From Chloroflexota bacterium (GTDB lineage: Bacteria; Chloroflexota; Dehalococcoidia; Lucifugimonadales; UBA3495), in NCBI GenBank assembly GCA_026710825.1, contig JAPOQH010000020.1:1-64000 (forward strand): 64,000 bases of DNA, read 5' to 3'. Numbering within the stretch: the stretch's first letter is position 1; every line of letters starts with the position of its first letter. A program made the position numbers and the translations under genes. The notes beneath the pieces are model-generated. The model did not search any database, was not told where the DNA came from, and worked only from the letters and a program-made list of their open reading frames with translations. Of this stretch, positions 1 through 64,000 are shown in pieces.

Positions 1-186
1 CCCGCGTGTACATTGGCGTAACATATCGTCTGAGCCACGGAACTACCGTCCCTCAATAGTTGCGTACCCCCGGCCGTACGCTGACAACGATGCAACGGGA
101 ATCCTGCCTCCCCAACCAACTAAAAACCCCAAGAACCCCGAAAGGAGAAACCGCCAACCCAAACACCGCAACCACCGATCAACCCT

Positions 187-210
187 AGGGGCGAATAATC
201 ATTCGCCCCT
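187..210. repeat. Palindromic hairpin, copy 1 of 3
   Basis: AGGGGCGAAT, a 4-base loop, then ATTCGCCCCT: a perfect 10-bp stem followed by CTCCGT. Closely similar stems with similar 3' flanks lie at 57313-57340 and 63395-63412. It could be a terminator stem of a gene left of the window or a small dispersed palindromic repeat. Confidence 0.7.
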
Positions 211-278
211 CTCCGTTCGCCCCCAACGACCGATTGTATGGGTGACCCACGGGTCGTCCCCACCTGACCCTCATTCTC

Positions 279-300
279 GTGGCGATCGACCGATCGCCAC
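279..300. promoter_or_regulatory. Perfect palindrome upstream of xdhC, possible operator
   Basis: GTGGCGATCG and its exact complement CGATCGCCAC are separated by only two bases (AC). It lies about 60 bp upstream of a -35-like TTGCAT (360-365) and 85 bp before TATAAT (385-390). A loop of two is too short for a good RNA hairpin, so a dimeric repressor site is more likely. No regulator gene is adjacent. Confidence 0.35.
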
Positions 301-359
301 TATCTGAACGGCCAACGTAGCATCCTGCGCGTTTTGGTCGCACTTGGCGATTGCGGATT

Positions 360-390
360 TTGCATCAGTAATCGCTCGTTGGAGTATAAT
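360..390 (+). promoter_or_regulatory. Candidate sigma70 promoter of xdhC
   Basis: TATAAT at 385-390 matches the -10 consensus exactly. The best -35 is TTGCAT at 360-365 with a long 19-nt spacer. The xdhC GTG lies 43 nt downstream of the -10. Confidence 0.45.
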
Positions 391-433
391 GCCGATATAG
401 CCCCCGCCGAGTACGTCCCAGGTAGGTGATGCC

Positions 434-1570
434 GTGCGTGAAGTAATCCAGGAAGCCGTCAACCAACTCGACTCGGGTAACCCGTGTGTTCTTGCCACCG
501 TGGTCCGTACCAACGGCTCCACGCCCCAGAAGGCCGGCGCCATGCTCCTCGTGCGTGAGGACGGCACCGCCGTCGGAACCCTGGGCGGCGGGTGCGTCGA
601 AGGCGACATCTGGTTCGCCGCCCGCGAGATCCTCCGCAATCAGGGTGGACCGGAGTTCAAAGACTATTACCTCAATGAGGACATCGCCGCCCGCGACGGT
701 TTGGTCTGTGGCGGCACCATGTATTTTTACCTCGAACCGTTCTGGGAAACCGACGATTTCTCCGACATCGGCAGTGAACTCGTCGGCGCATACGATGGTG
801 CAGAACCCGCTGCTCTGGCCACCGTAGTCCGCTCCGAGGGCGACACCGCCACACTCGGCGCCAAACTCCTCCTCCGCTCCGATGGCTCTGTCGCCGGCAG
901 CATCGGCACCTCCGTACTCGATGAAACCGCCCTTGAGGTCGCCTCGCGCGTCGCCGCGGTCGGCGCCAACGAGTCTGTAACCATCGATGAAAAAACCGAA
1001 TTGTTCGTGGAGGGTTTCACCACTCCGCCAACCTTGGTGATGGTCGGAGGCGGACACGTCGGCAAAGCCACCGCCGACCTGGCTCACCGCCTCGGATACC
1101 GCGTCTACATCGTCGACGACCGCGAGGATTTCTCCAATCCGGATCGCTTCCCCTACGCCGAGGAGACCATCGTAACCTCCTACACCGATTGGGCCCAGCA
1201 TCTGGATATCAACGTCAATAGTTTCATCGTGGTTGCGTCGCGGGGCCACTGGTTCGACGACGTCGCCTTGGAATCCGCGCTCACCACTCGCGCCCGGTAC
1301 ATCGGCCTGCTCGGCAGCCGTCGCAAGACCCTGATGATCTACCAGCGCCTTATCCAGGAGGGCATCCCCGTGGAGCGCCTCGCCGAGGTGCGCGCGCCCA
1401 TCGGCCTGGACATCGGCGCTCTCGAACCCGAGGAGTTGGCGGTCAGTATCATGTCCGAGATCATCATGGCCCGCCGGGGCGGCAAGGGCAGCCCCATGAC
1501 CATGGACGACTGGTACCTCGAACGCGCCGAGCGCCGCGCCCACCGCGCCATGGGCCTCCCAGCGGACTGA
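434..1570 (+). CDS. xdhC: XdhC/CoxF family molybdenum hydroxylase maturation factor
   Basis: 378 aa with the two-part XdhC architecture: an N-terminal domain with the GGGCVEGD signature near residues 51-58, and a C-terminal Rossmann-like domain starting VMVGGGHVGKA near residue 202. XdhC proteins bind molybdenum cofactor and sulfurate it for insertion into xanthine dehydrogenase or CO-dehydrogenase-type enzymes. The GTG start sits behind an AGGTAGGT-like ribosome site; no in-frame ATG fits better. A MocA-like nucleotidyltransferase two genes downstream supports a role in molybdenum cofactor handling. The hydroxylase subunits themselves are not in the window, so the client enzyme is unknown. 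Confidence 0.9.
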   Translation: MREVIQEAVNQLDSGNPCVLATVVRTNGSTPQKAGAMLLVREDGTAVGTLGGGCVEGDIWFAAREILRNQGGPEFKDYYLNEDIAARDGLVCGGTMYFYLEPFWETDDFSDIGSELVGAYDGAEPAALATVVRSEGDTATLGAKLLLRSDGSVAGSIGTSVLDETALEVASRVAAVGANESVTIDEKTELFVEGFTTPPTLVMVGGGHVGKATADLAHRLGYRVYIVDDREDFSNPDRFPYAEETIVTSYTDWAQHLDINVNSFIVVASRGHWFDDVALESALTTRARYIGLLGSRRKTLMIYQRLIQEGIPVERLAEVRAPIGLDIGALEPEELAVSIMSEIIMARRGGKGSPMTMDDWYLERAERRAHRAMGLPAD

Positions 1571-1680
1571 GGTTCCTCTGGCGAATCCCTTCCCCGATTC
1601 CGAAGATATATTGGCCGGGCTAGAAACCAGCCCGGCCTTTGCCTTTCCGTACCCGGCCCAAGGGTAAACTCGTCATCGGC

Positions 1681-2820
1681 ATGACGCCTCCGCCCGACGC
1701 CAACGTCTCCCCGGCAGTGGGCGGCTCGTCTCCGCGGTTCCACGACCTCGACGCACTCCGTGCCACGGCTATGTTGCTCGGTGTCGTGCTGCACGCGACG
1801 CTGTTCCTGATCCCTGGCGCATGGCCCATCCAGGATGCCTGGGCCGGATCAGTCCATCCTCGGGAGAACCCATACGGGTACCTGCTGTCCGCCATCCATG
1901 GATTCCGAATGCCCGTGTTCTTCCTGCTCAGCGGATTTTTCACCGCGTTGTTGTGGCAGCGCCGCGGCCTCAAAGAGATGGGCGTCCAGCGCCTCAAGCG
2001 CATTGCCCTCCCCTTGGCAATCGGCTCATTGACCATCGTCCCGATCAACGTCTGGTTGCTGGCCGGCGCCGATTTCGATCCGGCGTGGTGGCCGGTCTAC
2101 TGGCTGGATAGCCTCCACCACCTCTGGTTCCTCTGGATCCTGCTCCTGCTGGTCGCTGCTTTCGCGGTTGCCGTCTGTTTGGGTTTGCAATTCGCCCATC
2201 GTCTATGGTGGCTGGCGATCCCCGCAACCTTGCTGCCGCAACTGTTGATGCTCGAGCCAATCTTCGGCCCCGACACATCCGATGGCCCGGTCCCGAACCC
2301 GGTGGTGTTGGCCTACTACGCGCTGTTCTTCGCATTCGGCGCATTCTGTTACCGTCGGGACATCGTGGTCAGTCGCCGTTGGGCGATCGCGCTGATCCCC
2401 GCGCTCACGGTCATATTCCTGTCGGGTCTGGTATTCCTCTACGAATCCCCCGCGCCATGGGCCGCCTACCTGTCAGCGGTATTCCAGGCGACCTACGCGT
2501 GGCTTATGTGTTTCGGCTTGATGGGCCTGTTCCGTTGGGTCGCCGCTCGGGAGAGGTTTTGGGTGCGGTACGTTTCAGATGCCTCATATTGGATCTACCT
2601 CTGGCACCTGCCCCTGATCATTGCCGGGCAATCGTTATTGGTCGGCCTGCCGCTCAACCCGCACCTCAAATTCGCCCTGCTGTGTTTGGCCGTCCCGGCG
2701 ATCCTCCTGGTGGTCTATCAAATCGGCGTCCGCTATACTCCCGTTGGAACTTTTCTCAACGGACGCCGAAACCGCCGCACGCCAGCAATCGCACGCCGGC
2801 CGGTCGGCGGCAATGCCTGA
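1681..2820 (+). CDS. Acyltransferase 3 family integral membrane protein
   Basis: About 379 aa starting at ATG 1681; a TTG at 1639 would add 14 residues. The opening DLDALRATAMLLGVVLHA is typical of acyltransferase family 3 (OafA/MdoC type), with the family's early Arg and His. It is followed by about ten hydrophobic helices, including a late YWIYLWHLPL helix. Members O-acylate sugars, glucans or peptidoglycan at the membrane. It sits between xdhC and a MocA-like gene, and its stop overlaps the next start, so it is cotranscribed, but nothing in the sequence ties it to molybdenum metabolism. The substrate cannot be read from sequence. Confidence 0.85.
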   Translation: MTPPPDANVSPAVGGSSPRFHDLDALRATAMLLGVVLHATLFLIPGAWPIQDAWAGSVHPRENPYGYLLSAIHGFRMPVFFLLSGFFTALLWQRRGLKEMGVQRLKRIALPLAIGSLTIVPINVWLLAGADFDPAWWPVYWLDSLHHLWFLWILLLLVAAFAVAVCLGLQFAHRLWWLAIPATLLPQLLMLEPIFGPDTSDGPVPNPVVLAYYALFFAFGAFCYRRDIVVSRRWAIALIPALTVIFLSGLVFLYESPAPWAAYLSAVFQATYAWLMCFGLMGLFRWVAARERFWVRYVSDASYWIYLWHLPLIIAGQSLLVGLPLNPHLKFALLCLAVPAILLVVYQIGVRYTPVGTFLNGRRNRRTPAIARRPVGGNA

Positions 2821-3493
2821 TCGATTCCACGCTGATCCCATGCCAGAGCCAGCCGAACGCCCCTTTACCTCTGCCATCCTTCTGGCCGCTGGCGTCTCTC
2901 GCCGCATGGGCACGCTGAAGGCCCTGCTGGATTGGCACGGCCGCCCGCTGATCATGCACCAGATTGTGTCCCTTCGAGAAGCTGGCGCCGACGAGGTGGT
3001 CGTGGTCGTGGGCCACCGCGCCGACGAACTCCAGGCCCGCATCGGCGCCAATCGCGACGTCTATTTCGCGGGCAATGTACGGTGCGTGATCAACACCTCC
3101 TACTCAGAGGGCAAGACCACATCCATCAAAATCGGATTGATGGGGATCACCAATGATCCGGATCACCGGGGCCCCATCCTCATGTTGAACGTCGACCAAC
3201 CCCGAAGCCCGTCAATCATCCGTCAGGTCTTGTCCGCCCACGCCGACCACCCTGACCTGCTGATCACAATCCCCACGTGCAACGGAAAGGGCGGCCACCC
3301 CATCGCCATCAGTCGCTCCCTGCATCAGGAAATGCTGGAAATTACTGAGGCGACCGAAGGCATGCGCGCCGTCACCGAGCGCCACAAGCAGTCATCCCAG
3401 CGCGTGGAACTCGGAGCCCCCGAGCTGCTCTGGGATGTCAATACGCCTGAGCAATATCAGTCCGCGCTGGCGGCCTCCAGGGCGGTTCACTGA
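2813..3493 (+). CDS. MocA/MobA-like molybdenum cofactor nucleotidyltransferase
   Basis: 226 aa if started at ATG 2813, which overlaps the previous stop by 8 bp; ATG 2840 is the alternative. The nucleotide-binding motif LAAGVSRRMG lies at residues 24-33 with the following Lys at 36, then DEVVVVVGH and the metal-site segment MLNVDQPR. This is the NTP_transf_3 family of MocA (CTP:molybdopterin cytidylyltransferase) and MobA. With xdhC in the same unit, cytidylation of molybdopterin for a xanthine-dehydrogenase-type enzyme is the likely role. CTP versus GTP preference is inferred from context only. Confidence 0.8.
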   Translation: MPDRFHADPMPEPAERPFTSAILLAAGVSRRMGTLKALLDWHGRPLIMHQIVSLREAGADEVVVVVGHRADELQARIGANRDVYFAGNVRCVINTSYSEGKTTSIKIGLMGITNDPDHRGPILMLNVDQPRSPSIIRQVLSAHADHPDLLITIPTCNGKGGHPIAISRSLHQEMLEITEATEGMRAVTERHKQSSQRVELGAPELLWDVNTPEQYQSALAASRAVH

Positions 3494-3520
3494 TTCCGAA
3501 TCATATAGTCACAAAAAGAA

Positions 3521-3570
3521 GGGACCGGGACCCGATAAACAGTCGGTGTCCCGGCCCTCACTTTTCTCAT
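3521..3570 (+). terminator. Rho-independent terminator after the xdhC unit
   Basis: GGGACCGGGAC (3521-3531) pairs with GTCCCGGCCC (3548-3557) with one mismatch. An inner CCGA/TCGG (3533-3536 with 3543-3546) extends the stem, and CACTTTTCTC follows. It lies 28 nt past the MocA-like stop. Confidence 0.75.
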
Positions 3571-4014
3571 CGGCTCTGCCGTCCCTCCGACTGTGCTCGG
3601 AGTTCCCCGCCTTCTCGGGAGCGCCTTGGCTGCGCTGCGTCTGGCGGCCTGGCGTCGTTAGCGCCGAATCACGGCCCGCTCGATGCGGTTTCGCCCCTGT
3701 TGGCGGCCCCGCGGTGTCGTCACACTACGTCGGCTCCGCCAACGGGGCGGTTACAAGGGAATTGCCAACTATGGTTCAGCTTTATCAACGAAACCACGTC
3801 TAACCTCCTAGATGACGACGGCTCATTACCATCGGGTTTTCGGTGTGTGGGGGTTCCCTGCAACCCCAGCACCTTGAATAAATAATATAATGTATCGTGA
3901 TGCTTGTCAACACCCTTAACCGGCAATTTCACCCTGAAATTACCCGTATTTCCCGTTGTCCTCCGCGGATGGGATAAACTAGCCTGGCATCATTGATTTG
4001 GGAGCAACTTTGGG
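3571..4014. other. Intergenic region before monooxygenase 1
   Basis: No gene is supported. The stretch contains a hairpin GGGGTT-N6-AACCCC (3850-3867), a TATAAT (3886-3891) without a good -35, and a locally AT-rich segment at 3870-3960. It is probably the promoter and leader of the flavin monooxygenase at 4015. Confidence 0.5.
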
Positions 4015-5217
4015 ATGAGTGATTCCAACGGCAACGGAACGGGCCCGGCGCAAACCGTTCCAAGCGTGTATGGGAGCGACGGCGTTACCATCATCGGGAT
4101 GATCGGGGTCGTCCGTGAGGCCGCGAACAACCATGGCGCTACCCTTAGCCTTTTCGGCGGCGGCATCAACCCTGGAGCGGAAGTTCCATCGGGCGTGGAC
4201 CCCGATTACATCCTTGATTTCGCGCGGACCCACGAGCAGGCCGGTTTCGACATGGTCCTGACCGGCTACTCATCCTCCACGCCGGACGGTTTCGAGGTTG
4301 CGGGTTATGCCGCCGCCCATACCAAACGTCTCGGCTACCTCATCGCGCATCGTCCCGGTTTCATCGCACCCTCCCTTACTGCCCGCAAGGCTGCCACCTT
4401 GGACCAACTGACCAACGGCCGCATCGCGCTGCACATCATCACCGGCGGCAACGACCTTGAACAGCGGCAGGATGGCGATTGGCTGGACCATGACGCCCGG
4501 TACCGGCGCACCGATGAATACCTCGACGTGATGCGCCGTATATGGACCGAACACGAGCCATTCGACCATGAGGGTGAGTTCTACCGGTTTCAGGATGCGT
4601 ACAGTCAGGCGCGGTGCCGGCAGAGCCCCCATGTGCCGCTGTTTTTCGGCGGCGCTTCCGATATCGCGTTGGACGTAGCCAGCCGCCGTGCCGACCTTTT
4701 CGCACTGTGGGGTGAACCCCGCGCGTCCATCAGCCAGCGCATTGCTGACGTCAGGAACCGGGTGACGTCGGCGGGCCGGGATCCCTCTACGATGCGTTTC
4801 AGCCTGTCTGCCCGGCCTATCCTGGCTCCAACCGAGGACCAGGCTTGGGAACGCGCCGAGCAAATCCTGGCCCGAATCAAGCAAGCCACCAGCGGCCGCA
4901 TCACCCCCGGAGTGCCGACCCGGCCCCAGTCGGAAGGAGCGTGGCGACTGCTCCGTTTCGCAGCCGAAGGCAACGTCCATGACGAGCGGCTTTGGATGCC
5001 CATCGCTGCTGCCAGTGGCGCTTCCGGTAGCACTACCTGTCTCGTCGGAACTCCTCAACAGGTCGCCGACTCCCTGTTGGCATACTACGACTTGGGTTGC
5101 ACCGCGTTTATAATCCGCGGATTCGACCCCCTCGCCGACGCCGCCGAATACGGAAAGGAACTCATTCCCCTCGTCCGCGAAGGGGTGGTCCAACGCAAAG
5201 CCAAAATTACGCACTAG
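4015..5217 (+). CDS. SsuD-like flavin-dependent monooxygenase (luciferase-like fold)
   Basis: 400 aa, close to the 380-residue alkanesulfonate monooxygenases. Family segments include DFARTHEQAGFDMVLTGYS, then AHRPGFIAPSLTARKAATLD, LTNGRIALHIITGG and LFFGGASDIALDVASRRAD, in the order seen in SsuD/NtaA proteins. Such enzymes use FMNH2 from a separate reductase and O2 to oxygenate organosulfur or other organic substrates. It starts a unit with an aminotransferase 32 nt downstream. The substrate is unknown; it is the SsuD-most-similar of the three luciferase-like enzymes in this window. A flavin-reductase-like gene at 11835 could supply reduced flavin. Confidence 0.88.
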   Translation: MSDSNGNGTGPAQTVPSVYGSDGVTIIGMIGVVREAANNHGATLSLFGGGINPGAEVPSGVDPDYILDFARTHEQAGFDMVLTGYSSSTPDGFEVAGYAAAHTKRLGYLIAHRPGFIAPSLTARKAATLDQLTNGRIALHIITGGNDLEQRQDGDWLDHDARYRRTDEYLDVMRRIWTEHEPFDHEGEFYRFQDAYSQARCRQSPHVPLFFGGASDIALDVASRRADLFALWGEPRASISQRIADVRNRVTSAGRDPSTMRFSLSARPILAPTEDQAWERAEQILARIKQATSGRITPGVPTRPQSEGAWRLLRFAAEGNVHDERLWMPIAAASGASGSTTCLVGTPQQVADSLLAYYDLGCTAFIIRGFDPLADAAEYGKELIPLVREGVVQRKAKITH

Positions 5218-5249
5218 CTTGCCAACCCCCGCAATATCGGAGGCCCAGA

Positions 5250-6461
5250 ATGGTAGATTACGCCGCCCTGTTTTCCCGCAACCTCCCTCGCGCCGTCTCA
5301 TCTCCTCCGGGGTCGGATGCCCAAACCAGGTACATATTCTCGGTCACCAACGCCGTGCCCGAGGTCATCGATTCCGATGAGTATCTGACGGCGATTCGAG
5401 CGGGCCTGGAATCCGGCGGCCCCAACTCGCTGGCGGCGTACCCACCCACCGGAGGGCATGTTGGACTGCGAGAATTTGTCGCGCAGCGACTGGCCTCCAA
5501 TCGCGGATTTAACGCTTCGCCGGACGACGTTGTAATCACGGACGGGGCCGGCGGCGCCATCAATATCCTCCTCGATTCATTCATCAATCCCGGGGATCCG
5601 GTACTCGTCGAGGAATTCACCTACATGGGCAGTCTCCGCATGATGCTCGAACGCGGCGCCGAACCGGTGCACGTGGCCTGCGACGAAGACGGCATGCTGC
5701 CCGACGCTTTAGAAGAGGCTATCAACACCCTGGAAACGGCTGGGCGCCGGCCCAAATTCGTGTGGTTGATACCGGTGTATCAGAACCCCCTGGGTTTCTC
5801 CTCATCCATGCAGCGTCGTCGCGCCCTGTTGGAGGTCGCCCAAAGCCACGGCATCCCCATATTGGAGAACGAGTCCTACGCCGATTTCCAAATCGACGGC
5901 GATCCGTTGCCTACAGCATTTTCCGGGCTCAGCGACCAGGGCGATGTGTTTTACGTTTCGTCCTTCACCAAATTGCTCGGATGCGGTTTGCGCGTGGGAT
6001 TCGGAGTTTTGCCCCCGGGCGTACGTGAAGCCTTGCCCCAGGTCAATGCGCAAAACCTGCCCCGCCGGGGCGTTAGCCACCTGGCCACCATGATGGTGTA
6101 CGAATACATGCGCGAGCACGAGGCAGAGCACATCGAGAACGTCAGGAACGCTCTCCTGGTCCGCCGCGACGCGATGCTCAGCGCGTTGGAGGAGAATTTC
6201 CCCTCGTTCTGCGAGTGGACCACTCCCCGCGGCGGGATGCTGGTGTTTGTCCGATTACCCGAGGGCGCGGATACCTGGGCAACGCTGGCGAAAGCCACTG
6301 AGCGCGACGTCAAATACAACCCCGGCGGAGTGTTCCGCGCGGACCGGGATCGCAACAACTACCTCAGACTGACCTACAGCCATAATTCGCCCGAGGAGAT
6401 ACGCGAGGGGATCGCTCGACTCGCGGAGTTGTTCCGCGAGGAAGGTTATTTCGAGGGATAG
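5250..6461 (+). CDS. PLP-dependent aminotransferase class I/II (2-aminoadipate/LysN-like)
   Basis: 403 aa from ATG 5250, which follows a GGAG site at the right distance; the open frame runs further upstream but that part is low-complexity and lies inside the preceding gene. The PLP lysine is K241 in SSFTKLLGCGLRVGF. The N-terminal SLAAYPPTGGHVGLREF and the VWLIPVYQNPLGFS segment match the MocR-C/LysN/ARO8 group of fold-type I aminotransferases, which act on 2-aminoadipate, aromatic or branched amino acids. The donor and acceptor cannot be told from the sequence. Confidence 0.88.
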   Translation: MVDYAALFSRNLPRAVSSPPGSDAQTRYIFSVTNAVPEVIDSDEYLTAIRAGLESGGPNSLAAYPPTGGHVGLREFVAQRLASNRGFNASPDDVVITDGAGGAINILLDSFINPGDPVLVEEFTYMGSLRMMLERGAEPVHVACDEDGMLPDALEEAINTLETAGRRPKFVWLIPVYQNPLGFSSSMQRRRALLEVAQSHGIPILENESYADFQIDGDPLPTAFSGLSDQGDVFYVSSFTKLLGCGLRVGFGVLPPGVREALPQVNAQNLPRRGVSHLATMMVYEYMREHEAEHIENVRNALLVRRDAMLSALEENFPSFCEWTTPRGGMLVFVRLPEGADTWATLAKATERDVKYNPGGVFRADRDRNNYLRLTYSHNSPEEIREGIARLAELFREEGYFEG

Positions 6462-6570
6462 ACCCTAGCTATGCCCGCCAAACAGGGAGGCCAGTGGACA
6501 TTATCTAGGGCCCGCACCGGGAACGTGGAACGTTTGCGGACCCCTACCAAGGTCGGAGGATTAGCGGCAG

Positions 6571-7062
6571 CTAGGAGCTTCTGAGCCGCGCCCGCTCACG
6601 ACCCTCGATAAAATGCACCGCTTCGTCCGGGCTGATCCGCCCCACCGGACCGCTGGCGTACATCGCGCCCAGGACCGTCCCGCCGCGTCCCAACAGGAAC
6701 TCGGTTGGCTGTATGTAGCCGCCCCGGTCGTCGGACCACCACGACCCCAACAGGTCAGCCTGCTCCCGCGTAATGCCGTAGGCCATGGGGAATGAAACCC
6801 CGGCCTTTTCCGCAATTTCCTGCACCACTTCCTTGGGCTCCACGCTTGCCCCAACGATGGCAACTCCCATCTCCGCCAGGGCGTCTTGTTCCTTCTGCCA
6901 CGCGGCCAACTGCCGCGCGCAATATGGTCACCAAACACCGCGATAGAAAAGCACCGCGAGGTATCGCGACGACATGTCGTCTGGCAGCGCCAACGAACCT
7001 CCGTCGATCAGGTCAAACGCAAACGGCGGAAGTCGGTCGCCCTGTTGAAGTTTTTCACTCAT
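6571..7062 (-). CDS. Selenocysteine-containing redoxin/peroxiredoxin-like protein (in-frame UGA)
   Basis: Read from ATG 7062 this encodes 163 residues through an in-frame TGA at 6930-6928. Upstream of the TGA the frame gives SRYLAVLFYRGVW; downstream it gives PYCARQLAAWQKEQDALAEM and then a complete AhpC/TSA-type fold. The motif is therefore RGVW-U45-PYC48, exactly where this family has the redox CxxC (FYRGxWCPYC). A GGGGGA ribosome site precedes the ATG at 9 nt, and no alternative start after the TGA would retain the active site. A SECIS-like hairpin follows the UGA. The gene is 24 nt behind a flavin monooxygenase and probably cotranscribed, suggesting peroxide or thiol redox work linked to that enzyme. 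Without Sec insertion the product would be a 44-residue stub. Confidence 0.88.
6896..6921 (-). promoter_or_regulatory. Candidate bacterial SECIS element of the redoxin gene
   Basis: On the minus strand CGCGCGGC (6919-6912) pairs with GCCGCGTG (6906-6899), eight pairs with one G-U, around the loop AGTTG. A G bulge then allows two more pairs. The loop starts 16 nt after the UGA and has G at its second position, which meets the known bacterial SECIS rule (small stem, G in the first two loop bases, 16-37 nt from UGA). Confidence 0.65.
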
Positions 7063-7086
7063 GGGTGTGTATCCCCCGATTCGGCG

Positions 7087-8310
7087 CTAGTCGCCGACCG
7101 CTTCGGCAGTCTCGGATTTGAGCTTTTCCGGCCACCACGGGTCGTCGTATTCGTTGAACAACCCCTTGATGTGGGGCATGACCTCGTTAGCAAACAGGTC
7201 GGTGTTCTTTTTGACCAGTTCCGGCGGCATGCTGCCAATCTGCAGCAGCACCATCAGATGGCCGATCCGTAGCAGTTCGCAGGCCTCCGTCAGCTTACGT
7301 CGCACAGTTTCCGGGCTGCCGGCAATTACGTGGCCCTGCTCGATGTAATCCTTCCAGTTGTTCTCTTTGGCCGTACGCTGAGCCTCTTCACCCATCTGCG
7401 GCCTCAGCGATTTGCGTATGGAGTCTATCGAGCGATAGCCTGGCGATTCGGCAAACGGCGGGTACACCCGCAGCATCTTTTCGTAGAAATACTTGACGTG
7501 TTCCTCGTAGTCCTTTTCCGCCTGCTCGTCCGTCTCCGCCACGCAAACCAGTTGCAGGAATCCCAGCCGATGCGGGTTGTCGTCGATTCCCCGCTCAGCC
7601 ACGCGTTCCCAATAGCCCTTCACGATGTTGTGTCCGCGCAGATACCCGTAATAGGACAGGTAGCAGTACACATAATCACGATCCAGTACCCAGTCCCAGG
7701 TTTCCAGGCTGCCCGAACCCGGCACCCACACCGGCGGGTGTGGTTCCTGCATCGGCCGGGGCCAAATGCTGATGTACCGCAGTTTGTTGTATTTGCCGTT
7801 GAAGATAGTCGGATGGTGCTGTGTCCACGCTTGCATCACCACGTCATGCGCTTCGGTGTGCCGGTCGCGCAGAGTGATCGGTACTTGCCCGTACGAAAAC
7901 GTGGTGTCCATTGAGGTGCCCACCGGGAACCCAGCCACCAAGCGCCCGCCCGAGATCACGTCGATCATCGCCATCTCTTCCGCCACGCGAACCGGCGGGT
8001 TGTACAGCGCAAGGCTGTTCCCCAGCACGATCACCGCGCCGTTGTTGGTGCTGTTCGCCAACACGGATGCGATCAGGTTTGGCGACGGCATGATGCCGTA
8101 TGCGTTGTTGTGGTGTTCGTTGACGCAGATGCCGTCAAACCCCACTTCGTCCGCGTAGCGAAGTTGGTCGATGTACTGTTCGTAGTACTCGTTCCCCTTC
8201 GCCGGATCGAAGTTCTCGTTGGGCAGATCGACCCAGGCGGAATGATGCTGCTCTGCGAAATCGTCCGGCAGGTCCTGGTAGGGCATCAGGTGGAAAAAGG
8301 AGACTTTCAT
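7087..8310 (-). CDS. Luciferase-like (LLM class) flavin-dependent monooxygenase 2
   Basis: 407 aa, starting MKVSFFHLMPYQDLP. The segments RYADEVGFDGICVNEHH and AEEMAMIDVISGGRLVAGFPVG are hallmarks of the bacterial luciferase-like TIM barrel. The C-terminal half has PHPPVWVPGSGS and the helical VIAGSPETVRRKL segment. It belongs to the longer branch related to LuxA and limonene or pyrimidine monooxygenases, not the SsuD branch of the gene at 4015. A hairpin (8369-8391) separates it from the hydrolase gene upstream, and a TACAAT (8363-8358) may be its own -10. The selenoprotein redoxin follows 24 nt after its stop. Substrate unknown. Confidence 0.88.
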   Translation of the reverse strand: MKVSFFHLMPYQDLPDDFAEQHHSAWVDLPNENFDPAKGNEYYEQYIDQLRYADEVGFDGICVNEHHNNAYGIMPSPNLIASVLANSTNNGAVIVLGNSLALYNPPVRVAEEMAMIDVISGGRLVAGFPVGTSMDTTFSYGQVPITLRDRHTEAHDVVMQAWTQHHPTIFNGKYNKLRYISIWPRPMQEPHPPVWVPGSGSLETWDWVLDRDYVYCYLSYYGYLRGHNIVKGYWERVAERGIDDNPHRLGFLQLVCVAETDEQAEKDYEEHVKYFYEKMLRVYPPFAESPGYRSIDSIRKSLRPQMGEEAQRTAKENNWKDYIEQGHVIAGSPETVRRKLTEACELLRIGHLMVLLQIGSMPPELVKKNTDLFANEVMPHIKGLFNEYDDPWWPEKLKSETAEAVGD

Positions 8311-8368
8311 AATCGCGAATCCTCAACGGCAAAACTCGGTGTCCCGAATGTCCCCGGATTGTAACATG

Positions 8369-8391
8369 GCGGTCCGGGAGCTCCGGACCGC
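8369..8391. terminator. Perfect hairpin between hydrolase and monooxygenase 2
   Basis: GCGGTCCGG and CCGGACCGC form nine pairs around a five-base loop. Read on the minus strand it is 24 nt past the hydrolase stop and just before a -10-like TACAAT, so it likely ends or attenuates the HIT-hydratase-hydrolase transcript. No long T-run follows on the minus strand. Confidence 0.5.
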
Positions 8392-8415
8392 TTATTAGTG
8401 ACTGGTGGCAATGCT

Positions 8416-9258
8416 CTACGAGTTCAGCCAGCCCTTCACCGCGGCGATGAAGTCCGCCGGGTTGTCCTCGAATACCATGTGGCCTGCTCGTTCGATCTCC
8501 ACCAGGCTCCCCTGGGCCAAGGTGTCGATCATCTGCTGGGCGGTTTCTCTGGTCAGCAGGTCCGTCTCCGTTCCCCGTACGACCAACGTCGGGCAGGTGA
8601 TCTTTTCCAGCGCCGGCCACAGGTCCACTGCCGGGGCTGCTGTCCCGTTGATGCGCTGCTCGCGAATGGCCGGGTCGAATTTCCAGCCGAGGTTGCCGTC
8701 CGGCAGCGTCTGTGTCTGGCCGGTCAACCTGCGCCGCATCACGGGTTCCGAGGCGAACCTGTTTCCGGTCTGGACGTGGGCTAAAGCTGCCTCGAAAGTG
8801 TCGAATTGCGGCGGCAGGCTCCTCAGTTCCTCGGTGATCCGGTTGCCGCCTGACGGCTCGATTTTCGGCCCGATGTCAACGATGCAGAGCGCCTCCAGCC
8901 GTTCCGGATATTTGCCCGCGAAGGCCATGCTGTTCCGGCCACCCATCGAATGGCCAAACAGGACGAATTTGTCCAGACCGATGGCATCCACAAATCCGGC
9001 TACGTCCGCTACGAAGGCTTCGGTGGAGTAGTCGCCGCCCGGAGCATGGTCGGTGTCGCCGCGACCCCGCTGGTCTACGGAATACACGTGGAAATCCCCG
9101 CAGAGGGATTCCGCAACGTCCTCCCAGACGCGGGCGTGTCCTCTCAAACCGTGCAGCAGCACCATGGGAGGTTTGTCCTCGGTGCCCCAGTCAAGGTAGT
9201 GGATGTTTATGCCGTTGGCCGTTACGTTCTTGCTGGCGGGTCGTACTTGCGTAGTCAT
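8416..9258 (-). CDS. Alpha/beta hydrolase fold protein
   Basis: 280 aa. It has the oxyanion-loop segment MVLLHGLRGHARVW (residues 32-45), the nucleophile elbow FGHSMGG with Ser104, and the C-terminal catalytic His260 in RAGHMVFEDNP. An acid is expected near residue 233 in RGTETDLL. This is the haloalkane dehalogenase/carboxylesterase/C-C hydrolase superfamily, and sequence alone does not choose between esterase and C-C hydrolase. It lies directly after an enoyl-CoA hydratase-like gene in the same minus-strand unit, which fits a catabolic cluster feeding on the oxygenated products of the nearby monooxygenase. Confidence 0.85.
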   Translation of the reverse strand: MTTQVRPASKNVTANGINIHYLDWGTEDKPPMVLLHGLRGHARVWEDVAESLCGDFHVYSVDQRGRGDTDHAPGGDYSTEAFVADVAGFVDAIGLDKFVLFGHSMGGRNSMAFAGKYPERLEALCIVDIGPKIEPSGGNRITEELRSLPPQFDTFEAALAHVQTGNRFASEPVMRRRLTGQTQTLPDGNLGWKFDPAIREQRINGTAAPAVDLWPALEKITCPTLVVRGTETDLLTRETAQQMIDTLAQGSLVEIERAGHMVFEDNPADFIAAVKGWLNS

Positions 9259-9319
9259 GCTTGCGACTCCTTGTGCTTGGGGGCGTATTGCGTTGGCGGC
9301 TTGGTTCGTGCCGGGCGAC

Positions 9320-10108
9320 CTACTTCAATTGCCAGTTGGGCCGGCGCTTTTCCGCAAATGCTCTCGGCCCTTCCTTGCTGTCGTCCGTAGTGAGGATGTA
9401 GTCGTACGCCACGTAGGTCTTTGCGCTGATTTCGGCGATCGACATATCCAGGCTGCTGTAGGCCAGATCCTTGATGGTGCGAACGGCCAGAGGCGCATTG
9501 GCCGCGATGCTTTCGGCCATGCTGATGGCTTCCGGCATCAGATCGTCGGCGGACACCACCTTGTTCAGAAAACCCATTTCCCTTACACGCGCTGCGGGCA
9601 GGAGATCCGCGGTCAAAACCAGCTCCAGCACGTTCGAGATGCCGATCATCTTCGTTAGTTCCACCGCGAATGGAGGCATCAGGCTCCACTTCGTTTCCGT
9701 GATGCCGAGTCGTGCGTTGTCCGCTGCCAGGCGAACATCGCACATCTGGGCGATGGACCAACCGCCGGCGGCGGCAGCCCCGTTGACGGCAGCGACCAGC
9801 GGCTTCGCCGGACGTTCCCACATGTGAGGCTTGTTGGGGGACATGCTGTTCTCGGCGCGCGCTTGCACTCCCTCGGCGTTGTCAGCGGCGCGCTCCTTCA
9901 GGTCCCGGCCCGCGCAAAAGTTGCGACCTGAACCCGTGACCACTGCGACCCAGGCCTCGTCATCCTCGTTGTCGAAGTGGTTGATGACCTCTTGCAGTTC
10001 CCGCCTCAATTGCCGGTTTATCGCATTGGACGCTTCCGGCCTGTTGAGCGTGATGATTGCAACATGGTTGTCAGTGCCGGTTTTCTCATAAAGGATGGTT
10101 TCAGGCAT
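9320..10108 (-). CDS. Enoyl-CoA hydratase/isomerase (crotonase) family protein
   Basis: 262 aa, a standard single-domain crotonase. It shows ITLNRPEASNAINRQL near the N terminus, the first oxyanion segment GRNFCAGRDL, and the second, AAVNGAAAAGG. The usual first catalytic Glu (as in GGGAELAL) is replaced around GGWSIAQMCD; the second acidic position may be the Glu of LGITETKW. It may therefore be an isomerase or thioesterase-like crotonase rather than a true hydratase. It is followed 61 nt later by the hydrolase gene and preceded by the HIT gene. Confidence 0.85.
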   Translation of the reverse strand: MPETILYEKTGTDNHVAIITLNRPEASNAINRQLRRELQEVINHFDNEDDEAWVAVVTGSGRNFCAGRDLKERAADNAEGVQARAENSMSPNKPHMWERPAKPLVAAVNGAAAAGGWSIAQMCDVRLAADNARLGITETKWSLMPPFAVELTKMIGISNVLELVLTADLLPAARVREMGFLNKVVSADDLMPEAISMAESIAANAPLAVRTIKDLAYSSLDMSIAEISAKTYVAYDYILTTDDSKEGPRAFAEKRRPNWQLK

Positions 10109-10162
10109 TGGGATTAGTTCTCCTTGCTCCGTTCAAGAATTCGCGACTTGGCGGTGGCCCGA

Positions 10163-10522
10163 TTATGCGTAATGCCCCAGGAATTGACCGCCGATGACGT
10201 GCAGATGCCCGTGCGATTGACTTTGCAGTCCATCATAGCCGAAATTGGACAGGATGCGGAAACCGTTCGGACAATACATGCACCCCAACGTGGCCGCCAC
10301 GTCGCCCAGCCTGCTGAGGATACCGCTGCTCCAAAGCTCCAATTGGGACATGTGCCGCCGCGGCATAACCAGTAGCATGATCGGCACCCACGTCAACCGG
10401 TTGACGATTGCAATGATGTCGTTGTCCAGGTAGCGAATCCGGGCTGGTTCGCGCCCGGCGACTATTTCGCAAAAGACGCAATACGGCGCGGTTGATTCCG
10501 GTGTGGTCTGTTGGTTGGTCAT
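10163..10522 (-). CDS. HIT family nucleotide-binding protein
   Basis: 119 aa. The N-terminal CVFCEIVAGREPAR segment and the histidine triad SHGHLHVIGG identify a HIT hydrolase or transferase (Hint/Fhit/GalT superfamily). The middle, VPIMLLVMPRRHMSQL, matches the LVIPKRH segment of the family. HIT proteins cleave nucleotide phosphoramidates, dinucleoside polyphosphates or adenylylated substrates. It is the first gene of the minus-strand cluster; a TACAAT about 60 nt upstream of its ATG may be the -10. Confidence 0.85.
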   Translation of the reverse strand: MTNQQTTPESTAPYCVFCEIVAGREPARIRYLDNDIIAIVNRLTWVPIMLLVMPRRHMSQLELWSSGILSRLGDVAATLGCMYCPNGFRILSNFGYDGLQSQSHGHLHVIGGQFLGHYA

Positions 10523-10679
10523 GACAGGTTGATTAGTGCCATTTCTGGATCGTCTCCCGAATAAAATCGCCGGCGATTGTACCGCATCTCGTTATCGCTC
10601 CGCCTACTGGTCTTCGTTCTGCCCCGGTAATGCCCGCAATTCGTCAATTGTTTGCGCACAATGCGTGCCCGGCCGCGTC

Positions 10680-10685
10680 TATAAT
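10680..10685 (+). promoter_or_regulatory. -10 element upstream of the propeller lipoprotein
   Basis: A perfect TATAAT lies 49 nt before the ATG at 10735. No good -35 is present at 16-18 nt. Confidence 0.35.
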
Positions 10686-10734
10686 CCAGAGACGCTGAAT
10701 GTTCAAATTGGATGCGCATAGCTGGATATAAACT

Positions 10735-11796
10735 ATGATTTTGGGGATTCAATCATCGTCCGATATTTATAAGTCTGCCTCTCTATTCCGCTTGACCGCA
10801 ATGTTGTTGGCTGGTGCATGGCTGTTAACGGCGGCGGGGTGCTTCGTAGGCAATTGGTTCGGGGGTAGTGACCGCCCCACCGTGGCCTATATCTCTTCAG
10901 ACGGCGAAAACTCCAGGGTCTTGCTGAATCAATCCGGCGAGGATGACCCGACCACCATCTCCCCACGCAACGCTATCGCCAAGTCAGTTCGTTGGTCTCC
11001 TGAGCAGCGTTATCTGGCCTGGGTGGCCGGCGGGGAAATTCCCTTGTTAATGCTGTATGACACTGAAACCGATCAGACGGATCTGTTGGTTTCGGGCGTG
11101 GACCAGGACCAACCACCGGTCTGGGCCCCTCTGTCCGACCGGGTGGCGTACGTATCGGACGCCGACGGCTCACCCGACATATACATGGTGGACATAGCCA
11201 CGGGCGAACAGACTCGCCTCACCTTCAGCGATGAACGCGAGCGGGTTGGCGACTGGTCCCCCGACGGACAATGGCTGGTTTTCACCCGTTCCGGCCACGA
11301 CGGACTGCTCCTGCGCAATCCTACAGGCGTCAACCTGATCGAGTTGACCGACGGCCCGGACAGCGACCCGGTCTGGTCTCCCAAGGGTGATCGGATTGCA
11401 TTCCTCCGAGACCACGGCGAGGAGCGCGATCTCTACGTATTACGTCCTACCAAGTCTGATGATTGGGCCGACGATACTGATGAAGTGGCAGTCGCTGATA
11501 GCGAATATGACGAATCTGACCCGTCCTGGTCTGCCGACGGGCGCCTACTGGCTTTCGTTGTGGGATTCGACGATCAGTCCGAGATTTTCAACGTTCGGGT
11601 GGACGGTTCGGAACTCAAACAGCTCACCTACAACACGGCTGATGACCTGATGCCTGATTGGTCGACCACCGGCGACATGATCGTGTTCTCATCCTTTGCG
11701 TACGGAAACTCCGAAATCCTGTACATGAAAGGAGACGGGGATGGGCAAACGAGATTGACCACCAACGACCACACGGACTCGCAACCCACATGGTAG
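10735..11796 (+). CDS. TolB-like PD40 beta-propeller lipoprotein
   Basis: 353 aa with a hydrophobic signal segment and lipobox LTAAGC, so Cys36 is the predicted lipidated residue. The rest is a series of PD40/WD40-like blades marked by SPDGQWLVFTR, SPKGDRIAFLRD, SADGRLLAFVVG and a C-terminal blade ending DSQPTW. The repeats resemble the propeller of TolB and of DPP-type peptidases, but no peptidase domain follows and no Tol-Pal genes are nearby. It is probably an envelope protein that binds a partner or ligand. An lgt gene for the lipid transfer is in this window. Confidence 0.82.
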   Translation: MILGIQSSSDIYKSASLFRLTAMLLAGAWLLTAAGCFVGNWFGGSDRPTVAYISSDGENSRVLLNQSGEDDPTTISPRNAIAKSVRWSPEQRYLAWVAGGEIPLLMLYDTETDQTDLLVSGVDQDQPPVWAPLSDRVAYVSDADGSPDIYMVDIATGEQTRLTFSDERERVGDWSPDGQWLVFTRSGHDGLLLRNPTGVNLIELTDGPDSDPVWSPKGDRIAFLRDHGEERDLYVLRPTKSDDWADDTDEVAVADSEYDESDPSWSADGRLLAFVVGFDDQSEIFNVRVDGSELKQLTYNTADDLMPDWSTTGDMIVFSSFAYGNSEILYMKGDGDGQTRLTTNDHTDSQPTW

Positions 11797-11834
11797 TCGA
11801 CAACGCCCAGCGATTCGCGTTGTAGTAACTCCTC

Positions 11835-12446
11835 ATGTCAACCCGGGCTCCGGATATCGACCCCGCCGACTGCGGGCCCATGCTCGCCGGTTTGACTGCT
11901 CCGTTGGCCGCAGTATCGACCCGTTCCGCCGATTCGGTGAACGCTCAAATCGCGGTGGCCATCACCTCTGCTTCGATCGTGTTGCACCGGCCCCGTCTGA
12001 TAGTCCAGATTTACCGCACCAACCACTCTCACGACTTGATTGCCAACAGTGGTGTGCTGGCGGTCAATTTCTTAAGCCCCGACCAATTGCCCCTCATCTG
12101 GGAACTCGGAATGCAGTCGGGCCGCGACGTTGATAAATTTGAGCACATCCCCTATTCGACTGGCCCAACCGGCAGCCCGTTGATCCCGGGTAGTTTCGGT
12201 TACCTGGATTGCCGGGTGGTCAACGCAATGGACGGCGGGGATATGACGGCGTTCCTTGTGGAAGTGTTGACCGCTCAAACGGTGGGCCACGAGCGTATGA
12301 CGTGGCGGGACGCCCGACCCCGTTTGCCGCAGAACTGGGCGGACGAGTGGGATCGCAAGATCGCGAGCGAGATGAACATTTCTCTGGATACGATGGGCGC
12401 AATAAATCCGTCTGCTCGGGTCGAACAGACTCGTTCCGGTCCCTGA
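11835..12446 (+). CDS. Flavin reductase-like FMN-binding split-barrel protein
   Basis: 203 aa. The N-terminal half, with TAPLAAVSTRSADSVNAQIA, ASIVLHRPRLIVQIYRTNHS and SGVLAVNFLSPDQ, follows the flavin reductase domain (FMN_bind split barrel), in which the two ends of the motif contact FMN and the nicotinamide donor. The last 40 residues are variable. Such proteins deliver reduced flavin to two-component monooxygenases; three luciferase-like monooxygenases in this window could use it, though none is adjacent. It could instead be a flavin-binding protein without reductase activity. Confidence 0.7.
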   Translation: MSTRAPDIDPADCGPMLAGLTAPLAAVSTRSADSVNAQIAVAITSASIVLHRPRLIVQIYRTNHSHDLIANSGVLAVNFLSPDQLPLIWELGMQSGRDVDKFEHIPYSTGPTGSPLIPGSFGYLDCRVVNAMDGGDMTAFLVEVLTAQTVGHERMTWRDARPRLPQNWADEWDRKIASEMNISLDTMGAINPSARVEQTRSGP

Positions 12447-12449
12447 TGA

Positions 12450-12630
12450 TGATAAAATGCGCCCGAATCGGATCGGTGGCGCCCACGGAAGAAAACTTCC
12501 GGAATAGTGAACCGTCCCCGAAAGTGGCAGGTGTGCTGCCACCGGGCCAGGGTCCCGCAGCAATGAACAACGTCGGTATTTTTGTGGCGCAACCCGAATG
12601 ATTCGGACGCTCTTCCAGGAAGGAAAAATC
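12450..12630 (+). promoter_or_regulatory. Structured leader of the CinA/NMNAT-like fusion gene, possible riboswitch
   Basis: About 180 nt with several consecutive hairpins: GGAAG-AAAA-CTTCC (12487-12500), a seven-pair stem GTGGCAG/CTGCCAC with loop GTGTG, CCGAA-TGA-TTCGG (12595-12607), and CTTC-CAG-GAAG, which overlaps the AGGAAGG ribosome site. Sequestration of the ribosome site would suit translational control. I do not recognise any known riboswitch consensus in it. Confidence 0.35.
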
Positions 12631-13773
12631 ATGGAAGCAGACATTGCTGAAGTAGTCGCTCGAATCCATCACACACCCGAGCAGGCGGTGCTCGCCGTGG
12701 CGGGTGCCGGAAATTACGCCCTGGCGTGGCTGCTTGGCGTTGGCGGAGCCTCCCGCACCGTCCTCGAGACCCGGGTTCCCTACGGTTATTTGGCGATGAC
12801 CGATTTTCTGGGCGGCTACGCCCCGGAGCAGACGGTTTCTGCCGACACCTCGGTGAGGATGGCGCGGGCAGCCTGGACGAGGGGCATGTCTCTCCGTGAA
12901 AGCGATGTACCCGTCATAGGCCTGAGCTGCACGGCAACCATCGCGACAGACCGGACCAAGCGTGGCGATCATCGGGCGTTCATCTCCACTTGGAGCGCGC
13001 AAGATGCCACTACCGACTCGTTGGTGCTGGAAAAAGGCTTGAGGGATCGGGCCGGTGAGGAAGACGTCGTGAGCCGTTTGGTCATCGCGTCTCTGGCCCG
13101 CGCATCCGCTGTCAACGCGGAGATTGCGTTGGGATTGTCCGCCTCCGAATCTGTGGAGACCGAGACCGTATCCCACGGAGACCCCATTCAGGGTTTATTG
13201 GACAAACAGGCGGATTGGGTCGTGGTACGTCCCGATGGGACAATGGTAGCGGACGCCGAAGCCCCCGCGGCCTTGCTGCCGGGATCTTTCAACCCGCTCC
13301 ACGAAGGGCACGTCAAGCTGGCGTCCGCGGCCGAGGATGCCTTTGGCAGCCCGGTGGCATACGAACTATCTGTGGTCAATGTCGACAAACCGCCGCTTGA
13401 GGCTGCGGAAATTCACCGCCGCGTGGACCAGTTCAGGGGAGTCGGCACCTTGGTCCTCACGAGAGCCGAGACTTTTTACAAAAAAGCGCAGTTATTTCCC
13501 GGCTGTTCGTTTGTAATCGGATGGGATACTGCAACCCGCCTCATCCAACCTCGTTACTACGGCAACTCTGAGCCCGCAATGCTCACGGCTTTGGCCGAAA
13601 TGTGGGGATCCGGCAGCAGGTTCCTGGTCGCCGGCCGCAGCGACGATCAGGGCCAGTTTCGTACGCTGGGCGATATCGTCCTACCAGGCGGCTTCCACCC
13701 CTTGTTCGTGAATTTACCGGAAGGATCTTTCCGCTCTGACGTCTCTTCGACCGCAATCCGCGATGGCCGGTAG
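12631..13773 (+). CDS. Fusion of CinA-like domain with NMNAT-type nucleotidyltransferase
   Basis: 380 aa from ATG 12631, which has an AGGAAGG site 9 nt upstream; ATG 12598 would add 11 residues without one. Residues 1 to about 170 resemble the CinA C-terminal (NMN amidohydrolase-type) fold, including GAGNYALAWLLGVGGASRTV and VIGLSCTATIATDRTKRGDHR. From about residue 215 a nucleotidyltransferase domain begins with GSFNPLHEGH (218-227), the HxGH signature of NMN and pantetheine-phosphate adenylyltransferases, and ends with SSTAIRDGR, matching the ISSTxIR motif. The pairing suggests pyridine nucleotide salvage: deamidation or recognition of NMN in one half and adenylylation in the other. That role is inference. 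Confidence 0.75.
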   Translation: MEADIAEVVARIHHTPEQAVLAVAGAGNYALAWLLGVGGASRTVLETRVPYGYLAMTDFLGGYAPEQTVSADTSVRMARAAWTRGMSLRESDVPVIGLSCTATIATDRTKRGDHRAFISTWSAQDATTDSLVLEKGLRDRAGEEDVVSRLVIASLARASAVNAEIALGLSASESVETETVSHGDPIQGLLDKQADWVVVRPDGTMVADAEAPAALLPGSFNPLHEGHVKLASAAEDAFGSPVAYELSVVNVDKPPLEAAEIHRRVDQFRGVGTLVLTRAETFYKKAQLFPGCSFVIGWDTATRLIQPRYYGNSEPAMLTALAEMWGSGSRFLVAGRSDDQGQFRTLGDIVLPGGFHPLFVNLPEGSFRSDVSSTAIRDGR

Positions 13774-13774
13774 T

Positions 13775-13803
13775 TTGACACTCAAACAGCCCGTTGCTAG
13801 GAT
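13775..13803 (+). promoter_or_regulatory. Sigma70 promoter of the nuo operon
   Basis: TTGACA (13775-13780, perfect -35), a 17-nt spacer, then TAGGAT (13798-13803). It starts immediately after the preceding stop codon and lies about 50 nt before the nuoA GTG. Confidence 0.8.
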
Positions 13804-13852
13804 ACTTCCGGCTCCGCCGATTGGCGCCTGAAACACCCTTGCCAGGCTACCC

Positions 13853-14263
13853 GTGACAATACCCATCCTCCAAATATTCGATCCCGCAACTTACGCCGGC
13901 AACTGGCTGGCGGTTGTCATCGCTATTGTTATCGCGCTGGCAGCTATTGGCGGGATGTTCGCGGGATCCCAACTGCTTTCAGCTCGACGTCGCTCCGCGG
14001 AGAAACTCACGACCTACGAATGCGGCATCCCTCCCACGCCCTTCGCATGGTCCAACATCAACATCCGATTCTACATCTTTGCCATCCTGTTCCTCATATT
14101 TGATGTCGAAGCGGTGTTCCTGTTCCCTTGGGCGGTGGTGTTTATGAAAGAGCAGGCGGCAGGCAACCCGATCCCGTTCTACGCGATGATCCTCTTCCTG
14201 GCGATGCTCTTCTTTGCGGTGATTTACGGATGGCGCAAGGGGGTGCTGGATTGGCAGAAGTGA
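13853..14263 (+). CDS. nuoA: NADH-quinone oxidoreductase subunit A
   Basis: 136 aa with three transmembrane helices and the diagnostic TYECGIPP (conserved Glu and Cys) followed by [24 protein letters not shown] start. First gene of the complex I operon. NuoA forms part of the membrane arm near the quinone site and helps anchor the peripheral arm. The next gene begins inside its stop codon (GTGA overlap), so nuoA and nuoB are translationally coupled. Confidence 0.95.
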
Positions 14264-14856
14264 CGCCCCGACCTGACGAAGACCCAGTTTCTCCTCTGGC
14301 CATGCCGCCGCAGCCGACGGAAATTATCCTCGGCTCCGGAAACCGCCCCGGTCCCAGCCTGCTTAACCAGGCCACCGACGGAAAGGTGCCGGGCGTCATA
14401 ACAACCACCACTGATCAGCTGTTTGCGATGGCCCGCAAATCATCCCTGTGGACCCTGAGCTTCGGGCTCGCTTGCTGTGCCATCGAAATGATCTCCACGT
14501 ACATGGCCCACCACGACTTTGACCGCTTTGGCGTGGTCACCTGGCCCTCGCCCCGCCAGGCCGACGTGATGATCGTTGCCGGCACCGTGGTCAAGAAGAT
14601 GGCTGAACCCATCCGCTTGCTGTACGAACAGATGCCGGAACCCAAATGGGTCATCGCCATGGGTAGTTGCGCCACCAATGGTGGCCCGTATTACCGTTCT
14701 TACTCCGTCGTGATGGGCGTCGACCACATCATTCCCGTCGACGTCTACGTCCCAGGCTGCCCCCCTCGGCCCGAAGCCCTCCTTTACGGTATCCTCAAGC
14801 TGCAGGAAAAGATCATGGCGGAGGCAGGAGACCGCGGTGCCACGCCCCAGGCGTAA
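14260..14856 (+). CDS. nuoB: NADH-quinone oxidoreductase subunit B
   Basis: 198 aa if started at the GTG overlapping the nuoA stop; a TTG at 14251 is possible. The N2 [4Fe-4S] ligands are all present: the CC pair in [10 protein letters not shown], the Cys of MGSCATNGG and the Cys of [16 protein letters not shown]2 is the last cluster before quinone. The N terminus is a poorly conserved Pro-rich extension of about 45 residues. It overlaps nuoC by 20 nt. Confidence 0.95.
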
Positions 14857-15367
14857 CGCACCGGAGGCGGACGCCGATCCGCCGCCCGACCCGATCGAAC
14901 TGCTGTCGGTCGAGTGCCGCGCCACCTTGGATCGCGCCGTGGATTTGTTGGGTGGATTCAGCCCTGTGGCTGGAACATTGGGCGACTTGCCCCAGGTCAC
15001 AATCCCGTCCACCGGCATTGTCGACGCGTGTGCCACATGTCGTGATCACGAAGATCTCGATTGCCGCATGCTCCTGTGTCTGGCCTGTGTGGATCACCAG
15101 GAACGTTTTGATCTGGTCTACTTTCTGCAGTCCTTGGCGCTCGAGAAGACTCTGGTAATCAGGACCGCTGTACCTTACGATAACCCGGTTGTGTCGACCG
15201 TCACTGGAATTTGGCCCGCGGCAGACTGGTACGAAAGGGAAGCCCACGACTTGTTCGGCGTCTCCTTCTCTGGGCACCCCGATCTGTCCCCGCTGTTGCT
15301 TTACCCCGAATTTGAAGGCTATCCGGGCCGAAAAGAGTACGATTTCAATGACTACCGCGAGTTCTAA
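14837..15367 (+). CDS. nuoC: NADH-quinone oxidoreductase subunit C
   Basis: 176 aa from a GTG inside the nuoB end. The C-terminal signature [22 protein letters not shown] and [15 protein letters not shown] are canonical for the 30-kDa subunit. It forms a structural part of the connecting module with NuoD. The middle is unusually rich in cysteine for NuoC (CATC, then C, then CLAC within 30 residues), a possible metal or disulfide site not typical of the family. It is separate from nuoD, unlike the fused nuoCD of enterobacteria. Confidence 0.93.
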
Positions 15368-15671
15368 CGTTACCGGGCCTGCCGAGATTGTTCCTCAAGA
15401 GTCCGACGGACCGGTGCAGTTGATCGGCCGTGTCCTGCCGGACGGTGAACGATTCCTCGCAGTCGTAGATGGCTTGGCCCTCGAAGGCAAGGGTGCAACG
15501 CCCGACGCGGCCCAGCAGTCCTTGGTGCAGGCCATGCGCGGCTGGCTGGAGCGCCTGGACACCTCCGGCAAACTGGGCGCTGCCCTGGGTCTCGACGGAT
15601 TAGACGAGGAAGCGGAAATAGTCCTCGAATTCATTGATGAGCAGGCCGAAGCTAAAGACCCACTTGATTAG
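15348..15671 (+). CDS. Small HicB-fold-like protein inserted in the nuo operon
   Basis: 107 aa from ATG 15348, overlapping the nuoC end by 20 nt. The core (QLIGRVLPDGERFLAVVDGL, GKGATPDAAQQSLVQAMRGW) has the strand-strand-strand-helix pattern of HicB-type partial RNase H folds, where a periodic protein with a GATPxxAxxxL helix is typical. No HicA toxin is next to it. It is followed 3 nt later by a second protein of similar predicted fold. Since both are in frame with operon flow between nuoC and nuoD, they are expressed with complex I. Function unknown. Confidence 0.7.
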   Translation: MTTASSNVTGPAEIVPQESDGPVQLIGRVLPDGERFLAVVDGLALEGKGATPDAAQQSLVQAMRGWLERLDTSGKLGAALGLDGLDEEAEIVLEFIDEQAEAKDPLD

Positions 15672-15674
15672 GCG

Positions 15675-15965
15675 ATGGATCGTATTGTGTACCAGATCGA
15701 GGAATCCCGTGCCGGGGCAGGATGGTCGGCCCATTGTCCCGAACTGGAGGTCACCGTGTTCGGCGACACCCGGGACGACGCCCGCATTGCTCTCCGGAAG
15801 CAGGTGGCCGACTACCTCGAGGATTGTGAAGAACTGGGTATCTTGGAGGATACGCTGATCGAGGCGGGTTTTTACGACAACGGCGAAGTCTGGATGAGCA
15901 GCTTCATTGAACCGCCCGAACCCAGCATCCGCTTCATCGGTTCCCCCTTCCCGCCGTCTGAATAA
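15675..15965 (+). CDS. HicB-like small protein inserted in the nuo operon
   Basis: 96 aa. MDRIVYQIEESRAGAGWSAH followed by CPELEVTVFGDTRDDARIAL is a clear HicB-like antitoxin fold (type II HicB family/UPF0150). In HicB the sequence continues into a DNA-binding domain; here it ends in a short acidic and Pro-rich tail, so a DNA-binding domain is lacking. No HicA-like partner is encoded. It may regulate or assemble with the nuo products, or be a solitary HicB relic kept by operon position. Confidence 0.75.
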   Translation: MDRIVYQIEESRAGAGWSAHCPELEVTVFGDTRDDARIALRKQVADYLEDCEELGILEDTLIEAGFYDNGEVWMSSFIEPPEPSIRFIGSPFPPSE

Positions 15966-16007
15966 TGCGCCAATTGCTTCAGTAGACGAGAGTTATTTCC
16001 AATCAAC

Positions 16008-17150
16008 ATGGCTGAACCTGCAGTACCAACCGCGATTCCAGAACGCGCTGATTCCCAGCCGGTGGAAATGCTGCTCAACATGGGCCCGCAGCATCCATCC
16101 ACCCATGGTGTGTTCCGAATGGTCCTTTGGGTGGACGGCGAAAAAATCGTGGACGTCGAACCACACATCGGCTACCTGCATCGAGGCTCCGAAAAACTCT
16201 GCGAGGGTGAGCAGTACCACCAGATCGTCACCCTCTTCGACCGCATGGACTACATCGGCAATTTCAATAACGAACTTGCCTACTGCATGGCGGTCGAAAA
16301 ACTTATGGGATTGCAGGTCCCCGAACGCGCCGAGTATATCCGGGTGATCCTGTGTGAACTGAACCGCATCGCCAGCCACCTGCTCTACGTCGGTACCATG
16401 GGTCTCGATGCTGGCGCCATGACTCCGGTCATGTTCTCGTTCCGTGGGAGAGAGCGTGTCCAGGCGCTGTTCGAGGCGGTGTCCGGCGCCAGGTTGATGC
16501 ACAACTATTTCCGCATCGGCGGCCTCAAGGAGGACGTGCCCGACAATTTCCGCCAACTGGTCGACGAGTTGATGCCGTTGCTTAAGGAAGATGTTGAACA
16601 GAGCGATCGTATTCTAACGTTCAACGAAATTTTTCTGTCCCGCCTCAAGGACGTCAGCCCGATCACTGCCGACGAAGCCATCGGATTGGGTTTGACCGGC
16701 CCAATGCTTCGTGCGTGTGGTTACGAGTACGACGTTCGCAGGGCTCAACCGTATTCCGTCTACGACCGGTTCGATTTCGAAATACCCGTGGGATTGGACG
16801 GTGATTGCTGGGATCGGCATTGGGTCAGGGTGCAGGAGATGTACCAGTCGTTGCGGATAGTCGAACAGGCAATGGAGCAGTTGCCCGAAGGTCCAGTCGC
16901 CTCTTCTCTGGGTCGCCGGCTCGTTCGCCCGCCCGAGGGCGAATCATACGTCCGCGCGGAAAACCCGCGTGGCGAAATCGGGGTCTACGTGGTCAGCGAC
17001 GGTACGGATCGCCCCTATCGTCTCAAGGTGCGTCCGCCGTCATTTTGCAACCTGTCTGCCCTGCGGCGATTGCTCGAGGATACCTGGTTGGCTGACAGCG
17101 TCGTCGTCCTGGGCTCGCTGGATATCGTGCTTGGCGAGGTGGACCGGTGA
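16008..17150 (+). CDS. nuoD: NADH-quinone oxidoreductase subunit D
   Basis: 380 aa. It shows the 49-kDa subunit hallmarks: MLLNMGPQHPSTHGVFRMVL, EPHIGYLHRGSEKL, the quinone-site ERAEYIRVILCELNRIASHL, and the C-terminal VVLGSLDIVLGEVDR. It forms the quinone-binding chamber with NuoB. The two small HicB-like genes separate it from nuoC. It overlaps nuoH by GTGA. Confidence 0.96.
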   Translation: MAEPAVPTAIPERADSQPVEMLLNMGPQHPSTHGVFRMVLWVDGEKIVDVEPHIGYLHRGSEKLCEGEQYHQIVTLFDRMDYIGNFNNELAYCMAVEKLMGLQVPERAEYIRVILCELNRIASHLLYVGTMGLDAGAMTPVMFSFRGRERVQALFEAVSGARLMHNYFRIGGLKEDVPDNFRQLVDELMPLLKEDVEQSDRILTFNEIFLSRLKDVSPITADEAIGLGLTGPMLRACGYEYDVRRAQPYSVYDRFDFEIPVGLDGDCWDRHWVRVQEMYQSLRIVEQAMEQLPEGPVASSLGRRLVRPPEGESYVRAENPRGEIGVYVVSDGTDRPYRLKVRPPSFCNLSALRRLLEDTWLADSVVVLGSLDIVLGEVDR

Positions 17151-18262
17151 GTTTCCTGATCAACCTCGCCTGGAGTGCACTGGGTTTGGCGATCATGTTC
17201 GCCGTACTGTCGCTCGTTGTCCTGTCCCTGGTCTGGCTGGAAAGGAAGGCTTTGGGCCGGCTCCAGCTTCGTTTCGGCCCGACCCGCACCGGCAAGTTCG
17301 GTCTGCTGCAGCCCGTGGCAGACGCTGTCAAGCTCATCCTCAAAGAGGACATCGTCCCCAACGACTCTGAGAAAGCGATATTTTGGGTCGCTCCGGTCAT
17401 CGTCGTGGTGTCGGCGTTCGTGATATGGGTGACCATCCCGGGCGGCGAAAACGTCGTGATCAAGCACCTCCCGCTGGGCCTTTTCTACATCGTAGCTTTC
17501 GCCGTCGTGGGAATTCTTGGCTTGGTTCTGGCCGGATGGGGTTCTGCGAACAAATACGGAATCATGGGCGGTCTTCGATCCGCAGCGCAGTTGATCTCCT
17601 ACGAGATCCCCGTGGTTCTCGTTGCTGCCGCCGTCGCCATTCTGGCGCAATCCTTGGACCTGCGCGAAATAGTGGCCGCGCAATCCTCCTATCCGTACAT
17701 GGTCGTTCTGCCCCTGGGGTTGGTGATCTTTTTCATAGCCGGCCTGGCTGAGGTTGGACGCACTCCTTTCGACATCTACCACGCCGAGAGCGAGGTGGTA
17801 GGCGGTCCGTTCGTGGAATACAGCGGCGCCCATTGGTCCGTCTTTTTCCTGGCGGAATACATCAATACCTTCGCGATCGCTGCGTTGACCGCGCTGCTGT
17901 TCCTCGGCGGGTGGGGTGGCCCAGGACTACCCGACGTGGTGTGGTTCCTGTTCAAGACATATGCCGTGATACTGGTGGTATTCTGGGTGCGCGGCACGTT
18001 CCCGCGACTCCGCATTGATCAGTTGATGGCATTCGCCTGGAAAGTGATGGTACCCCTGTCTTTCTACACCGTCATAATCGCGGCCGTATACCGGTTCTAC
18101 GCTCTGCCTTGGTGGACTCTTACCATCCTGTCCCTCGTCGGACTTGGCGTCGCAGGCTGGATCATCTACCGCCGAATGTCCGCTCCGGCACGCCGCGTGG
18201 CTGATATCCAGCGACGTCTGGCGGCCCGCCGGGAAACGATCGCTTCATCGTCAAGCACGTGA
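17147..18262 (+). CDS. nuoH: NADH-quinone oxidoreductase subunit H
   Basis: 371 aa, GTG start overlapping the nuoD stop. Eight or nine membrane helices. ERKALGRLQLRFGPTRTGKFG and the E-rich EVGRTPFDIYHAESEVVGG loop at the quinone site are typical. GTFPRLRIDQLMAFAWKVM near the C terminus is also conserved. It links the quinone chamber to the proton-pumping subunits. Confidence 0.96.
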   Translation: MSFLINLAWSALGLAIMFAVLSLVVLSLVWLERKALGRLQLRFGPTRTGKFGLLQPVADAVKLILKEDIVPNDSEKAIFWVAPVIVVVSAFVIWVTIPGGENVVIKHLPLGLFYIVAFAVVGILGLVLAGWGSANKYGIMGGLRSAAQLISYEIPVVLVAAAVAILAQSLDLREIVAAQSSYPYMVVLPLGLVIFFIAGLAEVGRTPFDIYHAESEVVGGPFVEYSGAHWSVFFLAEYINTFAIAALTALLFLGGWGGPGLPDVVWFLFKTYAVILVVFWVRGTFPRLRIDQLMAFAWKVMVPLSFYTVIIAAVYRFYALPWWTLTILSLVGLGVAGWIIYRRMSAPARRVADIQRRLAARRETIASSSST

Positions 18263-18439
18263 CGCTCGTTGCTGGTATGATGTTGATTAGGTGCAGTAAC
18301 GCCCGCCGATTATGACCGTCCCAACACCGAGCAACTCGGTCCACGTATTTCGGGCAACTCCGGGACTGCCTTCCGCCAAAGGGCGCTTGTCGGCGGCGCT
18401 GGATCACATGCCCCAAGCCACCAAGAGGAATATCTGACC

Positions 18440-18976
18440 ATGCTGGAAAGCTTGAAAGGAATGATGCTCACCCTGGCATCTACCGTGACCGGCTTGCGTC
18501 GACCCGTAACCCAGCAATATCCGACACAGGCCACCCCTGTGAAACCTCGGTTTATGGGCTTCCCTGCACTGACTTGGGACGGCGGGGTCAGTGAACCTTA
18601 TTGCACCGGGTGCATGGTCTGTATCCGCAATTGTCCCACCCAGTGCATGTCCGCCAGCATGATGGATAATCCTAAGCATGCTGATGGCGACAGCAGCCGG
18701 CGCAAGATCGTAGACTATTTTGAAATCAATTTGAACCGATGTATATTGTGCGGAATTTGCGTCGAGTACTGTAATTTTGACGCGATCGTCATGAGCCATG
18801 AACACGAGATGAGTACCTATGCGCGCAACGGCGACCGCGTCAATTTGCCCGCCCTGCTCGATATCGGGAAGAAATATCAAGTGAAAACGGATTGGGTCCC
18901 GCCGACTGTGCTCGCCAAACAAAAGGCCGACGCCGCCAAGGCCGCTGCGGATGACACCGCAGACGCCTCCGAATGA
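18440..18976 (+). CDS. nuoI: NADH-quinone oxidoreductase subunit I, 2x[4Fe-4S]
   Basis: 178 aa. Two ferredoxin motifs: CTGCMVCIRNCP and CILCGICVEYCN, the second with Asn instead of the usual Pro after the fourth Cys. These carry clusters N6a and N6b feeding N2 in NuoB. The 177-nt gap after nuoH holds only a weak 41-residue reading frame (18312-18437). Because nuoEFG are missing, NuoI would be the electron entry point for a ferredoxin or other donor. Confidence 0.93.
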   Translation: MLESLKGMMLTLASTVTGLRRPVTQQYPTQATPVKPRFMGFPALTWDGGVSEPYCTGCMVCIRNCPTQCMSASMMDNPKHADGDSSRRKIVDYFEINLNRCILCGICVEYCNFDAIVMSHEHEMSTYARNGDRVNLPALLDIGKKYQVKTDWVPPTVLAKQKADAAKAAADDTADASE

Positions 18977-19006
18977 TGGCTCACCCTGGCCACAACGAGG
19001 ATTGAA

Positions 19007-19312
19007 GTGCCGAGAGAAGACGAACGTTTCCGCAACATGTCGCCCAGGCATCCCGAGTACTGCACTTGCGTCGAGTGTGTCGAGCAGCGCATGAAAGGTG
19101 GAAAGGAAAACCCAGTCGCGCGTGTGGGCGGCTTGGTGGGAAAGATCGCCGGCAAAGCGGCGAAAGCAGGTAAGGTCGGCAAGGGAAAACGTCGTGGGAA
19201 GTCGGGCGGTTCCGGCAAGGCGCGTGGCCGCACCCAAGCGGTCGGCGAAACCGTGCGCAAGCACAAGGCCAACTGCGAATGCGCCACTTGTACCCTATTG
19301 AAATCCATCTGA
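19007..19312 (+). CDS. Small Lys/Gly-rich protein with two CxCxxC knuckles, in the nuo operon
   Basis: 101 aa from GTG 19007, 30 nt after nuoI. Two Cys clusters, EYCTCVEC near residue 18-24 and NCECATC near 89-95, bracket a strongly basic, glycine-rich linker. The two CxCxxC ends look like halves of a single zinc or iron-sulfur site. I do not recognise the family. Position between nuoI and nuoJ and the cysteines suggest a role in cluster handling or assembly of complex I, but the basic linker would equally fit nucleic acid binding. A hairpin follows it. Confidence 0.6.
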   Translation: MPREDERFRNMSPRHPEYCTCVECVEQRMKGGKENPVARVGGLVGKIAGKAAKAGKVGKGKRRGKSGGSGKARGRTQAVGETVRKHKANCECATCTLLKSI

Positions 19313-19387
19313 TCGCCGGGCGACACTGTAACCTCGGTTGTTAGACCATTCATCAATGCTCTTACCGCGATCGTACCGACACAATTC

Positions 19388-19408
19388 GAGCCGCCATCCG
19401 GGCGGCTC
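19388..19408 (+). terminator. Terminator-like hairpin inside the nuo operon
   Basis: GAGCCGCC and GGCGGCTC pair perfectly (eight pairs) around a 5-nt loop, followed by ATACTTTGG. It lies 76 nt after the small Cys/Lys-rich gene and 61 nt before nuoJ, so it may attenuate expression between the peripheral-arm and membrane-arm genes. The T-run is weak. Confidence 0.45.
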
Positions 19409-19468
19409 ATACTTTGGCTCCATGACCATCTCGCCCGTCAACCATCGGGTCAGGCTGGGTGGTTAGCT

Positions 19469-19987
19469 TTGCAGTTGGCGCTCTTCGTCATAGTGACCAT
19501 TCTGACCCTTGGCGGCGCTTTGGGTGTGGTAGCTACTCGCAACGTAGTCCACGCTGCCCTGTTTTTGCTGTTGTCATTGTTGGGTGCCGCGGGAGTTTAT
19601 TTGCTCCTGTTCGCCGAGTTTCTTGCTCTGGTCCAGGTGCTCATTTATGGAGGCGCCGTCATCATCGTCGTGCTCTTCGCGGTGATGCTGACGCGTTCGT
19701 CCGAGTATCCGCGCATCACCGACAATCGGCAATGGCCGCTCGCTCTGATTACGGCAGCTGCATTATCTGTGATTTTGGGTGCGGCTTTCTGGTTGGCGCC
19801 CGACCTCGCGACCGAACCTCAGGCTCCCGCGTTCACCGGATTGGCGGCGAGCCTGTTCACCAAGTGGGCGTTGCCATTCGAGATTGCATCTTTGGTCCTT
19901 TTGGTTGCGCTCATTGGGGCCATCATTATTGCTCGTGTGCAGAGTTCAACCACCGCGGACAACTCGCCTGTCGAGCCTGAAGGTTAG
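19469..19987 (+). CDS. nuoJ: NADH-quinone oxidoreductase subunit J
   Basis: 172 aa, five membrane helices. RNVVHAALFLLLSLLGAAGVYLLL style N terminus and VQVLIYGGAVIIVVLFAVML, the helix with the pi-bulge, are diagnostic for NuoJ. The start used here is TTG 19469; no ATG or GTG in frame fits. The preceding 156 nt contain the hairpin at 19388, so this may start a sub-operon. Confidence 0.92.
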   Translation: MQLALFVIVTILTLGGALGVVATRNVVHAALFLLLSLLGAAGVYLLLFAEFLALVQVLIYGGAVIIVVLFAVMLTRSSEYPRITDNRQWPLALITAAALSVILGAAFWLAPDLATEPQAPAFTGLAASLFTKWALPFEIASLVLLVALIGAIIIARVQSSTTADNSPVEPEG

Positions 19988-19994
19988 TCTTCGG

Positions 19995-20315
19995 ATGGTG
20001 CCCCTGCTTTATTTTCAGCTCCTGGGCGCGGCCCTTTTTGGGATTGGCCTCTACGGCGTCCTGGCCCGGCGCAGTGCGGTGCTCATCGTACTGTCGATTG
20101 AGTTGATGCTGAACGCCGTCAATATCAACCTGATTTCCGCGGCTTCTTATCTCAACGGTACCGGGCGGTTCGAGGCGTTTGATGGTCAAATAATCGCGAT
20201 TTTCGTAATCACAGTTGCGGCCGCGGAGGTTGGATTGGCCTTTGCCATCATCCTGCGCATGTACCGCAACCGTGGCACCGTCAACGTCGACGAAATCAAC
20301 CTGCTGAAGTGGTGA
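19995..20315 (+). CDS. nuoK: NADH-quinone oxidoreductase subunit K
   Basis: 106 aa, three helices. LARRSAVLIVLSIELMLNAVNINL contains the conserved Glu of the proton channel, and VITVAAAEVGLAFAIIL the second Glu. ATG 19995 lies 7 nt after the nuoJ stop. The open frame extends upstream, but only inside nuoJ. Confidence 0.94.
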   Translation: MVPLLYFQLLGAALFGIGLYGVLARRSAVLIVLSIELMLNAVNINLISAASYLNGTGRFEAFDGQIIAIFVITVAAAEVGLAFAIILRMYRNRGTVNVDEINLLKW

Positions 20316-20316
20316 T

Positions 20317-22254
20317 ATGGCGCTGGCGTTCCTCATACCCATCCTGTCGTTCGTTGCTTGCCCGCTGATTATTCTTTTCCAGCGCTGGATCCCCGGTCGT
20401 GGTGCTCCGGTGGCGATCTTGGCGATCCTCGGAGGTTTCGTCCTCTGGGCGCTGATGACCATCGGATTTTTGGGCGCATCGCCGGCCGACCCTGCTTGCG
20501 CCGTAAGCGACATTACCGGCGCGTTGACTTGCCACTTCAGTACCACTTGGTTCCAGGCTGGTATCCCGGGCGTCGCCGCTTCCGTTGACGATGCCATCCA
20601 CTTGGATTGGGGCATCCTGATCGATCCGCTCACCATCGTGCTGCTGGGTTTGATCACTTTTGTCGCCCTGGGTGTGCAGATTTACTCTTTGGAGTACATG
20701 AAGGGCGACCCGCGGTTCGGTTGGTACTACGCTTGGCAGGCCCTGTTCGTCGCCGCCATGCTGACGTTGGCCCTCGCCGATAACTTCCTACTGCTGTATA
20801 TCGCCTGGGAACTCGTCGGATTGTGTTCCTACCTGCTCATCGGCTTCTGGTTTGAAAATCCCGGACCCCGCGAGGCCGCCAAAAAGGCATTCGTGGTCAC
20901 CCGGATCGGCGACGTCGGTCTGCTTGTCGGAATCTTGCTGATATGGCTTAACGTCGGTAGTTTCAGCATGACCGACGCCTTCGCGGCCGTTGAGTCGGGG
21001 GCAATGGGAAGCGGCACCACCACCGCGGTTGCTATCCTTCTGCTCCTTGGGGCAATGGGTAAGTCGGCGCAGTTCCCGTTCCATGTGTGGCTGCCGGATG
21101 CCATGGAGGGTCCGACTCCGGTTAGCGCCCTGATTCACGCCGCCACCATGGTCATCGCCGGGGTATATTTGGTTGCGCGCGCATTTCCGATTTTCTCGGC
21201 ATCCCCCGAAGCTCTGATGGTGATTGCCAGCGTGGGGATGGTCACAGCCTTGGGGGCCGCCACCATAGCACTCGTTTCCACCGATCTGAAGCGCATCCTG
21301 GCGTACTCAACTGTGTCGCATCTCGGTCTGATGATGCTGTCGTTGGGCGCTCTCGGGTGGACGGCGGCCGTGTTCCACCTGATGGCTCACGGATTTGCGA
21401 AAGCGTTGCTGTTCCTGGGAGCCGGCAGCGTCATGCATGGTGTTGGCGCCCACGGCGACGTGGATATCCGTCGTGTCGGCGGTCTCCGGAAAGCCATGCC
21501 ATTGACCGCCGTGGTGTTTTCCATCGGCGCGTTGTCCCTTGGCGGTATCCCGATCCTGTCGGGGTTCTGGAGCAAGGACGAAATCCTGCTGGCGGTTTCC
21601 CATGAACTTCCCGTCATTTTCATTGTTCTTGCGTTCGCGACGGCTTTCCTCAGCGCCCTGTACATGGCCCGTGCGATGTTCATCGTGTTCTTCGGACCGG
21701 AAGGAGAGGACACGCATCACGCTCACGAATCGCCGCTGCTCATGACCGGCGTGTTGTCGGTGCTGGCGGTGTTGGCCGTCGGGTTCGGTTGGATTGCCTT
21801 CAACTGGCCGGGATCATTCGGAGGTTTTGGCAGCTTCGTCTACTACGACCATGCCGAGGGGTTCCACTTCAATGTCCTCTTGGGCGCGCTGTCCATCGTT
21901 CTGGCAGTTGGAGCATTTGCGTTGGCTTGGTTGGTGTATGTGCGACGCGCCTGGTCTCACAAGTCCCTGAGGGCTCGGCTCGCGCCCGTTTTGCGTGTCG
22001 TAGAACGCCGATACTATGTTGACGAAACCTACCAGTGGTTCATCGATCGCATCATCCTGACCGTGTCCGCTGCGTTGGCTTTCTTCGATCGTGCCGTGGT
22101 CAACGATGTCGGAATCAACGGACCCGGCGACGTCGTGCGAAAAGCAGGTGTCGCCCTGCGTCTGCACGTCACCGGCCATGTCTACTCGTACGCCCTGGTC
22201 GTCGCTTTGGGTGTTATTGCCCTGGCGGTCTTCTGGTGGTTGCGGTCTGTGTAG
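20317..22254 (+). CDS. nuoL: NADH-quinone oxidoreductase subunit L
   Basis: 645 aa with about 16 helices. Typical antiporter-like segments are ELVGLCSYLLIGFW, GAMGKSAQFPFHVWLPDAM, PTPVSALIHAATMVIAGVYL and LKRILAYSTVSHLGLMM. The C-terminal lateral helix region is present. Proton pump of the distal membrane arm. The start is 2 nt after the nuoK stop. Confidence 0.96.
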   Translation: MALAFLIPILSFVACPLIILFQRWIPGRGAPVAILAILGGFVLWALMTIGFLGASPADPACAVSDITGALTCHFSTTWFQAGIPGVAASVDDAIHLDWGILIDPLTIVLLGLITFVALGVQIYSLEYMKGDPRFGWYYAWQALFVAAMLTLALADNFLLLYIAWELVGLCSYLLIGFWFENPGPREAAKKAFVVTRIGDVGLLVGILLIWLNVGSFSMTDAFAAVESGAMGSGTTTAVAILLLLGAMGKSAQFPFHVWLPDAMEGPTPVSALIHAATMVIAGVYLVARAFPIFSASPEALMVIASVGMVTALGAATIALVSTDLKRILAYSTVSHLGLMMLSLGALGWTAAVFHLMAHGFAKALLFLGAGSVMHGVGAHGDVDIRRVGGLRKAMPLTAVVFSIGALSLGGIPILSGFWSKDEILLAVSHELPVIFIVLAFATAFLSALYMARAMFIVFFGPEGEDTHHAHESPLLMTGVLSVLAVLAVGFGWIAFNWPGSFGGFGSFVYYDHAEGFHFNVLLGALSIVLAVGAFALAWLVYVRRAWSHKSLRARLAPVLRVVERRYYVDETYQWFIDRIILTVSAALAFFDRAVVNDVGINGPGDVVRKAGVALRLHVTGHVYSYALVVALGVIALAVFWWLRSV

Positions 22255-22275
22255 CAGGTTCCGTCACAATTCATC

Positions 22276-23790
22276 ATGGCCAACTTCGATCAGGTATCCC
22301 TGCTTCTGCTCGTGCTCGTGCCTTTGGCCGGAGCCGTCCTGGCTATGTTCTTGCCCAAAGACAGGCCACGGGACGCGTGGCAGTTCGCTATTTTCGTCGC
22401 TGCCATCTCATTCGTGCTCTCGGTCATCGTATTCGTCCGGTACGACTACATGGCGGGTGGCGTTCAATTCCAACGTGAATATGCCTGGATCGGCCACCCG
22501 CTCAACATAACGCTGGACCTCGGACTCAACGGAATCGGCGCTCCCCTGGTCCTGCTCAATGGCATAGTCCTGCTCGGTGCCGTCCTGATCAGCCAGACCA
22601 TCACGCGCCGCACTCGGGATTTCTTCGTACTGCTGTTGGCTTTGGGTTCGGGTGTCTTTGGCGTATTTATCGTCCGCGACCTGTTTTTCCTGTTCTTCTT
22701 CTACGAGTTGGCCGTGCTGCCCATGTACCTGCTCATCGGCGTCTGGGGCAGCAGCACCGATTTTGGCGCCTTCCTGCGCACCAAGGAATATGGGGCGATG
22801 AAACTCATGCTGGTCCTGGTGGCCGGCAGCGTACTCATCTGGATCGGAATCCTCGCGCTGTACGTGGCATCCTCCCAGGCTGGCAGCCCCACATTCAATA
22901 TCGACACTCTGGCCCAACTCAGGACAGAAGGGGCATTCTCCCGGACCTTGGAGCTTTGGGTATTCCCCCTGTTCGCTGTTGGTTTCGGCATTCTGGCCGG
23001 ACTGTGGCCTTTCCACACCTGGTCGCCGGATGGGCACGTGGCGGCGCCCACGGGTGTCAGCATGCTCCACGCCGGTGTGTTGATGAAGCTGGGCGCGTTT
23101 GGAATCATTCAGGTGGGAATGATCCTGACCCCAACGGGTGCTGAAGTATGGATGCCCGTCCTGATCGGATTGGGAACGGTCAACGTCATTTACGGCGCTA
23201 TTTCCGCCCTGTCTCAAAACGACCTGAAATATGTCATCGGGTATTCCAGCGTCAGCCACATGGGCTACGTCCTGATGGGCATCGCTACTTTGCATCCGGT
23301 GGGATTGGCCGGAGCCGTGCTCCAGATGTTCTCCCACGGCATCATGACAGCCCTCATGTTCGCCATGGTTGGCGCGATTTACGAGCGCGCGCACATCCGC
23401 GACTCTATGATCCTCAATGGCCTGATCAAACGCATGGGCGTAACGACGTTCTTCTTTGCCATCGCCGGCCTCGCGTCGTTGGGCCTGCCAGGACTCAGCG
23501 GATTCATCGCCGAGTTCATGGTTTTCACTGGGGCTTTTCGGACCTACCTGCCGTTAGCGGTGCTGGGCGTCATCGGAGCGGCGATAACCGCCGTTTACAT
23601 CCTGCGACTTCTGGCCCGTTCATTCTTCGGTGAGGCGGATCCTCAGTGGGATCATCTCACGGACGCCAGCCCGGTCGAAAAAGGAGTCGGCGCAGTATTC
23701 GTACTTATCCTGGTCGCTGTCGGCATCTGGCCGGCGCCGCTCCTCAACGTCATCAACACCGGCGTCGAAAGCGCGCTGTCCGTGTTCTGA
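22276..23790 (+). CDS. nuoM: NADH-quinone oxidoreductase subunit M
   Basis: 504 aa, 14 helices. FFFYELAVLPMYLLIG has the conserved channel Glu, GLWPFHTWSPDGHVAAPTG and LKYVIGYSSVSHMGYVLMG are hallmark antiporter-like motifs. Normal length for NuoM. Confidence 0.96.
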   Translation: MANFDQVSLLLLVLVPLAGAVLAMFLPKDRPRDAWQFAIFVAAISFVLSVIVFVRYDYMAGGVQFQREYAWIGHPLNITLDLGLNGIGAPLVLLNGIVLLGAVLISQTITRRTRDFFVLLLALGSGVFGVFIVRDLFFLFFFYELAVLPMYLLIGVWGSSTDFGAFLRTKEYGAMKLMLVLVAGSVLIWIGILALYVASSQAGSPTFNIDTLAQLRTEGAFSRTLELWVFPLFAVGFGILAGLWPFHTWSPDGHVAAPTGVSMLHAGVLMKLGAFGIIQVGMILTPTGAEVWMPVLIGLGTVNVIYGAISALSQNDLKYVIGYSSVSHMGYVLMGIATLHPVGLAGAVLQMFSHGIMTALMFAMVGAIYERAHIRDSMILNGLIKRMGVTTFFFAIAGLASLGLPGLSGFIAEFMVFTGAFRTYLPLAVLGVIGAAITAVYILRLLARSFFGEADPQWDHLTDASPVEKGVGAVFVLILVAVGIWPAPLLNVINTGVESALSVF

Positions 23791-23802
23791 GCTGAAATTG
23801 CC

Positions 23803-25362
23803 ATGTCCACTGGGCTGACAACCAACCTATACCTGTTGACGCCGGAATTCGCGCTCACGGCTTTGGCTTTTCTGGTGTTCACGGTCGATCTGTTCCTGCC
23901 GGAGCGCAACAAAGAGTGGCTCGCCGGACTCTCCGTCGTCAGTTTGATCTCGGTGATGGTGATTGCGCTCTTGATGCGTCCCGCTGGCAGCATTGAGCTT
24001 TATGGCGGCTTGATCGTGGTCGACGACTTCGGCCTTTTCTTCAAGATATTCTTCCTCGCCATCGGTGTCGGCATTATCGCCCTGTCCTGGGAGTACGCTC
24101 GGGATCGGCTCGACCATCGGGGTGAGTTTTACGGCCTGCTCCTGTTTTCCGTGCTGGGCATGAACCTGCTGGCAATGTCGCGAGAATTGCTGACCGCTTA
24201 TATCTCTCTGGAACTCCTGTCGTTCAGCCTATATGTGATGGTCGCCTACGGCTTGCGTGAGGCGCGATCCAACGAGGCCGGCATCAAGTACATCATCATC
24301 GGCGCGCTGTCGTCCGCCATCATGCTGTACGGACTGAGTAATATCTATGCGGCTTTGGGAACGACCACCTTTGCCGGCATCGCCGACGAACTAGTGGCTC
24401 AAAACGCGGTGAGTCCGGTGCTTTGGGTAGGAGTAGCCTTGTTGGTGGTCGGCTTGGGTTTCAAGCTATCGGCTGTTCCGTTCCACATGTGGGCGCCCGA
24501 CGCCTACGAAGGCGCACCGCTCCCTGTGACCGCTTATCTTGCCATCGGTTCCAAGGCGGCCGCGTTCGCCCTCACATTGAGATTGTTCGCCGAAGCCATC
24601 GTTCCGGCTTTCGATCTGTGGAGCGAGTGGCAATTGGTGATTGCGGTCCTTGCCGCCATCACGATGCTGCTCGGTAACTTGGTGGCGCTGGCCCAGCGCA
24701 ACATCAAGCGACTGATGGCATACAGCAGCATCGGACACGTTGGTTACGCCCTCGCTGGCGTTGCCGTCCTTGGCAGCGATTTTGCCCTTGCCGCGAAAGC
24801 CGTGATCTTCTACCTGGTGGTATATGCCGTAACCAATCTGGTCGTGTTCGCCGGAATAACCGCATACTACAATCGTACCGGCGAGGACGATATCGTCGAC
24901 CTTGCGGGACTTGCTGATCGGCAGCCCTACATAGCGGCCGCCATCGCCATCGGCTTGTTCTCGCTGGCTGGATTGCCCATCTTTGCCGGATTCACTGCCA
25001 AGTTCTACCTGTTCGCCGCCGTGGCCGATGGCGGATTCCTCTGGTTGGCTGGCGTCGCGATTTTCACCAGCCTGGTGTCCCTCTACTACTACCTTCAGGT
25101 TATTCGCCAGATGTACATTGAGCCGGCCCGGCTCGCAGGAGATGTCGGCGACCATGAACCGGATGCTGAAGTAGCTTCCGAGCCTGCCAACGCGCATGAT
25201 CACCATGGAGAGCCGGAAGCGCCGGTCGTTCCACTGCAACGCCCCTCATGGCTGCTCTCCGGCACAATGGGGTTGGGCCTGATAGTCGTCACTTGGCTGG
25301 GCGTCTATCCTGCGCCCTTGCTGGCGCTAATTGAGTCTGCCGGCGCGGCATTGCTGCCGTAG
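23803..25362 (+). CDS. nuoN: NADH-quinone oxidoreductase subunit N
   Basis: 519 aa. TAYISLELLSFSLYVMVAY, FKLSAVPFHMWAPDAYEGAP and IKRLMAYSSIGHVGYALAG identify NuoN. A hydrophilic His/Glu/Asp-rich loop (EPDAEVASEPANAHDHHGEP) precedes the last helix, longer than usual. Last gene of the operon; nuoE, nuoF and nuoG are absent here. Confidence 0.95.
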   Translation: MSTGLTTNLYLLTPEFALTALAFLVFTVDLFLPERNKEWLAGLSVVSLISVMVIALLMRPAGSIELYGGLIVVDDFGLFFKIFFLAIGVGIIALSWEYARDRLDHRGEFYGLLLFSVLGMNLLAMSRELLTAYISLELLSFSLYVMVAYGLREARSNEAGIKYIIIGALSSAIMLYGLSNIYAALGTTTFAGIADELVAQNAVSPVLWVGVALLVVGLGFKLSAVPFHMWAPDAYEGAPLPVTAYLAIGSKAAAFALTLRLFAEAIVPAFDLWSEWQLVIAVLAAITMLLGNLVALAQRNIKRLMAYSSIGHVGYALAGVAVLGSDFALAAKAVIFYLVVYAVTNLVVFAGITAYYNRTGEDDIVDLAGLADRQPYIAAAIAIGLFSLAGLPIFAGFTAKFYLFAAVADGGFLWLAGVAIFTSLVSLYYYLQVIRQMYIEPARLAGDVGDHEPDAEVASEPANAHDHHGEPEAPVVPLQRPSWLLSGTMGLGLIVVTWLGVYPAPLLALIESAGAALLP

Positions 25363-25442
25363 AGCCTGCTACTGTCCTCGGCCGGGCCAGCAAGGCAAAG
25401 TTTGATTTACCAATTGCGGGATGAACAGGGAGTCAATTTTTC

Positions 25443-25973
25443 ATGATCATAGCTGTTATCGGCAACTTCGATCCTCCGCCTCACGTGTATGATTTGGCTG
25501 AAGCCGTGGGCCAGGAACTCGGTAAGCGAGGCATCACGGTGGTTTGCGGCGGACTAACTGGCGTGATGGAAGCGGTATGCAAGGGTGTGAAGTCCGAAGG
25601 CGGTTCCACCATCGGAATCTTGCCCAGCGGCTCACCTCACACCGCCAACCAGTATGTGGACATTCCCGTCGCCACCAATATGGGTTACGCCCGGAATGTG
25701 GCCGTGGTAAGCACCGGTAGTGCTGCCATCGCCGTGGGCGGAGCATTCGGGACCCTTTCCGAGATCGCCTACGCTCTCAGTTACGGGATTCCGGTGGTGT
25801 CGCTCAACAGTTGGCCCCTCACGCTTCGGGGGGACGGGCAACCGGTGGGGGAGAATTACATAATCGCGAATGATCCCGTGGACGCCGTGAATAAAGCGAT
25901 CGCGGCCGCCGATGCTCGCACCGAGCCCACCGGGACTGTCGCCTTCTCGGAACCGATCAGCGGAGAAAGATGA
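25443..25973 (+). CDS. LOG-like Rossmann protein (TIGR00725 family)
   Basis: 176 aa. [31 protein letters not shown] and [23 protein letters not shown] follow the SLOG/lysine decarboxylase-like Rossmann fold (nucleotide binding, GGxxGTxxE-type motif). Related proteins hydrolyse cytokinin-type nucleotides, but this branch is uncharacterised. Its TGA overlaps the enolase ATG, so the two are translationally coupled. Confidence 0.85.
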
Positions 25974-27274
25974 TGCCTCAACCCACCATCGCATCAATCG
26001 TCGCGCGTGAGGCGTTGGACTCGCGCGGCAACCCGACCGTGGAAGCCGAGATCACGCTTAGCGACGGCAGCGTGGGTCTTGCCCTCGTGCCTTCCGGCGC
26101 CAGCACCGGCAGTTATGAAGCCCTGGAACTTCGAGACGGCGACGCGGCCAGATTTGGTGGAGCGGGTACCCTTGCCGCCGTCTCCAACGTGAACTCCCGC
26201 ATAGCCCCTGCACTCGTCGGCGTGTCGCCGTTTGCCCAGCGTGATGTTGATAGGCGATTGAACGAACTCGATGGCACCGCCGACAAAAGCCGTCTCGGCG
26301 CAAATGCCATACTGGCCGTCTCCATGGCCACCGCTAGAGCGTCTGCTGCATCGGCATACCAAGGCTCCCTCTGGCGAAGTCTTTCGGCCGGCAACGATGT
26401 GAGCTTGCCGGTCCCATTGCTCAATATACTGAATGGTGGCCGCCATGCCTCCAACTCCGCAGATGTGCAGGAATTCATGGTCGCGCCGTGCGGGTTCGAC
26501 CGGTTCTCCGATGCCCTGCGCGCCGGTGTCGAGATCTACCAATCGTTGAAATCCATCCTGCGTCAGGACGGCCACAATCTGAACGTTGGCGACGAAGGCG
26601 GATTCGCGCCTACTCTGCCGTCAAACCGCGACGCGATCGAGGTGGTCCTGCAAGCCATTGAAAAGGCAGGCTACGCCCCGGGACGCCAGGTGCACATCGC
26701 TCTTGACGTTGCCGCGTCTGAGTTGTGGAACGCTGACACATCGCGGTATGACCTTGAACGGGAAGGCGTTTCGCTGACTTCGAGCGATTTGATCGATCTT
26801 TACGCCCAGTGGTGCCAGGAATATCCCATCGTCAGCATCGAAGACGGTTTGTTCGAAGACGACTGGCAGGGTTGGGCCACCATGACCGGCAGCCTCGGGG
26901 ATTCCGTGCAGTTGGTGGGCGACGACCTGCTGGTGACGAATATGGGCCGCCTGCAACGCGGCATCTCTGAATCCGCTGGGAACTCCATCCTGCTCAAACC
27001 CAACCAGATTGGGACACTGTCCGAAACCGCGTCCGCTCTGGAAATGGCGCGCAATGCGGGTTGGACCGCGGTAATGAGCCACCGGTCCGGTGAAACCGAG
27101 GATACTACCATTGCCGACCTTGCCGTCGCCTGGAACGTTGGGCAGATCAAAACCGGCGCGCCTGCCCGGTCAGAGCGGGTCGCCAAATATAACCGCCTGC
27201 TTCGCATCGAGGCCGAGTTGGGATCTGGGGCGCGTTACGCCGGCGCGGATGTATATGCTGGGTTCGGTCGTTAG
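25970..27274 (+). CDS. eno: Enolase (phosphopyruvate hydratase)
   Basis: 434 aa, usual length. The substrate-binding [18 protein letters not shown] loop, [18 protein letters not shown], the metal-binding [11 protein letters not shown], the catalytic-Lys segment [13 protein letters not shown] and [17 protein letters not shown] are all present. Converts 2-phosphoglycerate to phosphoenolpyruvate. It is followed by GAPDH, giving a small glycolysis cluster. Confidence 0.96.
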
Positions 27275-27308
27275 GGCCAAGGTGGGCCCAAACGCGTCAT
27301 TTCGGTGG

Positions 27309-27314
27309 TATAAT
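27309..27314 (+). promoter_or_regulatory. -10 element upstream of gap
   Basis: Perfect TATAAT, with no good -35 at 16-18 nt. The leader up to the ATG at 27427 contains a GCGGCG/CGCCGC hairpin with a T-rich loop (about 27373-27394). Confidence 0.4.
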
Positions 27315-27426
27315 CGGCGCGCGTGAAACTCGGCTTTATTGGCCTTTCCAACATGACGAATTGCGGTGCTTGGGCGGCGTTTTTTGTGCGCCGCGTAGGA
27401 CATACACTCGCTGGAGGATAACCCAG

Positions 27427-28434
27427 ATGGCGACGCGCATCGGTATCAACGGCTTCGGTCGCATTGGTCGGTTGGTGGCACGCGCGGCACTCTCCCATAC
27501 CTACCAGGATCGCCTTGATCTGGTGGCAGTCAATGGTACCGGCGACACTGACACCGCGGCTCACCTGTTCAAATACGATAGCACCTATGGCCCTTATGCC
27601 GGATCGGTGGGAACCGACAACGGAAATCTGGTCATCGATGGCAGGACAATCCGTATGTTCCAGCAAACGGATCCGGCCAACATTCCCTGGTCCGAAATGG
27701 GAGTGGACATCGTCGTCGAATGCACTGGGAGCTTTACCGACGCTGCCAAGGCCGCTGCGCACATCGACAGCGGAGGAGCCAAAAGGGTGATCATATCGGC
27801 TCCGGCCCGCGGCGCCGACGCCACCATCGTGCTGGGCGTCAATGATGAGATATACCACGACGATCATCGCATCATCTCCAACGCCTCCTGCACTACCAAC
27901 TGCTTCGCGCCCATGGTCAAAGTCCTGCACGATGCGTTCGGCATCGAGCGCGGACTGATGTCCACCATCCACGCCTACACCAACGACCAGAGTATTCTGG
28001 ACCGGAACCACCGCGACCTCCGGCGCGCTCGTGCCGCCGCGCAGAACATCGTCCCTACCAGCACCGGCGCCGCTCGTTCCGTCGGCGTGGTCCTCCCTGA
28101 ACTGGAGGGCAAGTTGCACGGAATTGCCTACCGTATCCCCACATCGGTTGGTTCCGTTACCGATTTCGTAGCCGATCTGAAGCGGAACGTGTCCAAAGAC
28201 GACGTCAATGCGGCGTTTAAGTCCGCGGCCAACGGTCCCTTGAAAGGCATCTTGGAATACACCGAAGATCCAATCGTCAGCTCAGACATACGGGGCAACA
28301 CCCACAGTTGTATCTTCGATGCGCTCAGCACCATGGTGCTGGACGATAATATGGTCAAGATTATGGGCTGGTACGACAATGAGTGGGGCTACTCTTGTCG
28401 CACGGCGGATCTCTGCTGCATGGTCGGCGGCTAG
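27427..28434 (+). CDS. gap: Glyceraldehyde-3-phosphate dehydrogenase
   Basis: 335 aa from ATG 27427 with a GGAGG ribosome site. INGFGRIGRLVAR gives the NAD-binding fold, and ISNASCTTNCFAP contains catalytic Cys155. WYDNEWGYSCR near the C terminus is conserved. It catalyses oxidation of glyceraldehyde 3-phosphate to 1,3-bisphosphoglycerate. Cofactor preference cannot be read with confidence. Confidence 0.95.
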   Translation: MATRIGINGFGRIGRLVARAALSHTYQDRLDLVAVNGTGDTDTAAHLFKYDSTYGPYAGSVGTDNGNLVIDGRTIRMFQQTDPANIPWSEMGVDIVVECTGSFTDAAKAAAHIDSGGAKRVIISAPARGADATIVLGVNDEIYHDDHRIISNASCTTNCFAPMVKVLHDAFGIERGLMSTIHAYTNDQSILDRNHRDLRRARAAAQNIVPTSTGAARSVGVVLPELEGKLHGIAYRIPTSVGSVTDFVADLKRNVSKDDVNAAFKSAANGPLKGILEYTEDPIVSSDIRGNTHSCIFDALSTMVLDDNMVKIMGWYDNEWGYSCRTADLCCMVGG

Positions 28435-28449
28435 CATGCCCCGGCCAAA

Positions 28450-31400
28450 GTGCGGGTATTGAACGATTTCCCAAGGATGATCCTTGGCCCCCTACGACGT
28501 TGGTGGGGGGCCAATTTTTTGCTGCTGGCGCTCCTCGCCGCTGCACTTGCCTTCCGCCTCTACGGCATCGATTGGGATCAGGGGCACGGGTTCCATCCAG
28601 ACGAGCGGTCTTTCTATATGCGGGCCGGCGACATGCTCTGCCTGCTCACTGCGGGACCGGATCAAGACGGCCCGCATTGCTCCGCCGCGCATCTGCGTTC
28701 GCTTCTGGCCACTGAACAATTCAACGGGATCAAACCCGGGCTTCCCGATTTTCGGACAGCCCTGTCTGCCGACCAAAGCCCCTTGAATCCCCGATGGTTC
28801 CCCTTGGGCAGCGTGTTGATCTACGCCCTCGTCCTCTTACGTTCCTTGTTGGAGCCTATCGCCGATTGGGGCGTCATGGAATTGAGATTCGTTGGGCGCA
28901 CGCTCGCGGCCCTCGCCGACGTCGGTTCGGTGGCGCTTTTGTACGTAATCGGCCGGCGCATGTTCGGTCAATGGACCGGCCTGCTCGCCGCCGCGTTCGC
29001 CACGTTCGCCGTTATACACATCCAGCACGCTCATTTCTACCGTCCGGAGCCATTCACTGTGCTCGCATCGCTGGCGGCGTTGTGGGCCATGCAGCGTTTC
29101 ATTGATTCCAAAGGTTATCGTGATGCGGCGCTGCTGGGCGCCTTGGTCGGTTTGGCCATGGCGCCCAAGGTGTCCGTCGCCCCAATCGCGGCCCCTCTCA
29201 TCCTCACGTTTATTTGGGTGGCCAAAGACCGCTGCCGGCGCAATTGGTCAGAGCTACGCCCGTGTGACATCGCCCGAGTTGCCCCGATGGCCGGGTTGGC
29301 GTGTGCCGCTGCCCTCGCCACGTTCTTCATCACTACGCCATACGCTTTCCTGGACTTCTCTAATTTCATCGGCGATATCCGGGAGCAGGCAGGCATGGCT
29401 GGTGAGGCCGGTCGTTTCCCGTTCACCTGGCAATACGCAGATACACCGGCGTTCATTTACCAAATCCAACAAACCGTGGTCTGGGGCCTCGGATTGCCCC
29501 TGGGTGTCATCACATGGTTGGCGGTGCCGGTCACTGCGTGGTTCGCGTGGCGAGGAGGATTGGCTCAACGGTCTGACCTGTTACTGCTGGCATGGGTGGT
29601 CCCCGCGTTCGTCTTCCTGGAGCTTTTCGAGGTCAAGTTCCTGCGCTATGTGTTCCCTTTGATGCCGTTCTGCATCCTCATGGCGGCCAGGATGCTGGTC
29701 GCGTTTGTGGGCTGGGCTCATGCTCGGCGGTTTGTTGCCGCCGGTTCAGACGCGCCGGTTCCCGACGACGCTCCATTTTCCGAGGAATGGCACGCCACCC
29801 CTCCCACCGTCGGCGATGACATGATATTTGACGAGCCATTGTTCGGCGATGAGCCCCTGCCCGATGCGCCGTTTTCGGAAGAATGGCATGCGACCCCGCC
29901 GACCGCTGGCGCATACATCTCCTCCTTGCCGCCGGTCCGTCCTGGCGCTGCCCGGGGTGATTTCCGTCCGGTCGTGCGTCCGGGTATCTCTGGACGGGTC
30001 GACCGATGGGCTTTTCCTGGCAGCATTGCCGTGATCGCCGTCACATTGGCGCTCACTGTTCTGTATGCCATTGCTTTCATCGGCATATACAGCCGGCCCC
30101 ACACTGCTGTCGCGGCGTCCGATTGGATTAATGCCAACGTCGAACCTCGATCGTCCATCGTGAACGGCGGCTCTTATTGGGACGAGCAGTTACCTGAACT
30201 GCGGGACTTCGACGTATGGACGTTCCCGGCGTATCACCCCGACCGCGATCCCCACAAGATCCTTGATTTGGTTGACCGCTTGGCCGATTCCGACTACGTG
30301 ATCTTCTATTCGAATCGCGCGTACGGTTCCGTCGCTCGATTGCCGGCTGAATTCCCCAAAAGTTCCGTGGTTTATCACCTCCTGTTTTCAGGTGACCTCG
30401 GTTATCGACTGGAGCGCGCGTTCACATCGTACCCCTCGTTGGCAGGTGTCCACTTGCGGGACGATCCCTACGGGCGCGCTGGACTCCCGCCGCCTGCACT
30501 GGTGCCCAACGGCGAGGATTCTCAACCCGACGGCCTGCGGCTCAACCTTGGCTACGCCGACGAAAACGTCGTCGGCTATGATCATCCCCAGGTGCTGGTA
30601 TTCAAAAATACAGAGCTATTGGACGCTCGGCTTATCCAGCAGCGCATAAACTCCGCTCTTATGTCCGCGGATTCCTCGAGTGCCCCGTTGATGTTGTCGC
30701 CATCGGCCCGGGAGGCGCAGCAATCCGGAGGCACGTGGTCTGACCTTTTCCACCGGGACGGTTGGGCTGCCAACGCGCCCTGGCTGGCTTGGCTCTTGGT
30801 CATTGAGGTCATCTGTCTAATCGCGTTCCCGTTCACGTGGTGGCTCATGCGCCCGCTGCCGGACCGGGGTTTGTTGTTCGCCCGCGTGCTCGGCTTGTTG
30901 TTGGTCGCCTGGATCACATGGTGCCTGGTGAGTTCCGGGCTGTTTCAGTTTTCACTCACCGCAATCATCCTGGCGATGGCGGTGGTTGCCGCTCCATCGG
31001 CGGTCATAGTGTGGCGCATGTGGAGGGAGATATTCTCGTGGGTTCGCGAGAAATGGCGCCTGGTGATCGCCGCCGAAGCTTTGTTTCTGCTTGCCTACCT
31101 CGCATTCCTTCTCATTCGTGCCGCCAACCCGGATCTTTGGCACGCCTGGCGCGGCGGCGAAAAGCCGATGGAACTCGCCTACTTCACTGCAGTCGCTAGG
31201 TCCTCTGTGTTGCCCCCATTCGATCCCTGGTTCAGCGGCGGCCACTTGAACTATTACTACTGGGGTTATTTCATCCTGTCTGTCCCGATGCGGCTTACCG
31301 GGATCCCGCCCGCGACTGCGTTCAACGTTGCTGTGCCCCTGATATTCGCCCTGACCGCCACCGGCGTCGGATCGCTGGTATACAACATGGTGGCGATCGC

Positions 31401-33282
31401 CCAGAGGGCTGCACCCGCCTCGAGACCGCGTTCCCGTTGGCTGCCGGCGCAGCATTCACTAGACGCTGACGCCGAGCGTGACCGTATCCGGGGTTGGTGG
31501 TTTGCGGTTCCCACCGCCTGGCGCATCCCGCGCATCGGAGCGGCTATTGCCGGAATTACCGCCGCATTGATGGCGGTGGTGTGCGCGAATCTCGATGGAT
31601 TGGTTCAAATCTCCGAGATAGCCGGACGCAAAGTCGCGGGGATGGCGGCCCCGTTGTCTGGTTTCGACTTCTGGCGCAGCAGTCGGGCTATCCCCGAAAC
31701 GCCGGAATTCGATCCATCGCCCTTGACGCCCTGGCTGCAACCTGACAACCACTTTGAAACCGCGTTCCATATTACCGAGTTCCCATTTTTCACATTTCTT
31801 TTCGCCGACCTCCATGCCCACATGATGACTATGCCATTTGCGGTCCTGTCCTTGGCGCTGGGCTTCACCTTGTTGGTGGGTTTCTCGAAGGTTGGCCCCC
31901 GCAATGTTTGGCCCTGGATCACGATAGTCACACTGGCCGTAGCCGTGGGTAGTCTTTGGGCCATCAACTCGTGGGAATATCCCGCTTACGCCTTGATCAT
32001 GCTCGGCTGTGCCGGTGCCGCCGCCTGGGTCATGACCGCAACCGCCAAGGTACGCATCTTGGTCGCCGTAGCCATGAGCACCCTGGCCCTTGGCGTCAGT
32101 TACTTGGCATTCTTGCCGTTCCACGCCGCCACCGAAACATTCGGCACAGGCATCGAATTCACCCGGTGGCGCACTCCGTTATCAAGTTATCTGCTGATCC
32201 ACGCGTTGCCGCTCGCTGCCGCCGCCGCACTGCTGTTCGCCACGTTACCCCGTGCCACCGGTCCAATTGTCGCTTGGACAAAAATGGGGCGCCCTATCGC
32301 GGCGGCGCACCAATGGCTGCTGTTATCGGCGATTTTTGGCATCATGCTTGGGTACTATTTTTGCGCCAGCGGATTCGTGACTGCAGGACTGCTCACCGTC
32401 GTTCTGGCCCTGGCCATTTGGACGCTCGCTGCGTCGTTGGTGTCCGCTGATTACCCCGAGCGCCGCGCGGATGTCATGGCCCTGTCGATGTTGGCGTTGG
32501 CGTTGGCCATCGGCATTGGAGTTGATTTCGTGCGCGTTGAAGGCGATATCGCGCGTATGAACACGCTGTTCAAGTATTACCTGGTCGCGTGGCTGCTGTT
32601 CGCGGCCGCCGGAGCCTACGGCCTGTGGAGAGCGTGGACCTACGCCAGCGCCATCGGTGGCCTCACTCGTCGTACACTTCGATGGATGGCCCTTGGTATC
32701 GTTTTGGCCGTGTTTGCCGGAACATTGGTCTATCCGGCGTTGGCTACACCCGTCCGCATCCAGGATCGGTTCAACTCCATGTCACCCACACTGGACGGGG
32801 CAGCGTGGATGCCCAACGCCGAATATCATCCGCCCGACTGGTGTGTCGGACACCCAGTGGACCCAATCGATCTGCGTTGGGACTACGAAGCCATTCGTTG
32901 GCTCCAGGGCAATGTCTCAGGTACTCCGGTCGTCCTCGAAGCCCACGGCAGCCAGTATTGCTGGAACACCCGCATTTCTCAGTACACCGGTTTGCCCACC
33001 GTCCTGGGTTGGCCATGGCATCAGCAGCAGCAGCGCAACGACGGGGAGATCGTGCGCGAGCGTGCCCGTGATGTTGCGACCATCTACGGTAGCCCCAGCC
33101 ACTCAAGAGCTTTGGAACTCCTGCAACAATACGGGGTTTCCTACATCGTGGTGGGAGATCTTGAACGCGCCTACTACGATGCCCGTGGGATCGCCAAATT
33201 CGATTCCATGGCGGAGGCAGGCAGCTTAACCCTGGAGTACGCCAACGATGGCACCCGGATTTACCGCGTCGCCGGTTCCTGA
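28450..33282 (+). CDS. Giant PMT-like glycosyltransferase / DUF2298 'YYY' membrane protein
   Basis: 1,610 aa (GTG 28450; ATG 28477 also possible). The N-terminal part, with FHPDERSFY at residues 48-55, is a GT-C dolichyl-phosphate-mannose mannosyltransferase-like (PMT_2/ArnT) domain whose acidic D-E pair is conserved, followed by many helices. Residues 438-480 form a soluble linker with a tandem repeat of APFSEEWHATPPT. The C-terminal half is DUF2298, with NYYYWGYF at 934-941, the signature found in Chloroflexota and Archaea. The whole is a predicted large envelope glycosyltransferase, substrate unknown. The internal repeat is conserved in protein but diverged in codons, so it is old and kept by selection. 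Confidence 0.85.
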   Translation: MRVLNDFPRMILGPLRRWWGANFLLLALLAAALAFRLYGIDWDQGHGFHPDERSFYMRAGDMLCLLTAGPDQDGPHCSAAHLRSLLATEQFNGIKPGLPDFRTALSADQSPLNPRWFPLGSVLIYALVLLRSLLEPIADWGVMELRFVGRTLAALADVGSVALLYVIGRRMFGQWTGLLAAAFATFAVIHIQHAHFYRPEPFTVLASLAALWAMQRFIDSKGYRDAALLGALVGLAMAPKVSVAPIAAPLILTFIWVAKDRCRRNWSELRPCDIARVAPMAGLACAAALATFFITTPYAFLDFSNFIGDIREQAGMAGEAGRFPFTWQYADTPAFIYQIQQTVVWGLGLPLGVITWLAVPVTAWFAWRGGLAQRSDLLLLAWVVPAFVFLELFEVKFLRYVFPLMPFCILMAARMLVAFVGWAHARRFVAAGSDAPVPDDAPFSEEWHATPPTVGDDMIFDEPLFGDEPLPDAPFSEEWHATPPTAGAYISSLPPVRPGAARGDFRPVVRPGISGRVDRWAFPGSIAVIAVTLALTVLYAIAFIGIYSRPHTAVAASDWINANVEPRSSIVNGGSYWDEQLPELRDFDVWTFPAYHPDRDPHKILDLVDRLADSDYVIFYSNRAYGSVARLPAEFPKSSVVYHLLFSGDLGYRLERAFTSYPSLAGVHLRDDPYGRAGLPPPALVPNGEDSQPDGLRLNLGYADENVVGYDHPQVLVFKNTELLDARLIQQRINSALMSADSSSAPLMLSPSAREAQQSGGTWSDLFHRDGWAANAPWLAWLLVIEVICLIAFPFTWWLMRPLPDRGLLFARVLGLLLVAWITWCLVSSGLFQFSLTAIILAMAVVAAPSAVIVWRMWREIFSWVREKWRLVIAAEALFLLAYLAFLLIRAANPDLWHAWRGGEKPMELAYFTAVARSSVLPPFDPWFSGGHLNYYYWGYFILSVPMRLTGIPPATAFNVAVPLIFALTATGVGSLVYNMVAIAQRAAPASRPRSRWLPAQHSLDADAERDRIRGWWFAVPTAWRIPRIGAAIAGITAALMAVVCANLDGLVQISEIAGRKVAGMAAPLSGFDFWRSSRAIPETPEFDPSPLTPWLQPDNHFETAFHITEFPFFTFLFADLHAHMMTMPFAVLSLALGFTLLVGFSKVGPRNVWPWITIVTLAVAVGSLWAINSWEYPAYALIMLGCAGAAAWVMTATAKVRILVAVAMSTLALGVSYLAFLPFHAATETFGTGIEFTRWRTPLSSYLLIHALPLAAAAALLFATLPRATGPIVAWTKMGRPIAAAHQWLLLSAIFGIMLGYYFCASGFVTAGLLTVVLALAIWTLAASLVSADYPERRADVMALSMLALALAIGIGVDFVRVEGDIARMNTLFKYYLVAWLLFAAAGAYGLWRAWTYASAIGGLTRRTLRWMALGIVLAVFAGTLVYPALATPVRIQDRFNSMSPTLDGAAWMPNAEYHPPDWCVGHPVDPIDLRWDYEAIRWLQGNVSGTPVVLEAHGSQYCWNTRISQYTGLPTVLGWPWHQQQQRNDGEIVRERARDVATIYGSPSHSRALELLQQYGVSYIVVGDLERAYYDARGIAKFDSMAEAGSLTLEYANDGTRIYRVAGS

Positions 33283-33298
33283 GTCTGACCCGTCGTTT

Positions 33299-33327
33299 TT
33301 GACCGTCCCGTACCCTTACCATATAAT
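33299..33327 (+). promoter_or_regulatory. Sigma70 promoter of the Gfo/Idh/MocA gene
   Basis: TTGACC (33299-33304), a 17-nt spacer and perfect TATAAT (33322-33327), followed by a 68-nt leader and an AAGGAGGT ribosome site. Confidence 0.8.
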
Positions 33328-33395
33328 CGCGTTCCCCGCGCCGCCGTCCCCCATTCGTCAAGGTGGTGCGCGAGGTACGCCAAGGAGGTACTACT

Positions 33396-34430
33396 GTGGC
33401 AATCGAATCCGTCCGCGTCGGTTTGATCGGCGCCGGCCGCAACACCCGTGATCGACACATTCCAGGTTTCAACAACACTCCCGCAGTTGAAATCGGCGCT
33501 GTCGCCAACCGTTCCCGAGCATCCGGCCAGGCAGTCGCCGACGCTTTCAATATTCCAAACGTGTACGACAACTGGGAGGAACTGCTCGAGGACGAAAGCC
33601 TCGACGCAGTCTGTATCGGAACCTGGCCTTACATGCACCGCACATTGACCACGGCTGCGTTGGCTGCTGGAAAGCACGTCCTGTGTGAAGCTCGGATGGC
33701 CATGAACGCCTCCGAGGCGCACGAGATGCTGGCGCTATCCCAGCAGACACCGGATCTGGTCGCTCAAATAGTTCCATCGCCTATGAGCTTCGGCATCGAT
33801 GACTTGCTCATCCGCCTCATATCTGAGGGTTTCCTGGGCGAACTGGTGTCGGTCGATGTACAGTCGCAAACCGGTTTCACTGACCGCGATGCCACCATGC
33901 ACTGGCGCCAGGACCGCGACCTCAGTGGATTCAATATCCTTAACATGGGCATCTGGTATGAGGCGATGATCCGTTGGGTCGGCCGCGCCACCCAGGTCAT
34001 GGCCATGAGCAAGATCTCCGTCCCCCATCGCAAGGACGATGACGGAAACTGGCGCTCGATCACCGTACCGGACACCGTCGACATCCTGTGCCGGTTGGCT
34101 AATGGCGCCAACGCCCACCTGAAGTTCAGTGCCTGCGCCGGTCTGGCCCCGGGCAACAACGTTTGGCTCTATGGCACCGATGGCACCATCCATGTTGACA
34201 ACCAGATGCGGGTGTTCGGCGGAAAGCGCGGCGAATCCGAATTGCAGGAAATCGCCAACCCGCCGGAAAGCCGTTACTCCTGGTCCGTCGAGGAGGAATT
34301 CATCGCATCCATACGCGATGGCGCTCCGGTGCTGCGAACGCCATTCAACATAGGCGTCCATTACATGGAATGGACCGAGGCCGTCACCGTCAGCGCCCAG
34401 ACGGGCGAGGCAGTTTACCTGCCCCTCTAG
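33396..34430 (+). CDS. Gfo/Idh/MocA family NAD(P)-dependent oxidoreductase
   Basis: 344 aa from GTG 33396 behind AAGGAGGT; the longer frame from 33363 lacks a ribosome site. VRVGLIGAGRNTRDRHIPG is the dinucleotide-binding motif, and AALAAGKHVLCEARMAMNASEAHEM is the conserved EKP-like segment, with EARMAM in place of EKPMA, so the usual catalytic-site Lys is replaced by Arg. Members oxidise or reduce sugars, inositols or related polyols. Monocistronic between promoter and strong terminator. Confidence 0.88.
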   Translation: MAIESVRVGLIGAGRNTRDRHIPGFNNTPAVEIGAVANRSRASGQAVADAFNIPNVYDNWEELLEDESLDAVCIGTWPYMHRTLTTAALAAGKHVLCEARMAMNASEAHEMLALSQQTPDLVAQIVPSPMSFGIDDLLIRLISEGFLGELVSVDVQSQTGFTDRDATMHWRQDRDLSGFNILNMGIWYEAMIRWVGRATQVMAMSKISVPHRKDDDGNWRSITVPDTVDILCRLANGANAHLKFSACAGLAPGNNVWLYGTDGTIHVDNQMRVFGGKRGESELQEIANPPESRYSWSVEEEFIASIRDGAPVLRTPFNIGVHYMEWTEAVTVSAQTGEAVYLPL

Positions 34431-34450
34431 ACGGTGCCCGCACGCAAAAA

Positions 34451-34483
34451 TAATCGGGGCGGGTCTCGGACCCGCCCCGATTA
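34451..34483. terminator. Bidirectional terminator between Gfo/Idh gene and UGSC gene
   Basis: A perfect 14-bp stem, TAATCGGGGCGGGT with ACCCGCCCCGATTA, around CTCGG. It serves the plus-strand gene ending at 34430 and the minus-strand gene ending at 34506. Confidence 0.85.
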
Positions 34484-34505
34484 GCTTCATTTGCCCGTCA
34501 GACGG

Positions 34506-35048
34506 TTACCTGTCCACCAGGCACTCCATCACTTGCGGGGCCGCGGTTGCTGCCCGTTCGGCCAACTCGGAATCGCTCAGCGTAACGATCGGATGCTCGA
34601 TGATTGCCAGACCATATTCCGGGTCTCCGCGCATCCGGGACATCGCGCGCGCCTGGCTGATGAAGGGCCGCGTAGTCAAAACGGTGGACGGGATGCCCAG
34701 GAGTTCGGTTTCCATTGCGTCGTGCACACTGCACGCCGTGCAGGACCCTCATTCAGCCGTGGCATGGATCGCAACGTCGATGCTCTGCGCTGTTCGTTGC
34801 AGGTCCTCGATCCGGGCCGGCCATTGCCAACCGCCCTTGTTGTGCTCAACCGTTCCCTTGATGTCGTAGCGCTCACCGATGATGGCCGCGACCCGTCTCA
34901 ACAGGTCCTCAGAGTGAGGTTTGTTGTTGGCGAACAGGCCAATCACCTTGCCGTCCAACGTGGCTGGCCGTTGAGCCAGCCGCGCTGGCGCCTGCGGCCC
35001 GTCATCTCGCGGATCCAGGGTGATCACTGGGCTTCGTTGTGTTGTCAT
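34506..35048 (-). CDS. UGSC family selenoprotein (in-frame UGA)
   Basis: 180 residues when read through TGA 34751-34749. ATG 35048 follows GGAGG at 7 nt. The N-terminal part has LDGKVIGLFANNKPHSEDLL and the helix before the TGA ends IHATAE. The next codons read GSC-TAC-SVHDAME, giving the signature U100-G-S-C103 with an extra Cys106. The part after the TGA (TELLGIPSTVLTTRPFISQA to MECLVDR) has no start of its own. UGSC proteins are a known selenoprotein family with a predicted thiol/selenol redox role; function is uncharacterised. It lies in a run of minus-strand genes behind a conserved partner (35087-36109). Confidence 0.9.
34721..34735 (-). promoter_or_regulatory. Candidate SECIS element of the UGSC gene
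   Basis: On the minus strand CGTGCA pairs with TGCACG around the loop GTG (six pairs). The loop starts 19 nt after the UGA and its first base is G. An alternative hairpin, CTGCAC-GGC-GTGCAG, shares bases with it. Either matches a small bacterial SECIS. Confidence 0.55.
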
Positions 35049-35086
35049 CTCTGAACCTCCATATTGCTTCGGGAACTTGAACCGCG

Positions 35087-36109
35087 TCAGGGCGTGTTCA
35101 CGGGCCGCGTGACGGACCGACTGCTGCCCCAAGTGCTGATCAGACTAACGAATCCCCCTGCCATTCCCCCGCCCGGTAGCACCGTGATCCGGTCGGCATC
35201 TGCGACTACAGGTACCATCCGATCATGATCCAACTCGGATGCCATACGATGCCAGCGGATCCACTCGGCGGCGGGCAGTTGCGCTTTATCATGCAGGAAT
35301 TCTGCCACCTGCCTCCTGGACCAGCCGGCCTCAGCGATGTGCAGCATCGCCTCCGGGCTGATCACGCAGATCACCTCCGGCATGCCGGGCCCAAATGCCA
35401 GCATGGCGTGGGCTACCGTGGTCAGAAAATCGGCCGGATTCCGATCTCCATGCAGTGTAACTTGCAGCGGCGCCAGCGTCGCGTACGCGGTGACTGTCGT
35501 GGCATCGTCGCCGTAACCCAACTCCGACGTTAACGATGGCCACGGACTGACAGCGAGGTTTTCCGGAAAACAGAACGTGATCTTCCCCGGATGTCCGAAC
35601 GTGCTGTTGTCCATCACCACCGGCACCGAGCCGTAGTAATTCGCTTTGAACAGGTTCACCGCGCGACCGATGGCCGCATTTGGTCGACCCCCGTTGCCCA
35701 TCATTTCCACGCCGGCATTCATGCCGATCTTGTCCGCGTACGGACCGCTTACGACCGTAAGCACCGTGACGCCGTTGGTGGATGTGCTGCTTGCGTGCAG
35801 GTTGAACGAACGGTCCGTTATCGCCGATAACGACGCCAGCACCACCGTGAAGTGTTCCGGGAGGCAGCCCGCCATCACAGCGTTCACCGCTGCCTTGCCC
35901 GCGGTGAACCGTTTCTGCCTGATCACCTCGGTTCCCAGGTCATGGTCAGCGGAAACGCCAGCAAAGTCCAGCATTGCCTGGACCCTGTCCGGGGTCGGCG
36001 GAACGATCGGTAACCCATCGGTCAGGCCGTGATCAAAAAAATAATCCTGGGCCGCGCCCCAATCCTGAAATTCCAGGTGTCCGCCGGAGTTGGTATCGGT
36101 TGTTGTCAT
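35087..36109 (-). CDS. Conserved protein adjacent to the UGSC selenoprotein
   Basis: 340 aa, ATG 36109. It begins LEFQDWGAAQDYFFDHGLTDGLPIVPPT and contains repeated Gly-rich stretches (NGGRPNAAIGRAVNL, LPGGGMAGGF). No transmembrane segment and no recognised cofactor motif are seen. It contains few Cys residues (AGC, FCF, VIC), none in a CxxC. It lies 38 nt upstream of the UGSC ATG and 44 nt after the DnaC-like gene, in the same direction, so is likely cotranscribed with UGSC. It may work with it. I do not recognise a function. Confidence 0.75.
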   Translation of the reverse strand: MTTTDTNSGGHLEFQDWGAAQDYFFDHGLTDGLPIVPPTPDRVQAMLDFAGVSADHDLGTEVIRQKRFTAGKAAVNAVMAGCLPEHFTVVLASLSAITDRSFNLHASSTSTNGVTVLTVVSGPYADKIGMNAGVEMMGNGGRPNAAIGRAVNLFKANYYGSVPVVMDNSTFGHPGKITFCFPENLAVSPWPSLTSELGYGDDATTVTAYATLAPLQVTLHGDRNPADFLTTVAHAMLAFGPGMPEVICVISPEAMLHIAEAGWSRRQVAEFLHDKAQLPAAEWIRWHRMASELDHDRMVPVVADADRITVLPGGGMAGGFVSLISTWGSSRSVTRPVNTP

Positions 36110-36153
36110 TGGTTGGTCTCTCTCGCAAAAGTTCGAATGAAATGCCGACCGTT

Positions 36154-37557
36154 TTACCTGCGGCCGCCCTGCCGGTAGTCAGGCGCTTCTATTGGCAACT
36201 CTGTCACTACCAGCGGGTCCTGCAATCGCGACGCGATCCTCGGTCTAGTTGCAGCGATAGATTCTACCTGATGCGACGTGGTAATGATGGTGGGCAAGCG
36301 TTCCTCGTACCGGTATCCCATTATCTGAAACAACTTGTCCTCGGCGAACGGCGTGCTTCGTTCGGCTCCCATGTCATCCAGTACTAGCACATTCGCCGTC
36401 CTGATGCGGTCCAGCAGGTCGTCGTGAGTAACCGGACTGTCGGGGGCAAAGGTCGCCCGGAGGTAGTCCAACAGGTCTGCTACCGTGGCAAAGAATACCT
36501 CATCTCCCCGATCCTCTCGTTCAGCCGCCGTAGCCACCGCCAAGTGCGTTTTCCCAACCCCGTAGGGTCCGTGCAAACTGAGCCACCCGTCTGGATTTTC
36601 GGCCCAGCGCTGGACGTACGACTTCGCGGACTTCAGGCTCCGGACTTGGTGCTCGGCTAACCCACCGTTCCCGTGCGGCTTGAACGCGTCAAACGTCATC
36701 CGCTGCCTCATGTTGGGGGGAATCGCTCCCACGCTTCGACCTGATATCCCGCCAACCCTTCCCAACCGACATAGCGAGCCAAACCCGTCGGCTGAGTCCA
36801 GTCGTGTCCTGAGGAAATCGTCCAGGTGGTTCGGGTCCCCGCGCAGCGTGATCACTGTGGGCAATCGTTGCGAGTGCCGCCACGCCAAAAGCTGAAACAG
36901 TCGCTCTTGGCCCCATGGGCTGGACGGGCGAGACGGTACATCGTCCAGCACCAGCAGTTCCGCCTCCCGCACTTGGTCAAAGAGATCGACGAATCCCGCC
37001 TCGGAGTCATCGTCAAACCCTCCGCGCAAGTAGTCCAGCAGGTCCGTCGACGTGATGAACAGCGCCGCTTTGCCTTCCTGGATGCGTTGGTTGACTATCG
37101 CGGCGGCCAGGTAGGTTTTCCCGCTGCCGCTGGGACCCACGAATGTGATCCAGCCCATCGGATCCCGGGCGTATTTTTTGGCTGCATCAAACGCGCTGTT
37201 GTATGCAGACTCGTTGACGGATGCCCCGATCGGCCCGCTCGAGCTGGCGTTCGCGAATGTGCATTGGCGCAGGGCTCCTAGATTGCTGTATCGTTCGAGG
37301 GCTTCGACGCGACGCTCCCGGTCTGCATCAGACTCCTGGCACACGCATGGCGAAACCTTGCCAAAATCAGGATGCTCTACCGGTGCCGAGGATGCCAGCC
37401 ATCCGGTTCCCGCGCAAATGCTGCAACTATGCGTCGCCGTGCTCACCTGCAGCGGCGTCGGGTTCCCAGGGTAACCGTCCATGTCGGCGTCGGTAACTCT
37501 CCAGGTACCCCGTGCGGCTATCCTCCGCAGGATCGTGCCCAGGCTCTCCATCGTCAT
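36154..37557 (-). CDS. Tandem DnaC/IstB-like AAA+ protein with two ATPase domains
   Basis: 467 aa. A zinc-binding segment with C45, C48, C71 and C73 precedes two AAA+ ATPase domains. Domain 1 has Walker A GPSGSGKT (141-148) and Walker B LLVLDDVP (201-208). Domain 2 has Walker A GPYGVGKT (330-337) and Walker B VLVLDDMG (390-397), with RIASRLQDP (440-448) as arginine finger. In domain 1 that element is degenerate (LRTRLDS). DnaC-type loaders have one AAA+ domain; here there are two. Position after dnaD and dnaB supports helicase loading at replication start. It overlaps dnaD by 131 nt. Confidence 0.82.
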   Translation of the reverse strand: MTMESLGTILRRIAARGTWRVTDADMDGYPGNPTPLQVSTATHSCSICAGTGWLASSAPVEHPDFGKVSPCVCQESDADRERRVEALERYSNLGALRQCTFANASSSGPIGASVNESAYNSAFDAAKKYARDPMGWITFVGPSGSGKTYLAAAIVNQRIQEGKAALFITSTDLLDYLRGGFDDDSEAGFVDLFDQVREAELLVLDDVPSRPSSPWGQERLFQLLAWRHSQRLPTVITLRGDPNHLDDFLRTRLDSADGFGSLCRLGRVGGISGRSVGAIPPNMRQRMTFDAFKPHGNGGLAEHQVRSLKSAKSYVQRWAENPDGWLSLHGPYGVGKTHLAVATAAEREDRGDEVFFATVADLLDYLRATFAPDSPVTHDDLLDRIRTANVLVLDDMGAERSTPFAEDKLFQIMGYRYEERLPTIITTSHQVESIAATRPRIASRLQDPLVVTELPIEAPDYRQGGRR

Positions 37558-38254
37558 GGCGTCGTTCTCGCTGCGTTCCCTGTGCGCCCACCGAAGTTAC
37601 CGGTTTGCCCTCTTGTAGCCACCGCCGCAGGATAGCATGAACATACCCCCAGCTACGCACATTTTGCCCGGACGCGATGCTGAAAGCCTCTTCGATCCAG
37701 CTCGTCGGGTACTGGTCCTCAGCCGCTCGTAACTGCTCCGCCATCCCATGGCCAAATGTTCCGATGTGCGTTTCATAGAGGGCGAATATGTTAGCACGCG
37801 ATTCCTGGGCGGATGGCAGGCCCGCTGTTTCAACTTCCTCTGGAAGTGATGCGACTCCGGTGATGGCCGAGGGTTCCAATGCTGTGAATCCGCTTCGCGC
37901 CAGGTGCTCTGCCGTCCGTTCGTCGTTGAACCAAATGCGCGTATCGCCCTGGACCTGAACGGCGACCAACATTCCCCTCAGTAACGATCCGGCCAACGCA
38001 TTCCGTATCGATTCGTCGGTGCCCAGACCCGACACCCGTCGCAACGTTCCGTCGTCCAGCACGTATTCCAGGGAAACCGACGGAGGTGTACCACCGCGCA
38101 CCGGCTCCGGACCCAATAACGCTACTACCCGGAGAGCGACTTTCAACTCCGCAGGATCATCAACCTCCGCCAGCCAATGGTCCAGCGCCACTGCCGGCAC
38201 CGGTATGCGTCGGGCGTTTCGCGGAATCTCTCGAGGACGCCCGGTTTGGGCCAT
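37427..38254 (-). CDS. DnaD-like replication initiation protein
   Basis: 275 aa. A central segment (FALYETHIGTFGHGMAEQL, then SWIEEAFSIASGQN and SWGYVHAILRRWLQEG) matches the DnaD/DnaB2 C-terminal domain of primosome proteins in Firmicutes and Chloroflexota. The N-terminal half looks like a winged helix. It starts at ATG 38254, exactly one base after the dnaB stop. The 3' end is overlapped by the DnaC-like gene. Together with dnaB and the tandem AAA+ gene it gives a helicase-loading cassette. Confidence 0.8.
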   Translation of the reverse strand: MAQTGRPREIPRNARRIPVPAVALDHWLAEVDDPAELKVALRVVALLGPEPVRGGTPPSVSLEYVLDDGTLRRVSGLGTDESIRNALAGSLLRGMLVAVQVQGDTRIWFNDERTAEHLARSGFTALEPSAITGVASLPEEVETAGLPSAQESRANIFALYETHIGTFGHGMAEQLRAAEDQYPTSWIEEAFSIASGQNVRSWGYVHAILRRWLQEGKPVTSVGAQGTQRERRHDDGEPGHDPAEDSRTGYLESYRRRHGRLPWEPDAAAGEHGDA

Positions 38255-39640
38255 CTACGCCACCGATTCTTCGTAGCGCATCAACTCGTCGAACCTCATC
38301 AGGGTGTCCCTGAAATACAGATGCAAGCTCCCGGTCGGACCATGCCGGTGCTTGGCAACGATCACTTCGGCGATATTTCGGGGAAACGGCCTGCCCGGGG
38401 CATGCTGTTCCCACTCCTCTTCGGTAAAATTCCGGTCCTCCCGGTAGATGAACATCACCACGTCCGCATCTTGTTCGATGCTCCCGCTGTCCCGCAGGTC
38501 GGATAGTTGTGGGCGGTGGCCGGGACGATTTTCAACCACCCTGCTCAACTGGGAACAGGTGAAAACCGGTACTTCCAGATCTCGCGCTATCGCTTTCAAG
38601 GAGCGTGAGATTTCGCTGATCTCCTGCACCCTGTTTTCGCCATACCCCCGCCTGCTGCCCTGACCTTCCACCAACTGCAGATAGTCAACCACCAGGAAAT
38701 CCAGGCCAAGTTCCAGTTTGAGGCGTTGAGCCTTGCTTCGCATCTCCATAGTTGTCTGGAACGGGGTATCGTCGATGTAAATTGGCAATCCGGAAAGTAC
38801 GCCCACTGCGTTCGCAATCACGCTTTCCTCTTGCTCGGACAGCAAGCCTAGGCGCAGCCGATGGGAGTCAACTCCCGACTCCCCCACCAATATCCGCATC
38901 GCCACCTGCTCGCGGCTCATTTCCAGGCTGAATATGCCGCACACGTAGCCATTCTTGGCCGCGTTCACGCAGATGTTCAAGGCCAGGCTGCTCTTGCCAA
39001 GCCCCGGCCGCGCGCCCACGATCAGCAGGTCTGATCGTTGCATCCCGCCCAGCAGGCTGTCCAGGTCGCTGTAACCGCTCTGCAGGGGAGGTTTGTCCGT
39101 TAGCGAAACGTCCCCGATGTCCCCCTGCAGGTACACGTCCAGCACGGAACTGAGCGGGACAAACCCGCGCTCTGTGTTCGCTGGCTGTACGCTGAACAGC
39201 ACGTCCACCGCACGACGCATCGTTTCCTCGGCATCATCCGAGTCTTCAAACCCGATCTCGGCGATACGGTTGCCGGCCGCTATTAGCCGTCGCTTGGCTG
39301 CGGTGTCGGCAACGATGCCAGCGTAATACTCCACGTTCACCGACGTCGGAGTGTCGGCGATCAACTGACCCAGGTACGGCAGACCGCCCACTTCGTCAAG
39401 GCGGTCTCGTTGTTGCAACTCGCGCGCTACCGTTATTTGGTCAATGCCATCGCCCCGCTGCGATACGGCCACGCACGCGTCGAAGCAAAACTGATTCCGC
39501 GCCCGGTGAAAATCCTCGGACTTGATGATTGGCAGTGCTCGGTGCAGCGCATCGCCGTCGATCAGCAATCCGCCTAGAACTGCTGCCTCTGCGTCGTGGT
39601 CGTAGGGCAGCTGCCGCTCTGTGTACTGCGCGACAACCAC
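38255..39640 (-). CDS. dnaB: Replicative DNA helicase
   Basis: 461 aa, GTG start. Walker A GARPGLGKSSLAL and Walker B region LDFLVVDYLQLV plus the N-terminal AEAAVLGGLLIDGDAL identify DnaB. It unwinds DNA at the fork as a hexamer. It starts 6 nt after the rplI stop, an arrangement common in bacteria. Confidence 0.96.
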   Translation of the reverse strand: MVVAQYTERQLPYDHDAEAAVLGGLLIDGDALHRALPIIKSEDFHRARNQFCFDACVAVSQRGDGIDQITVARELQQRDRLDEVGGLPYLGQLIADTPTSVNVEYYAGIVADTAAKRRLIAAGNRIAEIGFEDSDDAEETMRRAVDVLFSVQPANTERGFVPLSSVLDVYLQGDIGDVSLTDKPPLQSGYSDLDSLLGGMQRSDLLIVGARPGLGKSSLALNICVNAAKNGYVCGIFSLEMSREQVAMRILVGESGVDSHRLRLGLLSEQEESVIANAVGVLSGLPIYIDDTPFQTTMEMRSKAQRLKLELGLDFLVVDYLQLVEGQGSRRGYGENRVQEISEISRSLKAIARDLEVPVFTCSQLSRVVENRPGHRPQLSDLRDSGSIEQDADVVMFIYREDRNFTEEEWEQHAPGRPFPRNIAEVIVAKHRHGPTGSLHLYFRDTLMRFDELMRYEESVA

Positions 39641-39646
39641 GCCAGA

Positions 39647-40096
39647 CTACTCCTCTAAAGTCGCGACGACGTTCACTGTGGCGCGGATTTCGCTGGACAG
39701 GTTCAGCACCACTTCATATTCTCCAGGCTCGCGTATGGGCTCGACGGAGTTCGTGATGCGCCGGTCAATTTCGCGGTCGAGCATCTCACCCAGGGCGTCG
39801 GCTATCCGGGCCCCGCTGATGGCTCCATAGTATCGACCAGTGGGAGTAACCCGGCCATGGATGGTTACGGTTAGGTTGTCCAGCGCCTCGGCGAGTTCTT
39901 CGACTACGTGAGTTTCTCTCGCCCGCTCTGCGTCGCCTACCGCCTTGACTTTGTCCAGGCGTTTCATCGTTTCGTCTGTGGCGATCTCAGCGAACCCTTT
40001 GGGCAGAAGGTAGTTGCGGGCGTATCCACGCGAAACCCGTTTGACCTCTCCCGCTCTGGCTTTGTCGGGAACGTCCCTCAAAAATAACATCAGCAT
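39647..40096 (-). CDS. rplI: 50S ribosomal protein L9
   Basis: 149 aa. KRVSRGYARNYLLPKGFAEIA is the L9 signature. The start at ATG 40096 gives MLMLFLRDVPDK; ATG 40090 is also possible. The C-terminal domain is complete. First gene of the rplI-dnaB-dnaD-dnaC run. Confidence 0.94.
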   Translation of the reverse strand: MLMLFLRDVPDKARAGEVKRVSRGYARNYLLPKGFAEIATDETMKRLDKVKAVGDAERARETHVVEELAEALDNLTVTIHGRVTPTGRYYGAISGARIADALGEMLDREIDRRITNSVEPIREPGEYEVVLNLSSEIRATVNVVATLEE

Positions 40097-40193
40097 TTGA
40101 ATCAGTTTCTCCGTGAACCTTTAGCCAGTGCATTCCCGGCCTCGGGATCGAATTTGCATTACGCGCGGCCTCGGTGGGCCACCGCGCATACCG

Positions 40194-40221
40194 ATTATAG
40201 ACTACGCCGCAACGCGGGCAA
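40194..40221 (-). promoter_or_regulatory. Promoter of the rplI-dnaB-dnaD unit
   Basis: On the minus strand TTGCCC (40221-40216), a 16-nt spacer, then perfect TATAAT (40199-40194). The leader of about 95 nt holds a GCGCGG/CCGCGC hairpin (about 40163-40188). Confidence 0.65.
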
Positions 40222-40256
40222 ACAATTGGTCGCCAGGAAACATAAAAATCTTCGTT

Positions 40257-41186
40257 TCAAACCATGAATACCGGCGAATCGTCTCGGTTGATTCTGGTCT
40301 CGCCTGCGATGCCATCCCGAATGTGTCTGGGCAGCGCAAACATCGCGGCATGGGTTTCGCCGTCGTAGTGGCGAAGCTCCTTCGTGATTCGCGTGGCGGC
40401 CCGCAGGTCGATCTCGTCGGGAGTCAATGCAGTGAACGGCTCATCGGAGGCCATTCCGAAACCCCAAAGGGTGATGAAAGAAGGTACGTGCGCTTGGTAG
40501 GATTGCGAGTGTTCGAACAGGTTTCCCAGCGTGTTTATGATCGTGGTGAAGCACTCGTGCAGGCTGAGGTACCCGGCCGGTCCGGACTGAGTAACCAGAA
40601 TGCCTCCCGGTTTCAAACGGGCCCGGGCGATGTTGTAATACTCCTCGGTGTAGAGCAGGTAAGCCGGGCCTCCCTCCAGCGGGTCAACTAGGTCCATGAT
40701 CATGACATCGTATTGTCGGCTGTCAGTTTCAAGAAACTTGCGTGCATCGTCGTGTATCAACGTGGTGCGAACGTCCTCAAACGCGCCCTGGTGATGCTGC
40801 GGCAGGTGTTCACGGCACAATTGGACCACCTGCTCGTCCAGGTCGACCATTACCACGCTGTCCACGGTGTTGTGGGCCAGGGTCTCTCGCAGGGTGCCGC
40901 CCTCTCCTCCTCCGCCAATGAAAACCGACCGCGGCTCAGGATGCATTAGCATCGCCGGGTGCACTAACGATTCGTGGTAAATGTGCTCATCCCGTTCGGT
41001 CGACTGGGTTTTCCCGTCCAACAGGAGGCTGCGCCCGTAAACCTCCGAATGCACGACTTCCACCCGTTGAAAACCAGTGTGCCCCGAATATAGAACGTCG
41101 TCGACCTTCAGCATGATTGCCAGGTCGGGCATAACCGTCTCGATCACCCACTTCCCGGTGATCTCTTCCATGGGATAACTGGCCAC
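40257..41186 (-). CDS. speE: Polyamine aminopropyltransferase, ACL5/thermospermine-synthase-like
   Basis: 309 aa from GTG 41186; ATG 41171 would shorten it by five. GGGGEGGTLRE is the decarboxylated-SAM site, VDLDEQVVQLCREHLP the next, and DLVDPLEGGPAYLLYT holds the catalytic Asp. That last segment and the tail (MASDEPFTALTPDEIDLR) resemble plant ACL5-type thermospermine synthases more than SpeE. The gene is 73 nt behind speD, so the pair supplies decarboxylated SAM and the transfer step. Product (spermidine versus a branched or thermospermine-type amine) not certain. Confidence 0.88.
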   Translation of the reverse strand: MASYPMEEITGKWVIETVMPDLAIMLKVDDVLYSGHTGFQRVEVVHSEVYGRSLLLDGKTQSTERDEHIYHESLVHPAMLMHPEPRSVFIGGGGEGGTLRETLAHNTVDSVVMVDLDEQVVQLCREHLPQHHQGAFEDVRTTLIHDDARKFLETDSRQYDVMIMDLVDPLEGGPAYLLYTEEYYNIARARLKPGGILVTQSGPAGYLSLHECFTTIINTLGNLFEHSQSYQAHVPSFITLWGFGMASDEPFTALTPDEIDLRAATRITKELRHYDGETHAAMFALPRHIRDGIAGETRINRDDSPVFMV

Positions 41187-41258
41187 GTTTCAACCTTTTT
41201 GAGATCGTCCGGGTTTCCCTGGGACTGCTTCGACCGGCGAACCGATCCGACTAGGAAG

Positions 41259-41648
41259 TCAGCTGACCAGCGGGGCCGGTTCCAAATCGACGACTCGCGT
41301 TCCGTTTAAACCCCTGCGGATTTGGGTTATCTGCGGATCCTGGCATCGGAGCGCTGCGATGATCGATTCCGCCGCCCGATCCGGCATGTTCTGGTCGCCG
41401 CAAGTAAAGATATCCGCCGCCGCGTATCCCAACTCCGGCCAGGTGTGTATGGAGATGTGGGATTCGGCGATGGATAGGATGCCGGTCACGCCCTGTGGCG
41501 CAAACTGGTGAAATGATTCCCCAACGACGTGCGCGCCCACTTGGCTCGCCACGCTCAACAATTCTTCGCGTATGTACCGCAGATCATCCAACAGTTGGGG
41601 ATCGCAATCTCTGAGTTCCAACAGCACATGCGTACCTAGTACATTCAA
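41259..41648 (-). CDS. speD: S-adenosylmethionine decarboxylase proenzyme
   Basis: 129 aa, ATG 41648. The self-cleavage site is ESHISIHTWPE, between E62 and S63 so that Ser63 becomes the pyruvoyl group. The proton-donor Cys83 is in FTCGD. Class 1B size. Makes the aminopropyl donor for speE downstream. Confidence 0.95.
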   Translation of the reverse strand: MNVLGTHVLLELRDCDPQLLDDLRYIREELLSVASQVGAHVVGESFHQFAPQGVTGILSIAESHISIHTWPELGYAAADIFTCGDQNMPDRAAESIIAALRCQDPQITQIRRGLNGTRVVDLEPAPLVS

Positions 41649-41724
41649 TCACCCTTTCCTCCGTGTGAGTTGGCCATCCCGGAGACGACGCGAAAAAGCC
41701 CGTTTGAGAGAATGGCAGGCAACG

Positions 41725-41753
41725 ATTGTACTCAAACTCCCTGCGCTATTCAA
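41725..41753 (-). promoter_or_regulatory. Sigma70 promoter of speDE
   Basis: Minus strand TTGAAT (41753-41748), 17-nt spacer, TACAAT (41730-41725). The speD ATG lies 77 nt downstream. Confidence 0.7.
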
Positions 41754-41809
41754 GCACATCGACCGGGTCCCCAGGCCTTTCGATCATTGTTCGTTTACAA
41801 TGTAATTCG

Positions 41810-41834
41810 CTCATCCTGAGCCTGTCGAAGGACT
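41810..41834. repeat. Widespread intergenic repeat fragment
   Basis: Contains TCCTGAGCCTGTCGAAGGA, a short sequence that from my general experience recurs in intergenic regions of many bacterial genomes. Only one copy was seen in this window. It is probably a piece of a mobile palindromic repeat. Confidence 0.4.
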
Positions 41835-42379
41835 AATGGACGGCGATAGACACAAAAACACGGTGCGGTCCGGCGCGTTCGGTATGGAAATTGGGGCAGT
41901 CGAATGGCCTTGATCGGGTCGCTACCCTCGGTCATTTTTTTCACGCATATCGGCGTTCAGGCGGCGCACCGTTGCCCTGACCCGACGACCACGCCTGAAA
42001 AATCCTGTCCAACATCTGGCGCGAATACGACGGCGCTGCGCTATCGCTCCGGCATCCGCCGCGGACGCTCTTGACGCCCGACATGGAAGGCAACGCGAGC
42101 CTGCCATGAAACGTTGCAGGTCTGTCTCGTATCCAACGCGATCCCGAGCGGTAGGGGACAGTTAATCCAAAATTGGCTATCGACTTTTAATCAATTTTCA
42201 AAATCATCGAAAAATGGCTCGTTGCTGGAGTCGCTTTGGGTTCTTGCATTGGCCCTATGTTGTATAATGGCGGAAACGCCGTAGTAACATGACTTTGAGC
42301 CCCGCTTGTCCCCTCCAAATACGGTCTACGTGAATCTAAATCAGGGTCTCTCCCCCGTCATTTGGTTTTAGGAGAACGT
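41835..42379. other. Gene-free region before the radical SAM gene
   Basis: No supported gene; the open frame on the minus strand (41922-42107) has Arg-rich random composition. A locally AT-rich patch lies at 42175-42270 and a TATAAT at 42263-42268, likely the promoter of the radical SAM gene. GGGGACAGTTAAT (about 42157) resembles the flanks of some transposon relics; no transposase is seen. Confidence 0.45.
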
Positions 42380-44230
42380 GTGCTGATGACCTCAATACCT
42401 TTGATAGACGACAAATTTGACGGTACCCCGTCCACCGTGTCGCCCGTTTCCATTCACCCCGGGGGTAATCGCCCCCGCCGCGTCATGATGGTTCAGCCGG
42501 CGTCCGCTGGCGGAAACTTCGAATACATCGCGATCCCTCGCCAGGGCATGCTGTTCTTATCTGGAGCCCTGGCCCAATGGGACGGCCCTTACATCTATGA
42601 ACGGGACATCTGGTTCGAGGACCGGCTGGGTCGTATGGATCCGGATAAGGATCTCGACGGTGTGGACGTTCTCATGATCACCGCGTTGATCAACGAAAGC
42701 CCTCGGGGATACGAAATTGCGCGTCAAGCCCGCCAATTCCACCCTGATCTCGTCATATTGGGTGGCGGACCTCAGATGAGCCCATTGGCCGAAGAGGCAT
42801 TCGCCAGGGGCCAGTTCGACGTCATCGTGAATCGCGAAGGCGAGGACATCATAGGCCAACTGTGCGATATCCTCCTCACGTGGCGCGATGACCGGAAATT
42901 CCAATACCTCGAACGGGTCGCCGGCATCTCGTTCATGCGCGACGGTCATGTGGTCGCGACTCGCCGCAAGGGTTTGGTGGCCCCCGATTTCGTCGAACTC
43001 CCTGACTATCGTTCCATACGAGGACTCTCTCCTGGCAACCCCATGGCCGGGGCAGTCCTTGAAACCGTGCGCGGATGCACTGAAAACTGCTCATATTGCC
43101 AGGTTATCCAGCAATTCCTGGGCTACCGCCTGGTCAGCAGGGAAACCGAATCCAAACGTTTGGAGCAGCTGGAAGATCTGGCCGCCGATGGCCTGATTCA
43201 CACCGGCCGCAACGGCAAGTTCAACGTCTTTATCTCTGACGACTTGCACACCCCACCGCTGCGTGCAGTCAAGTTCAGGAACGAGAGGTTGGAACGCCTG
43301 CAAAGTTGGCGTGGCCGCACCGATTCCATGAACATGATCTGTCAGGCCCGAGCAGAAATCGGCCAGGACGATGAGCTGGCAGATGCCCTCCTCGCCGCCA
43401 ACGTGAAGATGCTCTACCTGGGCGTCGAGTCCAACAACGCCGAAAGCTTGGCGGCCGTCCGTAAACGGCAGGAACCCGGCCAGATGGAACGTGACCTAGT
43501 CCATCTCAATAAAAAGGGCTTTTCCGTCGTTGCAATGACCATCATCGGTCTGCCCTACGACACCGAGGAATCGATCATGCAGCTTGCGGACTGGGTGACT
43601 CAGCATAGTCGCTACCAGACCGCCAACCTACTGACGCCTTTGCCAGCCACCTCCAACTGGAGTCTCAAGCCGCTTAACGGCGATGGCCAGCCGTTGGAAG
43701 AAGGCGAAATGCGTCCTTACGAGTTGTACACGGGTCGCCAGTTCGTCCATGAGGATGAACGCTGGACCATGGCCGAAAGTCGGGAACTTTTCGATAAGTA
43801 CAATTCCAAGCTCACTTCCATCGATAATCTGTACGGGCGGATTTTCCGAATCCTCGGGAATTACCGTATGCGCCAGGCGCGCAGCGTCCAGGATCTCTCC
43901 GAGACCACCGAGATCATGAGAACTTGGTCCCATCAGGCACAACAGACTGGCAAAGAATTTGGAGAGAACCTCCACGCCAAGGTTACTGAGATGGCGGAAA
44001 CCCTTCGCACTGTCAGTCAGCCATTGTCCAACATGGGCTCGGATTTCATGGAAACTTTGCGCAGCCGGATTAACGAAAGTTCGGAAGCGTTGCGGACTTA
44101 TTCCGAGCGTGCCGACTCCGGTAGCAAGGATGTCGCGGCCAATATTTCCACCCGTGTCAATGAAGTAACTGAAATGCTGAATGGAGTCCTTGACGCTAAC
44201 CAGCGACGCAATGCCAATCGGGCTCGCTAG
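42380..44230 (+). CDS. B12-binding-type radical SAM protein
   Basis: 616 aa from GTG 42380 (AGGAG 5 nt upstream); ATG 42386 is the alternative. A cobalamin-binding-type N-terminal domain (VLMITALINESPRGYEIARQ, DLVILGGGPQMSP) precedes the radical SAM CxxxCxxC motif RGCTENCSYCQV, first Cys near residue 233. The B12 DxHxxG motif is absent. The last 130 residues are Ala/Ser/Thr/Glu-rich and amphipathic, like a coiled coil. It is followed one base later by fabF, so may modify a lipid or acyl product. Substrate unknown. Confidence 0.82.
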   Translation: MLMTSIPLIDDKFDGTPSTVSPVSIHPGGNRPRRVMMVQPASAGGNFEYIAIPRQGMLFLSGALAQWDGPYIYERDIWFEDRLGRMDPDKDLDGVDVLMITALINESPRGYEIARQARQFHPDLVILGGGPQMSPLAEEAFARGQFDVIVNREGEDIIGQLCDILLTWRDDRKFQYLERVAGISFMRDGHVVATRRKGLVAPDFVELPDYRSIRGLSPGNPMAGAVLETVRGCTENCSYCQVIQQFLGYRLVSRETESKRLEQLEDLAADGLIHTGRNGKFNVFISDDLHTPPLRAVKFRNERLERLQSWRGRTDSMNMICQARAEIGQDDELADALLAANVKMLYLGVESNNAESLAAVRKRQEPGQMERDLVHLNKKGFSVVAMTIIGLPYDTEESIMQLADWVTQHSRYQTANLLTPLPATSNWSLKPLNGDGQPLEEGEMRPYELYTGRQFVHEDERWTMAESRELFDKYNSKLTSIDNLYGRIFRILGNYRMRQARSVQDLSETTEIMRTWSHQAQQTGKEFGENLHAKVTEMAETLRTVSQPLSNMGSDFMETLRSRINESSEALRTYSERADSGSKDVAANISTRVNEVTEMLNGVLDANQRRNANRAR

Positions 44231-44231
44231 G

Positions 44232-45491
44232 ATGGTCAACAACGGTTCGTCCGCTCAGAAGGTCGTCGTCACAGGTTTGGGGATGGTCAGCCCGCTGGGG
44301 CTGACCGTCCTCGACAGTTGGGATGCGGTGGTCGCCGGAAAGTCTGGCATAGACTACATCACCCGTTTCGACGCCGAATCCTTTGACACCCGATTCGCTG
44401 CCGAGGTCAAGGGATTCGATCCCGAAAACTATCTGGATCGTAAAGACGCCCGCCGCATGGACCGGTTCGCTCAGTTCGCTGCCGTCGCTGCTCAGGAAGC
44501 CTGCCGACAGGCTGAATTGGAACCACGTGAAATGGATCGCTACAGCGTCCACGTCGTGGTGGGCAGCGGGATAGGAGGCCTCAGTACTCTTACCGAACAG
44601 CATCAGGTGCTGTTGGACCGGGGCCCACGCCGCGTATCGCCCTTTTTGATCCCTATGATGTTGGCCGATATGGGATCCGCTCAGGTTTCTATGGTTACTG
44701 GTGCGATGGGGGCCAACTATTGCATCACGTCTTCATGCAGTAGCGGGGCGGACGCCATCGGCGCTGGTTGGGAACTTATCAGTAACGGCCGTGCCGACGT
44801 TGTTCTGGCCGGCGGCGCCGAAGCGCCCATCACTCCGCTGGGCGTGGCCGGATTCAATGCCCTCCGTGCTCTTTCGCGGCAAAACGATAGCCCTCAGCGC
44901 GCCAGTCAGCCATTCAACCGCACCCGCGATGGTTTCGTGTTGGCGGAAGGCGCAGCCGTGTTGGTGTTGGAAAGCGCGGATCACGCGGCTGCCAGGGGCG
45001 CCCGACCCCTCGCGGAATTGCGGGGCTATGCCGCCACCAGCGACTCCCATCATCTGACCGAACCTAATCCGACCGGGCAGAGCGCCGCGGCCGCGGTCAA
45101 CGCCGCGTTGGACGTTGCCGAACTCTCGCCGTCGGACGTCGATTACCTCAACGCCCACGGCACCTCCACACCCTTGAATGACTGGCATGAAACCAAGGCG
45201 TTGAAACTGGCTTTGGGAGACGAGGCATACCGCATCCCGGTTAGCAGCACCAAGAGCATGACCGGCCATCTGTTGGGAGCCGGGGGCGCCTTGGAAGCGG
45301 CTCTCTGCACCGTCGCCTTGCGCGAAGGCATAATGCCACCAACCATCAACTTGGATGATCCGGACGACGATTGCGATCTGGACTACGTTCCCAACGAAGC
45401 CCGGCATGCCGGACTCAACGTGGTCTTGAGTAACTCGTTTGGCTTCGGTGGCCATAACTCGGTAATAGTGCTTACTCGCGCCGAGTTGTGA
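44232..45491 (+). CDS. fabF: Beta-ketoacyl-ACP synthase II (copy 1)
   Basis: 419 aa. KVVVTGLGMVSPLG at the N terminus, nucleophile Cys in ITSSCSSGADAIG, NAHGTSTPLND and KSMTGHLLGAGG give the Cys-His-His triad; SFGFGGHNS is the gate. The ATG lies one base after the radical SAM stop. It condenses malonyl-ACP with acyl-ACP in fatty acid synthesis. A second copy lies at 53888. Confidence 0.93.
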   Translation: MVNNGSSAQKVVVTGLGMVSPLGLTVLDSWDAVVAGKSGIDYITRFDAESFDTRFAAEVKGFDPENYLDRKDARRMDRFAQFAAVAAQEACRQAELEPREMDRYSVHVVVGSGIGGLSTLTEQHQVLLDRGPRRVSPFLIPMMLADMGSAQVSMVTGAMGANYCITSSCSSGADAIGAGWELISNGRADVVLAGGAEAPITPLGVAGFNALRALSRQNDSPQRASQPFNRTRDGFVLAEGAAVLVLESADHAAARGARPLAELRGYAATSDSHHLTEPNPTGQSAAAAVNAALDVAELSPSDVDYLNAHGTSTPLNDWHETKALKLALGDEAYRIPVSSTKSMTGHLLGAGGALEAALCTVALREGIMPPTINLDDPDDDCDLDYVPNEARHAGLNVVLSNSFGFGGHNSVIVLTRAEL

Positions 45492-47185
45492 CTGCGTCGA
45501 CCCCCGCCCCGCCGCCAAAAAGGTGGTTGCCGCCTCCGCCCGTGGACGGGCACAGGCTCCGCCCAGACTTTCCGGGTCCGGCTGTGCAATTGCTGTTGTC
45601 CAGAGGCATCGGTACTTCGCAGGCTTTTGATCAGTTCCTCCACCCTAAGGGCTTGCCCTACCCGGCTGAACTGCTGTCGGGAATCGAGTCCGCGGTTCCT
45701 CGATTGGTCCGTGCCGCCCAGTCTGGCGAAACCGTGGCGGTTTTCGGCGATTTCGACGTCGATGGAATCACAGGAACTGCAATCCTGACGGAGACTCTCA
45801 CCGTGCTGGGCGCGAACGTCATCCCGTATCTGCCACACCCTGTGGCGGAAGGTCACGGGATGACCGCCTCCGCGATCGACAAACTGATTTCCCAGGGAGC
45901 CACCCTGATCGTAACCGTCGATTGCGGTATCAGCGACTCTGACGCGGTTGGGTTTGCACGACGTTCCGGCGCCGATGTCATCATCACAGATCATCACACG
46001 CCCTCCGCAGAACGTCCGGATGCGATCGCCATCGTAAATCCCCGGATGCAGGGCAACGTCTATCCATTCCCCGAACTCTGCGGCGCCGGCATCGCTTACA
46101 AGCTTGCCATTGCGCTGTTGGATTCTGCTGGGAAACCGCCCGACGCCTCCCTGGTGGAACTGGCTGCCCTCGGCACCGTGGCCGATCTGGTCCCGTTGCG
46201 AGACGAAAACCGTTATTTGGTCCAGCAGGGTTTGGCTTCCTTGAGCCGTACTCAACGTCCAGGATTGAAGGCTTTACTCCGTAGAGTCAATCTTGAAGGC
46301 CAACCGATCCGCGCCGAGGATATCGCATTCCGGATCGCGCCACGCCTCAACTCCTCGGGACGTATGGCCCATCCAGAAACGTCTCTCCGGTTGTTGCTCA
46401 CGCGGGATCAGCGGGAAGCCGACCGGCTGGCTACCCAACTCGAACAATACAACACGCAGAGAAGGGATTTGACCTCCGCCGCATGCGAAATTGCGGTCGG
46501 TCGCGTTTTTGACCTCGGCAGAGTTCCCTCAATCATTGTGATCCACGATGAAGCGTTCACTCCTGGTATCAACGGTCTGGTTGCCAGCCGGCTGGCGGAG
46601 ACTTTCAACCGCCCAGCCGTGGCCCTGGCGCGAGCCGATGATCAACACTTGGTAGCAAGCGCGCGCAGCCCGGGCACTGTGAACCTCATCGAAACGATCA
46701 CGCAGTGCTCCGACTTGCTGGTTCGCTATGGTGGCCACGCCGCCGCCGCTGGATTCACCATACGCGGCGAAGATTTCGATGCCGTTGCCACACGCCTCCA
46801 AGGCATCGCGGCCGCAGCAATCGGATTGTTCGAACCTGAGCCTACGTTGGAGATCCATGCTGAGGGTACGCTTGACCAACTGTTGAGCCCGGATTTGGCT
46901 CGCCTCTGCGCCCAATTGGAACCCTTTGGGAAAGAAAACCCGACCCCGTTATTCCTGACCCGCCGAGCCCAAGTCTCCAACTGGGGATACGTGGGCGCGC
47001 GGGGCCAGCACCTTAAATTGAACGTGGTCAGTGGCGGACGTTCCGTCGATGCTTTGTCCTGGAATCACCCGTCGGATTGGGCTGGCTATTCCACGGTAGA
47101 CTTGGTTTTCAAACTCGCCGAGGATCGCTATCGGGGAGAAAGCAGGACATACCTGCGCATCGAGGATCTACGCCCCGCCGTTTAG
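45488..47185 (+). CDS. recJ: Single-stranded-DNA-specific exonuclease RecJ
   Basis: 565 aa, GTG start overlapping the fabF stop by 4 nt. DHH phosphoesterase motifs in order: VAVFGDFDVDGITGT, TVDCGISDSDAV and VIITDHHTPS, then a DHHA1 segment with RYGGHAAAAGFTIRG. 5'-3' exonuclease for recombination and mismatch repair. The operon with fabF and radical SAM is unexpected. Confidence 0.94.
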   Translation: MTASTPAPPPKRWLPPPPVDGHRLRPDFPGPAVQLLLSRGIGTSQAFDQFLHPKGLPYPAELLSGIESAVPRLVRAAQSGETVAVFGDFDVDGITGTAILTETLTVLGANVIPYLPHPVAEGHGMTASAIDKLISQGATLIVTVDCGISDSDAVGFARRSGADVIITDHHTPSAERPDAIAIVNPRMQGNVYPFPELCGAGIAYKLAIALLDSAGKPPDASLVELAALGTVADLVPLRDENRYLVQQGLASLSRTQRPGLKALLRRVNLEGQPIRAEDIAFRIAPRLNSSGRMAHPETSLRLLLTRDQREADRLATQLEQYNTQRRDLTSAACEIAVGRVFDLGRVPSIIVIHDEAFTPGINGLVASRLAETFNRPAVALARADDQHLVASARSPGTVNLIETITQCSDLLVRYGGHAAAAGFTIRGEDFDAVATRLQGIAAAAIGLFEPEPTLEIHAEGTLDQLLSPDLARLCAQLEPFGKENPTPLFLTRRAQVSNWGYVGARGQHLKLNVVSGGRSVDALSWNHPSDWAGYSTVDLVFKLAEDRYRGESRTYLRIEDLRPAV

Positions 47186-47312
47186 CTGTCCCGGGATTCT
47201 GAATCCCCACTGGGTCCGGGCACGGGAGCATGACAACATCCCCACCCGTAGCTTGGTGCCTGTATTGGCGCGGTGCTCATGGTCCCTGCGACTGGGATCC
47301 TGAGATTCACGC

Positions 47313-48212
47313 CTAATTGCGATCGCGGGAGCCTTCCGTCCGGGCTGGTGGGCGTACCAGCCGCGCCCTGTAGATCAACAACGGCACCGTTACCAGCATG
47401 ATCACCAACGCCACCAGTTGCGCTTCGTTGAATCCGAACACGTAGGTATTTTGCTCTTCGCGTACAAACGAGATGAAAAATCTCCCTGCGGAGTATCCCG
47501 CAAAGAACAGGGCGAACAGCATACCGCGAGGCTGTATTCGGTCCCTGAGCAGCCAGAGGACTCCCGCCCATGCCAGGCAGAAGATCAACTCGTATGCTAC
47601 CGCCGGGTGAGACGCCGGTCTTCCGTATCCGAAACTGTCCGGATCTGTGTAAACCCAACCCCATGGCAGGTTGGTGAAACTCGACCAGTGCTCGCCGTTG
47701 ATAACATCGCCAATTCTCCCGATTGCCAGGGCGATGAGCAGAGGAGGGGAAGCTATATCTGCCAGGTGAGCGACGGAAGGGATCTGTGGGAAAGGACGGT
47801 GCATCCCGGTCCACCGGAGCGCTGCGTTGTCGCAAACGCGTTGCAACCAGTAAGCGTTACGCACCGTGATGTAGGTGGCGCCGCCCGCGAACCCTCCCAG
47901 GTACGCGCCAAAAATGGCAATCCCGCCATTCCAGAATTGTATGATTCTCACCGGGTCGTACTGATAGATGTCGTCCCAGAAATCGATCACGTGCAATACG
48001 CGCGCGCCGACGATCCCGCCGATTATGCACCACGTCGACACCGACAGGATGGCGTCGCCGTCCAGTCCATCGCGACGTCCCCAGCGCCACGTGAGATACA
48101 CAGCCACCGCCACCGCGACGAATGTGAAAAATCCGTGCCACGAAAGTATGAAGCCCGCTGTTCGGATGAGGTCCGGATCGAAAGGTATGCTAATTGTCGC
48201 GAGTATGTCCAT
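47313..48212 (-). CDS. lgt: Prolipoprotein diacylglyceryl transferase
   Basis: 299 aa with seven helices. NGGIAIFGAYLGGFAGG and the catalytic-Arg segment AIGRIGDVINGEHW are the Lgt motifs; SHPAVAYELIF matches HPSQLYE. It attaches diacylglycerol to lipobox cysteines, as in the propeller lipoprotein at 10735. Confidence 0.95.
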   Translation of the reverse strand: MDILATISIPFDPDLIRTAGFILSWHGFFTFVAVAVAVYLTWRWGRRDGLDGDAILSVSTWCIIGGIVGARVLHVIDFWDDIYQYDPVRIIQFWNGGIAIFGAYLGGFAGGATYITVRNAYWLQRVCDNAALRWTGMHRPFPQIPSVAHLADIASPPLLIALAIGRIGDVINGEHWSSFTNLPWGWVYTDPDSFGYGRPASHPAVAYELIFCLAWAGVLWLLRDRIQPRGMLFALFFAGYSAGRFFISFVREEQNTYVFGFNEAQLVALVIMLVTVPLLIYRARLVRPPARTEGSRDRN

Positions 48213-48245
48213 GCAAATCGGTTCCCTGAAAATTTGGCTTGCCTA

Positions 48246-49121
48246 TTATACGGCCTGCATCGCATTTGTCGTTCGCGTCAAAAACACCTTGGCGCCCGAA
48301 TCTCTTAGCGCCTCAGCGACTTTGTCGTGTTCCTCTTCGTCTGATGGCATGCAGAAAAAGGTCGGTCCTGCTCCGGATAAGCAGGGCGCATGCTCCGCGA
48401 TTGCAGCCGTTGCCTGCCATACGTCGGAGATTCCTGGATAGATTTCCAGGGCTGCCCGCGCAAAAACGTTGTGGCACAAATCGCTGGTGATCGTTCCCGC
48501 AGCAAGTTCGTTGGAGCCCGCCAATCCGTGCGTATGCATACCGTCCGAATAGTCTCGTGGCGTCAACGAAGCGTACATCGTTGGGGTTTTCTTGGAGATA
48601 CTCTCCGCGGGCGTGACCAGCAAGACCGGCAGCCCGCCCCTGGAAGTCATCTGCTTTAGCACGTCACCGCGCCCGGTGCCCGACGCGGCTCCCCCTTCTA
48701 CCAAAAAAGGCACGTCTGACCCCAGGCTCGCCGCTACGGACCGCAATTGTTCGTTCGTCAAACCCAGATGCCAGAGATGGTTCAGCCCACGCAGTGCTGC
48801 GGCCGCGTCCGCCGAACCTCCCCCTAGACCTGCCGCCGTTGGGATGCGCTTGTTTACCCGGATCCGCCCTTTCGGTTCGATCCCGCCATACGCCGCCAAT
48901 GCAACTGCCGCATCCCACACGATGTTGTGGTCTCCCGACAAATCGGGGTCGTCGCACAGCACTTCCAATTGGTTGGCAGGCGATATCATCAGCTCGTCGG
49001 CAAGGTCCACGGTTTGCATTATCGTGCATATTTCGTGATAGCCATCGTCGCGCTTCCCAAGCACCTCGAGCGACAGGTTGATCTTGGCGTAAGCCGGCAA
49101 CCGTAAAAACTCGGTTCCCAT
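48246..49121 (-). CDS. ispE: 4-diphosphocytidyl-2-C-methyl-D-erythritol kinase
   Basis: 291 aa from ATG 49121, which overlaps the rsmA stop by one base (TGATG); the longer frame would begin inside rsmA. GHMP kinase: PAYAKINLSLEVLGKRDDGYHE and PTAAGLGGGSADAAAAL, the ATP loop. SGAGPTFFC is motif 3. MEP isoprenoid pathway. Confidence 0.95.
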   Translation of the reverse strand: MGTEFLRLPAYAKINLSLEVLGKRDDGYHEICTIMQTVDLADELMISPANQLEVLCDDPDLSGDHNIVWDAAVALAAYGGIEPKGRIRVNKRIPTAAGLGGGSADAAAALRGLNHLWHLGLTNEQLRSVAASLGSDVPFLVEGGAASGTGRGDVLKQMTSRGGLPVLLVTPAESISKKTPTMYASLTPRDYSDGMHTHGLAGSNELAAGTITSDLCHNVFARAALEIYPGISDVWQATAAIAEHAPCLSGAGPTFFCMPSDEEEHDKVAEALRDSGAKVFLTRTTNAMQAV

Positions 49122-49960
49122 CAACGATCCCGGTTTCGAGACACATCCGCCGGCCAGGCGCTGTCCAGCAACCCCCACTCTTCGATGGACAGCGTGGCCG
49201 GCCGTCGCTTGCAGTCGATCGCGACCTGGTCCAGAACGCCCTCAACCACCTCGGCGGATGCGCCGGACCCCTGCATCAGCGAATTGCGCAACTGTTTCCT
49301 CGGCGCCGCAAACCCGGCCCGTACCAGCTCAAAAAACCGTTCGTCGTCGCGCACGCCAACCGACCGTTCTGTCCGGACATCCAGCTTGACCACCGTCGAT
49401 GAGACTTTAGGTGGCGGTCGGAACGCTCTTGGCGGGACGTGTGTTACGGTCGATGCGCGCGCGTAAAATTGCGTCGCCACAGACATGAGGGTCATGCGCC
49501 CGGGCTTCGCGGTCATCGCTTCTCCCACCTCTCGCTGTACCATAACCACCATCAGCGTCGGACCGTCTTCCGATTCCAGAAAACGTCGCATTATCGGCGC
49601 CGCGGCATAGTAGGGCAGGTTGGCAACCAGTTTGTATGCAGCCCCGTCGGACAGTGCCGAAATTGCAACATCCCGCGCGTCTGCGTTGATCACGGTCAGG
49701 TTTGGGGGATCACCCAGCCTACCCGGCAATTCTGACGCTAACCGTTGGTCCAACTCAACCGCTACCACCGTGCCCGAACGTTCCACCAGTCGCCTGGTCA
49801 AGATGCCTGTACCGGGCCCGACCTCCACCACGACATCGGTCTCTGTGGGTTCGGCGGCGGACACGATGCGGTTGGCGATGCGCGGATCGATCAGAAAATG
49901 CTGCCCCAACGATTTTCGGGGCTGACGCCTCGTCCGAGTCGGATTGGTCAAGGTGGACAT
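49121..49960 (-). CDS. rsmA: 16S rRNA dimethyladenosine transferase (KsgA)
   Basis: 279 aa from ATG 49960. SLGQHFLIDPRIANRIV, the SAM loop VEVGPGTGILTRRL and NLPYYAAAPI (NLPY catalytic motif) are canonical. Methylates the two adenines of the 3' 16S helix. It sits in front of ispE, a common neighbour. Confidence 0.95.
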   Translation of the reverse strand: MSTLTNPTRTRRQPRKSLGQHFLIDPRIANRIVSAAEPTETDVVVEVGPGTGILTRRLVERSGTVVAVELDQRLASELPGRLGDPPNLTVINADARDVAISALSDGAAYKLVANLPYYAAAPIMRRFLESEDGPTLMVVMVQREVGEAMTAKPGRMTLMSVATQFYARASTVTHVPPRAFRPPPKVSSTVVKLDVRTERSVGVRDDERFFELVRAGFAAPRKQLRNSLMQGSGASAEVVEGVLDQVAIDCKRRPATLSIEEWGLLDSAWPADVSRNRDR

Positions 49961-50029
49961 AAAAAACAAAAAGTGGCCGAGCACCTCCCTTTGACTGCAG
50001 CCTGGGGGCGTATCGTCGGGATTGGCTCA

Positions 50030-50154
50030 GGCCAGGCACTCCCACGGCACCCGCGGGACATCGCTTACCGTTGCTGCCGTCAAGCCCTGGCGGGGTTCAC
50101 GAGCCTGCGCCGCGTGGGACCCGGCCGTCAGCGCCATTCCCTGGGAAATTGGCC
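50030..50154 (-). ncRNA. ffs: Signal recognition particle RNA (small bacterial type)
   Basis: On the minus strand GAACCCCGCCAGGGCTTGAC followed by GGCAGCAACGGTAAGC is the domain IV signature: CAGG, a short stem (GCT/GGC), apical loop TGAC, then AGCA. The outer parts pair: GGCCA plus TTCCCA at the 5' end with TGGGAG and TGGCC at the 3' end, giving about 125 nt. UGAC replaces the commonest GGAA loop; this variant occurs in other bacteria. The exact ends are estimated from the pairing. Confidence 0.85.
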
Positions 50155-50188
50155 CTTGCGCCTTGCCGAGGGGAGGGATTCCACCCCG

Positions 50189-50341
50189 CTATGGCGGGTT
50201 GCGGGTATAGGGCACCGCCAGCTCCCCGTGTAGCACGACCACCAATTCATGGTATGCGGGCTTTGCCGAGGTGTCAATGAACAGTTCCGCACGCTCGAGC
50301 GTAAGCCGAACTTTTCCGAGTGATGGTCGTCCTGCCGTCAC
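50189..50341 (-). CDS. Possible 50-residue protein between monooxygenase 3 and the SRP RNA
   Basis: GTG 50341, 50 aa. LTLERAELFIDTSAKPAYHE followed by LVVVLHGELAVPY looks protein-like but matches nothing I know, and no downstream gene in the frame supports it. It lies just after the monooxygenase stop and could be a cotranscribed small gene or just an open frame. Confidence 0.25.
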   Translation of the reverse strand: MTAGRPSLGKVRLTLERAELFIDTSAKPAYHELVVVLHGELAVPYTRNPP

Positions 50342-50379
50342 GCAACCGCCCTTGGCGCCCTGCCTCAACCATCCCTCGC

Positions 50380-51345
50380 TTACTTCTGCCGGAAATGCGG
50401 GATGATGTCCTTGGCGATTACCTCCAGGTGTCTGCGCCGGTCCTCCCTCGGTGCCGCAATGCTGAAAACGATGTACCTGGCGCCCGCGTCGATGTACTCC
50501 TCGAGCCGTTCGATGCACATCTTCGGCGTTCCCAGAAGGCAATAGCGCCGCACGATGTTGATGAACTCTCCGCCGTATAGGTACTGGTTTCCCAGGGATT
50601 CAGCGGCTGTTCTCGCCGCCTGCTCTTCCGTTGGCGCCAGCGTGATGTAGGGAAAGAACGCCCACTGAAAATTGGACAAATCCCGCTGTTCTTCCCGTGC
50701 GAATTCGCCGATCTTGCCAACGCTCTCCCGGTAACGTTCCGGACTAAAAAAATAAGGCAGCCATCCGTCACCATACTTCACTGCCCGGCGCATCGCTGCG
50801 TCCCTCCGACCGGCCACCCAAACCGGGGGATGCGGTTTTTGTACCGGCTTCGGGTTGATTGCCGCTTCGTCCAGGGAGTAGTGCCTGCCCTTGATTGTCA
50901 CGTCGTTCTCGGTCCACAGCTTCCGGAGCGCATCGAGGCATTCGTCTGTCCGCCGGCCACGCTGGCGTATGTTTATGCCCGCGTTCTCGTATTCCATGGG
51001 GAACTCACCCCCCACACCGACACCCAGGGTGAGGCGCCCTCCGCACGCGATGTCCAGCGTAGCCGTCATCCTCGCCAGCACCAGAGGGTGGTAGAAAGGG
51101 GCCAGGGTCACCGAACTTACGACCCGCATTCGTTCGGTTGCGCCGGCCGCGACCGCAAGCAACGGTAGCGCCGCGTGCGTGGGGCCGGGCGGTCTGCCCC
51201 GCATAAAATGCTCACCGGCGCCCATGTATTCGAAGCCGAGTTCCTCCATCAATCGTGCTTGTTCTATGGTCCGATCCACTGGCAATGCGATGCTGGCGCC
51301 AAAGTGAAGCTCTTCGTTGTTGTTGGGTGAAGCGTGTGTCGACAT
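50380..51345 (-). CDS. LLM class flavin/F420-dependent oxidoreductase 3
   Basis: 321 aa from ATG 51345. ARLMEELGFEYMGAGEHFMRG, TLDIACGGRLTLGVGVGGE and PVQKPHPPVWVAGRRDAAMRRAVKYGDGW are typical of the short luciferase-like family, the type called F420-dependent in Actinobacteria. FMN or F420 cannot be decided by sequence. It has its own promoter and stands alone. Confidence 0.85.
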   Translation of the reverse strand: MSTHASPNNNEELHFGASIALPVDRTIEQARLMEELGFEYMGAGEHFMRGRPPGPTHAALPLLAVAAGATERMRVVSSVTLAPFYHPLVLARMTATLDIACGGRLTLGVGVGGEFPMEYENAGINIRQRGRRTDECLDALRKLWTENDVTIKGRHYSLDEAAINPKPVQKPHPPVWVAGRRDAAMRRAVKYGDGWLPYFFSPERYRESVGKIGEFAREEQRDLSNFQWAFFPYITLAPTEEQAARTAAESLGNQYLYGGEFINIVRRYCLLGTPKMCIERLEEYIDAGARYIVFSIAAPREDRRRHLEVIAKDIIPHFRQK

Positions 51346-51392
51346 GATCAACCTTGGGCCTATGGGTGTAACCGTGTGTTCAAATGGCCGCC

Positions 51393-51421
51393 ATTGTACG
51401 TTACGGTCGTTGGTCGGGCAA
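51393..51421 (-). promoter_or_regulatory. Promoter of monooxygenase 3
   Basis: Minus strand TTGCCC (51421-51416), 17-nt spacer, TACAAT (51398-51393). ATG 51345 lies 48 nt downstream. On the plus strand the region also contains TATACT (51473-51478), a -10 candidate for the NDUFA9-like gene. Confidence 0.6.
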
Positions 51422-51526
51422 AAGCGCGTGCAATGTGCATACGGGAAAAACCTCGCGTTTTCAGTGCGATGTTATACTTGAATCAGGGTCAACTGATCCC
51501 ATTCGAGGCCTTGGGTTGGAACTCAT

Positions 51527-52456
51527 ATGACCGTCCTTGTAACCGGCTCTACCGGATTTTTGGGCCGTCGCGTGGTTCAACGGTTGTTGGACACGAACCA
51601 CGAAGTTCGTGCCATGGTGCGTAGGCCAGGCAATGAGAGCATCTTCTCAACACAGCCGGCCGAAATCTGCTATGGCAACGTAAGTGATCCCGATGCACTC
51701 ACTGAGGCCTGTCGCGGCGTGACTGACGTCATTCACCTCGTCGCCGTAATTCGCGGCGGTCCGCGCCAATTCGACGCCATCAACCGCCAGGGCACTGCCA
51801 ACGTGGTTGCCGCTGCCAGGGAATCCGGATCTGTCCGTCGTTTTGTGCACCTCAGCGCCGCAGGAGCAGCCAACGTTCCCCGTCTGAAGTATTTGCACTC
51901 GAAGTGGGCGGGCGAGCAGGAAGTAGTCAACGGTGGCGTATCCTACGTCATCATCAGGCCTTCGCTGATTTTCGGTCCCGACGATGAATTCACCAATGCT
52001 ATCGCCGCGCTGGTGCGTTCGTTCCCGATTACTCCGGTCATCGGCTCCGGGAATAATCGCTTGCAGCCAATCCATGTTGAGGACGTCGCCCGGTGCGTTG
52101 CGTCGTCGCTCAGCGGCAACATCCGTGGAAATCGCACTGTCGATATCGGCGGACCCGACCAGCTTTCGTACAACGATATCCTACGCATTGTGGCACGAAC
52201 GCAGGGTCGCCGCCGTCTCTTGGTGAACGTACCACACTGGAAATTGCGCCTCCCCATCGCCATGATGGAATTGCTGACTCCTCGGCCACCCATCAACAGT
52301 GCCATGCTACAGCTCATCACCCTCCGCAACGTCGCGGAGCCCGATTCTGTTGAGCGCGAGTTCGGTTTCCAGCCGCGACCCCTGGCGGGCAATATCGATC
52401 ACATCAAAGCGATGACTTGGGGTCAGGCGCTCCGCTCCAACCTTGGTCTGGGTTGA
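51527..52456 (+). CDS. NDUFA9-like NAD(P)-binding epimerase-fold protein
   Basis: 309 aa. VLVTGSTGFLGRRVVQRLL is the NAD(P) motif of atypical short-chain dehydrogenases, with FVHLSAAGAA and the YLHSKWAGE segment (Tyr and Lys) in place. This is the complex I NDUFA9/NmrA-like branch, bacterial members of which accompany varied pathways. It starts the folC unit; 8 nt separate it from folC. Confidence 0.82.
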   Translation: MTVLVTGSTGFLGRRVVQRLLDTNHEVRAMVRRPGNESIFSTQPAEICYGNVSDPDALTEACRGVTDVIHLVAVIRGGPRQFDAINRQGTANVVAAARESGSVRRFVHLSAAGAANVPRLKYLHSKWAGEQEVVNGGVSYVIIRPSLIFGPDDEFTNAIAALVRSFPITPVIGSGNNRLQPIHVEDVARCVASSLSGNIRGNRTVDIGGPDQLSYNDILRIVARTQGRRRLLVNVPHWKLRLPIAMMELLTPRPPINSAMLQLITLRNVAEPDSVEREFGFQPRPLAGNIDHIKAMTWGQALRSNLGLG

Positions 52457-52464
52457 TCGCTGAA

Positions 52465-53838
52465 ATGAAATACCAGGACGCGATCGGCAGCCTCTTGTCG
52501 CTGGTGGACCACGAACGCAGCGCTCCGGCGATGCCTCGGCAGAAACGGATTTACGATCTCCGTAACGTGCAGCGTTTATTGGAACGATTGGACAACCCTC
52601 ACCACCTGCCAGGCATAGTCCATGTCGCCGGAACCAAAGGCAAAGGTAGCACCGCCGCTATGGTGGAGTCCATCCTGCGGGCCGCCGGCTACTCCACAGG
52701 ATTCTATTCGTCACCTCACCTTCACACGTTCCGGGAGAGGATACGCATCGATGGCGTCCCGGTTTCACCGTGTGTTTTCGCCGGTATGGCCTCAACAGTA
52801 TGGCCCCATCATTTGGCCAACGCCTCAGATCCCGAGTCTGGACCGGCGACCTTGTTCGAATTCCTCACGGCGATGGCGTTCGGTGCTTTTTCCGATGCTC
52901 GAACCGCCTTCAACGTCGTCGAGGTCGGTCTGGGCGGGCGGCTCGATGCTACCAACGTTGTCGTCCCCGACGTCAGCGTCATCACCCCGGTGAGCCTGGA
53001 CCATACCGCCATCCTTGGGGACACCATCGGCGAAATCGCATCCGACAAGGCCGGGATCATCAAACCCGGAGTGCCCGTGGTGATGGCGCCCCAGTTCCCG
53101 GAGGCGGCGACAGCGATCAAATCTGCGGCAAATGCACAGTCATCTCCGTTGGTCTCCGTTGCCAACTCTGTCTCATGGCAAACGGATTCTATTAGCCATG
53201 CTGGTCAGCAACTGACTATCAACACCCAGCACGATACCTACCATCCGCTCGTTGCTCTTTTGGGCGACTTTCAGGCGGCCAACGCTGCGGTCGCCGTCAG
53301 CGCAGTCGAGACTCTGATCGAGGCGGGCCATCGTATCCCCAAGGAGGCGATTCTGGACGGATTGGCATCCGTGGTCTGGCCTGCCCGTTTAGAGGTGCTC
53401 TCCAGAAATCCGTTGGTTGTCGCTGACGGCGCTCACAACGACCACTCAGTGTCGACCGTGCTGGATACACTGAGCGCCAGCCTCCCCCATCGTCGGTTGA
53501 CGGTCGTAGCCGGCTTCTCCAGGGATAAGCGCGTGTCCGCGATGGTGCAACTCATCAGTGAACGGGCCGACCGCGTGTTAGCCACGCGTTCCCGGCATCC
53601 CAGGTCGTTGCGCCCATCGGAGATCGTCGACGAATTTCTATCTGTGGGATTCCCCGCCGATACGTTGGTGGAAACCGACCAGGTGGCCGTTGCCATCGAT
53701 ACAGCGATGGCCAACGTCGAGGACGATGAACTTATCCTCATAACCGGATCATTGTTTGTTGCCGCCGAGGCGCGCGAAGCGATCCTCGGCATCGACCCTG
53801 AAACTTATCCCGACCTACTCCCACCAGATCTCAGATAA
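52465..53838 (+). CDS. folC: Folylpolyglutamate synthase / dihydrofolate synthase
   Basis: 457 aa from ATG 52465. VAGTKGKGSTAAMVESIL is the Mur-ligase type ATP site, SPHLHTFRERIRIDG and TNVVVPDVSVITPVSLDH the next conserved segments, and DGAHNDHS is a late motif. It adds glutamate to folates. Confidence 0.93.
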   Translation: MKYQDAIGSLLSLVDHERSAPAMPRQKRIYDLRNVQRLLERLDNPHHLPGIVHVAGTKGKGSTAAMVESILRAAGYSTGFYSSPHLHTFRERIRIDGVPVSPCVFAGMASTVWPHHLANASDPESGPATLFEFLTAMAFGAFSDARTAFNVVEVGLGGRLDATNVVVPDVSVITPVSLDHTAILGDTIGEIASDKAGIIKPGVPVVMAPQFPEAATAIKSAANAQSSPLVSVANSVSWQTDSISHAGQQLTINTQHDTYHPLVALLGDFQAANAAVAVSAVETLIEAGHRIPKEAILDGLASVVWPARLEVLSRNPLVVADGAHNDHSVSTVLDTLSASLPHRRLTVVAGFSRDKRVSAMVQLISERADRVLATRSRHPRSLRPSEIVDEFLSVGFPADTLVETDQVAVAIDTAMANVEDDELILITGSLFVAAEAREAILGIDPETYPDLLPPDLR

Positions 53839-53887
53839 CTGAGTGTAGGCATCGCCTGCGCCTGTTGATCTCGCGTAGCCCCACCGT

Positions 53888-55153
53888 ATGAGTATGAACA
53901 ACACTAACCCCCGTCGTGTCGTTGTCACGGGTCTGGGCGCCATTACGCCCTTGGGTCTTTCTGCCGACGAATTCTGGTCCAACTTGTTGGCTGGCCGATC
54001 CGGCATCGGCCCGATGACCCTTTGCGATCCCACCGACTATCCGTGCCGCATCGCAGGCCAGGCCGATGATTTCGACCCAAGCGACTATATCGGAGCCCGC
54101 GAGGCCAGACGAATGGCTCGTTTCTCCCAGCTCGCCGTGGCCGCCGCGGTTCAGGCTGTCCGGGATGCAACCCTGGAGATCGAAAACGAAGACCCCTACC
54201 GCGTCGGCGTGTTACTTGGAAATGGCAACGGCGGCTTCCCAACCTTGGAAGAAAACTGCCGAATCCTGGCTGACCGCGGTGGCATGCGCATGTCGCCATT
54301 CTTTTTCCCTATGGTCCTCCCCAACATGGCTGCGGCCAATGTTAGCCAATACGTCGGTGCTCATGGCTACAACTCCACCGCCACCACCGCATGCGCTGCC
54401 TCCAACAACGCTATTGGCGAGGCGTTGCAGGTCATACGGCACGGCGTCGCTGATGTCATGCTCGCCGGAGGAGCCGAAGCTGGCATCAGCCAACTCGGCC
54501 TCGCTGGCTTCGCCGTAATGCGCGCCTTGAGTACCCGCAATGACGACCCGGAGCGCGCGAGCCGTCCTTTCGACGCTGAGCGGGACGGGTTCGTGCCCGC
54601 GGAAGGTGCCGGCGTTCTGGTCCTGGAAGAACGCGAACGCGCCATTGCCCGGGGCGCCCGCATCCTTTGCGAACTCTCCGGATTCGGCGTCACCGCAGAT
54701 GCTGGCCATTTGGTCCAACCCCAGGAATCAGGAGCCAGCGCGGCCCGTGCGATGTCAAATGCTATTGATGACGCCGGACTTCTCCCCGCTGATGTGCACT
54801 ACATTAACGCTCATGGTACGTCCACGCCGCTGAACGATGCGGTCGAAACCGCTGCCATCAAACGGCTATTTGGGGATGCTGCGCTCAGTATACCGGTGAG
54901 TAGCACCAAGAGCATGATCGGTCATTCGTTGGGAGCATCGGGAGCCCTCGAAGCGGTCGCCTGCGTGAAGACCATCGTTGATCAGAAAATCCACCCCACG
55001 GTGAATTACGAACATCCCGATCCCGACTGCGACTTGGATTACGTACCAAATCAGGCGCGTGAGGCGACCGTCTCAAACGTAATGTCAAACGCGTTTGGGT
55101 TCGGGGGCCAGAACGCCTGTTTGATCTTTCGGCAGCATCGGTCGCAACTCTGA
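53888..55153 (+). CDS. fabF: Beta-ketoacyl-ACP synthase II (copy 2)
   Basis: 421 aa; ATG 53888 or 53894. RRVVVTGLGAITPLG, Cys in TACAASNNAIG, NAHGTSTPLND and KSMIGHSLGASG give the full catalytic triad. The gate segment is FGFGGQNA, with Gln where copy 1 has His. Copies 1 and 2 are clearly diverged, so they may handle different chain lengths or substrates. Followed by a terminator. Confidence 0.92.
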   Translation: MSMNNTNPRRVVVTGLGAITPLGLSADEFWSNLLAGRSGIGPMTLCDPTDYPCRIAGQADDFDPSDYIGAREARRMARFSQLAVAAAVQAVRDATLEIENEDPYRVGVLLGNGNGGFPTLEENCRILADRGGMRMSPFFFPMVLPNMAAANVSQYVGAHGYNSTATTACAASNNAIGEALQVIRHGVADVMLAGGAEAGISQLGLAGFAVMRALSTRNDDPERASRPFDAERDGFVPAEGAGVLVLEERERAIARGARILCELSGFGVTADAGHLVQPQESGASAARAMSNAIDDAGLLPADVHYINAHGTSTPLNDAVETAAIKRLFGDAALSIPVSSTKSMIGHSLGASGALEAVACVKTIVDQKIHPTVNYEHPDPDCDLDYVPNQAREATVSNVMSNAFGFGGQNACLIFRQHRSQL

Positions 55154-55196
55154 CCCGGTCGTGGTCCCGTTGGCCGTCGCCTTTGAGACAAGAAAG

Positions 55197-55223
55197 CGCC
55201 GGGACTGTCAAACAGTCCCGGCG
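55197..55223. terminator. Bidirectional terminator between fabF copy 2 and the SWIM gene
   Basis: CGCCGGGACTGT and ACAGTCCCGGCG form 12 perfect pairs around CAA, followed by TTCCGTTT on plus and by CTTTCTTG on minus. Confidence 0.85.
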
Positions 55224-55251
55224 TTCCGTTTGGTCGATTGGTGTACGCGCC

Positions 55252-55509
55252 TCAGACGGCCGCTTGCTCAGCTTCGTTCTGTCCGCTAAGCATCTCGTCG
55301 AGCATACGCTGCAAGGCCATTGTGTGGCTGCACACTCTGCGGGTCGCAAAAAATGCGCACTCGCATCGCCAGTCACCATCGTGATATCCCACTCGGTACG
55401 TGTTGTGGTTGCCGACGAATGACGCTTCAAACGTGTGAATGTTCACCCGGTCCGGCTCCTCGGCGTACTTGCGTGCCTTGTCAACCTTGCCAATGTAGCT
55501 CGAACTCAT
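55252..55509 (-). CDS. Small SWIM zinc-finger protein
   Basis: 85 aa from ATG 55509, behind GGAGGG. C49-E-C51 ... C60-S-H62 fits the SWIM pattern CxCx(n)CxH, in WRCECAFFATRRVCSHTMAL. SWIM domains bind DNA or protein. It is single-domain, while most SWIM proteins are longer, and is divergent from rny. Function unknown. Confidence 0.7.
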   Translation of the reverse strand: MSSSYIGKVDKARKYAEEPDRVNIHTFEASFVGNHNTYRVGYHDGDWRCECAFFATRRVCSHTMALQRMLDEMLSGQNEAEQAAV

Positions 55510-55656
55510 TTCTCCCTCCGCGGTATTATCAGCCGCCAAAACAATCGTCGGCCATGCTTGGAATGTTACCGTTATCGGCAGCCAATAGCAAATTCCGTAA
55601 CCTCGGTTTCGACGGTAATCCAGCGCCTTTGCCAATGCCGCTCATCGTCGGAATTC

Positions 55657-55685
55657 TTGACTTTGATGTCCTCCAAGCCTACGAT
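55657..55685 (+). promoter_or_regulatory. Promoter of rny
   Basis: TTGACT (55657-55662), 17-nt spacer, TACGAT (55680-55685). The rny ATG is 55 nt downstream. Confidence 0.55.
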
Positions 55686-55739
55686 AACAATAGGGCAAAT
55701 CATATCCCGGGCATTGCCCGGACGGACTCTGGAGGTTCT

Positions 55740-57272
55740 ATGTTAACCGTAATTTTGTCCGTCCTGGCGGCCGCAGGGCTGGCAACAGGTATAGCAGCGG
55801 TGGTTTGGCTGCTGCTGTCTACTAGGAAAAACGGTAACCAACTACAGCGCAGTCGCGAGGAGGCTGCCACTACCATCAACCAGGCTGAGGAACACAAACG
55901 CAATATTCTGCTCCAGGCTCAGGAAGAAGCTTTGAAAATCCGTGAAGCCGGAGACAAGGAAATCCAGGAGCAACGCCGCGAACTCAACCGTATCGAACGC
56001 CGCTATCTCCAGCGGGAAGAGCAACTGGATCGGAAAACCGAGTCCCTGGAAGACCAGGAAACCTCACTCGCGAAACGCGAAACCGAAGCTGATCATGCTC
56101 TGCAGAAAGCCGATGAGTTGAAACACCAGCACACTCGTGAATTGGAACGCATCGCATCGCTCAGCACAGACCAAGCTCGTGACATTGTCCTCAAACGCGG
56201 CGAAGAGGAAGCCACACACGAACTCGCTCGCCGATACTACGAGTTGGAGAAGGAACACCAAACCCGGGCCGACGACAACGCCCGCCGAATCCTCACCCTC
56301 GCCATAAATCGCCTTGCTACCGACGTTGTGTCGGAAAGCACCACATCTGTTGTTTCCCTGCCCAACGATGAGATGAAAGGTCGTCTCATCGGCCGTGAAG
56401 GACGTAATATTAGGGCGCTGGAAGCCCGCACCGGCGTCGACATTATCGTCGACGACACTCCCGGTATTGTAACGCTGTCCTGCTTCGACCCGGTTCGCCG
56501 GGAGATCGCCAAGCTGGCTCTCACCCAGTTGGTGAAGGACGGCCGCATCCAACCCGCGCGGATTGAGGAGAGTGTCAACCGCGCAATCCGAGACATCGAC
56601 GAGACCATCTGGCGCGCCGGCGAAGAAGCCACCTTCGAAGTCGGCGTTAGTGGTCTGGACCCCGAACTGGTTCGCCTGTTGGGACGGCTGAAATACCGTT
56701 ACAGCTACGGCGAAAACGTACTGACCCACTCCATTGAGGTCGGACTGCTCGCTGGAATGTTGGCATCCGAGGTTGGCGCTAACGTGCAAATCGCTCGCGC
56801 CGGAGGTTTGCTCCACGACATCGGAAAGGCCATGACCCACGAGATCCCGGGACCCCATGCGGAGATCGGATTCGATCTCACCACCCGAAACGGTGTTGGC
56901 TCACTGGTCTGCAATTGCGTCCTGGAACACCACGACGACGACCATTCTAGCATCGAGTCATTCTTGGTGGCCGCCGCAGACGGCATTAGTGCCGCGAGAC
57001 CCGGCGCTCGCAAGGAGTCCATCGAGCAGTACACCCGACGTTTGCGGGAACTGGAAGACACGGCCAACGGCTTTGAGGGCGTCCAGCGTTCGTTCGCCAT
57101 ACAGGCTGGACGCGAAGTGCGCGTCATGGTCAGCCCCGAGGACGTGGATGACGTGGCCTGCGCTACCCTTGCGCGCGATATCGCCGGCAAGGTGTCCCGC
57201 GATTTGCAGTTCCCAGGTCAAATCAAGGTGACCGTCATCCGAGAAACCCGCGAGGAGAGTATTGCCCGCTAA
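55740..57272 (+). CDS. rny: Ribonuclease Y
   Basis: 510 aa from ATG 55740 behind GGAGG. An N-terminal membrane helix (ILSVLAAAGLATGIAAVVWL) is followed by a long coiled coil rich in Glu, Gln, Arg and Lys, a KH domain with GRLIGREGRNIRALEARTG, and an HD domain with GLLHDIGKAM. Membrane-anchored endonuclease that initiates mRNA decay. Confidence 0.96.
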   Translation: MLTVILSVLAAAGLATGIAAVVWLLLSTRKNGNQLQRSREEAATTINQAEEHKRNILLQAQEEALKIREAGDKEIQEQRRELNRIERRYLQREEQLDRKTESLEDQETSLAKRETEADHALQKADELKHQHTRELERIASLSTDQARDIVLKRGEEEATHELARRYYELEKEHQTRADDNARRILTLAINRLATDVVSESTTSVVSLPNDEMKGRLIGREGRNIRALEARTGVDIIVDDTPGIVTLSCFDPVRREIAKLALTQLVKDGRIQPARIEESVNRAIRDIDETIWRAGEEATFEVGVSGLDPELVRLLGRLKYRYSYGENVLTHSIEVGLLAGMLASEVGANVQIARAGGLLHDIGKAMTHEIPGPHAEIGFDLTTRNGVGSLVCNCVLEHHDDDHSSIESFLVAAADGISAARPGARKESIEQYTRRLRELEDTANGFEGVQRSFAIQAGREVRVMVSPEDVDDVACATLARDIAGKVSRDLQFPGQIKVTVIRETREESIAR

Positions 57273-57312
57273 CCTCGCGCTGGCCCAAATGGATTGGCGA
57301 ACCGGAATTGTG

Positions 57313-57340
57313 GTAGGGGCGGATATTGATTCGCCCCTAC
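57313..57340. repeat. Palindromic hairpin, copy 2 of 3
   Basis: GTAGGGGCGGAT pairs with ATTCGCCCCTAC around ATTG with one G-U, followed by TCCGT. Between rny and ymdB, so it may attenuate the rny transcript. Confidence 0.7.
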
Positions 57341-57347
57341 TCCGTGA

Positions 57348-58127
57348 ATGCACATGCGTATATTGATGATTGGGGACATAATCGGCAAACCCGGACGCCG
57401 GGCCCTGGCCCGCCTCCTCCCGCAATTGCGCGCCGAGCTTGATGTTGACCTCGTCACAGCCAACGCCGAAAACACTGCCGGCGGTTTCGGACTCACCCTG
57501 AAAACGGCCAGGAACCTCATGGACGCTGGGGTCGACGTCATGACCTCGGGGAACCACATCTGGGACAAAAGAGATATCATCCCGCACATGGACGAATTGC
57601 CGCTGCTCCGCCCAGCCAACTACTACGATGCCCCCGGCCGGGGCTGGCTGATGCACGGAGACATCATGGTGCTCAATCTGCAGGGTCGCGTGTTCATGCC
57701 ACCCATCGACTGTCCCTTCCGCGAATCCGACAAACGACTCAAAGAAGCAGAGGCCGAACTCGGTCGTCCACCCAGCATAGTCCTCGTCGATTTCCACGCC
57801 GAGGCCACATCTGAAAAACAGGGCCTGGGTTGGTATCTCGATGGCCGCGTCAGCGCCGTTGTGGGAACCCACACCCACGTGGGCACTGCGGACGCTCGTG
57901 TGCTTCCGGGTGGAACCGCTTACGTCAGCGATCTGGGCATGACTGGCCCGCGGGACTCCGTGATCGGTACGGAAACCGCTCCCGTCCTTGAACGATTCCG
58001 AACTGGACTGCCGCAACGATTCCAACCCGCTGATGGCCCTTGCGTCCTCAACTCGGTCCTCATCGATGTTGATGGATCAACCGGCAGGGCGAATGAGATT
58101 GTCCGCATAGACCGTACTGCAGATTGA
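57348..58127 (+). CDS. ymdB: YmdB-type metallophosphoesterase
   Basis: 259 aa (ATG 57348; 57354 possible). MIGDIIGKPGRRAL, TANAENTAGGFGL, TSGNHIWDKRDI and VGTHTHVGTADARVLPGGTAYVSDLGM are the TIGR00282 motifs with metal-binding Asp, Asn and His. A 2',3'-cyclic nucleotide phosphodiesterase in Bacillus, next to rny in many genomes as here. Confidence 0.93.
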   Translation: MHMRILMIGDIIGKPGRRALARLLPQLRAELDVDLVTANAENTAGGFGLTLKTARNLMDAGVDVMTSGNHIWDKRDIIPHMDELPLLRPANYYDAPGRGWLMHGDIMVLNLQGRVFMPPIDCPFRESDKRLKEAEAELGRPPSIVLVDFHAEATSEKQGLGWYLDGRVSAVVGTHTHVGTADARVLPGGTAYVSDLGMTGPRDSVIGTETAPVLERFRTGLPQRFQPADGPCVLNSVLIDVDGSTGRANEIVRIDRTAD

Positions 58128-58163
58128 TCAAGCAACCGTCACTAGGAATAACAGGAAGCTCTG

Positions 58164-59036
58164 ATGCCCGTAAACGTCGATCTTCATCTTCATACCACCG
58201 CCTCAGATGGCAGGTTGAGCCCTACGGAGTTGGTTGAACTCGCCGCGTCGAAAGGCCTCAAAACCGTCTCGGTCAGCGATCACGACACCACAGCGGGCAT
58301 TGCCGAAGCCCAACGTGCCGTCGATAAGGTCCCGGGTATGCGGTTGATTCCCGGTGTTGAACTGAGTTGCGATGTTCCTGGCGGTGAAGTCCACATGCTC
58401 GGATATTTCATGGACACCAGCGACGGTGCGTTCCAGCAAACCCTCGAGGTATTTCGACAGGGGCGCTTGGCCCGGGGCGAGGGCATGGTCCAAAAGTTGG
58501 CTGAGTTCGGTTTGCATATCCAGTGGGAACGCGTGCTGGAAATAGCCGGTGATGCATCTGTCGGCCGGCCCCATGTCGCGCAGGCGTTGGTTGAGGCTGG
58601 CTATTTTTCCGAGCCTGCGGAGGCGTTTCGGGAATACTTGGGGCGCAACGGCAAAGCATACGTGGAGCGCAGCAAGCTTACCCCTTCGGACGCGGTCAAA
58701 CTGCTCAACGATGCGGGAGGTGTCGCGGTATTTGCCCACCCTTGGTTTGAACGACGGGGAGGCGAGCCCGAACCGGAACAATCCCTGATTGAAACTGTTG
58801 AGGAGCTGAAGGCCGCAGGTCTCCACGGTATGGAAGTACACTACGCGATGTATGATGCGGCCACCGTCGATTGGCTCGCCGACTTGGCCCGCGCTTATGA
58901 CCTCATCCCTTGCGGTGGTAGCGACTACCACCATAGCGGCAACTCTCGCGAACCGCTCCCTGGGGTGAACGGACCCCCTATGGAGACTGTCGAGCGCTTG
59001 GAATGGGCCGCCCGGGATCTCACTGCCCTACGCTGA
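58164..59036 (+). CDS. PHP-domain phosphoesterase (RnaAM/TrpH-like)
   Basis: 290 aa. DLHLHTTASDGRLSPTEL, VSDHDTTAGIAEAQR and GGSDYHHSG carry the PHP metal ligands; FAHPWFERRG is a further one. The RNase AM/TrpH family trims RNA 5' ends or removes phosphates from nucleotides. Its place after rny and ymdB fits RNA or nucleotide turnover. Confidence 0.85.
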   Translation: MPVNVDLHLHTTASDGRLSPTELVELAASKGLKTVSVSDHDTTAGIAEAQRAVDKVPGMRLIPGVELSCDVPGGEVHMLGYFMDTSDGAFQQTLEVFRQGRLARGEGMVQKLAEFGLHIQWERVLEIAGDASVGRPHVAQALVEAGYFSEPAEAFREYLGRNGKAYVERSKLTPSDAVKLLNDAGGVAVFAHPWFERRGGEPEPEQSLIETVEELKAAGLHGMEVHYAMYDAATVDWLADLARAYDLIPCGGSDYHHSGNSREPLPGVNGPPMETVERLEWAARDLTALR

Positions 59037-59054
59037 CTTGACTGACCTGTTGTA

Positions 59055-59768
59055 ATGGGCCAGACCATTCCACTCGTAGTCGGCCTTTGGGCCTGCGCGT
59101 ACCTCATCGGAGCCATTCCGGTCTCCTATCTGCTGGGTCGTCTACTCGGGGGTGTCGATCTCAGGCGCCACGGAAGCGGCAACGTGGGTGGCAGCAATCT
59201 GGCCAGCCAATTGGGTCGCCGGTGGTTGCCGCTGGTCGTGGCAGTGGACCTCACGCGTGGGTCAGCGCCGATATTGGTCGGTCAATTTGCCCTCGGTTTG
59301 GGGGAACACGCTTGGCTCCTCGTCATGACCCCGGTTTTCACGCTGCTGGGTAACGGGTGGTCTCCATTCTTGAAGTTCGCCGGAGGACGCAGCGTAGGGG
59401 TGTGGGCCGGAGGCTTGGTAGGAATCTCACCTTCGCTGTTCTTGGCGGCTTTGGTCACATATTTGTGCGCTTGGGCCGCGTCTCGACGTTCCGCCGAATC
59501 CCTCCTCGTGGTAATGTGCCTCTTGCCTATGGTTTGCTTGGCCTGGCCATCAAGTTGGTTGCTGGTCGGCGTGCCGCAAACCTACGCATCCTACGCAGCC
59601 ATCGGTGCCATGCTAATCTTGCTTAAGCGGCTGTTCGCCAACGGCGGGCCGCTACCGACCGATCTCCCACGCAGTACTGTTCTGATTAATCGCCTGTTCC
59701 GCGACCGAGATATCGCCGACCGCCAACAATGGCTTGCCCGCTCACCCGACCGTACCAACGACCTATGA
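59055..59768 (+). CDS. plsY: Glycerol-3-phosphate acyltransferase PlsY-like
   Basis: 237 aa, four or five helices. AIPVSYLLGRLLGGVDLR and HGSGNVGGSNLAS match the PlsY motif GSGNxGxTN, and GNGWSPFLKFAGGRSVGVWAG matches GHxxPVFLKFKGGKGVAT, though with Arg for the second Lys and Asn for His. It may use a different acyl donor, or be a diverged paralog. The C-terminal tail after the last helix is longer than usual. Confidence 0.75.
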   Translation: MGQTIPLVVGLWACAYLIGAIPVSYLLGRLLGGVDLRRHGSGNVGGSNLASQLGRRWLPLVVAVDLTRGSAPILVGQFALGLGEHAWLLVMTPVFTLLGNGWSPFLKFAGGRSVGVWAGGLVGISPSLFLAALVTYLCAWAASRRSAESLLVVMCLLPMVCLAWPSSWLLVGVPQTYASYAAIGAMLILLKRLFANGGPLPTDLPRSTVLINRLFRDRDIADRQQWLARSPDRTNDL

Positions 59769-60271
59769 TGACTGACCAACAAAATCAACCCAGGGTCACC
59801 ACCTGTCATTGGCACCCAAGCGTCCCCACAGGTTTGTCCTGCAGCCAATGTCAGCGGGCGATCTGTACCGACTGCATGGTCCAGGTGCCTGTCGGTATCC
59901 GTTGTCGCGAGTGCGGCCGCGCTCAGCCCCTGCCCACGTTCGACGTCAGGCCTGCCAACTACGCTAGGGCGGCCGCGGCGGCCGCAGCTATCCTCATACT
60001 TGGCGTGGTTCTATGGTTTGCGCTGGCGCTGGTCGCCACCGCGTGGTTGGCCAGCATCGTCATGCCGTTAGCTGTCGGATATGCTGCTGGCGAAATCATC
60101 AGCCGTGCCGTCAATCTCAAACGTAGCCGCGGCCTGATGTATATCGCCGGTGGGGTCGTGGTGTTGACGGCGATCATATCCTTGCTGCTGGGTATTCTGG
60201 TGCTTAGCCTTTGGGGCATCTTGGCCACGGTGGGCGGCGTCCTGATCGCCATCGCACGAGTGCGCCTCTAG
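59765..60271 (+). CDS. B-box-type zinc finger membrane protein
   Basis: 168 aa, ATG overlapping the plsY stop. Zinc ligands C14, H17, C26, C29, C34, C37, C47 and C50 in a B-box-like pattern. Two hydrophobic regions follow (about 75-110 and 124-165). The type is common in Chloroflexota as a small membrane protein of unknown role. The cytosolic zinc end probably binds a partner. Confidence 0.75.
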   Translation: MMTDQQNQPRVTTCHWHPSVPTGLSCSQCQRAICTDCMVQVPVGIRCRECGRAQPLPTFDVRPANYARAAAAAAAILILGVVLWFALALVATAWLASIVMPLAVGYAAGEIISRAVNLKRSRGLMYIAGGVVVLTAIISLLLGILVLSLWGILATVGGVLIAIARVRL

Positions 60272-60490
60272 CATCGGCAAACCCGTCGGTTCCAGTCCAT
60301 AGCCGCGACACCGCACTCATCGTCACATGAACCCGTAATACGCTCTTGGCTGTCGTAAGTCTGGGATCGCGCCCCGGACGACCACCGGTGCCAGCGGGTG
60401 ATCCAACCCTCATTGGTCTTGGACCATCGATACCCGTGCGACCATGCCCATATCCGTCCAGGAAACGTGGGCGGTTGGTTGTCTATCCCG

Positions 60491-61009
60491 CTAGACCAAG
60501 CCTTCCGGTGTAGGGTCCACCTCGGTTTCACCTCTTCGGCCGTGCTCGGCCCACAGGCGCTCCGTGGTGTCCTTGGCTACATTGCTCCCGAAACCGCGCC
60601 GCCTCAGGTAGTCCCACATCTTGCGCCGGAACGTCGTGTAGGCCATATCTCCCCGCTCCAGCCACCGTTGTGCCTGTCGGTCTCCCGCTCGATGCGCGTT
60701 GCCAAACTCGTCCAATCCCTCAAGGGTTGTGTCGATTATGCTGTCTGCGACCCCTTTGTCCCTCAATTCCCGCCGCAGGGCAAACGTCCCGCGTGGACGC
60801 CGGCGATTCCGGCTGTCCCTCCACTGTTGTGCGAAATCTTCGTCGTCGAGGTATCCGTATCGGTTTAGCGAAGCCAGCACTTGCTCGACGACGGGTTGGG
60901 AAAACTCCTTCCCGACCCGTCGGCGCACTTCACTTATCGATCTTTGCCTGAAACTGACATACCGTAGGGCTACTTGTAGCGCCCGACCGTAATCGTCAGA
61001 TGTATCCAT
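60491..61009 (-). CDS. recX: Regulatory protein RecX
   Basis: 172 aa, starting at ATG 61009, which overlaps the recA stop (TAATG). Three-helix repeats are visible: RYGYLDDEDFAQQWRDSRNR, RRELRDKGVADSIIDTTL and RRKMWDYLRRRGFGSNVAK. It modulates RecA filaments. The RGTFALRREL segment is conserved. Confidence 0.92.
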   Translation of the reverse strand: MDTSDDYGRALQVALRYVSFRQRSISEVRRRVGKEFSQPVVEQVLASLNRYGYLDDEDFAQQWRDSRNRRRPRGTFALRRELRDKGVADSIIDTTLEGLDEFGNAHRAGDRQAQRWLERGDMAYTTFRRKMWDYLRRRGFGSNVAKDTTERLWAEHGRRGETEVDPTPEGLV

Positions 61010-62124
61010 TAGTTCAGGCTTACCTCGCCTGTACCGGCGATGTACGGTGTTCCCCCGTTCACTTCGGCCGCTCCGTAGCCGTTGCCGGATTCAGTCCCTG
61101 CTAGATCCTCCGGTTCCTCGTCACCGCGGATTAATGCTTCGATTGGTCCAGCAATTTCCGGGTGCTCGCTTAGGAATGATTTGGAGTTTTCCCTACCCTG
61201 TCCCAATCGCGTTTCACCGTACGAATAGAAGGATCCGGCTTTCTTGATGATGCCTTCATTCACTCCGATGTCCAGCAGGTCACCCATCTTACTGATGCCC
61301 TGGTTGAACATAATGTCGAACTCCGCCACCCGGAATGGTGCGGCCACCTTGTTTTTGACGATCCGGGCCCTTACCCGATTGCCGATAATTTCGGACCCCT
61401 GTTTCAGCGACTCGGTCCTGCGCAAATCGATCCTGACGGAGCTGTAGAATTTCAACGCTCGTCCGCCGGGCGTAACCTCGGGGCTTCCGTATGTGACCCC
61501 GATCTTTTCTCGAATCTGGTTGATGAACACGACCGCGGTGCGAGATCGGTTGATTGTGGCGGTCAACTTACGCAGGGCTTGGGACATCAATCTGGCCTGC
61601 ATCCCCACGTGCACGTCTCCCATGTCACCCTCGATCTCGGCTTGAGGGACCAGCGCGGCCACGCTGTCTATCACGACGGAATCCACGGCTCCGCTGCTCA
61701 CCAGCTTCTCTGTAATGTCGAGAGCCTGCTCGGCCGAGTCAGGTTGCGAGATCAGCAGATGATCCAGGTCCAACCCGCAGTTGGCTGCATACTGGGGGTC
61801 TAGCGCGTGCTCGGCATCGATGTACGCCGCCAACCCGCCCTGTCGCTGCGTTTCGGTCATGATGTGGATGGCCAGGGTGGATTTTCCGGCCGATTCGCCG
61901 CCGTAGATCTCCGTGACTCTGCCTCGCGGCAACCCTCCCACGCCCAGCGCTATATCCAGAGACAGGGAACCCGTCGATATGGCGTTGGTAATCAGATGGG
62001 CTACCTGATCATCCCCCCGCATCACCGCGCCTTTGCCATGGTCTTTCTCGATCCGGCCGAGCGCAATTTCCAGGGCCGCCAACTTGTCCTTGTCCAGATT
62101 CAGGGTTTCCGGATTGATCGCCAT
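61009..62124 (-). CDS. recA: Recombinase RecA
   Basis: 371 aa from ATG 62124. Walker [30 protein letters not shown] and [25 protein letters not shown]-terminal tail is Gly/Glu-rich. The longer frame upstream has no ribosome site; AGAGG precedes ATG 62124. Confidence 0.96.
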
Positions 62125-62161
62125 TCCAAACCTCTCACGCGAATACTTTTCTGTTGGAACA

Positions 62162-62190
62162 AGCCTAGCACGGGCGTTCCGATAATGCAA
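62162..62190 (-). promoter_or_regulatory. Promoter of recA with a LexA-like half-site pair
   Basis: TTGCAT (62190-62185), 17-nt spacer, TAGGCT (62167-62162) on the minus strand. The spacer contains GAAC-GCCC-GTGC (62179-62168), which approximates the Gram-positive LexA box GAAC-N4-GTTC with two mismatches. No lexA gene is in the window. Confidence 0.4.
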
Positions 62191-62467
62191 CCGTTTTCGG
62201 TCAAATATTCGGGATTATTTTTGAATCTCTTTTCGTGCCTTTCGGACCTGGGGGATTGCGGCTATGCTATGGGGTACCAAATTCATCAAACATCTACTCT
62301 TCAAGGGGATGCCGGACTATTGACATCCTCAACAGGCAATTGATTCGAGCCGGGATCCCGCAGACTGCATGATCCGACGGCGATCCTGCCTTTGGTTGTC
62401 CGCGCTTGCGAACGACGGGTTTCCATTGAATTGATTGGAGGGCCCACGGCCCCCGTCTCTAAAAGTC
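62191..62467. other. Gene-free region between recA promoter and glutaredoxin-like gene
   Basis: No gene supported. The end next to 62468 contains GGGCC-CAC-GGCCC (about 62442-62454), a possible terminator stem for the glutaredoxin-like gene on the minus strand. Confidence 0.4.
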
Positions 62468-62698
62468 TCAAAAGCCTCCCTGAAACCCGATGGTCACCAC
62501 GCCGTTTTCTACAATTATGGGTGTGATGCGTTCACCACCCGACAACTCCAGCAACGCTGGAATTTGGTCCGGCCGTTTGGAAACGTCGATCTCTGTATAT
62601 GGCACCCTTTGCCGCCGATAATGCATCTTTGCCTGTGCGGAAAATGGGCAATCCGGGTGGGTATAGAGGAGGATCTCGGTCTGCTTTGTGGTGGTCAA
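62468..62698 (-). CDS. Glutaredoxin-like protein, monothiol CPFS
   Basis: 76 aa from TTG 62698 behind AGGAG. TEILLYTHPDCPFSAQAKM carries CPFS, a monothiol active site, and RITPIIVENG is the cis-Pro loop (TP). A compact glutaredoxin/NrdH-like fold. Single Cys redox with glutathione-like or bacillithiol-type partners; could have a role in Fe-S or with the selenoproteins, but nothing links them. Confidence 0.8.
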   Translation of the reverse strand: MTTTKQTEILLYTHPDCPFSAQAKMHYRRQRVPYTEIDVSKRPDQIPALLELSGGERITPIIVENGVVTIGFQGGF

Positions 62699-63449
62699 AA
62701 TACTCTCCTGTGCCTGTTCAAATGCATCTGGTCTGCAAAGTTTCCCAATTGTACGTAGCGATGTAACATTACGCAACGCCGCCTCAATTTACCCTCCCAG
62801 ATGCTCGATTGAAACGCGCCTGCGCGACCTTGTTCGGACCCATGCAAGGTCAGATTGGATCGCCGCTACGGCGAACGGGCTGGCATTTCTGGTACGCCCA
62901 CCTCGTCGCATCCTGCCCTCGTGCCTGATATCTCAGGTAACTGGTTAAAACGGCGCGGACAGTGACACCGCCCCGTTGCACGTTCCACACGCACGTTCCA
63001 TAATGGATTCATCACGTGAAATTGGTCATCCAGTCCTGCCCAGAGGTGATACCGGTCGTACACGGCCAACCCGTCAAACTCCAAATCGCATACCCGTCTC
63101 CGCCAGGACCAGCGACCGGTCGCTCTAGCCGGTGTGGTCGCAACGGGGCCAGCGCCTCCCCACACGCTGGGAGGTCAGCGCATTTACCTCTCCCATCTTT
63201 TCCGGGAGAGGCCAGGGCCAGGGATTCTTCCTGACCCGTGCGCTGTCCGCCAAACCTTGAGTGGGCAAAAACCCATGCGTAACCCCTCGGCCGTGGGGCT
63301 GACAACGACCACCATCACCTCGGGCAGGCGACCACTAAACAATCGAATGTGCTCAAACCCAAAGGAGAATGCGCCGCCAAAACAAACGAAAAAAGGCGAA
63401 TATCGATTCGCCCATTCCGCTGAGATTTTGCTCCTTGGCAGCAATCTGG
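62699..63449. other. Long gene-free region between glutaredoxin-like gene and moxR
   Basis: No supported gene over 750 bp. Open frames on the minus strand at 62866-63305 lack ribosome sites and recognisable domains; they could be the relic of a lost gene. An inverted-repeat-like CTCTCCC/GGGAGAGG lies near 63188-63212. Confidence 0.4.
63395..63412 (-). terminator. moxR terminator; palindromic hairpin copy 3 of 3
   Basis: GGCGAAT and ATTCGCC form seven pairs around a 4-nt loop. On the minus strand it is followed by six T residues (63394-63389), so it is a rho-independent terminator of the moxR gene ending at 63450. It shares its core with the hairpins at 187-210 and 57313-57340. Confidence 0.75.
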
Positions 63450-64000
63450 TCATATCGGCACTGGTTGCTGCTCCAGCAGGTCTTCGATGACTGACTCCTG
63501 CGTACGCTCGCGCAAGCGCGCCATGCTTTTGAGTATGATGCGATGTGCGAGCGCCGGGCACGCCAATGCTTTGATGTCGTCCGGCGTCACGTACGCTTGC
63601 CCCCTCACGGCCGCCAGCGCCTGTGCGCCCCGGTACAAACTCAACGTTGCCCTGGGACTCGCGCCGAGTTCCACGTCCGGGTGCTCGCGCGATGCTCGTA
63701 CCAACTGGACCAAGTATGTGCGTAGCACTGGGCTGATGTACACCTTCCGCACCATCGCCTGGATTCTGAGCACCTCCTCCGCAGAAGCCACTGGCTTTAG
63801 TGAACCCAACGGGTCAGCGTCCTCGAACCGCTCCACCATTGTCTCCTCGTCGTCCTCCGAGGGGTAGCCAAGTGTTAGCCGCAACGCGAAGCGATCGATC
63901 TGCGCCTCCGGTAGCGGGAACGTGCCTTCCAACTCGATCGGGTTCTGCGTCGCCAGTACCATGAACGGCGCTGGCAGTAGGACCGTGTCCTGGTCGACAG
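63450..64000 (-). CDS. MoxR-type AAA+ ATPase (5' end beyond the window)
   Basis: The last 183 codons; the frame continues openly past the right edge. FMVLATQNPIELEGTFPLPE and AQIDRFALRLTLGYP are the MoxR Walker B/sensor region, followed by a lid domain with SPRATLSLYRGAQALAAVRG. MoxR ATPases assist metal insertion or complex assembly with VWA proteins. The P-loop is outside the window. Confidence 0.92.
   Translation of the reverse strand, partial: VDQDTVLLPAPFMVLATQNPIELEGTFPLPEAQIDRFALRLTLGYPSEDDEETMVERFEDADPLGSLKPVASAEEVLRIQAMVRKVYISPVLRTYLVQLVRASREHPDVELGASPRATLSLYRGAQALAAVRGQAYVTPDDIKALACPALAHRIILKSMARLRERTQESVIEDLLEQQPVPI

Follow-up and report, generated by a model that had tools for sequence, protein, structure and literature searches.

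Does the in-frame TGA at 34751-34749 on the minus strand of the 64,000-nucleotide stretch of Chloroflexota DNA analysed here (the window) stand for selenocysteine (Sec), and what kind of protein would be built around it? The frame in question opens with an ATG at 35048 (minus strand), with GGAGG at 35060-35056 upstream, and runs to 34506 with this TGA as its only one; when read through, it encodes 180 residues. The codons after the TGA are GGG TCC TGC ACG GCG TGC (G S C T A C), as an earlier sequence-only reading had reported at the same coordinates.

34506..35048, minus strand: gene for a UGSC-family selenoprotein of 180 aa, Sec at residue 100 (read-through translation; PF24696; both halves conserved)
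34508-34506, minus strand: TAA stop of the UGSC gene
34749..34751, minus strand: UGA codon, very probably read as Sec, residue 100 (TGA in 80/80 relatives, the best 80 of at least 577, and in 9/9 own-genome copies)
35056..35060, minus strand: GGAGG ahead of the UGSC start, a likely ribosome-binding site (direct sequence reading)

Family membership

The earlier proposal of a UGSC-family selenoprotein split by a UGA is borne out by the Pfam profile PF24696, which matches residues 1-99 alone at 4.7e-12, residues 101-180 alone at 1e-21, and the joined protein at 4.3e-42; the C-terminal half, on whose alignment to UGSC proteins that proposal had been staked, thus aligns by itself, and on these profile scores a chance match of both halves is excluded. 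The two halves had also been expected to appear as two ORFs. Each does match UGSC alone, but the listed ORF at 34498-34752 lies in a different reading frame from the second half, which has no usual start right after the TGA, the first in-frame one being, by eye, a GTG at residue 108.

The 180-aa protein scores 144.6 bits against PF24696 (cut-off, 25) over profile positions 3 to 171 of 172, and it contains the U/C-G-S-C motif as U100 G101 S102 C103. Its score against the NCBIfam equivalog NF041046 (UGSC_fam) is 112.2 bits with C put for U, below the cut-off of 125, so that the protein fits the Pfam family but, strictly taken, cannot carry the name of the NCBI subgroup. The window gene is therefore an additional member of an already known family. 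UGSC-containing selenoproteins, with 255 sequences in the fifth row of Table 2, are given among the most abundant selenoproteins of the ocean survey GOS in the relevant passages of that report (PMC2398784), and the sections of a 2026 review that deal with such selenoproteins describe their functions as largely uncharacterized (PMC13188914).

Selenocysteine insertion

Relatives were sought in species genomes with a query alignment that begins after the Sec position, so that the Sec codon was not selected for, and with a search pattern that demanded Cys103, Cys106, and Ser-Val-His, so that the genome loci, the best 80 of at least 577 confirmed relatives, represent one subgroup. All of these 80 loci have TGA at the Sec position. 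One in-frame TGA is likewise present within 74 of the 77 Pfam-UGSC matches that 32 of the 301 phylum genomes yielded, in 111 of the 113 matches from 14 genomes of the genus, where each genome holds 6 to 10, and in all nine copies of the own genome. Plasmid copies carry Cys in 11 cases and TGA in 3, a count that leaves out two further UGSC-like copies. Within the genus, G308:C45:46594-47082 is a stop-less UGSC match, possibly reflecting a Sec-to-Cys change.

In five close orthologues (L062, L063, L064, L066, and L067), synonymous codon differences outnumber nonsynonymous ones in both halves, the two halves of L062 giving 46 to 10 and 31 to 7. The distant orthologues L068 and L069 show the same excess in the C-terminal half (36 to 19 and 35 to 21), whereas in their N-terminal half nonsynonymous differences prevail (31 synonymous to 40 and 29 to 44). 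The own genome encodes a tRNA-Sec, SelA (548 bits), SelB (366 bits), and SelD (377 bits), and SelD itself contains one TGA.

Bacterial SECIS elements carry GU in an apical loop shortly after the UGA, and the window gene has such a GU-loop hairpin, CGUGCA-GUG-UGCACG, starting 13 bases 3' of its UGA.

34721..34735, minus strand: putative bacterial SECIS hairpin, 6-bp stem CGUGCA/UGCACG, GUG loop at 34729-34727 (pair counts, synonymous recoding)

Pairing was counted in alignment A3, which covers 56 of 118 loci (9/9 own, 27/29 phylum, and 20/80 genome), over seven positions, of which the seventh, outer one is unpaired in the window gene. Among 55 distinct sequences, 88.1% of the cells are paired, compared with 73.1 in shuffles and 64.2 in the best slid register, and 39 cells are changed on both sides, compared with 7.8 in shuffles; both-side change occurs in five of the hairpin pairs, a number reached by 71 of 500 shuffles. 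The observed 6.16 pairs of 7 exceed the mean of each of 500 synonymous recodings (at most 4.65). The Ser107 codon, which positions GU within the loop, is AGT in 80/80 loci (best 80 of at least 577), although those frames use AGT for 10% of their serines. The 11 Cys-type genes retain a mean of 3.9 of 6 pairs, against 5.7 for the Sec forms, with the exception of one fully paired gene and three with 5 of 6. Single-sequence RNA folding 3' of the UGA gave no signal (z of -0.5, 0.1, and 0.4), folding of 88 sequences against synonymous recoding gave a mean z of -0.92, with 16% at p <= 0.05, and Rfam at gathering scores had no match at the UGSC locus; the evidence for the hairpin comes from fixed-position pairing, covariation, and codon usage.

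Since the conservation of the TGA, the hairpin, the conserved halves, the Sec machinery, and all nine own-genome copies agree, the TGA is very probably read as Sec, which we consider established at sequence level; the recoding would be SelB-dependent, via the hairpin directly downstream. A true stop, in a pseudogene or through a sequencing error, could claim the in-frame TGA and the N-terminal nonsynonymous excess against L068 and L069, but is very nearly out of the question, as the TGA is common to 80/80 (best 80 of at least 577) and 111/113 homologues, synonymous differences are in excess in both halves of the five close orthologues and after the TGA in the two distant ones, and the sequence beyond the conserved TGA is itself conserved.

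Cysteines downstream of the Sec codon

34740..34742, minus strand: Cys103, the Cys of the UxxC pair (all rows of alignments A1 and A4)
34731..34733, minus strand: Cys106, variable across the family (10/21 A1 rows)

The rows of A1 and A4 were selected by motifs that already contain Cys103; this residue is also found in 11 rows printed under a laxer motif. Cys106 was not required in A1, and among its 21 rows, window gene included, the column holds 10 Cys and otherwise Ala, Ser, Gly, or Trp, while its invariance in A4 follows from a selection pattern that required it. The extended signature UGSCTAC is thus present in the window gene as claimed but is not family-wide, and the aligned rows give no support for counting Cys106 in a defining motif. 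With Cys106 the window gene nevertheless reads UxxCxxC, the motif given for GrdB in the part of the review that covers this protein (PMC13188914), and it was this likeness that prompted a comparison of UGSC with GrdB.

Relationship to GrdB and PrdB

When the UGSC profile was compared by hhalign with seven PF07355 proteins of the phylum, it aligned at 90.9% (E, 1.1e-6); with 16 PrdB/GrdB proteins the values were 94.2%, E 1.1e-7, and a score of 55.1, with Sec on Sec. The score was 40.6 when Cys was masked on both sides. As controls, 60 column shuffles scored at most 19.5, the reversed profile 12.1, a TrxA-like profile 17.2, and 12 other ORF clusters at most 20.0, the last being from the same loci as UGSC and including the partner described below and some probable shadow frames; GrdB against PrdB, the positive control, scored 170. 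A single true GrdB, L146, carries much of the homology signal: by itself it gives 56.1, and the remaining 15 proteins give 38.9 and 70%. In a direct profile search, PF07355 was not listed for UGSC at E up to 10. The window protein has 80 residues after Sec, and a table on Clostridium sticklandii gives 86 for GrdB and 90 for PrdB (PMC3091704). According to these profile comparisons, UGSC looks like a remote, shorter homologue of GrdB and PrdB, which are the Sec-containing subunits of the reductases for glycine and D-proline. This relationship is unnamed in the accessible portions of the open-access literature mentioning UGSC and selenoprotein.

The pyruvoyl-type subunit PF09338 had no match in the own genome (92% complete). 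This genome has a separate PrdB-like selenoprotein gene on contig C9 (L061:1432-2637) with an in-frame TGA and the motif UPLC, adjoining, by eye, a zinc-type alcohol dehydrogenase-like ORF. A PDB sequence search with this PrdB-like protein returned nothing significant, and a phosphate-loop protein found at 0.0071 with the PrdB profile was taken as chance.

The partner gene

35087..36109, minus strand: partner gene, 340 aa, 38 nt before the UGSC start (homologues at related loci; AF2 pLDDT 91.5)

Sequence searches of Pfam, NCBIfam, PHROGs, and PDB found no relative of this protein; when 35 members were searched against Pfam, eight families appeared with one member each (best E, 0.033), which we took as chance. 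Homologues are present at 74 of the 80 genome loci (best 80 of at least 577 relatives), at 27 of 29 phylum loci, and at all nine own-genome loci, in one of which (C48) the partner is fused to UGSC. Of the six genome loci where it was unseen, L084 and L118 have less than 300 bases of sequence ahead of the Sec codon, while at L063, L113, L126, and L135 it was not found despite upstream room. The partner adjoins UGSC in all nine of the UGSC plasmid records examined (of 10 found), which come from haloarchaea, Arthrobacter, Embleya, Acidovorax, and Paracoccus; conversely, seven of nine partner-selected plasmid records examined (of 24 found) have a UGSC match. The haloarchaeal plasmids L190 and L196 each carry one Cys-type UGSC gene with a partner gene on either side, and L202 also has two partner copies.

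Invariant residues of the partner include D31, G32, P34, N76, G81, C82, G148, and R149. The best PDB matches to its AlphaFold2 (AF2) model are class I fumarases at a TM of 0.27, which is very weak. A relationship of the partner to GrdE/PrdA was rejected, its profile score of 13.9 lying below shuffles of up to 19.1. UGSC is thus associated with a partner whose gene adjoins its own or is fused with it, and with this partner it would form a complex.

Genomic context

34451..34483, no strand assigned: perfect inverted repeat of 15 bp resembling an intrinsic terminator, beyond the 3' end of the UGSC gene

The inverted repeat closes the partner-UGSC pair and faces a GFO/IDH/MocA gene. The pair comes after a DnaC/IstB-like gene and, by eye, after the genes of DnaB and the ribosomal protein L9. 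In L062, L064, L066, and L067 (Dehalococcoidia, Chloroflexi, and SAR202 records), DnaB, the DnaC-like protein, the partner, and the GFO protein are also encoded together, for which reason we place the host in that group. In the DnaC/IstB-like ATPase (36154-37557, minus strand, 467 aa), two stretches match the same family. The window also holds a bacterial large SRP RNA (49977-50238, minus strand, 143 bits) and a 1610-aa membrane protein (28450-33282, plus strand), seemingly composed, by eye, of two glycosyltransferase-like halves. Viral contigs gave 16 pattern matches, among them no relative.

In the plasmids of Paracoccus (L195) and Acidovorax (L189), Sec-type UGSC is annotated as two or as one truncated hypothetical protein; these two records show how annotation can miss a Sec UGSC. 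The Paracoccus plasmid carries selA and selB within about 8 kb.

Proposed reaction and alternatives

In GrdB reduction, as laid out in the pertinent part of the C. sticklandii report, electrons pass from NADPH via thioredoxin reductase and thioredoxin to GrdA (PMC3091704). A TrxB-like ORF was found at 8 of 18 plasmid loci and at 1 of 59 control loci, although the controls, used for both TrxB and TrxA, are unmatched loci from other taxa, and the TrxB query was taken from one of the eight loci counted, not all of which have the gene adjacent. Arthrobacter has the order trxB-trxA-partner-UGSC, in Roseovarius trxB comes after UGSC, and in Variovorax it precedes the partner with two genes between. 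TrxB-like ORFs lie near 1 of 80 genome loci (best 80 of at least 577), 1 of 29 phylum loci, and none of the nine own loci; TrxA-like ORFs were counted at 1 of 18 plasmid, 7 of 80 genome (best 80 of at least 577), and 2 of 59 control loci. Plasmid neighbours further include parts of TRAP/TTT (carboxylate-type) transporters, CoA-transferases, CoA lyases, and PEP mutase family proteins, and those in the own genome are mixed (flavin monooxygenases, an enolase-family gene, dehydrogenases, and peptide transporters).

From the GrdB electron chain together with the trxB and the carboxylate- and CoA-related neighbours, we propose that UGSC is a genuine Sec protein, related to GrdB/PrdB, that acts with its partner as a thioredoxin-fed reductase of small organic acids, a reading to which we assign a probability of roughly 60%. 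We infer the complex, the bond cleavage, the donor, and the substrate as follows. A small organic acid or a derivative would bind between UGSC and the partner, where the selenolate would attack it and bring about reductive cleavage of a C-N, C-S, C-O, or C-halogen bond; Cys103 would resolve the Se adduct as a selenylsulfide, which thioredoxin or a similar donor would re-reduce, and UGSC paralogues would vary in substrate.

UGSC and its partner might instead constitute a non-redox isomerase, lyase, or racemase, in which Sec or Cys serves as nucleophile or acid-base group. Such an enzyme would suit the lyases and CoA-transferases among the plasmid neighbours and the very weak fumarase matches of the partner (TM 0.27), but we deem it unlikely in view of the UxxC pair, present instead of a single Cys, and the TrxB-like ORFs near isolate copies; moreover, frames from five loci of PF01177 (Asp/Glu racemase) scored 12.7 to 16.6, which is noise, these being single sequences of which two are, by eye, not racemases.

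More improbable still is a generic thiol-selenol oxidoreductase of thioredoxin fold acting on peroxides or disulfides, as the UxxC motif might suggest. The AF2 model of UGSC (pLDDT 90.1) has the order E-H-E-H-E-H-E-H-E-H, that is, five alternating strand-helix units; the 50 PDB matches listed in a structure search are weak and comprise flavodoxin-like and other alpha/beta folds, with no thioredoxin fold among them by description; and the TrxA-like profile score of 17.2 is at noise level. PDB sequence searches with UGSC gave nothing significant. The fold of UGSC is predicted to be Rossmann-like, alpha/beta, with the Sec of the UxxC pair presumably at the start of a helix, and the "likely Trx-like fold" suggested in the UGSC passages of the 2008 survey (PMC2398784) is not supported by the modelled topology and the PDB matches.

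Returning to the proposed thioredoxin-fed reductase, we would tentatively go further, at somewhat less than even odds, and regard UGSC plus partner as a third, unrecognised branch of GrdB/PrdB, namely, a pyruvoyl-free two-protein enzyme that cleaves varied small organic acids reductively and reaches haloarchaea with Cys for Sec. Through the probable GrdB/PrdB link and the near-constant partner, the UGSC family gains a testable function and a concrete candidate enzyme complex.

Comparison with known systems

UGSC appears to share with GrdB/PrdB (PF07355) a distant homology at profile level that aligns Sec with Sec, the UxxC, E..GIP, and HP-like motifs, and a similar distance from Sec to the C terminus. 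It differs in having only 180 aa, no direct PF07355 match, and another partner protein, and no pyruvoyl subunit (GrdE/PrdA) was found with it. With the UGSC family as defined by PF24696 and the corresponding passages of the 2008 survey (PMC2398784), the window protein agrees in its near full-length profile match, the U-G-S-C motif, the prevalence of Sec in the phylum, and the occurrence of fused forms, whereas it departs from that description in scoring below the NF041046 cut-off, in its predicted Rossmann-like rather than the suggested Trx-like fold, and in its adjacent partner gene. The domain Unknown_1, fused to UGSC in the same passages (PMC2398784), perhaps equals the partner domain fused in C48, although most of the present loci have the partner as a gene of its own next to UGSC.
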